In this document: positions 1-32,827 of the stretch, one piece after another | How the letters are laid out: each line of letters begins with the position of its first letter | How positions within the stretch are numbered: position 1 is the first letter of the stretch | Source of the DNA: Kiritimatiellia bacterium | GTDB taxonomy: Bacteria > Verrucomicrobiota > Kiritimatiellia > SS1-B-03-39 > UBA6053 | Length of the DNA stretch: 32,827 nt | Direction: 5' to 3' | Assembly: GCA_018401235.1 (NCBI GenBank) | Contig: JAGYLC010000013.1 | Location: forward strand, 1 to 32,827 | The notes under the pieces: generated by a model | Database searches by the model: none | Told to the model about the DNA's origin: nothing | Seen by the model: only the letters and a program-made list of their open reading frames with translations | Translations under genes and position numbers: made by a program

Positions 1-1045
1 TTTCCAGGAAGATCTGACCGTCCGTAATCGAAATCACGTTGGTGGGAATGTAAGCCGACACGTCCCCGCCCTGGGTTTCAATAATAGGGAGAGAAGTTAA
101 CGAACCCGCACCCATCGCGTCGCTCATTTTGGCGGAGCGTTCCAGCAAGCGGCTGTGCAGATAGAAAATATCCCCGGGATAGGCCTCACGTCCGGGCGGA
201 CGGCGCAAGAGCAGAGACAACTGACGGTAGGCCTGGGCCTGCTTGGTCAAATCGTCGTAAATAATCAATGCGTGCTTGCCGTTGTCCCGATAGTATTCCG
301 CCATGGCGGTGCCGGAATACGGAGCCAGAAACTGCATGGCCGCCGGATCGGAGGCGGTGGCGGCGATCACCGTGGTGTATTCCATCGCACCGTGCTTTTT
401 GAGCGTTTCCACCACTTGCACCACGGTGGAACGCTTCTGGCCGATGGCCACATAGAAACAGTGCACATCGTGTCCGCGTTGGTTGATGATGGTGTCGATC
501 GCCAAGGCGGTTTTCCCGGTTTTACGGTCGCCAATGATCAATTCCCGCTGTCCGCGTCCAATCGGAGTCAGTGCGTCGATCACCTTGATCCCGGTCTGCA
601 TCGGCTCATGCACGTCTTTACGTTCAATGATGCCGGGGGCTTTGAGTTCGATGGTGCGGGTGGTGTCGGTGTGAATGGCCGGTCCGCCGTCGATGGCCAC
701 GCCCAGCGCGTCCACCACCCGACCGCTCAGGCCGTCACCCGCGGGGACCGAGGCGATGGTTTTGGTGCGCTTGACCTCGTCTCCTTCCAATACCGAGGTG
801 TCGCTCCCGAACAGGGCAACCCCGACGTTGGTGTCTTCCAAGTTCAGGGCCATGCCCCGCAAACCGGTTTTGGTGAATTCCACCAGTTCCCCGGCCATCA
901 CGCCGGAGAGGCCGTGGACGCGGGCAATCCCGTCTCCCACACTCAAGACCGAACCCACTTCGGTGTGTTCAGGACCGGTGTCCAGATTTTTGAGTTGATC
1001 TCGGAGGATGGAAGCCACCTCATCGGGCTGAATGTCGATGGACAT
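1..1045 (-). CDS. atpA: F1 ATP synthase subunit alpha, N-terminal part (runs off left edge)
   Basis: The reverse strand reads from an ATG at 1045 to the window edge without a stop, giving about 348 residues beginning [18 protein letters not shown]. The non-catalytic nucleotide site is visible as GDRKTGKT at about residues 172-179, and the N-terminal beta-barrel and the start of the nucleotide-binding domain are present. The full family is about 500-510 residues, so roughly the last third lies outside the window. Subunit alpha alternates with beta in the F1 hexamer on the cytoplasmic side of the membrane. It follows atpH by 15 bp, in the usual B-E-F-H-A order, so gamma, beta and epsilon genes would be expected further left. 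Confidence 0.97.
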
Positions 1046-1060
1046 AGAATCGTTCCTTAC

Positions 1061-1594
1061 TTATGCGTTAATCACGTTGCGTTTAAAAGTTTCCAATTTG
1101 GCGGCCAGGCTATGATCTTCGACCCGGTCGCCAATTTTAATGCGGAATCCGCCAATCAGGCTTTCATCCACTAAACAAGACAGTTCAATTTTTTTGCCGG
1201 TGCGCTCACCCAGCTTCTTCACCAGCGCCTCTTCCTGGCGGGCCAGGAATTTTCCCGCCGACACCACTTCCACCGTAAGAATCCCCATTTTCTCCCGCCA
1301 TTCCTCCATGGCCTCTTTCACGATGTCCGGCAGATCGGCCAGCCGATCCTGTTTTGCCAGCAAGCTGAGGAACTTCACGGTCAGCGGGGAAGCCCCTTTG
1401 CCGAACAGCGCCTCGAGCGTGCGAACCTGATCTTCGGGCGCGATCAGGGGATGCGCCACGAAGCTCTCGAATTCGGCGGACTCGCGCAGCAATCGATCCA
1501 GTTGCGCAAGATCGGCGCCAACCTCGTCCAAGGCTTTGGATTCGGAGGCCACATCCAGAAAGGCGGAGGCATAGCGTTTAGCAGCGGAGGCCAT
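1061..1594 (-). CDS. atpH: F1 ATP synthase subunit delta (OSCP-like)
   Basis: This 177-residue protein starts MASAAKRYASAFLDVA, the usual opening of bacterial delta subunits, and ends with the family's C-terminal pattern GGFRIKIGDRVEDHSLAAKL. Delta links the top of the alpha3beta3 head to the peripheral b stalk, so it belongs to the stator. The length is normal. It lies 6 bp downstream of atpF and 15 bp upstream of atpA, in the same transcription unit. Position and motif agree, so the call is secure. Confidence 0.96.
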   Translation of the reverse strand: MASAAKRYASAFLDVASESKALDEVGADLAQLDRLLRESAEFESFVAHPLIAPEDQVRTLEALFGKGASPLTVKFLSLLAKQDRLADLPDIVKEAMEEWREKMGILTVEVVSAGKFLARQEEALVKKLGERTGKKIELSCLVDESLIGGFRIKIGDRVEDHSLAAKLETFKRNVINA

Positions 1595-1600
1595 ACGGAC

Positions 1601-2164
1601 TTAGATCCCCTCAATCAATTGATCGGTCAGTTCCTTGCGGCCTTTCGCATCCAGTTCACGGTGCAGAAGCTTCATGGCCATGGCCACCGCGGTTTCGGCG
1701 CTGTGAATGCGCAGGGCGTTCTCGGCTTTGCCTTGTTCGGAAGCGATTTCGCGTTGGGCGTTCTCACGCACAATCTGCGCCTCCTCCTTGGCTTTGGCTT
1801 CGATCACCTTGCCGGCTTCGCGGGCGGCCTCGCGACCGGAATCAATGAGTCCCCGGACTTTTTGGTCCGCGTCATCCAGCTTGGTTTGAACCTTCTCGTC
1901 CAGCGTCGCCAATTCACGTTGCAAATGGTCCGCGTTCTCCAGGGACTGCTCGATTTCCTCTTCGCGCTGATCCAGAGCCGTTAAAATCGGTCCGAACGCG
2001 TATTTTTTGAGAATGAGAGCCGCCACCACGAAAATGGTGAGGAACCAGAAGAACATGGCACCACTGATCGCGGAATTCGATCCTTCATGTTCGGCGCCCG
2101 CCTCCGCGTGGGAGACAGGCACTTCCATGTGGTGACCGGTGAGTGTGTCGGGTTGTTGGGACAT
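1601..2164 (-). CDS. atpF: F0 ATP synthase subunit b
   Basis: This 187-residue protein has a roughly 33-residue N-terminal extension, one membrane segment at about residues 34-53 (AMFFWFLTIFVVAAL) and then a long charged helix rich in E, K, A and Q. That is the b-subunit plan: an N-terminal anchor and a coiled-coil peripheral stalk that reaches delta. The extension before the anchor is longer than in E. coli b (about 4 residues); such extensions are common outside Proteobacteria. It sits between atpE and atpH. Only one b-type gene is visible, so a homodimeric stalk is likely. Confidence 0.96.
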   Translation of the reverse strand: MSQQPDTLTGHHMEVPVSHAEAGAEHEGSNSAISGAMFFWFLTIFVVAALILKKYAFGPILTALDQREEEIEQSLENADHLQRELATLDEKVQTKLDDADQKVRGLIDSGREAAREAGKVIEAKAKEEAQIVRENAQREIASEQGKAENALRIHSAETAVAMAMKLLHRELDAKGRKELTDQLIEGI

Positions 2165-2199
2165 AGACGATCCTTGACGCGAAAGCGTGACCTACAGGA

Positions 2200-2421
2200 T
2201 TACTTGCCGACGGCGATGATACAAATCACGGCGCAGAACAGGGCGACCCCTTCAATCAGCGCGGCCGCGATGATCATCATGGTCTGCAGTTTAGCCTGCA
2301 ATTCGGGTTGACGGGCGGAGCTTTCCAGGGCGGCGGCGGCGACCCGGGAAATCCCGATGGCGGCTCCAAGGGTGACCAGACCGGCTCCAAGAGCGGAAAA
2401 TACAGCAGCAGATGCGAACAT
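2200..2421 (-). CDS. atpE: F0 ATP synthase subunit c (ring proteolipid)
   Basis: This 73-residue hairpin of two membrane helices has the polar loop ESSARQPEL and the ion-carrying carboxylate Glu57 in helix 2 (AALIEGVALF). Aligned on the ARQPE loop, the position of the sodium-ligand Gln in helix 1 of Ilyobacter-type rings is Ile here (AIGISR), and the residue after Glu57 is Gly rather than Ser. The ring is therefore probably proton-coupled; this is inferred from motif comparison. It lies between atpB and atpF in the standard order. Confidence 0.96.
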   Translation of the reverse strand: MFASAAVFSALGAGLVTLGAAIGISRVAAAALESSARQPELQAKLQTMMIIAAALIEGVALFCAVICIIAVGK

Positions 2422-2475
2422 AACAATTACCTTTAGTTGTGTGAGTTAGAATATAGGTTCAATGTTGAAGGGTGA

Positions 2476-3270
2476 TCAGTGCTCCGGATGAAGCATTTGA
2501 CCGACGAAAATAGCGGAAAGCATGACAAAAATATAGGTTTGCAGGAAAGCAACCAGGATTTCCAGAAAGAACACGAACAGGCCCAGTCCGATGGCCGGCA
2601 ACGCGGCCGCCCCGTAAATCACGGTCATCCCGATCATGGCGAACAGCACGATATGCCCCGCCAGCATATTGGCAAACAACCGAATGGCAAGCACCATCGT
2701 CTTGATGAGCAGACTCATCACCTCGATGGGGATGAGGATGAACAGCACCGGCACGGGCACCCCGTGGGGAATAAAGTTTTTCATGAAGCCCACCACGCCG
2801 TAGCGCTGCACCGGCCAGATGATCATGGCCAGGAAGGTGGTGAACGCGAGCGCGCCGGTCACACTCAAACTGGAGGTCGGGGTGGCGAAAATCGGGAAGA
2901 GGCCCATCAAATTCAGGGTCAAAATCAGCGTGAACTGGGTCAGAAACAGCCAGGCGTAGTTGCGTCCGTCCTCTTTGCCCAAATACGGAATACTGATTTC
3001 ATCGCGGACGAACACCACGAAGGTTTCCATGAGGTTGGTCCAGCCCCGCGGCACCCTCGCCCGGTGATTGTACACCTTGCAGTACATCCAACACAGAAAG
3101 GAAGCGCCCATCAAACTCATCAAACCCGATAGACGGAAAGCCGCCGGCAAATTGGCGCTGGCAAAATCCAGATGCAGGGTCCCTAACGACCACGCGCCTC
3201 CATCCATCACGTGGTGGCTGATGTACTCGGTGACTTGCTCCGTCTTTTCGGCTATACTGTTTACGCTCAT
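2476..3270 (-). CDS. atpB: F0 ATP synthase subunit a
   Basis: This 264-residue membrane protein carries the conserved proton-path segment LAIRLFANMLAGH, with the essential arginine at about residue 197, and a second conserved stretch LNLMGLFP at about 119-126. Several hydrophobic helices span the chain, as expected for the subunit that forms the half-channels against the c ring. The length is normal. It is preceded by two small atpI/atpZ-type genes and followed by atpE, which matches the head of a standard atp operon. Confidence 0.97.
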   Translation of the reverse strand: MSVNSIAEKTEQVTEYISHHVMDGGAWSLGTLHLDFASANLPAAFRLSGLMSLMGASFLCWMYCKVYNHRARVPRGWTNLMETFVVFVRDEISIPYLGKEDGRNYAWLFLTQFTLILTLNLMGLFPIFATPTSSLSVTGALAFTTFLAMIIWPVQRYGVVGFMKNFIPHGVPVPVLFILIPIEVMSLLIKTMVLAIRLFANMLAGHIVLFAMIGMTVIYGAAALPAIGLGLFVFFLEILVAFLQTYIFVMLSAIFVGQMLHPEH

Positions 3271-3281
3271 TCTAAATAAAA

Positions 3282-3665
3282 TCAGGTGTCAGATCTCGAG
3301 TTCCAGTTCAAATACCCGACTCCTCCAATGAGGAGCACCGTGTAGGCCGTCAGGAACTGATAGACAAATACATGCGTACGCACGGCTTGCAATCCTATAA
3401 ACAAAAAAATTGTGAAAGTATTCACGAATAGCTTGGCCGAGACCCATAAAAGCCCGAAAACAAAGCCGAATGACGCGAATCGTTTGGACGAAGCGGCCCC
3501 TGCGGCCAGAAAAAACCCGTAATTGATCAGCAGCAGCCCCGAGGAGGCCTTTAGCTCCGTACTACTCCACTCCCCCAGCAGAGCATAGTTCACCGCGATC
3601 CCGGTTCCAAAAGTGCATAGGAACAGCAGCAAGCACACCGGAATCTGAAGCAGCAGCGGTTTCAT
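3282..3665 (-). CDS. atpI: ATP synthase subunit I-like membrane protein
   Basis: This 127-residue protein consists almost entirely of four hydrophobic segments (about residues 4-28, 43-58, 67-92 and 104-120) with very short loops. Its place directly before atpB and its size fit the ATP synthase subunit I family, whose members assist ring assembly or ion supply and are poorly conserved in sequence. Its start overlaps the end of the preceding atpZ-like gene by 4 bp (ATGA), so the two are translationally coupled. The family call rests on topology and position more than on motifs. Confidence 0.7.
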   Translation of the reverse strand: MKPLLLQIPVCLLLFLCTFGTGIAVNYALLGEWSSTELKASSGLLLINYGFFLAAGAASSKRFASFGFVFGLLWVSAKLFVNTFTIFLFIGLQAVRTHVFVYQFLTAYTVLLIGGVGYLNWNSRSDT

Positions 3666-3979
3666 GCCTTGTCCGACCCGGATTCGTTCTTTTTCGACTC
3701 ATTGCTCTTGGCCGCCTGGTCCGAAAACTTCACCAGTTTCCACACCTCGTAGGCCCCGTACGCGAAGCCCAACGCCACTCCGACCAGCACCCCCCAGGGC
3801 GCGTTGCCCGTTTTTTCGTCCCAGCGATGCCCCAGCCATGCAAAAATCCCCATCACAATCGCAAAACTGCTTCCCAGCAAAATCGCCGGCGACATTCCTC
3901 TCGTGGACTCGACAGTTTGACGGTGCGAATTGAGCAGCGCCCCGGCATTTTCATGGTTTTCGGGTGGAGGTGAATTCAT
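3662..3979 (-). CDS. atpZ: AtpZ/AtpI family small membrane protein
   Basis: This 105-residue protein has a soluble N-terminal third, then two membrane segments: ILLGSSFAIVMGIFAWLGHR, and WGVLVGVALGFAYGAYEVW. Between them is the motif GHRWDEKTGNAPWG. The G-x-x-x-D-x-x-x-G-x-x-P-W pattern between two helices is typical of the AtpZ/F0F1-ATPase gene-1 family, which precedes subunit I in many atp operons and is linked to ring assembly or magnesium supply. It is the first gene of the operon; the promoter should lie in 3980-4255. Confidence 0.75.
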   Translation of the reverse strand: MNSPPPENHENAGALLNSHRQTVESTRGMSPAILLGSSFAIVMGIFAWLGHRWDEKTGNAPWGVLVGVALGFAYGAYEVWKLVKFSDQAAKSNESKKNESGSDKA

Positions 3980-4255
3980 GCCTCTCCCCCTACCCCATGC
4001 CTACCCGCCATCAAGCGCAGAATGAGGAAAATCGTTTAAATTCACCTATGTCTGCGCCCATCGGATCCCAATTTGCCACGATAACCAAGTTGGCATGACA
4101 TTTGGCGCAGGTGGCGGGATTTGGCATGTCTGATTAATGTCAGCGGGCCTGCCGGGCCCTTGGTGCAGGGCACAGACTATGCTCAGGTGAGCCATGCGGA
4201 AGCGGGTGGGCTCCACAGGGTTCGGCGGGGTAACCGGGTGATGGACCTCTTCGTT

Positions 4256-4723
4256 TCACAAGAATCGCACCAGTCCGTGGTTCCGGATGTGGGGGGTGAC
4301 AGGCTGATCGGCGGTGATGAGGGTGAAATCCTCGAAGTCGAAGCCAGGGGCGACGCTACACCCAACTAGCGCCGGGCCTTCGATGGGTTCGGCGGCCTGC
4401 CAGACCCCGGCGGGAATAACGGCGCAGAAGGTGTTCGCAGGTCCCGACAATTCCACTTGCGTCAGCGCCCCCCTTTCCGTGAGCAGGAAGAGTCGCAGCT
4501 CGCCCTGGTAGAGGTTCCATACTTCGTCTTGGGCGACCCGGTGGAAGCGGCTTCGCTCCCCCGGGGCCAGGTGGAAGTAGATGTGGGTGAGTGCCGAACG
4601 TTCCCGTCCATCCACAGAACGCACCGGGTTCGGCGAACGCCAGACCTCTTGAAAACGCCCTCCTTCAGGGTGATCGCACAGGGCGGTGGGGGTCAAATTT
4701 TGGGATGTGTGTTCGGTCGTCAT
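4256..4723 (-). CDS. Cupin-fold protein, DUF985 (Cupin_5) family
   Basis: This 155-residue protein shows the DUF985 layout: an N-terminal stretch around HPEGGRFQEVWRS, the metal-site-like segment SRFHRVAQDEVWNLYQGE at about 58-75, then AVIPAGVWQAAEP and GCSVAPGFDFEDF at about residues 101-133. These are landmarks of small cupins that resemble sugar epimerase or auxin-binding folds. The biochemical role of the family is not settled. It is a single-gene unit in the same orientation as, and upstream of, the atp operon, with no functional link evident. Start ATG at 4723. Confidence 0.85.
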   Translation of the reverse strand: MTTEHTSQNLTPTALCDHPEGGRFQEVWRSPNPVRSVDGRERSALTHIYFHLAPGERSRFHRVAQDEVWNLYQGELRLFLLTERGALTQVELSGPANTFCAVIPAGVWQAAEPIEGPALVGCSVAPGFDFEDFTLITADQPVTPHIRNHGLVRFL

Positions 4724-4751
4724 GTGTCTATCCTTGGGGTTAGTATCCCTC

Positions 4752-4894
4752 GGATGGATTGGAAATCGCTTTTCTCGCTATTCTCGCTTTGAGCGCGTGA
4801 GGCGGTTTCGGGGTTGTGAGGGGGATGAGCATGGGGGAGACATGGAGAAATGAGGGGCGGTGGTCAAGTCGAATCTGCCATCCTGCTTCCCGCA
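4752..4894. repeat. Dispersed direct repeat, copy 1
   Basis: By hand alignment this stretch matches 14762-14904 without gaps over 143 bp, with about 21 mismatches (about 85 percent identity). Both copies are on the same strand. The left end contains CGCTTTTCTCGCT-like pyrimidine runs and a short inverted repeat (GGAAATCGC against GGCGGTTTC here, exact in copy 2). It ends close to where similarity to the decayed BamA-like gene begins. No transposase and no convincing coding content are seen. Confidence 0.8.
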
Positions 4895-4904
4895 TGCGGG
4901 CAGA

Positions 4905-5451
4905 GCCTGATCCTGGATACGGCGGATCAGGACGCGGCGGAATTGTCCCCGGATTTCATCTGGATTCCCTTCGGTTTTTTCAACGAAACCTTCGGCACCG
5001 CCGTGGGGGCTGGGGCAGTGCTTTCCCATGTTCCCGCGCCGGAGTCCAGCCTGCTGGGCGCGGTGACCGTCGGGTCCACTGGCTCCTTCATTGTGTCTTT
5101 GGGCGGTAGTCAGCTCCATCCGTTTAATCCTTCTACCGGGGGCTATCTGGGGCTTTCCTACCAGCGAGATGTCTTGGATACGCCGCCGAGTACCGAATGA
5201 CGCCCCGGTGGCAGCCTCTGGATGATGTTCATCTGCTCCGCTGGGCCAAACCCCGATACTGGCAGTGGGTCCTATTTACAGAAGCTGGACGGGTCGCGCC
5301 GCACTGGGATCCGGACACCCTGCATGAGGACATGCTCTTCTCGGGCGGTGTCAGTCTGCGCGGGATGTTTCATCAATCCGTTGGCCGCCTCGATGTCGCG
5401 GTCAGCGAGGAAGGAACCCGGGTTGTCGCCATGTATGGCCATCCGTTTTAA
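4905..5451 (+). pseudogene. Decayed BamA/Omp85-family outer-membrane protein (surface antigen)
   Basis: Two pieces of one beta-barrel protein remain. The first, in the frame ending at 5200, contains PDFIWIPFGFFNETFG and then SSLLGAVTVGSTGSFIV, resembling the first strands of a D15/Omp85 barrel. The second, in another frame from about 5197 to the stop at 5449-5451, contains WQWVLFTEAGRVA, MLFSGGVSLRGM and GRLDVAVSEEG and ends in a terminal phenylalanine, the C-terminal barrel signature. The middle of the barrel and all of the N-terminus are missing and the frame changes at the junction. It begins just after repeat copy 1. A functional product is not expected. Confidence 0.75.
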
Positions 5452-5478
5452 TCTGATAGCCGCGCCAACCCGGATTAG

Positions 5479-5498
5479 GGATAGGAACTCGCTTTTCT
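5479..5498. repeat. Short third fragment of the dispersed repeat
   Basis: The 20 bases here match the segment at 14766-14785 of repeat copy 2 with a single difference. The similarity stops on both sides. It lies just after the BamA-like remnant and may be the edge of another, mostly lost, copy; chance similarity cannot be excluded at this length. Confidence 0.35.
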
Positions 5499-5617
5499 AG
5501 CAGATCGATGGCATTGCGCAGGGGAAAAGCGAGCGGAAGAATAAGAAGGCGATTGAGCTTTATGCCCTCCCTCTTTCCCATAAAATGTTGATGACAATGT
5601 GACCTCAATGAAAAAGT

Positions 5618-6715
5618 TCAGGACCCACTTTCGTTCAGGGTCATGGTGATCCGGTTGCCCTTTGGACTCGGTTGCCAGACGATGTCACGCACAAGGCCCT
5701 TAAGGAGGGTCATTGCCGATTCATCTCCTACTTCCGCATCCGTCAGGAAATCACCCGGAGCCTCCTGATCCTCAAACTGGAGTTGAACCGTGCCCTCTGT
5801 TTCGGAATAGGAAAGCGTGACGGTGATAGCCCCCGAATCCCCACGCTGGTAATAAAAAGCCACGATCTTCTCGATGGCCAACTGAATGTGTTGCAACAAC
5901 GTGCGGCTGAAAAAATGTTTTTCGCAGAAAGTTTCGATATCCGCGTTCATTTCAAAGACATCAAAATCCCGGTGCTCGATATGATAGCGGAAGCTGCGAA
6001 GGCGGTTGATGAATACCCGAGTTCTTTCCCGCTGAGGCGCGCTCATGATCTGTTCTGGGGGACCTGATTCATAAATGCCACCTTCATCCATGTAAAAAAT
6101 CCGCTTGGACACATCGCGGGCGAAATTCAGTTCGTGTGTCACAATCACCATCGTCATCCCTTCGCGGGTGAGTCTGCGAATGACCGCCAGCACCTCGCTG
6201 ACCATGGTGGGATCCAGTGCGGAGGTGGGTTCATCGAACAACATCACCTTCGGCCTCATGGAGAGGCACCGTGCAATGGCGACCCGCTGTTTCTGGCCGC
6301 CCGAAAGTTCGCAGGGAAGGCTAAGGGCTTTCTCGCCCAGACCGACCATGCGCAATAGTACGTGACTACGCGCTTCCGCCTCCTCGCGTGCCTCGTTCAA
6401 AATCCGAACCGGACCAATGGTTAAGTTATCCAACACGGTCAGGTGGCTAAACAAATTGAAGGACTGAAACACCATGCCCGTTTTACGCCGAATACGGGGA
6501 ACATCCGCCCCCGGGTCCAATATATCCTCGCCTCCAATGAAAATGTGTCCGCTTTGCGGTGTTTCCAAGCGATTGATGCAGCGCAAAAAGGTGCTTTTAC
6601 CCACGCCAGAGGGCCCGATCACCGAGACGACTTCCCCTTCCTGGATCGATGCCGAAACATTTTCCAGCACACGCTCGTTTCCAAAACGCATGGAGAGGTT
6701 CTGAATTTCAATCAT
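5618..6715 (-). CDS. Amino-acid ABC transporter ATPase fused to a C-terminal GHKL/RsbW-like domain
   Basis: Residues 1 to about 238 form a polar-amino-acid ABC ATPase: Walker A GPSGVGKST (34-42), Q-loop Gln84, signature LSGGQ (137-141), Walker B VMLFDEP (157-163) and H-loop His194. The usual family ends near FINRLR (about 235-240), but this chain continues to 365. The tail resembles an anti-sigma-type histidine-kinase ATPase fold: QHIQLAIEKIVAFYY where the N-box helix should be, FEDQEAPGDF near the G1 box, and LLKGLVRDIVW plus GNRITMTL as the last helix and strand. The N-box Asn and box glycines appear replaced, so ATP binding is doubtful. I chose ATG 6715 (MIEIQNLSMRF); it overlaps the permease gene end by 8 bp. 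A longer frame to 6766 would lie inside the permease gene. Confidence 0.88.
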   Translation of the reverse strand: MIEIQNLSMRFGNERVLENVSASIQEGEVVSVIGPSGVGKSTFLRCINRLETPQSGHIFIGGEDILDPGADVPRIRRKTGMVFQSFNLFSHLTVLDNLTIGPVRILNEAREEAEARSHVLLRMVGLGEKALSLPCELSGGQKQRVAIARCLSMRPKVMLFDEPTSALDPTMVSEVLAVIRRLTREGMTMVIVTHELNFARDVSKRIFYMDEGGIYESGPPEQIMSAPQRERTRVFINRLRSFRYHIEHRDFDVFEMNADIETFCEKHFFSRTLLQHIQLAIEKIVAFYYQRGDSGAITVTLSYSETEGTVQLQFEDQEAPGDFLTDAEVGDESAMTLLKGLVRDIVWQPSPKGNRITMTLNESGS

Positions 6716-7427
6716 GTCCGGAGCTCCTCTGCCTCGACAACCGCCTTGGCTGGAGACGATTCTCAAGTCCGGTGAGCGCCATCAGCAGCAGCCATGAAAT
6801 CATAAAATAGAGACCCGCGACCATGACCAGCGGAAAAAAGGCGTCAAAGGTGCGACTGCGGATGATGTCTGCCGTGCGGGTGAGATCCTGCACAGCGATA
6901 AAACCGACCACGGAGGTCATCTTGACGAGGTTGATCACTTCGCCTTTGTATACCGGCAAAATCCGGCACACCGCCTGCGGGGCGATGATGTGGGTGAAGG
7001 TCTGCACACGGGTAAACCCGAGCGCCAGCCCCGCCTCCCGTTGTCCAGGATCGATGCTTTCAATGCCGGCGCGGTAAATCTCGGCGGCATAGGCCGCGAA
7101 GGTGGCCGCGAAGGTTGCGATGGCCACCCAGACCGGAGAAATGTTCACGGAGGCAAAGACAACATAGTAGGCCAGCAGCAGCATGACCGGGAGCGGGATT
7201 CCGCGGATGATTCCGATGTAGGCTTTTGCCGGAACGACCAGTCCGGATCGGCCCGCCATGCGCATGCGGCAAATGAGACCGCCCAGGACAGACCCCAGTG
7301 CGATCGCCCCGATTGAAATCACGATCGTGGTTTTTAGACCATCCAGCAGGAGCAGATACCGTTGCTCCTGCAGCACATTGGCATCTATGCTCTCTGCCAG
7401 ATTCCGGAAGAGCACGACTTGATCCAC
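6708..7427 (-). CDS. Polar amino-acid ABC transporter permease (HisM/GlnP type)
   Basis: This 239-residue inner-membrane protein has about five membrane segments and the EAA loop that docks on the ATPase: AAEIYRAGIESIDPGQREAG followed by LALGF and IIAPQAV. The stretches IGIIRGIPLPVMLLL and GEVINLVKMTSVVGFIAV are typical of the His/Glu/Gln permease family. It starts at GTG 7427, 3 bp after the receptor gene stop, with GGGA about 8 bases upstream. It overlaps the ATPase gene by 8 bp. Only one permease gene is present, so a homodimeric channel is likely. The substrate cannot be read from the sequence. Confidence 0.93.
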   Translation of the reverse strand: MDQVVLFRNLAESIDANVLQEQRYLLLLDGLKTTIVISIGAIALGSVLGGLICRMRMAGRSGLVVPAKAYIGIIRGIPLPVMLLLAYYVVFASVNISPVWVAIATFAATFAAYAAEIYRAGIESIDPGQREAGLALGFTRVQTFTHIIAPQAVCRILPVYKGEVINLVKMTSVVGFIAVQDLTRTADIIRSRTFDAFFPLVMVAGLYFMISWLLLMALTGLENRLQPRRLSRQRSSGHD

Positions 7428-7430
7428 AGG

Positions 7431-8228
7431 CTATTCCCTGACCAGTGCCGCGATACCGCCCTGATAATACCGCTCCGAGAAAAGAACGCGTTTGGCGCGT
7501 TCCTCGGTAATGGTGATGCAAGCCCCGATCATGTCCACCCTGCCGGAGGCGAGGGCAGGAATCATGCCGCCAAAATCCATATTGACCACGACCAATCTTT
7601 TTCCGAGCCGTTGGGCAATCCGATGCGCCAGTTCAATGTCCAGACCCACAACCTCGCGGCTGCCATCCACAAAGGAAAACGGCTCCGTCACGGCTGCGGT
7701 TCCAAAACGGAGGATTTCGGTGCTGTCGACCGGAGCGAATACCGGCATGGGGGCGGGGGCTCCCTGCGCCGGCAGCCAACGGGCGTGCATCTCGTTGTAG
7801 GCTCCGTTTTCGTTGATTTCCCGGATGACCGCGTCCATGGCTTCTTTCAGTTCCACATCCCCCAACCGTACGGCAAATCCATACTCGTCGACGGTAATCA
7901 TTCCATCGAGCACCTTGAGCCCTGGGTTTTTTGCGGCGATATTTCTCAAAATGGGTTCATCATAGGCGGCCGCATCCGCCCGACCGGCCTGAACGGCCAT
8001 ACAGGCATCCAGCACACTGTTAAAGTAATCAAATGTGGCATCCGGAAATCGGGAGAGCACCAGTTGGTCCGCCACGGTTCCAGTCGGCACAGCAAAGGTC
8101 GCTTCCGAAAGCTGTTCCAAGTCCGTGATCGTTTCGCGAGGGCCACGACACCCGGTCAACCAAACAAAAACAAAAAACAGCAGCAACCCGAACGGGGGGC
8201 GTAAACAAAGATTCAAGCATTTTTTCAT
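7431..8228 (-). CDS. Amino-acid-binding lipoprotein with circularly permuted SBP_bac_3 domain
   Basis: This 265-residue protein has a signal peptide with lipobox LTGC (Cys27). What follows is in unusual order. Residues about 35-153 match the second half of a solute-binding protein: DLEQL, PTGTVADQL, AGRADAAAYDEP, GFAVRLGD and NGAYNEMHARWLP, which normally ends the family. A linker rich in Ala and Pro (154-168) leads to residues about 172-265, which match the first half: ILRFGTAAVTEPFSFVDG, VVGLDIELAHRIAQRLG, ALASGRVDMIG, ITITEERAKRVLFSERYY. The chain ends at the hinge, where the C-lobe would normally begin. The ligand-type Arg244 and Asp90 are kept. The start at 8228 (MKKCLNL) was chosen because it gives a clean lipoprotein signal. 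It is the first gene of the operon. Confidence 0.87.
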   Translation of the reverse strand: MKKCLNLCLRPPFGLLLFFVFVWLTGCRGPRETITDLEQLSEATFAVPTGTVADQLVLSRFPDATFDYFNSVLDACMAVQAGRADAAAYDEPILRNIAAKNPGLKVLDGMITVDEYGFAVRLGDVELKEAMDAVIREINENGAYNEMHARWLPAQGAPAPMPVFAPVDSTEILRFGTAAVTEPFSFVDGSREVVGLDIELAHRIAQRLGKRLVVVNMDFGGMIPALASGRVDMIGACITITEERAKRVLFSERYYQGGIAALVRE

Positions 8229-8616
8229 AAAAAATTCCATTTTGCATAAGAAATAAATAACACAGGTACCTTGGCAAGCATGAATCCCGAATACAACACA
8301 TTTTAAAAACAACCTTGTGGATTTCGATCCAACCAAATCCTGTGCGCTCTCACGGAATTTCGCATAAAATAACTTTGATTTGCTGCCAGATTTCCTCGGA
8401 TTCTTACGCGTATTAAAGAGTTTTTGCTACCTACTTAAACGGCAGGAGGGTGTTCAGATTCATGCGTTTGGCCATGATATCATGGGCGCAGCGGATTCCT
8501 CCTCCATGAAACCAGAGCCTCCTCCGGTGATGATTACGTACTCGCAGCCCCGACATCCCCTGACAACGGGAGGAGAACAAACGGCCGAAGTCCCGGGCCA
8601 CGCGGCACTAGTCCGA
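8229..8616. other. Intergenic, no gene recognised
   Basis: This is the 388-bp region upstream of the receptor lipoprotein gene. It is AT-rich near the gene and should hold the operon promoter. A TTGCCA hexamer lies near 8270 on the minus strand, but no convincing -10 hexamer at standard spacing was found. Open frames here have no recognisable motifs. Confidence 0.5.
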
Positions 8617-8763
8617 TTACTCCAGTTTCTTTTCTGCGCGCACCCGTTCCTCCTTCAGGATCGGATCGCCCGAATCTACGCCGCGCGTATCCCGATACGC
8701 TAATTGCAGACTTCCTGATCTCGATGGGTATTTCGGGGTAAATCCCGGAAAATGATTTGGCAC
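8617..8763 (-). pseudogene. Possible C-terminal gene fragment, unidentified
   Basis: On the minus strand a 48-codon frame (GTG at 8763) has protein-like composition, ending in SLQLAYRDTRG, DSGDPILKEERVRAEKKLE and a stop. The basic, charged C-terminal helix looks like real protein sequence. I do not recognise the family. The frame is closed by a stop about 25 bases upstream of the GTG. It may be the tail of a lost gene; it may also be chance. Confidence 0.25.
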
Positions 8764-8830
8764 GAACGCAGGGTTGCGAAGCGGAATTCAAACCCTAAAC
8801 GGCAGAGATGACAATATGGTCCGTGTTTTT

Positions 8831-9043
8831 AGCCCCAAAGGGGCGGAGGCATACCAGCCCGGGGCACCCCGGGTTTGGTGCACAGAAACCGCAAGAGGTC
8901 TGAAGGACCGATGCAAATCGCGTCGCCCACGCTGATCCCGATGTCCCCGGTTATGCGGCGGTCCTTCAGACCGCATCCTGAATTCTTGTCCGCAGACCCC
9001 GCGCGTTGCGCGGGGCTGGTATGCGGCCACCCCTTCGGGGTTT
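8831..9043. repeat. Large imperfect palindrome (REP-like or degenerate mobile element)
   Basis: The two outer arms mirror each other. The left begins AGCCCCAAAGGGGCGG and reads GGCATACCAGCCC; the right reads GGGCTGGTATGCGGCC and ends CCCCTTCGGGGTTT. A second inner pair, GGTCTGAAGGACCG at 8897-8910 and CGGTCCTTCAGACC at 8959-8972, is also complementary. Local GC-rich hairpins (CCCGGGGCACCCCGGG, CCCCGCGCGTTGCGCGGGG) sit within the arms. The whole could fold into a long cruciform. It encodes nothing recognisable. Similar hairpin-rich elements are often dispersed in bacterial genomes and moved by RAYT transposases, but none is seen here. Confidence 0.75.
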
Positions 9044-9173
9044 AGAAGGCGGATCCGGAAAAGGTGCCAAAGCAAATTCCTTCGGGATCAGGAACTCTGA
9101 ATTGATACCTAGGTGCCGCCACCAACCGAGCCTGTAGCGCTTCAAGCCCCTGTTGCTCTTCATTTAGACTCAT
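9042..9173 (-). pseudogene. Small ORF or N-terminal gene fragment abutting the palindrome
   Basis: A 43-codon frame begins ATG at 9173 with MSLNEEQQGLEALQ and continues RYQFRVPDPEG, ending in a stop made by the first bases of the palindromic element. The composition looks like a real protein N-terminus (amphipathic helix, then a PDPEG turn). One reading is that the element inserted into and truncated a gene. The family is not recognised, and the chain is too short to be sure it is coding. Confidence 0.3.
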
Positions 9174-9635
9174 GCGCAAAAGGATACTCCTGTGCCATAC
9201 TGTTTAACAAAAAGAATTTTTCCCCATTCAAAAAGAATGCGGTGAACGCGTCACTCGCCACTCAGAAGGCGGTGCTGGACAAAATCGCGGCGTCCTCGGT
9301 GGGAGAGGTGACTCTGGAGCCGGATTGGCTGAGTGAGCTCGTCGACGTGCTCTCCGAGGACAGTGTTTGCATCGACCCGGTTCCGTGAGGCCGCATAGTC
9401 GACTTTATACAGAGGAGGGGGATGATCCGGGCCACCTAACAGACCTTCGGCGGGCGGGAATCCAACCCGACCGGATACTTCAGGGAGGCAGGAACTTATC
9501 CGCTGGATGCTCTCCTGGATGCCGGATGTACGAGTGCGGGCACCGAAAAGCCTGAGGGATCAAATCGCAGAGAAACTCCGGTGTAGCCTCCTTCGATGAT
9601 TCTTAAATCGGCTTATTTTGATCGATACGCACGTT
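9174..9635. other. Non-coding or decayed stretch
   Basis: Short plus-strand frames at 9113-9388 and 9367-9555 overlap and shift relative to one another. Pieces such as KAVLDKIAASSVGEVTLEPDWL and, in another frame, PTGYFREAGTYPLDALLDAG look protein-like, but no family is recognised and no single frame spans the stretch. It is most likely a decayed gene. There is no RNA gene or repeat that I can see. Confidence 0.35.
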
Positions 9636-9664
9636 AAAAAAAATTCTTGCTGCATCAGCAAGAA
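9636..9664 (-). terminator. Rho-independent terminator of the NOS gene, overlapping its stop codon
   Basis: Read on the minus strand, TTCTTGCTG (9664-9656) and CAGCAAGAA (9652-9644) form a perfect 9-bp stem around a 3-base loop, followed by eight T residues (9643-9636). The TGA stop of the nitric oxide synthase gene (9657-9655) starts at the last stem base and fills most of the loop. Confidence 0.85.
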
Positions 9665-10773
9665 ATGGTTTCCTGATCTTGATAGAAAAAATTGGGAAGT
9701 TCCGCACGTGTATCCCATGATTTATGAAATAAAGGCGAAGTTGAGCCTGAAATCGGCGGGACCAACCAACTCCAATCGCCCTTGACATTGCGGCCACAGT
9801 GGTTTTCCTGTTTGGCGAATCGGATGAATTGATTTGAGGCGTTATGGTGATCGATCATTGTGATTCCGTCTTTCTCAAATGAATATAGGACTGCTTCATT
9901 CAACTCGATGAGGGAGCGGTCTTTCCAAAGGTGGTTACGACGGTTCATTTCTAGCCCCATTTTAGATGCAATTGCGGGAAGCATGTTGTAGCGATTCTCA
10001 TCACTGAGATTTCGGGCGCTGATTTCGGTTCCCATATACCAGCCGCTGAAAGGGGCGCAGGTATATCTTGCGCCGGCAGCTGCAAAACACATGTCGGTAA
10101 TGATCGGGACTGCATGCCATTTCAATCCCAGTTGCTCAAACCATTTGTATTTTGGGTGGCGAATTCGGACTTCGACGATCACATCGCGCGGAATTTCATA
10201 CCAGCGAATTGGCTGATTGGGAATTTGGATTGCGAGCGGCAGGATATCAAAAGCACTGGGGTTTTTGGGCGGATTCCATCCGGAGTGGAGCGCGATGCGC
10301 GTAAACCATGCATTTTGGGGGTCGCCAAGAATTTTGCCGTCACCAATATCATATCCGGCGTATCGGATGAGCTGGTGATTGAGTATTTTTGGGCCTTGTT
10401 TATTTTGATCGGCTGGAGCAAAAATGCTGAGGACGGGCTTGATGCGTCCGCCATTGGTTGCGATTTTTAGGTGTTCAACGCATGCCTCAAATACATCATC
10501 AGCAAGATTTACGTGCCGAAGATCACGGACGACAAGGCTGCGCCAATACAATCTGCCGATGCAACGTGTTGCGTTTCGCCACGCCACTCTCCCAGCATGC
10601 TCGAGCAGCTCAAACGGCAGGGCAGGCGGGCACTCTGCTGGGGAGGATTGAGGATCTGTGGCGGACACCCCTTCGCATGCCGCCATATGGAGGAAATCCA
10701 AGTATTCTTTGTTCGCATTTCCACTTGGAGCACGGGCAGTTTTACCCTCGGGGTAATAGATTGTTTCAAGCAT
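9655..10773 (-). CDS. nos: Bacterial nitric oxide synthase oxygenase
   Basis: This 372-residue protein matches the NOS oxygenase domain throughout. It has the heme-thiolate motif AWRNATRCIGR (proximal Cys71), the arginine-binding segment GWYMGTEISARNL (catalytic Glu250) and the pterin/heme-edge segment WSWLVPPISGS (about 334-344) followed by LFHKSWD. It lacks the N-terminal zinc hook and any fused flavin reductase, like Bacillus-type NOS, so NO production from L-arginine would need a separate cellular reductase; none is nearby. The ATG at 10773 follows an in-frame stop directly, so it is the first possible start, but no clear ribosome site precedes it. Local GC is lower than in the hydantoinase genes (23 of 60 bases in 9841-9900 against 39 of 60 in 13501-13560), suggesting transfer. 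Confidence 0.96.
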   Translation of the reverse strand: MLETIYYPEGKTARAPSGNANKEYLDFLHMAACEGVSATDPQSSPAECPPALPFELLEHAGRVAWRNATRCIGRLYWRSLVVRDLRHVNLADDVFEACVEHLKIATNGGRIKPVLSIFAPADQNKQGPKILNHQLIRYAGYDIGDGKILGDPQNAWFTRIALHSGWNPPKNPSAFDILPLAIQIPNQPIRWYEIPRDVIVEVRIRHPKYKWFEQLGLKWHAVPIITDMCFAAAGARYTCAPFSGWYMGTEISARNLSDENRYNMLPAIASKMGLEMNRRNHLWKDRSLIELNEAVLYSFEKDGITMIDHHNASNQFIRFAKQENHCGRNVKGDWSWLVPPISGSTSPLFHKSWDTRAELPNFFYQDQETISC

Positions 10774-11123
10774 GTGGATTCATAAGGGCAGTGGACTTGG
10801 AATGGTTACAGTGCAAGATATTTAACGGTCGATCATTATTTTATACGTCCGGTTTTTCAAGGCTATTTCAAGTTTACTTGTGCCTAGATGCGAATTGCAA
10901 GAGGGTCAATAGGTGAATACGCAGGACGCCACAACCAAGAAATCATCGCCGGATGCTCAGGCCCTCCTTATCAAGATCAGTGCCATACGCTGAAATAATA
11001 TGGAGGCGGCATAAGCTCAACTGTACGGTCTTCCCTGATGCTTTATTCTCAGGGCCCGGTAACCAGGACTTTCAAATTCTCAATCGCACAGCCATCAACG
11101 AAACCCCATGATCCCGGGCCCAC
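10774..11123. other. Intergenic between NOS and hydantoinase B genes
   Basis: No gene is recognised in these 350 bp. On the minus strand a TATAAAAT run lies near 10840, about 70 bp before the NOS start, and could be part of its promoter, but the nearest TTGAAA hexamers are badly spaced. No terminator hairpin is seen behind hyuB. Confidence 0.45.
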
Positions 11124-12731
11124 TCACACCGTCCCGTATCCACCCCCACCCGGGGTTTCCACCCGCAGGAGGTCTCCAGGTGACAAGTGGTCGCTTCCTT
11201 TTCCCGGCAAGGGGCGGATTTTCCCGGACGCTTCTTGAATTTCCTGGCAACCCGGTTTTCCGGAACTTCCGTTGGCGGCGCCTTTCGGGCCCGTCCGTCT
11301 CCTCTCCGTCAACACCGTAACTTCCATGGACGCCAGCGCCTCCCACTCCCGCAACAGGCCGTCTCCGCCGGGAAAGGCGCCCGCGCCTCCACTGTCCTTG
11401 CGGATTTCCAGACGCCGCACCCGTAAAGGATAAGCGAACTCAATCGCCTCCACCGGCGTGTTAAGGGTATTGGTCATGTGGGTCTGTACTGCGGAAGCGC
11501 CACGGACGCCCGGTCCGCCACCCGCGCCTCCGCCCAGGGTCTCGTAATAGGCAAAGCCGCCGCCGGGCGTTTTCCCGCCTAGGGTCACATTGTTCATGGT
11601 TCCTTGGGATTGCGCGGGCACCGCGCCCGGCACGGCCCGATCCAGCAGTCCCAGCACCAGATCCACTACCCGTTGCGAGGTCTCCACATTGCCGCCCGCC
11701 ACGGCCGAGGGCCATTGCGCGTCCAATACCGAGCCCGGATGCGTCTGCAAGCTGATGGACCGAAAACTGCCATCGTTCATTGGCGGATCTGTCTCCCCGG
11801 AATCCCGGCACATCCAACATAAAAACACATAATACACCGCAGACTCCGTAATCGCACGCACCGCGTTGAGACTGCCCGCTACCGCATCATCACTCCCCCG
11901 CAGATCCACACACACCCCCGCCTCCGAAACCGTCAGCCCCCCCCTCAACACCGCCGCCACCGCCGTACCCGACTCGTCCTCGATTTCTTCCTCGCAGGTC
12001 CAACAACCCTGCGGTAATTGGGCCAACGCCGCACGCATGCGCCGGTCCGCGTATTCCATCAAGGCCGCATTCATTCTCCGCAGCCGCTCGAAACCCTGCC
12101 GATTTCCCAGTTCGAGCCAGCGGGTCTCGCCGATGTGGTGCGCATGAAGCTGCGCCCGCATGTCCCCGCGCCGTTCGCCTGGGTTCCGACTGTTCGCGCA
12201 GAAAATCCGCATCAAATCCTCCTCCAATTCTCCGGTCCGCACCAGACGCACCGGCGGAATTCGAAGCCCCTCCTGATGGATGCAGCGACTGTTGGGCAGC
12301 GAGCCGGGGGTCATCCCGCCCACATCCGCATGATGGGCCCGGGTGGCCGCATAACCGACACACTCCGGCCCCGCAAACACCGGGCTCACCAGGGTCAGGT
12401 CCGGCAGATGTGTTCCCCCTTCAAACGGATCGTTCAACATCACCACATCCCCCGGCCGCAGTTCGGGAAAGGCTTTTCGGGCCGCCTCCACGCTGCGGGG
12501 CATCGCCCCCAGATGCACGGGGATATGGGCCGCCTGAGCAAGCAACCGCCCCTCTTCGTCAAACAACGCACAACTGAAATCCTTGCGTTCCTTGATATTC
12601 GGCGAAAAGGCCGTGCGCGCCAGCACCGCCCCCATTTCATGGGCGATTGAACTGTAAAGATGATGAAACACGGAAAGATCCGCAGCCGAAACTTCCTCCC
12701 CCCACGCAGTCGTTAACGCATCGCGCTTCAT
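11124..12731 (-). CDS. hyuB: N-methylhydantoinase B / 5-oxoprolinase-type subunit B
   Basis: This protein of about 535 residues belongs to the HyuB family. It shows SIAHEMGAVLARTAFSPNIK, DFSCALFDEEGRLLAQAAHI and DVVMLNDPFEGGTHLPDLTL near the N-terminus, and GGGAGGGPGVRGASAVQTHM and DLLRVETPGGGGYG near the C-terminus; the glycine-rich end is a family hallmark. With HyuA it forms an ATP-dependent amidohydrolase that opens hydantoin, 5-oxoproline or a related cyclic amide. The ATG at 12731 overlaps the hyuA stop by 4 bp (ATGA); a TTG 6 bases upstream is also in frame but less likely. The exact substrate cannot be told from the sequence. Confidence 0.94.
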   Translation of the reverse strand: MKRDALTTAWGEEVSAADLSVFHHLYSSIAHEMGAVLARTAFSPNIKERKDFSCALFDEEGRLLAQAAHIPVHLGAMPRSVEAARKAFPELRPGDVVMLNDPFEGGTHLPDLTLVSPVFAGPECVGYAATRAHHADVGGMTPGSLPNSRCIHQEGLRIPPVRLVRTGELEEDLMRIFCANSRNPGERRGDMRAQLHAHHIGETRWLELGNRQGFERLRRMNAALMEYADRRMRAALAQLPQGCWTCEEEIEDESGTAVAAVLRGGLTVSEAGVCVDLRGSDDAVAGSLNAVRAITESAVYYVFLCWMCRDSGETDPPMNDGSFRSISLQTHPGSVLDAQWPSAVAGGNVETSQRVVDLVLGLLDRAVPGAVPAQSQGTMNNVTLGGKTPGGGFAYYETLGGGAGGGPGVRGASAVQTHMTNTLNTPVEAIEFAYPLRVRRLEIRKDSGGAGAFPGGDGLLREWEALASMEVTVLTERRRTGPKGAANGSSGKPGCQEIQEASGKIRPLPGKGSDHLSPGDLLRVETPGGGGYGTV

Positions 12732-14698
12732 TCGCAAACCCCCACAAGATTTCCAACCCGATCCGGGCGCACCTGCCAGCCGGACGGAACCAGAATCGTG
12801 GAAAAATCGCCCAAAATCAACACCGGACCTTCCACCACGTCCCCTTTCAGCAGATCCCTGCGCCTCAGCACCCCGGGCGAAATCTCCATCGGCGTGCCCT
12901 CCCCTTCCCTTTCCGCCAACAATGGCAATTCAATCTCCGGACTCGGGGCCTGTCCACGCAGGCGCAACGTCACCACCTCCACCGGCTCATCGGGATCCGC
13001 GTGACCGTAACGCGTGCGGTGCAACTCGTGAAACGCCCCGGCGGCCTCCGGCAATTTTCCGTATTCCATCGGCACGCACAGTTCATGCGATTGACCCCGA
13101 TACCGCATTTCCAGCATGGGGACAAACGACAGTGCCGACGCATCAATTCCGTCACCCGCAAAGCGCTCCACCAGATCTTTTTTCAAGGCCGCCAAATCCG
13201 CCTGTATGAGCGCCGCTGAATCCGCAGTCCAGGGCCGCATCACGGTTTGACTGGTTTCATGACGCATCGGCGTGGCCACTGCCCCCAGCGCACTGAGCAC
13301 GCCAGGGAGACAAGGCACCAACACCCGTTTCATATTCAACGCCTCCGCCAGCGCAAACACATGCAACCCACCAGCACCGCCAAAGCCCACTAGGGTGAAA
13401 TCGATAGGATCATATCCACGCTGCACGGAAATCACCCGGATCGCTGCCTCCATGTGGGTGTTGACCAACCGAAGTACACCCCGGGCGGCAGCTTCGGCAT
13501 CCAAGTTCCCCATCTGTTCCCCGAGTTTCGCCAGCGCGGACCGGGAACGCTCCGCATCCAGCCGTATGCGACCCTGCAGAAAAGCCTCGGGACGCAAATT
13601 CCCCAGAACCACATGCGCGTCCGTTACCGTCGGATGCGCCGCATTCCCGTAACAGGCCGGACCCGGATACGCGCCCGCGCTTTCCGGCCCCACCCCAAGC
13701 GCACCCCCGGAATCCACTGCGGAAATAGAGCCCCCGCCCGCGCCTACCGTATGCATATCCACCATCGGCACCCCCACCGGAAATCCCCCCAGTACCTGCT
13801 CGGTGGACACCACAGGCTCGTTGCGAATCAGGGCCACGTCCGTGGAGGTTCCCCCCATGTCAAAGGTAATCAGATTCAATTCCTGTCCGCCTGCTCGGGC
13901 AGCCGTGCAGGCGCCCAAAACCCCCGCAGCCGGACCAGAGAGCAGCGTCCGCACCGCCTCTTCCCCGGCCCGTTTCGGCGAAAGACAACCACCATTCGAC
14001 TGGACAATACGCAGGCTTTTTGCCCCCAGTGTACTTGCATGCGCCTCCAACTTACTCAAATAAGCTTCCATGACCGGCCGCACATACGCATTCACCACCG
14101 TGGTGGAACCCCGCTCCACTTCCCGGAATTCCGGCAACACCCGATGCGAGAGCGAAACCGGGAACCCGGCAGCTTCCAACACTTCGCCCACACGGCGTTC
14201 ATGTTCAGGCATCAAAAACGAAAACAGAAACAGAACCGCCACGGACGACACCTTCTCCCGCCTCAGTGCGGAAATGATGCCCTCCAGAGGAGCCAAATCC
14301 AGAGGCATCAGAATGGTTCCGTCGGCGCCCACACGCTCCGGCAACTCGAAACGTAATTCCCTCTGGACCAGAGGCTGTACCAGACGGGGCATGAGATCGT
14401 ACAAGCGGGGACGCGCCTGGCGGCCGATTTCCAGGACATCCTTGAAACCTGCCGTGGTGATGAGCGCGGTTTTCGCTCCTTTGCGCTCCAGCAGCGCATT
14501 GGTGGCCACGGTGGTGCTGTGCAGGAAAGCAAAGGACTCCCCGCGCGTCACATTTTGCACCCCCTCCAGCACCGCCTTTTCATAGGAACCGGGGGTGGAA
14601 CTCAGCTTATATGAACGCAAAACCCCCTCGTCCAAGGCCAGCACATCCGTGAAGGTGCCCCCGGTATCCACCCCCACCCGAAGCCTTGTCGGCGCCAT
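12728..14698 (-). CDS. hyuA: N-methylhydantoinase A / 5-oxoprolinase-type subunit A
   Basis: This 656-residue protein opens with RVGVDTGGTFTDVLALD, the first phosphate loop of the ASKHA-like fold in HyuA, and continues with LHSTTVATNALLERKGAKTA, FDMGGTSTDVALI (second phosphate loop, in the middle of the chain), HTVGAGGGSISAVD and VGFGGAGGLHVFALAEAL. These are standard HyuA landmarks, and the length is normal for a separate A subunit. It should bind ATP and activate the cyclic amide for HyuB. It is first in the two-gene operon. Transport or regulatory genes for a hydantoin pathway are not adjacent, so the physiological substrate stays open, 5-oxoproline being one option. Confidence 0.95.
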   Translation of the reverse strand: MAPTRLRVGVDTGGTFTDVLALDEGVLRSYKLSSTPGSYEKAVLEGVQNVTRGESFAFLHSTTVATNALLERKGAKTALITTAGFKDVLEIGRQARPRLYDLMPRLVQPLVQRELRFELPERVGADGTILMPLDLAPLEGIISALRREKVSSVAVLFLFSFLMPEHERRVGEVLEAAGFPVSLSHRVLPEFREVERGSTTVVNAYVRPVMEAYLSKLEAHASTLGAKSLRIVQSNGGCLSPKRAGEEAVRTLLSGPAAGVLGACTAARAGGQELNLITFDMGGTSTDVALIRNEPVVSTEQVLGGFPVGVPMVDMHTVGAGGGSISAVDSGGALGVGPESAGAYPGPACYGNAAHPTVTDAHVVLGNLRPEAFLQGRIRLDAERSRSALAKLGEQMGNLDAEAAARGVLRLVNTHMEAAIRVISVQRGYDPIDFTLVGFGGAGGLHVFALAEALNMKRVLVPCLPGVLSALGAVATPMRHETSQTVMRPWTADSAALIQADLAALKKDLVERFAGDGIDASALSFVPMLEMRYRGQSHELCVPMEYGKLPEAAGAFHELHRTRYGHADPDEPVEVVTLRLRGQAPSPEIELPLLAEREGEGTPMEISPGVLRRRDLLKGDVVEGPVLILGDFSTILVPSGWQVRPDRVGNLVGVCE

Positions 14699-14761
14699 CG
14701 CTCAGACCCCCTCTGCTGATCTCTGCCTGGACCTCAGAGCATGATGGGGCGAGCGGTAGTG

Positions 14762-14904
14762 GGATGGATAGGAAATCGCTTTTCTCGCTTTTCTCGCTTT
14801 GAGCGCGTAAGGCGATTTCGGGGTTGTGAGGGTGACGAACATGGGGGAATAGTGGAGAAAGGAGGGTCGTAGGTCAAGCCGAATCTACCGGCCCGCTTTC
14901 CGCA
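14762..14904. repeat. Dispersed direct repeat, copy 2
   Basis: This matches 4752-4894 on the same strand, ungapped over 143 bp with about 21 mismatches counted by hand. Within this copy GAAATCGC (14772-14779) and GCGATTTC (14812-14819) form an exact inverted repeat, so the left part can fold. It lies in the 255-bp gap between hyuA and the CbiX-type gene. It seems non-coding: the small minus-strand frames in both copies share the repeat-encoded residues but differ outside it. Confidence 0.8.
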
Positions 14905-14953
14905 GGGCGCATTCCCAAATTGGTGTATAGGTAGCGGATCGCAGAAAGTTTTT

Positions 14954-15685
14954 TCACCCCTCCACATCCCCCGCCAACGCCAGAATAACCTCCACCAATC
15001 CGGGATCCGTGCCGACGGCGGAAGTCATGATCATTTCCCTTCCCTCCCGAGTGCCGCGTCCATCTGCCAAACCCAGATCTTCGGGAATGGTTTCGGTGAC
15101 ATGCCAGCCGTCGGCGACAAATAAAGGGACAATCACAATTCGGTTTGCCTGACACAGGATCCATGCATCGGTCACAAACGGGGCCTCGTCGATAAACTGG
15201 GTATGGATCTCCTCGTGCGGACATCGTCTGCGGATGCGCTCGGCCTGCAAATATACGTTCACGCCGGAATCCGGATTTTTGGGGGTTCCGTGTCCCAGCA
15301 CCACCAACGCATCTCCCGAGCACCATCCCGCCTCGCGGGCATGTCGAAGGATTAAATCGGCAAATAACGGATGACTTCCTACAGACCGAGTATATCGGAT
15401 GGTTCGTCCAGGCATTTCGGTCAGGGCGCCGCTGAGTTTCATAAGTTCCGGAATCACCTGCCCCGTATAGTATCCGTCGGCAATAAAAAAGGGCACCACA
15501 GTCACGTCTTCACTGTCGATTCTGTCCAGGGCAACAGACACATGCGGATCCTGTTTCAGCAGGCCGCAGCGAACTTCGTCGTATAATCCCAGCCGTTTGA
15601 TGGCCTTTACATTGGCACAGATCGGTTTTCGGGTATTCGGATTCCGGGCACTGCCGTGCCCTACCAGCACCAGCGCCTTAGACAT
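14954..15685 (-). CDS. CbiX/SirB-type chelatase, two-domain
   Basis: This 243-residue protein contains two tandem CbiX-like halves. The first begins [13 protein letters not shown] (metal-site His10) with [16 protein letters not shown]. The second begins [13 protein letters not shown] with [20 protein letters not shown]. The repeated GHG and V-P-hydrophobic-x-A-D-G segments are typical of sirohydrochlorin cobalt- or ferrochelatases, which insert metal into sirohydrochlorin for cobalamin or siroheme. It could serve either pathway. Its start overlaps the end of nadB by 8 bp, so the two are co-transcribed, although the pathways have no obvious connection. No other cobalamin gene is in the window. 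Confidence 0.85.
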
Positions 15686-17322
15686 GCGGATCTACCCGAC
15701 TGTCAAACAGGTTCAACGATTCGCCCGGCGGATCATTTAACCGCGTATCCGATGCGACCGGCAATACCTCCGGGTAATCCAGGGTGAAGTGCAGGCCACG
15801 GCTTTCCTTGCGCTGTCGCGCACATCGAATCACCAATTCCGCCACTGTCGCCAGGTTCCGTAATTCCAGTACGTCCGGGGTAACCAGATAGTCCAGATAA
15901 TATTCCCGGATCTCATTTCGCAAATTCTGAATTCGACGCAGGGCACGGTCCAAACGTTTGTCGGTGCGCACGATGCCAACATAGTCCCACATACAGGTGC
16001 GGACCTCGTTCCAGTTGTGCTCGACCACCACCGCCTCATCGCTGGCGACCGCATGGTGGGACTCCCAGTCGGGAATAGAAAAGGTCTCGGTAGGAACCAC
16101 CGAGTCCATCACCGGCATATTCGCAGCCAGCAATCCGGCGGAAACCAAACCTCTCCAACAGACTGTTGCTGGCCAGACGGTTGTATTCCATGCAAGCCCG
16201 TGCAGGCGGCCTCCCCGGATCACGTACAGTCTGGGCATTTGCGTTTGGTCCCATTCACCGCCGCCTCCACTCACCACAGAAATAGTGGGCTGCCGGCACC
16301 ACCGGAATTCTGTTCCTTGGCCATATCGATTCCAAGTTCCAGACAGCGCTGATAAATATTCGGGAACCTTCCCGCAGGAACGCTTCCGATTTGTGGGTGA
16401 TATCCAAATACACGCAGTGCGCACCCGTCTGCTTGATTGGCGTGGTCGATCGCCCGGCCACATATCCCCGGAGCCAACGATTCACGCGAATCAAATTCTC
16501 CACGAAACGTTCACCTTGGTGATTCAGCAACACTCCGCCCTCGCCGCGAATGGCTTCACTGATCAAAAACGATTTAGCTTTACGATGAAAAAGAGCGGTG
16601 GGATGAAATTGCACCATCTCCAAATTTTTCACCGGCAGCCCCGCCCTCCAAGCCATGGCGATTCCGTCACCCGTGGCTACATCCGGATTGGAGGTGTACT
16701 GATACACTTTGCACGCCCCGCCCGTGGCCAGCACCGTATGCCGGGCCCGCACGGCAAACACTTCCCGGGTACGTTCATCCAGAAAATACGCGCCAATGCA
16801 GGAGTTGGTTCCGGGATGTTTCAACCAGCCCGTGGTTACCAGATCAATGGCCATCACCCGTTCAAGCAGGGTAATATTCGGATGGGCAAGCGTGGCCCGG
16901 ATCAATTGCGAAATAATTTCATGCCCGGTGATATCCCCCGCGTGCAACACCCGACGATGACTATGCCCCCCTTCCCGGCCGAGGTCGTAGTCGTTTTCAT
17001 GTGCGCCATTCCGCTCAAAGGCGACGCCCAGTTTCTCCAACTCCCGAATCCCGTTCGGACCGCCTTCGATGATCGCCTGCACCGCCTCCTCGTCACATAG
17101 ACCCGATCCGGTCGACAAGGTATCTTCAATGTGGGCCTCAAAACTGTCTCCGGGATCCATCACACAGGAAATCCCACCCTGGGCCCAATCACTGCTGGAC
17201 ACCCCGACATTCCGCTTGGTGGTCACAATCACTTTATAGGAGTCCGCAAGCGCAAGGGACGCCTTTAATCCGGCAATTCCAGTTCCCACAACCAGAACCG
17301 GGGTATCAAGTGTTCGCATCAT
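15678..17322 (-). pseudogene. nadB: L-aspartate oxidase, reading frame broken by a cluster of indels
   Basis: The first two thirds (17322 to about 16490) read cleanly as NadB: FAD loop VVGTGIAGL, SSSDWAQGGISCVMDPGDS, REGGHSHRRVLHAGDITG and MVQFHPTALFH. The last part (about 16160 to 15678) is also clean, with [20 protein letters not shown]. Between them family motifs continue but jump frames at least eight times: [90 protein letters not shown]. Conserved protein in every frame argues for recent indels or local sequence error rather than old decay. NadB makes iminoaspartate, the first step of de novo NAD synthesis; nadA and nadC are not in the window. Confidence 0.9.
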
Positions 17323-17328
17323 GTGAAA

Positions 17329-17346
17329 ACTTAACGAAATTTAAGT
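17329..17346. promoter_or_regulatory. Candidate operator just before nadB
   Basis: ACTTAA and TTAAGT form an exact 6-bp inverted repeat with a 6-base spacer, ending 6 bp before the nadB ATG. It lies in the 38-bp gap between the terminator at 17361 and nadB. Its place over the expected ribosome site suggests repression, but I cannot match it to a known NAD-regulator box. Confidence 0.3.
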
Positions 17347-17360
17347 CAAAAAGGAAAGCA

Positions 17361-17390
17361 AAAAAACCCAGAGCGGACTCTGGGTTTTTT
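17361..17390 (-). terminator. Rho-independent terminator behind the PUR-domain gene
   Basis: AAAAAACCCAGAG, a CGGA loop and CTCTGGGTTTTTT form a 13-base-pair symmetrical hairpin, seven pairs of which are the CCCAGAG core. It can act in both directions. It lies 21 bp after the stop of the gene at 17412-17729 and separates it from nadB. Confidence 0.9.
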
Positions 17391-17411
17391 AGATAAACAC
17401 AAAACGAAACT

Positions 17412-17729
17412 TTAGTAGTCATCATCCTGGTCGTCTTGCTCTTCTTCTTCGTCCGCATCATCTTCCTGCGGGATGTCATCGTCATAAAAGTCATCCTCAT
17501 CGGCGGTGGGATCGGTGGGATCCAGGCCTTCCTGATCAATAACCTCCATCATTTTGTTCAAGACTTCGCTGAAGTCCTTCAGGCCGGTCGCCGGAATAAT
17601 GATGGTGTCCCGGTGCCCCCTGACTTCTTCCGTAATCCGCAGTAGAATTCCGCGTTGGTTTTCTCTGAGATCAAAGAAAAACTGCTTTCGTTCAATCTGC
17701 ACTGTCTCTGTTGCAATAGAATCTTCCAT
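17412..17729 (-). CDS. PUR-alpha-like (DUF3276) nucleic-acid-binding protein
   Basis: This 105-residue protein has a single PUR-type repeat at about residues 12-65: IERKQFFFDLRENQRG, LLRITEEV, RDTIIIPATGLKDF. These match the bacterial PUR-domain family known from spirochaetes and Bacteroidetes, which binds single-stranded DNA and RNA and may dimerise to make a complete fold. The last 35 residues are nearly all Asp and Glu, an acidic tail that may tune binding. The start ATG at 17729 has AGGGAG 8 bases upstream; the GTG two codons earlier is too close to that site. It is a single gene with its own terminator. Confidence 0.85.
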   Translation of the reverse strand: MEDSIATETVQIERKQFFFDLRENQRGILLRITEEVRGHRDTIIIPATGLKDFSEVLNKMMEVIDQEGLDPTDPTADEDDFYDDDIPQEDDADEEEEQDDQDDDY

Positions 17730-17917
17730 AATCACATCTCCCTATATTCGTTCGGTTTTAGTGGCAAAGCTGTCAATCGACACTCTACCTCTGTTCAACT
17801 GCCAGAGGCGCTAAACACGTCTCTCGCATCTATGATCAAGCTATAGCGTGTGTTCCATGGGATGGCAACTGACAAGATTCGAAAATTTCGAAATGACCAC
17901 TGACCAATGACCAATGA

Positions 17918-19828
17918 CTATTCCCCCACCCCCGCCTGCTTGAACCGGATTCCGGTCAGTACCGCCACCAGAAACAAAGCCTCAAACGCGATATAGCCAA
18001 AGAACCCCGCAGCCATCGCGTTGGTGAAACCGTAGGAATGAAGCCCCACTCCGAGCAGGTTCACCCCCAGCCAGGCCATCATCACCATCACGCAGCCAAT
18101 CACGGTTCCGGCAGCCATGCCGATTTCCCGGATCATGCCCGCCACTTTGGCGTGATACACCACCGCTGTCCACAGGACGATCAACAGGGCGCCGTTCTCT
18201 TTGGGATCCCAACCCCAGAAGCGGCCCCAGGATTGATCCGCCCACACCCCGCCGAGCATGGTGCCCAGAAACGCGAAGGTCAGTCCGAATCCCAGCAATC
18301 CTTCCATGGGCAGGCGCACGTTCTCCAGGGTCTGTTTGTCTTTGCCCAAAAATTTCAGCACCAGCCAGATGTGCCCGAAAATACCAGCGATCCACACCCC
18401 GGCATAGCCGGTGGTCACCGCCAGCACGTGTGTACTCAGCCAGAAGTTCGAAGCCAGCACCGCCACCACTTTGTGCATGGTGTCCCCTTCGGCTCCAAAA
18501 CGATCCGCCACAAACAGGAAGGTCAGGGCCACAAACGATCCGGTAAACAAACCCAGTCCGTTCTTCTGGAAAGCCTCCACCAGCAGCGACAGCAATAGGC
18601 AGATCAGGCCCACAAACAAAAAGGTACCGTAAAGATTGGTCACCGGCGGACGCGCGGTCAAAAACATTCGCCAACCCAGTCCGGTCACATGCATCAGCAA
18701 TCCGACCGCCAGGGGAGCCCAGGCGGTCAGACGCAGCACGCGAGCCCCGCTGAGCAATGCGCCCAGAGCCAGGAAAAACGTGAGCAAATAATAAACTTTC
18801 GCTTTTCCGAAGTAGTTAGCCCGATTAAAGCGCGCCTCCGCACCCGTCAGCGCGGTTTCCCGCACATGATCCATCCGCCCCCGCGAGAATTCGGTAATCT
18901 GATCCGCTTTTTCCGAAACCGTTTTCCAATCCCTCTCCGCCCAGGCCCGCGACAGCTCGCCCGCCTGCTCCGCCGCCTGAATCAATAATCGATCCCCCTC
19001 CGGATTGTGCAGGGCGTCCAGCGGCGGGGTCCAGATGGAATCGCCGTGCGGAGCCCCCGGTAGTAAATTCAGGGGCAAGTTCGATAAATTCTGACGGAAC
19101 ATAAACATCATCCGCGCGAGAGTAAAGGCCACCTGTTCCGCTTCGGTCCATTCCGCAGGGTCTTCTTTGGCCTGTGCCCGTTTCATGATATCCGCCAATG
19201 CGGGCGCCCGCGCTTTAAGATCCAAAAAAGTGTACGTCCGCTGATCCGGCTCCAAACCCAAAGCCTCCCGGATTTCGGGATCTTCCAGCCTCAATTCCGT
19301 CAAGTCGCGCGCATAGGCGAAGACCTGATACAGCGCACGGTAGGTCAACACGTTCGAGTACACCCGCAACGCCTCTTTCTCCACCAGTCCCCGTTCTTCC
19401 GGATCCACCTGTTGCGCCTGTTGAGCAAGTTCCTCAAGCTTCATAATGCCCGGACGCAAATGGGTAAAACTGAAACGGCGGGTACTCAGCTTCCTTTCGC
19501 CCGGCACTTTTTCCCCGCGCTCCACCCCCATCGCATCCAGCAATTCCGGATGATTAATCAAAAAAACCGGGTCGGAGTCTGTTGTTTCCGGCTCAAACAG
19601 CACCCGGGCCATCCACAAAACCGCCGGTTCCCCGTCGAAGGTTTTGCGCCCGGAAAATTGCAACAGGTGCAGACGTGAAAAGGTGTCCAGCGGCATCACC
19701 CGACCATCGTGCAACAGCGGAATTTCTGCCACCTTCCGCAGGGTTCGGGTGGGCGGAGTTGGCGATACTTTTTCAGACGAACAGGAGCTGAGCCCCAATA
19801 AAATCAACAGTGCTATCAAAAATTTCAT
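17918..19828 (-). CDS. ccsA: Cytochrome c biogenesis protein CcsA/ResC with N-terminal extracytoplasmic domain
   Basis: This protein of about 636 residues is the heme-handling half of System II. The C-terminal half has many membrane helices, the heme-binding WWD motif WGRFWGWDPKEN (about 534-545), and flanking histidines in LLMHVTGLGWRMF, FWLSTHVLAVTTGYAG and GVGLHSYGF. The N-terminal about 330 residues are extra: a lipoprotein-like signal (MKFLIALLILLGLSSC), then a soluble domain beginning IPLLHDGRVMPLDTFSRLHL, a segment seen in long CcsA proteins of the PVC group. It should carry heme across the membrane and attach it to apocytochromes with ResB. The ATG at 19828 overlaps resB by 4 bp. Confidence 0.92.
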   Translation of the reverse strand: MKFLIALLILLGLSSCSSEKVSPTPPTRTLRKVAEIPLLHDGRVMPLDTFSRLHLLQFSGRKTFDGEPAVLWMARVLFEPETTDSDPVFLINHPELLDAMGVERGEKVPGERKLSTRRFSFTHLRPGIMKLEELAQQAQQVDPEERGLVEKEALRVYSNVLTYRALYQVFAYARDLTELRLEDPEIREALGLEPDQRTYTFLDLKARAPALADIMKRAQAKEDPAEWTEAEQVAFTLARMMFMFRQNLSNLPLNLLPGAPHGDSIWTPPLDALHNPEGDRLLIQAAEQAGELSRAWAERDWKTVSEKADQITEFSRGRMDHVRETALTGAEARFNRANYFGKAKVYYLLTFFLALGALLSGARVLRLTAWAPLAVGLLMHVTGLGWRMFLTARPPVTNLYGTFLFVGLICLLLSLLVEAFQKNGLGLFTGSFVALTFLFVADRFGAEGDTMHKVVAVLASNFWLSTHVLAVTTGYAGVWIAGIFGHIWLVLKFLGKDKQTLENVRLPMEGLLGFGLTFAFLGTMLGGVWADQSWGRFWGWDPKENGALLIVLWTAVVYHAKVAGMIREIGMAAGTVIGCVMVMMAWLGVNLLGVGLHSYGFTNAMAAGFFGYIAFEALFLVAVLTGIRFKQAGVGE

Positions 19829-20952
19829 GCCCGTTTCCTCCTTCTCCGAAGTTGCATCCACTGCACCTGCAAGAAATGCATGGCCAGTCCCAGCGAAGTG
19901 ATGCCGGTGGCCCAATAGGGAACCAGCCTCCCAAAATTGCGAGTTACCGCGAACACCGACATCTCACTGTTGTCATCGGTCACCGCGAAGGACTGCTGAT
20001 AAAAGGTCCAGCCATTGAGCCGGAAAGGTTCGTTCATTTTGATGACCACCTCCCGGCTAATGTCTTCACCCAAACGCACCGTAATCAGACTGCGGTAATC
20101 CTGCGCCACCTCGGTGCCCGGATAATAGCTCCGCCGAAATTCATTCAATTCCATAAACAGGGGCAATTCGTAACGCTTGCGGCGCAGCATCACAAAACGT
20201 CCCCCGCCCTCCTCCAGTTCCAGCCCCATCGGACGCTGATCGCGCGGAGTCAGAATAAGTTGCTCCGCATTCGTGGCTCCTTCCACCTGCAGACGAATCG
20301 CCGGGGTATGATCCTCAGGAGTTTTCATTTTCGGTAGCGGCTGAATCGCCACAAAGCCGGCTGCGGATTCCGGGGCCATCGTCGGGGGTGTCTGCAGAGA
20401 CTCGGCGGTGATCCCTTCCGCATGAGGGTAGACTTCCATCACCCGGAATCGCAGTTCCGAGTCTCGGAACTGGAAGGTTTTGCCTTTCCGAAGGTCGGAA
20501 AGGTCCACCGCCTGATACGGTTGCACCGCGTGCAACTCGTCCGAAAAAGAAATTTCCCATTCGGTACGGCTGACCGCCACGTTGCGTCCCTCCCCTTCAA
20601 ACAGGCTGACCGTGGCCTCGATCCCGGTGACTTTGGTGAAAAAGCCGCCGAGCAGCATCATGATCAATCCGATATGAATCAGCATCAGACCCGGCATCCG
20701 CCAGCCCGCCTGATAATGCACGAGAAAAGAGCCCATCAGATTTACAAACAACACCCCCATCACCAACATGGCCCCCGGCAAGGGAATAAATCCGAACCCT
20801 AAAAAGAACATCGAATTGAAAAATCGTTCCTGGGCCTGGTAAATCCCGTGATCCACCTGGTGCACGGTGCCCCAGAAGGTAAGTACCGTCAGCCAGAACA
20901 AGCAGAATACGGTCAATTTGATGGACGCGAAGTGGCGGATGGAAATCTTCAT
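19825..20952 (-). CDS. resB: Cytochrome c biogenesis protein ResB/Ccs1
   Basis: This 375-residue protein has membrane segments near the start (IKLTVFCLFWLTVLTFWGTV), two central helices (about 60-105, including PGLMLIHIGLIMMLLGGFF) and one close to the C-terminus, with a large extracytoplasmic domain between them. It contains EPFRLNGWTFYQQSF at about 320-335, a standard ResB landmark. ResB keeps apocytochrome in place for CcsA in System II. The gene overlaps both neighbours by 4 bp, giving a coupled three-gene unit: lipoprotein, resB, ccsA. No cytochrome or oxidase gene is visible next to it. Confidence 0.92.
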   Translation of the reverse strand: MKISIRHFASIKLTVFCLFWLTVLTFWGTVHQVDHGIYQAQERFFNSMFFLGFGFIPLPGAMLVMGVLFVNLMGSFLVHYQAGWRMPGLMLIHIGLIMMLLGGFFTKVTGIEATVSLFEGEGRNVAVSRTEWEISFSDELHAVQPYQAVDLSDLRKGKTFQFRDSELRFRVMEVYPHAEGITAESLQTPPTMAPESAAGFVAIQPLPKMKTPEDHTPAIRLQVEGATNAEQLILTPRDQRPMGLELEEGGGRFVMLRRKRYELPLFMELNEFRRSYYPGTEVAQDYRSLITVRLGEDISREVVIKMNEPFRLNGWTFYQQSFAVTDDNSEMSVFAVTRNFGRLVPYWATGITSLGLAMHFLQVQWMQLRRRRKRA

Positions 20953-21707
20953 GGCATCGACTCCGTCTGTTGATCCAGACTTCCGGCAAGTTCCAGAAAA
21001 TCGAGTTTATGGTCCGTCACATAGTCCGTAGGCCCGGTGAATTTCAGGAACAGAGTGCGGTCACCCAGCGAATAAATAGCGGCGGTGGTGGTGAGAGGAA
21101 GTTCGGCCTCCCGGGATTCCCGGGCAAAGGTGACAAACGTGAACGTTCTTTTGCCCTCCACCTGCAACGTCTGTGATTCGCCCTGGGGAGGGAGTCCCAC
21201 CTGCGCCCGCCAGCGGCTGACATTAGCCTCCAGTCCACCGGCTCCCGGCCCCAGTGCAATCAGGGTCACCAATCCGTCCTCGACTTCGGAATCCGGCAGA
21301 AATTCGGCGATACGCATGCCTGAACCCGCGCGTTCCGTCCATCCTTCGGGCAGTTCCCATACGATGTCCGTGGCTTTCGGCGGCGGAGGAACCTCGCCCT
21401 CGCGTCCCAGCATGCTGTTGGGACCCGAAGCCGGGGGGATCATCTGCGAAGTCGGGGGAGCGGACGCTTCTGCAAACTCACCGGTAAGTGTCGGATGATC
21501 GTCCGGCATGTTGGAGGGAATCGGTTCCACCGTAAGCGGTGCCGCCCGCATGGGATCGGACTCTTGAGGCTGGCGGGGAGCCTGACGGGAAGCGTCGGGA
21601 CGTTCCGGAAGCTGGACCACCTCCGTGTATTTGCGAACCTCCACCTTGCCGCACGCGGTGAGAAAGAGACCCGACAACACTGAAATCGTTAAAAGTTTAA
21701 CAAACAT
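20949..21707 (-). CDS. Lipoprotein of unknown function in the cytochrome c maturation operon
   Basis: This 252-residue protein has a lipoprotein signal (lipobox LTAC, Cys19), then about 90 residues of low-complexity Pro/Ser/Gln-rich linker, then a folded domain from about residue 110. That domain begins VWELPEGWTERAG and holds RIAEFLP, VTLIALGPGAGGLEANVSRW and LFLKFTGPTDYVTDHKLDFLE. The last part resembles small beta-sandwich domains that report on fit to a membrane or partner, but I do not recognise a named family. It is first in the operon and its end overlaps resB by 4 bp, so a role in cytochrome c maturation is plausible by context only. Confidence 0.8.
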   Translation of the reverse strand: MFVKLLTISVLSGLFLTACGKVEVRKYTEVVQLPERPDASRQAPRQPQESDPMRAAPLTVEPIPSNMPDDHPTLTGEFAEASAPPTSQMIPPASGPNSMLGREGEVPPPPKATDIVWELPEGWTERAGSGMRIAEFLPDSEVEDGLVTLIALGPGAGGLEANVSRWRAQVGLPPQGESQTLQVEGKRTFTFVTFARESREAELPLTTTAAIYSLGDRTLFLKFTGPTDYVTDHKLDFLELAGSLDQQTESMP

Positions 21708-21879
21708 AAGTGAAGTAGACTATGCCGGAAATTTTCAGATTCAAGCCAAGCTACAGAAAAAATCACCGGAGGGGCTCATCCACTGAGAAATGTGCTTGGA
21801 TGCCGTCTGTTGAACTCACTCCCAAAACCCCAAGGGGCAAGGGATTGCCGCGATAGGATCAAACTACATTTTATGTTTT

Positions 21880-22047
21880 TCAATCTTCCCATTTGAGCCA
21901 GGCATGACCATCCACGATCATAAAGTCCAACCCCGTGAGTTCCGCCAGGATCTCTATGATGTGGTATAACGAAATGTGACTCGCGGAGAAAGTTACGCGG
22001 GGGACACTTTCCATTTTGTCTGCGGGAACGACGAGTAGAATATCCAT
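21880..22047 (-). pseudogene. STN/secretin-N-like domain fragment
   Basis: A 55-codon minus-strand frame (ATG at 22047) contains VPRVTFSASHISLYHIIEIL followed by AELTGLDFMIVDGHAWLKW. This is the beta-alpha-beta pattern of the STN short domain found at the N-terminus of secretins and TonB receptors and in stand-alone verrucomicrobial proteins. The frame stays open about 70 bases further upstream but without clear similarity, and no downstream partner exists. It is either a fragment or a very small protein. Confidence 0.4.
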
Positions 22048-22126
22048 CCGGGTGTTCACGACCGCATCGTGTGAGTCCCGTCTGCCTATCCCTGTTTCAG
22101 AACCATCATTCTGTCCTCAATCTCGT

Positions 22127-22468
22127 TCAACCGTCCTGATTCGGTTTGCGCCCTGAAATCCATGCGAATGCATGTGCCAAAAAGGATTCAGCGTTCTCAA
22201 ACACTGGCACGCCATGACACATCACCACACGCCGCGGACTCCAGTTGCGAATTTTGCATATGCAGGCTTGTGCCTGATCGTGATTACCCAAAAAAGAGGA
22301 TCGGAAATCGAATGGTGTTCGCCCTCGGGGAGAGACGATCTGGGCAAGTCTTGCCAGTATCCGATGAAAAGGCCCGAGGGTTTGCGGATCAAAATTTTCA
22401 ATCAGATCCCCAAGAATCAGAGTGGCGGACGGTTTATGAAAAAACACCACCTCATCCAATACCCGGCT
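22127..22468 (-). pseudogene. C-terminal remnant of a DUF4336 protein
   Basis: About 113 codons match the second half of DUF4336 (metallo-beta-lactamase-like) proteins: LDEVVFFHKPSATLILGDL, LARLAQIVSPRGRTP, then NWSPRRVVMCHGVP and ESFLAHAFAWISG. The family is usually around 230 residues. Upstream the frame meets a stop (22484-22486) just after similarity ends, so the N-terminal half with the metal-ligand motif is gone. No plausible start codon with a ribosome site is present. Confidence 0.65.
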
Positions 22469-22545
22469 CCCGCGGAAAATGAGTTAATCTATCTGAATCA
22501 TTGCATTTATTGGGTTACTAGACGTATACTTCCTCAGCCATGACC

Positions 22546-23187
22546 TCAATCCTCCGTGCCTTCATCAGCAGGATTCAGTTGGCCGGGTTGTTGAGGATCG
22601 CTCTTCAAAACGGCTTCAATATAACTTGGGATATCATAGGTTGTCCAGGGACCTCCATCCATAATCACCGCCCCTTTTTCGTATATGTCCGTATAGTCCC
22701 ATACGACATAGCTGCGTATTCCAATATCCAACTCCAGTCGAACTTCAATCCAGTCATCTGAATTCCCGTCATCGGGATCAATAGGCTGAATGTTTTGGAT
22801 GGCGTTCATTTGTCGGTACAGTTTATTACGTATCTCCTCAGAAGCGCGATTCCTGCCGACGTCCTCTCTGAATTTTTCAGCCATCCGGGGATTCGACTCA
22901 AGATTCCGACTGTAGTTCTTCCAAAGTGTCATTACGAACCGAAACTCCAAGATGTCGGGGGGTAAACGTTTTTTACCCGTTACTAAATACAATGCTCGGT
23001 GCGGATTTTTGTCCACTAATGATCTCGGCAACCTGACAAAGACAGTTTTTTCGAGCACTGAGATTTCCGGCGTATACTCGGATTTCCTACTCTCCGGGGT
23101 ATTCACGCCATGACCGGCCCATGCTCCATAACAGGAGTGAACACCGATATAAGCCATGATGGCTACATTACATATACATTTTCTCAT
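22546..23187 (-). CDS. Secreted protein of unknown function
   Basis: This 213-residue product starts at ATG 23187 with a signal peptide (MRKCICNVAIMAYIGVHSCY, cleavage probably after GAWA). The frame is open upstream to 23262, but the earlier start gives no signal sequence. The mature part is charged, with ISVLEKTVFVRLPRSLV, EFRFVMTLWKNYSRNL and WIEVRLELDIGIRSYVVWDY. No cysteine-rich, enzyme or repeat motif is recognised. It lies alone between gene fragments and the polysaccharide exporter, in a stretch that looks less GC-rich than those operons. Confidence 0.6.
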   Translation of the reverse strand: MRKCICNVAIMAYIGVHSCYGAWAGHGVNTPESRKSEYTPEISVLEKTVFVRLPRSLVDKNPHRALYLVTGKKRLPPDILEFRFVMTLWKNYSRNLESNPRMAEKFREDVGRNRASEEIRNKLYRQMNAIQNIQPIDPDDGNSDDWIEVRLELDIGIRSYVVWDYTDIYEKGAVIMDGGPWTTYDIPSYIEAVLKSDPQQPGQLNPADEGTED

Positions 23188-23362
23188 GCTAGGAATTGAT
23201 TCGTCTTCAGCGCACCTTGCTGGATAAAATAGAATTTTCAACGAGCAAACCCAAAAATACATTCGCGTGGGCGCATCTCAGAAATAGTGACGTGAACTTC
23301 TTTTACACTTAGAATGGGGTTGTCGTGAATGACATCGGTTGTCACCAATTCCGGGATGCGCC

Positions 23363-24565
23363 CTACCCCCGATTCCAGAAGCAGGGAATACGGCAAACCC
23401 CTTCGAAGCGGTCTTCATTGAGCACGGTGATGGAATAAGCATAGTCCAGCCGATGATAGTTGTCGCGATGATCTGCGGAATGCAGAGAAAAGGAAAAAAG
23501 ATAATTGCCGGCGGCCACAGGGAGTTCCCGCAGGTCGAGGATCAGTTCCCCCTCCCCTTCAATGGCATCAATCTCGAATCCCTCCACCTGGGTGTTGCTG
23601 CCGAAGACCAATCGGGTATCCGCCTGCGACAGGGAAAATCCGAATATCGGTGCTTCGATACGTTTCGTGGTTTGATAGCGAATGCGGCAACGCACGGAGT
23701 CACCATACGAAAAGGTGTCGGTCGTATCTCCCGCAGCGTTCTCGAACAGCACTTCCTTGATTCGGGCCTCGCCGGTTCCCCATTCGCGTTCGTGCCCCCG
23801 GGTCTGCCGGGATCTGGAGAGAGACCGATACCCGCCGATCGTTTCGTGCGGATCACCAATCCCGATCATCTTTCCCTGATCCAGAAAAAGGATCCGGTCG
23901 CTGATGGATTGAATGGTACCCAGATCATGGGAAATGATCAGCATCGTCTTGCCGCTTCGCCGGAATTCAGCGATTTTCTTCAAACATTTCTTTTGGAAAT
24001 TTTCGTCGCCCACCGCCAGCACTTCGTCGATGAGCAGGATATCGGGATCCACCTCCACCGACACCGCAAACCCCAGGCGCACATACATCCCGGAGGAGTA
24101 GTGTTTGACGGGCTGATCAATAAAATCGGCAAGATTCGCAAATTCCACAATCGCATCAAAGCGCTCCCGCATTTGTTTGCGGCTGAGTCCCATGATCGCA
24201 CCCGCCAGAAACACGTTTTCGCGTCCGGTCAGATCCGGGTGAAAGCCCGCCCCTAACTCCAGCAGGGAGGAAATCACCCCCCGGGTGTGCAGGCTGCCGC
24301 AGGTGGGAACTTTGGTGCCGGCCAGCAGTGACAACAGGGTGCTTTTTCCCGCGCCATTGGCCCCGACAATGCCCAGGGTTTCCCCCTTTCCCACCGAAAA
24401 CGAAAGATCCTGCAGGGCCCAAAAACTTTTTTTACCCGCGCCCCGTCGATGGAGCAGATCCAACATGGCGGATTTGACGGTTCGGGTGCCCGAGGCATGC
24501 AAACGGAAGGCTTTGCCGACTTTGTCGACCACGATGGCGGGTTCGTTGGTTAAGGCATCACTCAC
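23363..24565 (-). CDS. wzt: Polysaccharide/O-antigen exporter ATPase (Wzt type)
   Basis: This 400-residue protein has an N-terminal ABC ATPase: Walker A GANGAGKST (68-76), the KpsT/TagH-like segment HTRGVISSLLELGAGFHPDL, signature HYSSGM (155-160), Walker B ILLIDE (176-181) and His213. Residues from about 255 to 400 form a beta-rich C-terminal domain (GEARIKEVLFENAAG, RCRIRYQTTKRIEAPIFGFS), like the glycan-binding domain of Wzt that reads the end-cap of the polymer. It starts at GTG 24565, overlapping the permease stop by 4 bp. The glycan and its glycosyltransferases are not in the window. Confidence 0.92.
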   Translation of the reverse strand: MSDALTNEPAIVVDKVGKAFRLHASGTRTVKSAMLDLLHRRGAGKKSFWALQDLSFSVGKGETLGIVGANGAGKSTLLSLLAGTKVPTCGSLHTRGVISSLLELGAGFHPDLTGRENVFLAGAIMGLSRKQMRERFDAIVEFANLADFIDQPVKHYSSGMYVRLGFAVSVEVDPDILLIDEVLAVGDENFQKKCLKKIAEFRRSGKTMLIISHDLGTIQSISDRILFLDQGKMIGIGDPHETIGGYRSLSRSRQTRGHEREWGTGEARIKEVLFENAAGDTTDTFSYGDSVRCRIRYQTTKRIEAPIFGFSLSQADTRLVFGSNTQVEGFEIDAIEGEGELILDLRELPVAAGNYLFSFSLHSADHRDNYHRLDYAYSITVLNEDRFEGVCRIPCFWNRG

Positions 24566-25338
24566 AACTCATCTCCAAATCGGGGTTCGGCCCCGCGGAA
24601 CACCAGCAGCCCCACCCCCAGCACCGCCCAGCACACCGCAAAGGAGAGGGCGATATACTCGAGTCCCACCGGGTCATGGGAAAGCAGAGTCTGACGATAT
24701 GCGGTCAGCAAACCGCTCATGGGATTCGCAAAAAACAGCCACTGCACCCAGGCCGGAAACGCCTCGGTGATCATATTCGGCTCATAAATCACCGGCGACA
24801 TAAAAAACCAGGCCAGCATCACCACCGATAGTACATGCTCCGTGTCCCTAAAAAACACATTCGCGGAACCCGCGATCAACGACAGTCCCAGGCTGAGCGC
24901 CAGGTGGGTGAGAACCACCAGCGGCAGCCACCACACCGGTCCGAAGCTGGTTCCCGCCACCAGCAGGTAGGCCAGCAACACCAAAAAAGAAAAGAAAAAA
25001 TTGACCGCGTTGGCCCCCACCATCGACAACGGCAGAATAATCCGCGGAAAAGCCGCCTTGGTCACCAGATTCGCATTCCCCAAGATGCAATGGAGGGAAT
25101 CCCCCAGGCACAGCGCGTGAAATTGCCATACGATAATCCCGCTCACCAGCGTGGGCAAATGAATCGGCACCCGGATCAGGCCCAAAAATACACTATAAAT
25201 GAGGATCAGGAACAGAGGGCTCAACAGGGACCAACACACACCCAACGCTGAATTCTTGTACCGAATTTTCAGGTTCCGCTGGATGAGGATCCAAATTAAT
25301 TCCCGCCGCCGGAACAGGTCCTTAAGCTGGTTTATCAT
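24562..25338 (-). CDS. wzm: Polysaccharide/O-antigen exporter permease (Wzm type, ABC-2)
   Basis: This 258-residue ABC-2 permease has the family opening FRRRELIWILIQRNLKIRYK and about six membrane helices, with LGVCWSLLSPLFLILIYSVF and FFMSPVIYEPNMI among the conserved pieces; RYKNSALGVCWSLLSPL is typical of TagG/Wzm/KpsM. It forms the membrane channel for undecaprenyl-linked polysaccharide together with the ATPase encoded immediately after it (4-bp overlap). Its first codons lie inside the tail of a frameshifted beta-barrel gene remnant. Confidence 0.93.
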   Translation of the reverse strand: MINQLKDLFRRRELIWILIQRNLKIRYKNSALGVCWSLLSPLFLILIYSVFLGLIRVPIHLPTLVSGIIVWQFHALCLGDSLHCILGNANLVTKAAFPRIILPLSMVGANAVNFFFSFLVLLAYLLVAGTSFGPVWWLPLVVLTHLALSLGLSLIAGSANVFFRDTEHVLSVVMLAWFFMSPVIYEPNMITEAFPAWVQWLFFANPMSGLLTAYRQTLLSHDPVGLEYIALSFAVCWAVLGVGLLVFRGAEPRFGDEL

Positions 25339-25689
25339 GGCAGTGACTTAGACCACTATCCCTCCAAATGTCAATTCCCTTATTCAATGACAGACCGACC
25401 CCAGCGCCCGCGTACAGGGCTTTGCCAACAATCAAATATGCCTGCGGAGCCCAGGGTCCTCCCCGAAACGGCTGGGTGCGAACTCCAGATTCAACTCGAA
25501 CCCCAACAAATCCCCACGATTCTGGAAACTCAGCAAATACGAGAACCCGCTGTCATCGATATCATCCACTTCAAAATCATCCAGGGATACCCAATAATTT
25601 AACCCAAGACCCACACGGGATTCCGCACGGACTGCGGCAACCCCTGCAAAACACAACACAGCAAGAAACAGGAAACGCATTTTTTTCAT
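25322..25689 (-). pseudogene. Truncated, frameshifted small outer-membrane beta-barrel protein
   Basis: From ATG 25689 the frame gives a signal peptide (MRFLFLAVLCFAGVAAVRA) and the first barrel strands (GLGLNYWVSL, FSYLLSFQNRGDLLGFELN), then runs into a stop at about 25432. In another frame similarity resumes with AYLIVGKALYAGAGVGLSLN and ends at a stop at 25322-25324, inside the wzm start region. A frameshift near 25440 thus splits it, and the remaining strands (normally about 80 more residues in this protein type) are missing. GGGAG lies upstream of the start. Confidence 0.6.
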
Positions 25690-26051
25690 AAGTTATACTC
25701 CCTAAAATAGAGTGGATACGCTGTACAGAGTTCCGAATGCGCCTATGGGGGCGCAGAACTTCGTACGATTGTGCTCAGATATAAAAACCATATCCTGTCG
25801 TCAACTTATTAATTTTCGTACAGAAGTTGAGTCAATCTGCCGGCAGGTTCCAGTTTTATCAGCGGATCCCGGAAGGAATACTCCATCCAAGGCTCCTACG
25901 CGAGTGTCAGCGGGTTCCCATTGAGGTTTAGTGCGGATTTTTCGTGTAAAACTATTCTCTCTCGGTGTTTTCATCCTTAAAAAAATCAGCCGTGTGGGGC
26001 ATAGCCTCCCGTGATTTTCCTGTTGATATCCTCGTAAGGAATTCTATACAG
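25690..26051. other. Divergent intergenic region
   Basis: 362 bp between the beta-barrel remnant (minus) and the efflux operon (plus). It should contain the promoter of the efflux operon. No gene, terminator or clear operator was found. AAGGA at about 26036-26040 is a plausible ribosome site for the start at 26052. Confidence 0.45.
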
Positions 26052-27413
26052 ATGGAGATTAATACGCTAAACTTTGGTTTGACTCGACACATGAATAAAT
26101 TACCCCTCGTCCGATTCGGCTGTTCCGGTACGATACTTCTCGTAAGTATCGGGATTGCGATGTTGTTATGGAAATCCCGTCCTGAATCCGACATTCGCCC
26201 CCCGCGCGAACCCGAATTGTCGGTCCGCCTTCATACCGTCACTCCCACCCAATTGGTGGTGCAGGTGGAAAGCCATGGCCGGGTTCAGGCGCTGCGAAGG
26301 GTTCAACTTTCCGCGCAGGTGGCGGGGGAAGTGATCGAAACCGCCCCGGAATTACGATCAGGTCTGCTGGTGGAGACCGGTCAACTGTTGGTTCAAATCG
26401 ACCCCGGAGATAGCGAGAACGCGCTGGCGGAGGCGCAGGCCACCGTCGCCCGACTGAACGCCAGCCTTAGGATAATTGAGGCCAACCGCTCCTCCGAAGA
26501 GGAGCAACTCAAATTGGCTCAACGGTCATTGGAGTTGGCCCGGACCGATTTTGAGCGAATGAAATCGCTCTCCGAGCAGGGGCAGGCGGTATCCGTTTCC
26601 GTGGTGGAAGCCGCCGAGCGCAGCCTCACCCAGGCCCAATCGCAGGTGCTGCAATTGGAGCAATCTCTGTCGCTGGCCCCCAGCCGAATACAGGAAGCAG
26701 AAGCTGAGTTGCAGGCCGCTCACTCCAGAGTTAAACAGATGAATCTGCAACTGGCCCGAACCTCGATCAAAGCGCCATTTGATGGGCGCATCCTGCAGTC
26801 GCAAGTGGAAGTGGGCGAATTTCTCCAAGCCGGAACCCGGGTAGTGGAGCTGGCGGATGACTCGCTATTAGAAATCCATGTCCCCATTCCGGCCTCCGAC
26901 TTGAGGAATTGGCTCCCTTTCGACAGCTCCCTTTCTTCCGATTCCGGCTGGTTCCCTCCGCTGGAGCCAGTCGATGTCTCCGTTGAATGGTCCGAATCCT
27001 CTGCCGATCATCGCTGGCAGGGAACCCTCCACCGTATCACCCAATTCGACACCTCCACCCGCACCGCCATGGTCGTGGTGCGAGTTTCCCAGGAAAGCGG
27101 GCGACCGGCACGCAACATCCAAGAACCGCAAAACTCCACTCCCTTTCCTCTCACCGAGGGAATGTTCTGCAAGGTCCGAATCCCGGGCCGGAAACTGACG
27201 AATGTGTTCGCCCTGCCCCGCGAGGCCGTCTCTTTTGAGGGCCGTTGTTACATCTCCAAAGAGGGGCGTCTCAAAACTGCGGACGTAGAGGTCGTCCGCA
27301 GCGAAGGAGATCTGGTCTACGTATCCAGCGGCCTTTCCGAGGGGGATCAGGTCATTGTCACCCGTCTGGTGGCTCCGTTGGAAGGGGCAAAACTGGTTGA
27401 GGCGGGCGAGTAG
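26052..27413 (+). CDS. RND efflux periplasmic adaptor (membrane fusion protein)
   Basis: This protein of about 453 residues has one N-terminal membrane anchor (SGTILLVSIGIAMLLW), split biotinyl-lipoyl-like halves (VESHGRVQALRRVQLSAQVA and SIKAPFDGRILQSQVEVG) around a long Glu/Gln/Ala-rich coiled-coil hairpin (about residues 115-240), then beta-barrel and membrane-proximal domains. It should link the RND pump to the TolC-like channel. I prefer ATG 26052, which has AAGGA upstream; ATG 26091 (MNKLPLV) and the longer frame from 25965 are alternatives. It is first of three genes; the pump gene follows 2 bp after the stop. Confidence 0.9.
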   Translation: MEINTLNFGLTRHMNKLPLVRFGCSGTILLVSIGIAMLLWKSRPESDIRPPREPELSVRLHTVTPTQLVVQVESHGRVQALRRVQLSAQVAGEVIETAPELRSGLLVETGQLLVQIDPGDSENALAEAQATVARLNASLRIIEANRSSEEEQLKLAQRSLELARTDFERMKSLSEQGQAVSVSVVEAAERSLTQAQSQVLQLEQSLSLAPSRIQEAEAELQAAHSRVKQMNLQLARTSIKAPFDGRILQSQVEVGEFLQAGTRVVELADDSLLEIHVPIPASDLRNWLPFDSSLSSDSGWFPPLEPVDVSVEWSESSADHRWQGTLHRITQFDTSTRTAMVVVRVSQESGRPARNIQEPQNSTPFPLTEGMFCKVRIPGRKLTNVFALPREAVSFEGRCYISKEGRLKTADVEVVRSEGDLVYVSSGLSEGDQVIVTRLVAPLEGAKLVEAGE

Positions 27414-27415
27414 GC

Positions 27416-30400
27416 ATGAAAAAACTCCTGGCCGCCTTTGCTTCCAATGTGGTGTTTGCGAACATCATGATTTTTATGATGTTTCTACTGGGAGCCATAA
27501 GCATACTGATGATGCGGCGGGAAATGTTTCCCGAGATGTCCCTGGACCGGATTCAGATCAGCATCCCCTACCCCGGCGCAGATCCGGAAGAGGTAGAGGA
27601 GGGGGTGTTGCGTAAAATCGAAGATGCTCTGCAGGGCGAATCCGGGATCAAAGAGATCCTGACCTACGCGAGTGAAAATATGGGGACCACCATTATTACC
27701 GTGGACGAACGGTCAAGAACCCAGAACGTATTAGACCGCGTTCGTTCCAAAGTCGATGGCATCAGTACCTTTCCAGAGGGTGCAGAGAATCCGGTGATTT
27801 CTGAGATGATTCTGGAGGATCAGGTTTTGATACTCGCGGTTTCGGGCAACGTGCCCGAAGCGCGCATGAAAGAATGGGCCGAGCGAATCAAAGAGGATCT
27901 GCTACAATTGGACCCCGTCACCATTGTGGACGTGTTCGGGGCCCGGGACTATGAAATATCCGTGGAACTCTCCGAGGAACGCTTGCGGGAACATCAGTTG
28001 ACACTCGAAGGCGTCATGCGGGCGATCCAGGCGCACAACCTCAATGTGCCCGGCGGCTTGTTGAGGGGCGAAAACGAAGTGGTGCGTATCCGGACCCTGG
28101 GTCGAAAATACACCGGCGAAGAAGTGTCGAAAATTCCGGTCATCACCTATCCGGACGGACGGGTGGTCACCCTGGGTGAAGTGGCTGACGTCATGGACGG
28201 ATTTACAGAGGATGCGGTGCGCCCCGGGATCGATGGTCATCCGGCCCTGTTTATCTACGTAAAAAAAACCGCCATGCAGGACTCCTTGGATATCTCAAAG
28301 GCGACACTGGACTTTCTGGAGGAACAACGGCAAATCCTACCCGAGGGCCTTGAATTGGATTTGATTTATGACGCGACCGACATGCTTCGGGACCGCATAA
28401 ACCTTCTGGTCAAAAACGGGATCATTGGTTTAAGTCTGGTGTTTATTCTCCTCTGGCTGTTTCTGGATCTTCGCCTGAGCTTTTGGGCGGGCATGGGCAT
28501 GCCGATTTCCATTGCCGGGGCACTGGTGATTCTGTGGGCGGTGGGCGGATCGCTGAACATGATTTCGCTTTTCGGTTTGATAATGGTACTGGGCATCATT
28601 GTCGACGATGCCATTGTGGTGGGCGAAGCCATTTATTACCACCAACAACAACCCGGGGCGGATCCCTACCTCGCGGCGGTAAAGGGAGTGTCCGAAGTGG
28701 GAATGCCGGTGCTGGGCGCGGTAACCACCACCATCGTGGCCTTTGTTCCGCTGATGTTCGTGGGCGGCATTATGGGAAAATTCATCTCCATCCTCCCGGT
28801 GGTGGTCATCGCCTGCCTAATTGTCTCCCTTTGGGAGTGCCTGCTGCTGTTACCCGCCCACCTCGGAGTTCATTTACCCTCCGAACGAAGTGACCGAAGC
28901 CGCATCCGCCGATTCTTCAAAACCATTCACCAGCACACCGGCAAAAGACTGGAACGTTTCTCCGAGGGACCATATCAACGCTTTCTCACCCTCTCTCTGA
29001 CCTGGCGCTATGTCGCCTTCTGTATCGCCATCGGTATTCTGGTGATAACCGGCGGAGCTGTCGCCAGCGGGCGGATTGAAGTGACCATGTTCCCCTCCTT
29101 CGACAGTTTTATGCTTACCGCAGTAGTGGAGTTTCCCAACGGAACTCCGATCGAGGTTACAGATGCCGCGCTCGACCACATCGAAAAAGCGGCGGAATCG
29201 CTCAATGAACGCATCGAGACCCGCAGTGGGAGCCCCGCCATCCAAAAAATTCTGAGGCTCGCGGGCGAAAATTTGAACGATCCTTATTCCGCCACCACCG
29301 AGAATCTGGGATCCGTCCAGATCATTCTGGTGGAGAGCACCGACCGGCGACTGGGCTCGGAACAGATTATGACGATGTGGGAGAATGAAATCGGCATCAT
29401 TCCCGGAGTCGAGGCGTTGACGGTGGAAGAACTTGAAGCGGGTCCACCTGGCAAACCGATTGATGTCCGCATTAAAGGAAGCGACCTGGCCGCGATGCGA
29501 AAAGCCGCCGACGACCTCCAAGCGATTATGGAAAGTTATGCCGGCACCAGTCAAATCCAGACGGATCTGAGGCCCGGCAAAAATGAAATCCGCTTCACCC
29601 TCAAACCGGAGGCGCTCCACCTGGGAATTTCGGTGGAGGACGTGGGGCGCCAATTAAATATGGCCTATTACGGCGGAGAAGCGCTGCGCCTGCAGAGAGG
29701 ACGCGACGAGGTAAAGGTCATGGTCCGAAATACCGCCAGTGAGCGCAGTCTACTTGCTTCCATCGACAATGTACGTATCCGCACCCCGGATGGTCGCGAG
29801 ATTCCCCTGCGGGCGGTGGCCGATATGGAAACCGGACCCGGCTTCGCCACCATCACCCGGGTGGACGGGCTGCGGGCGGTGGGAGTCAGCGCAAACGCCG
29901 ACAACGAGCAAATGCCCGCCTCCCAAATTAACCGGGAACTGGAACAAACCCACTTTCCCGAATTGCGGAATCGCTACCCCTCCCTGTATTTCGAATTTCA
30001 GGGGGAACAAAAAGATTCCGCGGAATCCGTGGGTTCTCTGAAAATTGGATTTCCAATCGCCTTGGTGGGCATCTACATTATTATCGCCACCATTTTTCGC
30101 TCGTACGCTCAACCTCTGATCATCATGCTGACGGTTCCCTTCGGCATCATTGGCGCGGTATTGGGACATTTACTGCGGGATGTGGATCTTTCCCTGATGA
30201 GCCTGTTCGGAATGGTGGCTCTGGCCGGGGTGGTGGTAAACGATGCCATTGTCCTGATCGAATCCTTCAACCACCACATTACCGAAGGCTATGACGTAAT
30301 GGAGGCTCTCAAAGAGGCGGGTAAACGACGTTTTCGAGCGGTGTTCCTGACCACCTTAAGCACCGTGGGAGGGCTCACTCCGCTGATCATCGAGAAGAAT

Positions 30401-30613
30401 CTTCAGGCCCAGTTTCTAATCCCGATGGCTATTTCCATCGCTGCCGGGGTCGCCTTCGCCACCTTACTGACCCTGTTGCTGGTTCCCAGCCTGTTGCTGA
30501 TTTTAAATGATCTGCGACGCGGCTGGGCCTATCTGCTTACGGGGGAATGTCCGGAACGCCGGGCCGACCTCGAACCCGCCCGCAAACGAAACCAATTCCC
30601 AAATATCGTATGA
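27416..30613 (+). CDS. RND-family efflux pump (AcrB/MMPL superfamily, HAE type)
   Basis: This 1065-residue inner-membrane pump has two homologous halves. The proton-relay pair is in GIIVDDAIVVGEAIYYH (about Asp397-Asp398), with the equivalent VVVNDAIVLIESFNHHITEG in the second half. Other landmarks are FPEMSLDRIQISIPYPGADP and VEEGVLRKIEDALQG at the start of the porter domain, and the helix GMPISIAGALVILW. The length fits hydrophobe/amphiphile exporters rather than the SecDF type. Substrates cannot be inferred. It is co-transcribed with the adaptor and outer-membrane channel genes. Confidence 0.95.
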   Translation: MKKLLAAFASNVVFANIMIFMMFLLGAISILMMRREMFPEMSLDRIQISIPYPGADPEEVEEGVLRKIEDALQGESGIKEILTYASENMGTTIITVDERSRTQNVLDRVRSKVDGISTFPEGAENPVISEMILEDQVLILAVSGNVPEARMKEWAERIKEDLLQLDPVTIVDVFGARDYEISVELSEERLREHQLTLEGVMRAIQAHNLNVPGGLLRGENEVVRIRTLGRKYTGEEVSKIPVITYPDGRVVTLGEVADVMDGFTEDAVRPGIDGHPALFIYVKKTAMQDSLDISKATLDFLEEQRQILPEGLELDLIYDATDMLRDRINLLVKNGIIGLSLVFILLWLFLDLRLSFWAGMGMPISIAGALVILWAVGGSLNMISLFGLIMVLGIIVDDAIVVGEAIYYHQQQPGADPYLAAVKGVSEVGMPVLGAVTTTIVAFVPLMFVGGIMGKFISILPVVVIACLIVSLWECLLLLPAHLGVHLPSERSDRSRIRRFFKTIHQHTGKRLERFSEGPYQRFLTLSLTWRYVAFCIAIGILVITGGAVASGRIEVTMFPSFDSFMLTAVVEFPNGTPIEVTDAALDHIEKAAESLNERIETRSGSPAIQKILRLAGENLNDPYSATTENLGSVQIILVESTDRRLGSEQIMTMWENEIGIIPGVEALTVEELEAGPPGKPIDVRIKGSDLAAMRKAADDLQAIMESYAGTSQIQTDLRPGKNEIRFTLKPEALHLGISVEDVGRQLNMAYYGGEALRLQRGRDEVKVMVRNTASERSLLASIDNVRIRTPDGREIPLRAVADMETGPGFATITRVDGLRAVGVSANADNEQMPASQINRELEQTHFPELRNRYPSLYFEFQGEQKDSAESVGSLKIGFPIALVGIYIIIATIFRSYAQPLIIMLTVPFGIIGAVLGHLLRDVDLSLMSLFGMVALAGVVVNDAIVLIESFNHHITEGYDVMEALKEAGKRRFRAVFLTTLSTVGGLTPLIIEKNLQAQFLIPMAISIAAGVAFATLLTLLLVPSLLLILNDLRRGWAYLLTGECPERRADLEPARKRNQFPNIV

Positions 30614-31914
30614 AGTTTTTTCTTCTTATTGGCCTCACCATCTGCCTGACTCTCCCGGCCGACGAAACCACCCTCACCCTGCAAAAGGCCTGGGAGATGG
30701 CGCTCGCGGAGAACCCCAGCGAAGAGGTGGCGCTGGCCCGGCTTCAGCAGGCGGAAGCCCGCTACCAACAGGCCCGCAGCCAAAACCACCCCCGTCTATC
30801 GATCCAAGCCGCGGGCACCCGCATCCAATACAGTGATACTCAATTGTTGCGCATTCCCGGGGCCCCCGACAGTAGCGAACTCTATGAAGCGGGACTCAAC
30901 GCCACCTGGTTGCTCTGGGACAGCGGAGTCCGCAAAAACCGAATCGCAGCCGGGGGACTCGAAGCCGAGGCCGCCTTGTCCGCGCAGGCGGACAGTCGGG
31001 AGACCTTGCTCGCCCAAGTCGGGCGCGCCTTCACCGCCGCCCAACTGGCCCGCGCGAATCTTCGTATCGCCGAAGCGGATATGGAATTCCAGAATCGGCA
31101 ACTCGAAAACAGCCGCCGCAAGGAGGCCGCCGGAATGGACAGCCGCACCGACCGACTCAATTTCGAAATCCGCAAACTCACCTCCGAAGACACCGCCCTC
31201 CGACAGAGCGCCAATTATGAAGGGGCCATGGCTGCGCTGGGCGCATTGCTCGGTCGTGAAGTTGATCACCCCCTTCCCCAACCGGTGAGTATCGGCGGCG
31301 GGCAGGCATCATTTACCGAAGAACCGATCGAACTCGGCGACCTCTGGCATCGTGCCCAAACCCAACTGCCCATTCTGCAACAGGTGCGGCTGCAGGAAGA
31401 GGCCGCCCGGGCCGCCGGGGAAAGTGCGCGTGCCCGCTTTGGCCCCGAACTGGCCTTATTCGGAAATCTTTCGGCGGAACGGGAGGAAGATCCCGCCTTC
31501 AGCGATGGCGATTTGGGCAACTCGGTCGGTCTCCAACTTTCCTGGGACTTGTGGGATGGAAACCTGCGCCGGCAACAGGTGCGGGAGTCAGATGCCCAGG
31601 TACAAGAAGCCGCGGCCCGCAGTCGACAGGTCCGCTTGCAGGCTTTTGCCGAACTTCAGCAAGCGTTCACCGACTACCAGGCCAGCCGCAAATCGCAGAC
31701 TCTCAGCGCCACCATCCTCGAACGCAGCCGGGAAAATCGGGATCTTATCGAAACGTCCTTCGAAGCGGGGCGGGAAACCCTATTGCGCCTGAATGAGGCT
31801 CAACGGGACTTCAACAATGCCGAAACCCGCTACGCCACCGCCCGCCTGCAGCGTCAACTCTCCTGGATCGAACTCCAAAAAGCCACCGGCAACCTGCGGT
31901 CGCAGGTAAAGTAA
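30610..31914 (+). CDS. TolC-family outer-membrane channel
   Basis: This protein of about 434 residues has a signal peptide (MKFFLLIGLTICLTLPA) and two repeated outer-membrane efflux protein domains. TLQKAWEMALAENPS and QARSQNHPRLSIQAAGTRIQ open the first; ARFGPELALFGNLSAER and LQLSWDLWDGNLRRQQV are the matching pieces of the second. Long Ala/Gln/Arg-rich helices follow each. I chose ATG 30610, which overlaps the pump stop by 4 bp (ATGA) and gives a signal peptide; a longer frame from 30547 lies inside the pump gene. With the adaptor and pump it makes a tripartite exporter. Confidence 0.93.
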   Translation: MKFFLLIGLTICLTLPADETTLTLQKAWEMALAENPSEEVALARLQQAEARYQQARSQNHPRLSIQAAGTRIQYSDTQLLRIPGAPDSSELYEAGLNATWLLWDSGVRKNRIAAGGLEAEAALSAQADSRETLLAQVGRAFTAAQLARANLRIAEADMEFQNRQLENSRRKEAAGMDSRTDRLNFEIRKLTSEDTALRQSANYEGAMAALGALLGREVDHPLPQPVSIGGGQASFTEEPIELGDLWHRAQTQLPILQQVRLQEEAARAAGESARARFGPELALFGNLSAEREEDPAFSDGDLGNSVGLQLSWDLWDGNLRRQQVRESDAQVQEAAARSRQVRLQAFAELQQAFTDYQASRKSQTLSATILERSRENRDLIETSFEAGRETLLRLNEAQRDFNNAETRYATARLQRQLSWIELQKATGNLRSQVK

Positions 31915-31975
31915 TCCATTCGTAAACCTCGGAAGACAACCGGGAATTCGGATGCGCTACCCATAATTTTACTCA

Positions 31976-32019
31976 CATTCCTCACGCATTCCTCATGCAT
32001 TCCTCACACATTCCTCATG
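31976..32019. repeat. Four tandem 11-bp units (CATTCCTCAYG-like)
   Basis: Four consecutive 11-bp units read CATTCCTCACG, CATTCCTCATG, CATTCCTCACA, CATTCCTCATG. They lie about 60 bp after the efflux operon and 67 bp before the sulfotransferase start. A matching ATTCCTCATGC occurs again at 32811-32821, after the sulfotransferase gene. Confidence 0.9.
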
Positions 32020-32085
32020 GGGTTCGCGAAGAAAAATCATTGACCAAGCCTGTGTATGGGGGGAAAGTGCTAAAAAAGTTTATAC

Positions 32086-32745
32086 ATGGGAAAAGTGAAG
32101 ATAAGCGGAAAAATTATTGGAGTGGGGTTTCACAAAACGGGGACATCCACATTGCGCGATGCCTTGAACCTTTTGGGATACCGGGTGAAGGATTGTACTC
32201 CTAGACCCCTCATCCCCATTCTGAAGGGGGATTATCAGAAAGTGGTGAGAATGCTCAACAACTACGATGCGGCTGAGGACACCCCCTGGTACATGATTTA
32301 CAAAGAGTTAGACCGACTCATTCCCCATTCAAAATTTATCCTCACCCTGCGCGACCCGGAAAGTTGGTACCTAAGCGTGAGTCGACACATTGGGGATCTG
32401 CGCAGTCCGCATCACGAATGGATCTACGGCAAGGGCATGGGGCTTCCTAAATATCACAAACAAAACACCATCGACGTATACACGAGGCATAATCAGGAAG
32501 TACTTGAGTACTTCAAGAACAGGCCGGATAAGTTGCTGGTGTTGGATTTCACCAAGGGAGACCGCTGGGATCCGTTGTGCGAGTTCCTGGGGCATCCCGT
32601 CCCCAGCACCCCTTTCCCTCACGCGAATGACTCCAAGTCGGAGAAAACCCCATTTGGATTGCTTTACCGAAAATGGAGACATCAGCGCCAGCAGAGCCGA
32701 AACGATATCAAAATGAAATATCTGGAGGCACGGGGATATTTGTAA
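32086..32745 (+). CDS. Sulfotransferase family protein (P-loop)
   Basis: This 219-residue protein opens with GKIIGVGFHKTGTSTLRDAL, the 5'-phosphosulfate-binding loop of PAPS-dependent sulfotransferases, and has LTLRDPESWYLSVSRHIG at about residues 85-102, the 3'-phosphate-binding segment. The size matches the short bacterial Sulfotransfer_4-type proteins. The acceptor is unknown; a glycan, lipid or other metabolite is possible. The start ATG at 32086 gives the P-loop close to the N-terminus, but the nearest purine-rich run (GGGGGGAAAG) is about 20 bases away, so translation may be weak. It stands alone, flanked by the 11-bp repeat. Confidence 0.88.
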   Translation: MGKVKISGKIIGVGFHKTGTSTLRDALNLLGYRVKDCTPRPLIPILKGDYQKVVRMLNNYDAAEDTPWYMIYKELDRLIPHSKFILTLRDPESWYLSVSRHIGDLRSPHHEWIYGKGMGLPKYHKQNTIDVYTRHNQEVLEYFKNRPDKLLVLDFTKGDRWDPLCEFLGHPVPSTPFPHANDSKSEKTPFGLLYRKWRHQRQQSRNDIKMKYLEARGYL

Positions 32746-32827
32746 GTTACCCAACCCATTGCCAATTCAAAAGCAAAGCGCAATTTCTTAAGGCCTGATT
32801 CTATCACTTGATTCCTCATGCTTGGAG

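Follow-up and report, generated by a model that had tools for sequence, protein, structure and literature searches.

Partner switching is, to our knowledge, described almost solely from transcription control, and the post-translational control of ABC transporters is poorly understood. SpoIIAB/RsbW domains form dimers, and the ATP-lid of SpoIIAB lies near its contact with SpoIIAA. Binding of a STAS protein to an ABC ATPase has a precedent in MlaB, which binds MlaF (PMC7367683). A search covering mainly freely accessible papers found no literature on ABC-RsbW fusions. We describe here such a fusion in a Kiritimatiellia bacterium (GCA_018401235.1, contig JAGYLC010000013.1). It lies in a stretch of 32,827 nucleotides that was analysed whole, referred to hereafter as the window. 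The gene belongs to a three-gene importer operon on the minus strand, which runs from the substrate-binding protein (SBP, 8336..7431) through the permease (7427..6708) to the ATPase (6715..5618).

5618..6715, minus strand: ABC ATPase fused to a pseudo-RsbW tail; 365 aa, ATG at 6715, stop ending at 5618
5996..6715, minus strand: ABC ATPase domain of the amino-acid (PAAT) type, residues 1-240; GlnQ model matched over 1-238, E 5.5e-90
5618..6019, minus strand: tail of SpoIIAB/RsbW-type GHKL fold without the ATP motifs, residues 233-365 (AlphaFold2, Foldseek, VIA-align, motif table, dN/dS)
5855..5881, minus strand: degenerate N-box LAIEKIVAF, residues 279-287; K283 for Glu and F287 for Asn (motif alignment)
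6708..7427, minus strand: permease, His/Glu/Gln type; TIGR01726 60.9 bits (cut-off 42.2), BPD_transp_1
7431..8336, minus strand: lipoprotein SBP (SBP_bac_3) with reversed halves (Pfam half order, half-profile test, AlphaFold2)

An earlier note on this DNA, made from the letters alone, had correctly placed the ATPase gene at 5618-6715; it is read from the minus strand, and its alignment with relatives begins at residue 1. The permease gene shares 8 nt with the start of the ATPase gene, and the true start of the SBP is likely to be near 8228. A scan of the operon for promoters and terminators found sites no more numerous than in shuffled sequence. The description of a complete ABC ATPase followed by extra C-terminal residues was also accurate. 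Residues 1-240 are intact, with the Walker A motif GPSGVGKS, the LSGGQ signature, DEPTSALD and the H-loop TH all readable, and about 120 residues (~239-365) extend beyond the ABC domain. These motifs, together with a full-length match to the GlnQ/HisP-type model, place the protein among PAAT ABC ATPases. Its score of 300.9 bits is under the GlnQ equivalog cut-off of 379, so that the family can be assigned and identity with GlnQ cannot.

Pfam detected both SBP_bac_3 halves in the SBP in reversed order, that of a circularly permuted protein. In the AlphaFold2 model (pLDDT 95), residues 144-236 match the N-terminal lobe (~1-98) of arginine/lysine binding proteins at 30-44% identity, and this match sits at the C-terminal end of the model. 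A half-profile test, applied to ORFs with both halves, gave the reversed order in all 41 testable SBP ORFs lying upstream in, or fused within, operons of fused ATPases. The same order was found in 8/37 control SBPs; the permutation is therefore wider than the fusion. Circular permutation of an SBP has a known precedent in OpuAC (PMC2395249), while mainly freely accessible papers yielded no literature on permuted SBP_bac_3 proteins. In some relatives the whole importer is contained in one ORF of 900-1140 aa, comprising one or two permuted SBPs, permease, ATPase and tail (L008 1658-5080, L011 1673-5080, L012, L018, L019 and L021). Upstream of the window importer, on the same strand, lies a gene for a protein with a nitric oxide synthase oxygenase domain (9655-10773, minus strand; PF02898, E 6.8e-136). 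Given this gene and the resemblance of the SBP lobe to arginine-binding proteins, one may speculate that the importer supplies arginine to the nitric oxide synthase protein.

The identity of the tail was assessed by profile and by fold. Against Pfam HATPase_c_2 the window tail scored 19.9 bits (E 7.8e-4), below the curated cut-off of 27.4; of 24 related tails, 8 reached E <= 0.1, with a best value of 1.9e-6. Because the match is sub-threshold, sequence alone is suggestive and the fold comparison decides. An AlphaFold2 model computed from 24 aligned tails (pLDDT 87, pTM 0.82) has the order strand-helix-helix-strand-strand-helix-strand-strand. Foldseek returned 18 matches to this model at E <= 0.001. 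All were SpoIIAB, RsbW, UsfX or Rv1364c RsbW chains, most of them from structures solved together with a STAS or sigma partner. VIA-align gave Z scores of 11.5-13.2 for the SpoIIAB/RsbW/UsfX group, 11.7 for SiaB and at most 8.1 for histidine kinases. By all three methods the tail has the Bergerat fold with SpoIIAB/RsbW topology. The tail profile matched no sequence in the PDB up to E 1, so that homology rests on the fold and on linking sequences; the same profile retrieves standalone and phosphatase-fused RsbW-like proteins from other genomes. We conclude that the tail is, with near certainty, a SpoIIAB/RsbW-type GHKL fold that has lost its ATP motifs. The degenerate GHKL module proposed in the earlier note is thus strongly supported by model, fold searches and motif alignment. 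The NIL or ACT fold weighed there against it had no Pfam match up to E 1, and SpoIIAB/RsbW structures head the Foldseek results.

The motif alignment comprised 62 ABC tails, 10 MATE, 7 standalone, 3 phosphatase-fused and 1 DAACS domain; two truncated ABC rows were removed, leaving 60 ABC tails for the counts. Where standalone RsbW-like proteins have E-E-x-x-x-N, the window tail has E282-K283 and, four positions later, F287. The GGLG box is missing, and none of the GHKL ATP-binding residues (N-box Glu/Asn, G1 Asp, GGLG) is present. Lys and Phe at the N-box, and G boxes devoid of glycines, had been read from the sequence before, and the alignment bears out both. The lysine is peculiar to the window gene, the N-box Glu being kept in 57/60 fused ABC tails, nearest relative L002 included. 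The N-box Asn is kept in 10. The ABC tails have lost GGLG, their ATP-lid segment is shortened, and the place of the G1 Asp is most often taken by Tyr. Most of them conserve an F-[DN]-P-L motif and, in the C-terminal strand, the Asn. Standalone RsbW-like proteins retain the N-box Glu (7/7) and Asn (7/7), GGLG (6/7) and the G1 Asp (6/7). Judged from these motifs, the tail is likely to be unable to bind ATP and is predicted not to act as a serine kinase towards a STAS protein. A pocket vacated by ATP could take another ligand, and the tail sits where some ABC ATPases are known to have C-terminal regulatory domains; it might thus sense a small molecule, either substrate or nucleotide, and exert allosteric feedback on uptake, like NIL in MetN. 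Across the family, however, the residues of the pocket show poor conservation, and the genomic context described below indicates protein partners, which makes such a sensor improbable.

A survey of the fusion across genomes, as the earlier note had proposed, revealed a single clade, with members in at least seven phyla. In a quick LG+G4 tree of the ATPase domain (57 fused and 85 non-fused sequences) the fused ATPases arise on one branch (SH-aLRT 99), indicating a single origin. Named members come from Bacillota, Bacteroidota, Spirochaetota, Pseudomonadota, Thermodesulfobacteriota, Actinomycetota and Chloroflexota. Among the window's relatives the fusion is present in 3/58 genomes, and this patchiness suggests transfer or loss. 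Rhizobium and Mycolicibacterium plasmid matches that apparently covered the tail were rejected: by annotation they are ordinary ATPases of ~245 aa with separate downstream genes. A Selenomonas ruminantium plasmid copy (WP_014431153.1) has the tail together with a permuted SBP. It is annotated merely as "amino acid ABC transporter ATP-binding protein", an example of how public annotation conceals the fusion.

When the window gene is compared with that of G009, whose ATPase is 92% identical, the ATPase has a dN/dS of 0.08 and the tail one of 0.17. The tail is therefore under purifying selection. Loss of the ATP motifs and divergence of the tail (19-31% identity to relatives) would be expected of a decaying remnant without function; this dN/dS, and the retention of the tail by one clade in so many phyla, leave that reading almost no credence.

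Genes near the fused loci were compared with those near non-fused GlnQ-type paralogues of the same genomes, using home-made profiles for STAS proteins and SpoIIE-type phosphatases. A STAS or SpoIIE/RsbU-type phosphatase gene was found within ~8.5 kb at 16/52 fused loci and 0/40 non-fused loci (Fisher p 4e-5), STAS at 11/52 and phosphatase at 14/52 of the fused loci; about 70% of the fused loci have neither within reach. These neighbours lie on the transporter strand in 25 of 29 cases, one STAS gene being only 6 bp from the transporter ORF, and several of the phosphatases have dCache and HAMP domains, the layout of an extracellular sensor. Example neighbours were confirmed by Pfam search. In a census by Pfam family of the two closest non-transporter genes to either side, with no family preselected, STAS came first at the fused loci (8/138), with SDF (4) and SpoIIE (3); at control loci all three fell outside the top 25. 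In Lachnospiraceae, an RsbU-like phosphatase (best E < 1e-40, a threshold set after seeing the data in order to exclude sporulation SpoIIE) occurs in 22/22 sampled genomes with the fusion and 72/277 without it (p 1e-12). This p-value and that of the neighbour test overstate the significance, since the loci and genomes are phylogenetically related. STAS domains fused to an APH-type phosphotransferase were also seen near fused importers (L184 9378-10565, L175 16277-17455, L193 13297-14481).

SpoIIAB and RsbW bind sigma factors, and the earlier note had suggested that the tail could couple transport to a sigma-factor or phosphorelay switch. Were the tail to sequester a sigma factor, the state of transport would govern transcription. 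The 25 families met most often beside the fused loci in the census include none of sigma factors, and a membrane-bound, ATP-dead tail would make an unlikely anti-sigma factor. Sigma sequestration is therefore highly improbable, and a phospho-switch of the RsbU/RsbV type that targets the transporter is the better fit. The broader proposal of a regulatory, partner-binding switch finds support for the family, in which STAS and phosphatase genes accompany the RsbW-like domain, but not for the window locus, which has neither nearby.

Profile searches found no STAS or phosphatase match anywhere in the window. The genome, which is 85% complete, has its only standalone STAS and phosphatase pair on another contig (C2, L094 4351-6392), the STAS gene being directly followed by a GAF-type SpoIIE phosphatase; no clear standalone RsbW was seen among the matches inspected. 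Similarly sized phosphatases are encoded by relatives in which the fusion is absent, so that this pair is probably not dedicated to the importer, and it may be a core partner-switch system. A phosphatase is near-universal in the window's own class (54/58 genomes), and its presence is uninformative there. In the nearest relative, G009, a dCache-HAMP-SpoIIE-HATPase_c_2 protein is encoded ~2.8 kb away on the opposite strand. For the window transporter itself a STAS partner is putative.

RsbW-like domains also occur on other transporters. MATE proteins with such a C-terminal domain are encoded in the same clusters as fused importers (L184 12104-13825, L162 9328-11049, L191 6464-8221). The first of these combines MatE with HATPase_c_2 at E 3.6e-18, and the ATP motifs of the MATE domains are intact in some and degenerate in others. 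Na+:dicarboxylate symporters beside fused importers (L015 5190-6785, L019 392-2023, L012 2941-4167, L026 3-1295) have ~130 extra N-terminal residues that look by eye like a degenerate RsbW and are under Pfam detection; the tail profile picked up L026 alone, which makes the symporters the weaker part of the case. The tail could instead be a structural module for dimerisation or stability, paired tails holding two ATPase subunits together without any signal. ABC ATPases act as dimers, and the SpoIIAB/RsbW-type relatives of the tail are themselves dimeric. The C-terminal extension of MlaF performs such a role (PMC7367683). A purely structural module would leave unexplained both the STAS and phosphatase neighbours and the RsbW-like domains on the unrelated MATE transporters, and we consider it unlikely, if worth bearing in mind.

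The best explanation, to which we give a probability of roughly 60%, is that the tail, a GHKL domain of SpoIIAB/RsbW descent now devoid of ATP binding and kinase activity, gives an amino-acid ABC importer a docking site at which an RsbU/RsbV switch acts to gate transport. The switch would begin with the dephosphorylation of a small, RsbV-like STAS protein by an RsbU-type phosphatase, which in many cases has an extracellular Cache sensor. In its unphosphorylated form this STAS protein would then bind the tail and alter ATPase or transport activity, turning it on or off. A catalytically intact RsbW-like kinase encoded elsewhere would rephosphorylate the STAS protein and so release it. This role is supported by the STAS/phosphatase linkage, the census, the Lachnospiraceae co-occurrence, the G009 neighbour, the MATE domains, the fold relatives, the contrast in ATP motifs between fused tails and standalone proteins, and the MlaB-MlaF precedent. 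Against it count the lack of either partner gene at the window locus and at most fused loci, the probably non-dedicated STAS and phosphatase pair of the genome, the relatedness of the loci and genomes compared, the shortened ATP-lid, and a window tail without even the N-box Glu. A wider idea, that the RsbU/RsbV/RsbW switch acts directly on transporters as a general bacterial strategy (ABC importers, MATE proteins, perhaps Na+:dicarboxylate symporters), is more tentative, and we place it a little short of an even chance. If it is true, an external signal would set solute traffic without transcription, through a STAS protein received by RsbW-like domains on the transporters. The clade-wide presence of the tail on an importer and its linkage to STAS and sensor-phosphatase genes make the docking role directly testable with purified parts.

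The importer resembles GlnQ/HisP-type systems and GlnPQ fusions in its ATPase, permease and SBP families, and in the SBP-permease fusions of relatives. It differs from them in its C-terminal GHKL tail, its permuted SBP and, in some relatives, its single polypeptide. The glycine-betaine binding protein OpuAC shares the natural circular permutation (PMC2395249) but is of a different SBP family; the window SBP is SBP_bac_3 and is cut at the inter-lobe hinge. MetN-type ATPases likewise carry a C-terminal addition after an amino-acid importer ATPase; theirs is NIL, which is undetected in the window gene, where the fold is GHKL. To the anti-sigma kinases SpoIIAB and RsbW (HATPase_c_2, PF13581) the likeness extends over nearly the whole tail (Z 11.5-13) and includes, in most members of the fused family, F-[DN]-P-L and the C-terminal-strand Asn. 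Unlike these kinases, the window tail lacks the N-box Glu/Asn, G1 Asp and GGLG, has a shortened ATP-lid, is fused to an ABC ATPase and belongs to a family with no sigma factors among its commonest neighbours. In MlaFB (PMC7367683), finally, the activity of an ABC ATPase likewise requires both a STAS protein and a C-terminal extension of the ATPase. There, however, MlaB contacts the ATPase domain directly and the extension measures ~25 aa, whereas here it is a whole RsbW-type domain.

Follow-up and report, generated by a model that had tools for sequence, protein, structure and literature searches.

A conserved and apparently undescribed branch of circularly permuted SBP_bac_3 receptors, accompanied by an unusual ABC ATPase

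GlnH, HisJ, ArgT and TmArgBP are SBP_bac_3 receptors (cluster F, Type II), and both halves of the protein described here belong to their sequence family. In GlnH/HisJ-type relatives an arginine (R75/R77) binds the alpha-carboxylate of the ligand and an aspartate (D157/D161) binds its alpha-amino group. Tandem SBP_bac_3 domains fused to an amino-acid permease are found in GlnPQ of Lactococcus lactis, which has the canonical arrangement SBD1-SBD2-permease (PMC8025302, 6h30). A natural circular permutation has been described for TpMglB-2 (Tp0684), a Type I glucose receptor from Treponema pallidum; the study put forward the term ‘Type Ic’ (‘Type Ic/Cluster Bc’) and an adaptation to anchoring (PMC4990184). 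In a literature search that covered few subscription papers, TpMglB-2 was the only natural receptor permutant found, and no permuted SBP_bac_3 protein, solved or published, was encountered.

We analyzed a stretch of 32,827 nucleotides from a Kiritimatiellia bacterium (contig JAGYLC010000013.1), called the window in the following. It contains a receptor gene in the order SBP, permease, ATPase, with these features:

7431..8228, (-) strand: circularly permuted SBP_bac_3 lipoprotein, 265 aa, the coordinates including the stop codon (from translation, Pfam, PDB alignment and half-profiles)
8148..8228, (-) strand: signal peptide and lipobox LTG-C27 (LTGC; Cys codon 8150-8148), from inspection of the translation
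7773..8129, (-) strand: SBP_bac_3 C-half, residues 34-152, lobe 2 and the last helices returning to lobe 1 (half-profile, 190 bits)
7716..7772, (-) strand: C-to-N linker, residues 153-171, the permutation joint (linker of 16-23 aa across family units)
7434..7715, (-) strand: SBP_bac_3 N-half, residues 172-265, lobe 1 core with the hinge strand last (half-profile, 161 bits; Pfam profile 1-91)
7959..7961, (-) strand: codon of Asp90, equivalent to GlnH D157/HisJ D161
7497..7499, (-) strand: codon of Arg244, equivalent to GlnH R75/HisJ R77
6708..7427, (-) strand: polar amino-acid (HEQRo) ABC permease, 239 aa, GTG start (TIGR01726, 60.9 bits, cut-off 42.2; BPD_transp_1)
5618..6715, (-) strand: GlnQ-like ABC ATPase, 365 aa (NF007027, 300.9 bits, residues 1-238; ABC_tran)
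5621..5986, (-) strand: C-terminal domain of the ATPase with predicted RsbW/SpoIIAB fold, lacking the GHKL nucleotide-binding motifs (Pfam HATPase_c_2, model, Foldseek)

The receptor frame runs from the ATG at 8228 to the TAG stop at 7433-7431. Its translation bears out the coordinates, strand and motifs given in the initial annotation, which had proposed a circular permutation because motifs that normally close the family come first and those that normally open it come last. Pfam SBP_bac_3 (PF00497) matched the protein with 106.8 bits (curated cut-off 26.4) as two separate segments, with profile positions 1-91, its N-terminal part, falling on residues 173-264. In the PDB alignment with TmArgBP (6svf, E 3e-37 for the whole match), residues 8-103 correspond to residues 169-264 of the query and residues 114-227 to 38-152. 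Scoring profiles built for each half separately, a check of the kind suggested with the proposal, placed C before N at the residues listed above, whereas E. coli GlnH, HisJ and ArgT gave N then C. Judged by these profiles and alignments, the swap is far beyond chance. Neither the window protein nor any of its relatives has the N-half before the C-half in one chain as PF00497 demands, and it is on this evidence a permuted variant and not a canonical member.

The predicted hinge strand (mature residues 233-238) closes the chain, in line with the earlier reading that it stops at the inter-lobe hinge, and lobe 2 of canonical receptors starts at the element that is the first helix here (mature 11-14, DLEQL); both chain ends thus lie where a normal receptor crosses from lobe 1 to lobe 2. 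Compared with GlnH, HisJ, ArgT and TmArgBP, the halves are swapped, the chain is hinge-terminated and one covalent lobe crossing replaces two. From the chain ends we infer that the membrane tether has moved to the hinge/lobe-2 end. TpMglB-2 is likewise a natural circular permutant, a tethered ABC-type receptor and one in which ligand binding is kept, but it has a Type I glucose/galactose fold, a shorter moved end segment, a fourth hinge crossing and an unrelated sequence family. Type Ic requires a Type I sugar-binding fold and sequence; the window protein matches SBP_bac_3-type families only and does not qualify.

After un-permutation in silico the protein aligned collinearly with GlnH, HisJ and ArgT. 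In this alignment R244 takes the place of GlnH R75/HisJ R77, D90 that of D157/D161, T239 that of T70/S72 and F219 that of GlnH F50. Across the window protein and 57 relatives R244, F219 and E182 are invariant (58/58 each), and D90 is conserved in 54 of 58 sequences with asparagine in the other 4; the initial annotation had named and numbered Arg244 and Asp90 correctly. The carboxylate arginine, the amino-group aspartate, Thr239 and Phe219 are thus shared with the canonical receptors, and the PF00497 combination of carboxylate Arg and amino-group Asp is present. What differs, apart from the invariant E182, is the side-chain pocket of GlnH, in which D10, K115 and H156 are replaced by A178, P48 and Y89. 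The alignment suggests that the grip on the amino-acid backbone is kept while the side-chain pocket would be new. Since the GlnH pocket residues are replaced, the ligand is probably an amino acid or an analogue that GlnH does not predict, a class that we infer without binding data.

The receptor stop codon is followed after 3 nt by the permease GTG, and the ATPase gene overlaps the permease end. With a HEQRo permease domain and a GlnQ-like ATPase in one operon the system qualifies as a HEQRo importer; NF007027 (GlnQ) was the best model for the ATPase, which stays below the cut-off of 379 of that equivalog. A promoter and terminator scan was uninformative. The ATPase carries ~120 extra residues that were present in all 24 ATPases aligned (one more, from L027, was cut by the contig end). 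Pfam HATPase_c_2 matched 20 of these 24 at E<=1 (best 7.5e-6), the window's own domain falling below the curated cut-off. Its model reached a pLDDT of 89.4, and Foldseek returned RsbW/SpoIIAB as best matches (TMq 0.63-0.72; best PDB fold match RsbW, 6m37), many of these PDB entries having been solved together with STAS partners. By Foldseek and HATPase_c_2 the domain meets the definition of a GHKL fold, which it has in common with the RsbW/SpoIIAB anti-sigma kinases; in contrast to these, the N-box Asn, DxG and GGLG motifs were absent in all aligned ATPase domains, whereas free RsbW-like neighbours have kept them. Given the missing motifs, the domain should be an RsbW-like pseudokinase, a reading that depends on the alignment. 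A C-terminally extended ABC ATPase with a STAS partner is also known from MlaFB (PMC7367683), but that is a lipid transporter and its extension comprises ~25 aa, compared with a whole RsbW-fold domain here.

A scan of genome contigs yielded 56 distinct loci with the permuted family, of which at least 14, from several lineages, include STAS, RsbW-like or SpoIIE genes (L009, L011, L013, L016, L019, L027, L028, L044, L047, L049, L051, L058-L060). Contiguous genes in the same direction form ATPase-STAS-RsbW-SBP in L016, ATPase-STAS in L049 and STAS-SpoIIE-SBP in L027; operons with such genes span L016:2112-8950, L058:4881-9636, L060:1746-6441, L027:3028-8001 and L049:4827-10421. No STAS, RsbW or SpoIIE gene was found beside the operon in the window, which has the fused ATPase domain only, and the single SpoIIE protein of this genome is encoded elsewhere; partner switching therefore rests on the other loci. 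The neighbour genes make a strong but not a formal case, as no background rate is available and the loci are related. We infer that the transporter is probably tied to partner-switching regulation.

We are confident, with some reserve, that the protein is a permuted Type II receptor that would form one flytrap, be tethered at the hinge and serve an amino-acid ABC importer. The same neighbours, the pseudokinase domain on the ATPase and standalone copies with no permease gene in their vicinity (L010, L017, L022 and others) would also suit a dedicated sensor subunit, i.e. a permuted lipoprotein that reports its ligand to signalling via a transporter-like complex and is no transport receptor. We regard this as unlikely but not negligible: in the window and its close relatives the SBP gene is operonic with permease and ATPase, and in the one genome that was checked (G179) orphan copies coexist with a 736-aa frame containing two permuted domains, which falls in the same size class as fused receptor-permease frames, its permease part being unchecked.

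Fusions to the permease bear on how the two halves pair. In 22 loci (L011, L014-L016, L020, L021, L026-L028, L031, L032, L034, L035, L038, L043, L046, L049, L055, L058-L060, L063) 1-3 further permuted domains are fused to a permease, always as (C-N)n-permease: n is 1 in L014, L026 and L031, 2 in L027, L028, L032 and L043, and 3 in L015, L020, L021, L049 and L055. Split SBP and permease genes as in the window also occur in L008, L009 and L041. In all scanned frames the family arrays begin with C and end with N, (CN)n, compared with NC in 18/18 canonical controls. After merging of overlapping loci the scan comprised 116 distinct permuted units and 16 canonical ones; the one exception, L019:5744-6322, is cut by the contig end and has a C-half only. 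The C-to-N linker measures 16-23 aa in all family units, while the N-to-C joint varies from 3-6 aa (one of 13) in canonical receptors to 7-28 aa in permuted tandems. The near-constant C-to-N and variable N-to-C lengths mark C-N as the unit that folds, in tandems as well. Where domain and permease are fused, a short linker connects the hinge end of the final domain to the permease. GlnPQ shares with these proteins the fusion of tandem SBP_bac_3 domains to an amino-acid permease, but its phase is N-C-N-C-permease; the window protein, a single permuted and unfused lipoprotein, does not fit the GlnPQ type of canonical-phase domains fused to a permease. Continuous profile matches in very long frames (1187-1863 aa; G033:C13:25599-26285, G137:C39:188673-189356, G080:C56:36898-37557) were left out of the permuted count, as a canonical tandem would produce an identical match; these frames, whose phase was not determined, could be sensor proteins with tandem SBP domains.

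AlphaFold2, run with 58 sequences, modelled the window protein as one compact fold (pLDDT 93.0, pTM 0.85) in which the full set of elements is present. Foldseek, which follows the chain order, matched the model to 446 PDB chains at E<=0.001, with TM values of 0.4-0.5 for SBP-like folds; type-II-like folds (HisG, OpuAC, a phosphate receptor) led in this range, and domain 1 of TmArgBP alone (6y16, 39% identity) also matched. Such values are what a permutant model would be expected to give in a sequential comparison and are no proof in themselves, since a sequential alignment cannot follow the permutation and leaves the fold undecided. The initial annotation was to be refuted if the halves did not predict as one Venus-flytrap fold: the compact packing speaks for one fold, while overlap with GlnH in a permutation-aware superposition is lacking, and the two-lobed fold remains a prediction. 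The C-half of one molecule might instead pair with the N-half of another in a domain-swapped dimer; swapping is known in the superfamily and the linker is flexible and proline-rich. The compact single-chain model, the nearly constant linker length and the fusions of a single domain to the permease make this distinctly improbable, although a dimeric transporter would still allow swapping in the fusions.

The permuted receptor is a conserved one. The 57 aligned relatives are 32-93% identical to the window protein over the mature part and share order, length and end point; closely related standalone proteins have 255-271 aa and mostly end in GGIAALVRE or similar hinge residues. By titles and tree labels the family occurs in Bacillota, Bacteroidota, Ignavibacteriota, Chlorobiota, Pseudomonadota, Thermodesulfobacteriota, Gemmatimonadota, Acidobacteriota and Verrucomicrobiota, and two records, Trichlorobacter thiogenes (L031) and Methylophilales LSUCC0135 (L013), carry no MAG label. 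The suggestion in the initial annotation that similar proteins exist in some Clostridia was right, with Pelotomaculum and Syntrophomonas found, but too narrow. Of 198 genomes sampled from L055's phylum (Bacteroidota according to its title), 20 matched the family at E<=1e-40; a search of plasmids for the family gave no match. Against the nearest relative (L008) dN is 0.038 and dS 0.78, and the resulting dN/dS of ~0.05 indicates, at the level of sequence comparison, that the gene is under purifying selection. An artefact of frame or assembly was rejected, as the same gene is 90% identical in G009 and also occurs in isolates, Trichlorobacter thiogenes being one. Among 58 close relatives a standalone orthologue was confined to the window genome and to G009, a member of the same family; from this patchy distribution we infer that horizontal transfer is likely.

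The reading that can be dismissed is a decayed or truncated tandem receptor or pseudogene whose upstream N-half and downstream C-half have been lost, the second refuter named at the outset, which we give hardly any credence and consider refuted for the present gene by the shared order and length of the 57 relatives across phyla, the low dN/dS, the lack of any remnant in the 3 nt before the permease and the existence of (CN)n-permease arrays. Only as a route of origin does this reading remain tenable. When the 60 best PDB sequences were compared with the family profile, all matched in separate half-stretches or in a single half, with the exception of the GlnPQ tandem 6h30, in which the profile covers the slice C(SBD1)-N(SBD2) without a break; the permuted unit resembles the middle slice of such a tandem, and an excision from a tandem receptor is plausible by this comparison but not shown. 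A single origin has weak support: the tree separates canonical from permuted sequences at one split with low values (80/56), and it contained only 16 canonical rows.

Several observations accompany the family. A second, divergent standalone permuted subfamily is 32-37% identical and usually follows an ATPase gene (L015:9750-10616, L021:9802-10599, L028:9193-9987, L032:9106-9879, L055:9869-10651, L013:9776-10717); in several members the binding Asp is replaced by Asn. Many Pseudomonadota and Gemmatimonadota relatives have no adjoining transporter gene. Standalone permuted lipoproteins repeatedly have genes for GPP34 (Golgi phosphoprotein 3-like) and Na/Pi cotransporters in their vicinity (L013:7902-8618, L036:3-521, L047:4227-4913; loci L036, L037, L044, L047, L051). 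The MAG titles of L025, L048 and L050 (Kuenenia, Janthinobacterium, Planktophila) look mis-binned, since the proteins they encode lie near those of Gemmatimonadetes or gammaproteobacteria. In the window itself, a bacterial nitric oxide synthase oxygenase domain (PF02898, 453 bits) is encoded upstream of the operon at 9655-10773 on the (-) strand. The intergenic region holds inverted repeat arms of 52 nt (8820-8871 and 9002-9053, 75% complementary) enclosing a smaller inverted repeat (8897-8915/8954-8972), and 8820-9053 looks like a repeat element. A hydantoinase/oxoprolinase A and B pair lies upstream of the NOS gene (11124-14698, (-) strand); since 5-oxoproline derives from an amino acid, the pair might conceivably be connected with the substrate of the importer.

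We propose that the gene encodes a naturally permuted receptor of the cluster-F type (SBP_bac_3, Type II). The chain would begin at the start of lobe 2, run through this lobe, cross once to lobe 1 and, after a short linker, complete lobe 1, ending where a normal receptor crosses into lobe 2. In a single Venus-flytrap site R244 would grip the alpha-carboxylate and D90 the alpha-amino group of an amino acid or close analogue. The lipid anchor would, as inferred from the chain ends, pull at the hinge/lobe-2 end instead of the start of lobe 1, and with one covalent inter-lobe crossing left, closing may be looser or differently driven. Ligand would then be passed to the cognate transporter, whose permease and ATPase genes follow immediately downstream, transport being an inference; in relatives the hinge end of the permuted domain leads directly into the permease. 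With lower confidence, the pseudokinase domain may dock a STAS protein, so that import would be controlled by, or report to, partner switching: the STAS protein might act as a switch on the ATPase, in the manner of MlaB on MlaF (PMC7367683); alternatively, the transporter might titrate the STAS protein and thereby signal uptake. A more speculative extension, which we hold only tentatively, is a widespread class of ABC importers in which all receptor domains are permuted, the hinge is the attachment to membrane or permease and the ATPase pseudokinase docks STAS, physically coupling capture, transport and transcriptional or second-messenger control.

This branch of SBP_bac_3 is real, conserved and apparently undescribed, broader than first suspected and accompanied by an unusual regulatory ATPase. 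Standard annotation says simply SBP_bac_3 and conceals the permutation. No natural circular permutation seems to have been documented for a Type II receptor, yet this one is conserved across many phyla and also occurs in 1-3 copies fused to a permease. The family is a natural experiment on how hinge and tether point govern closing and delivery in a receptor, a question that engineers have otherwise approached through artificial permutants made for biosensors. The RsbW-like domain on the ABC ATPase makes a link between amino-acid import and partner switching directly testable.
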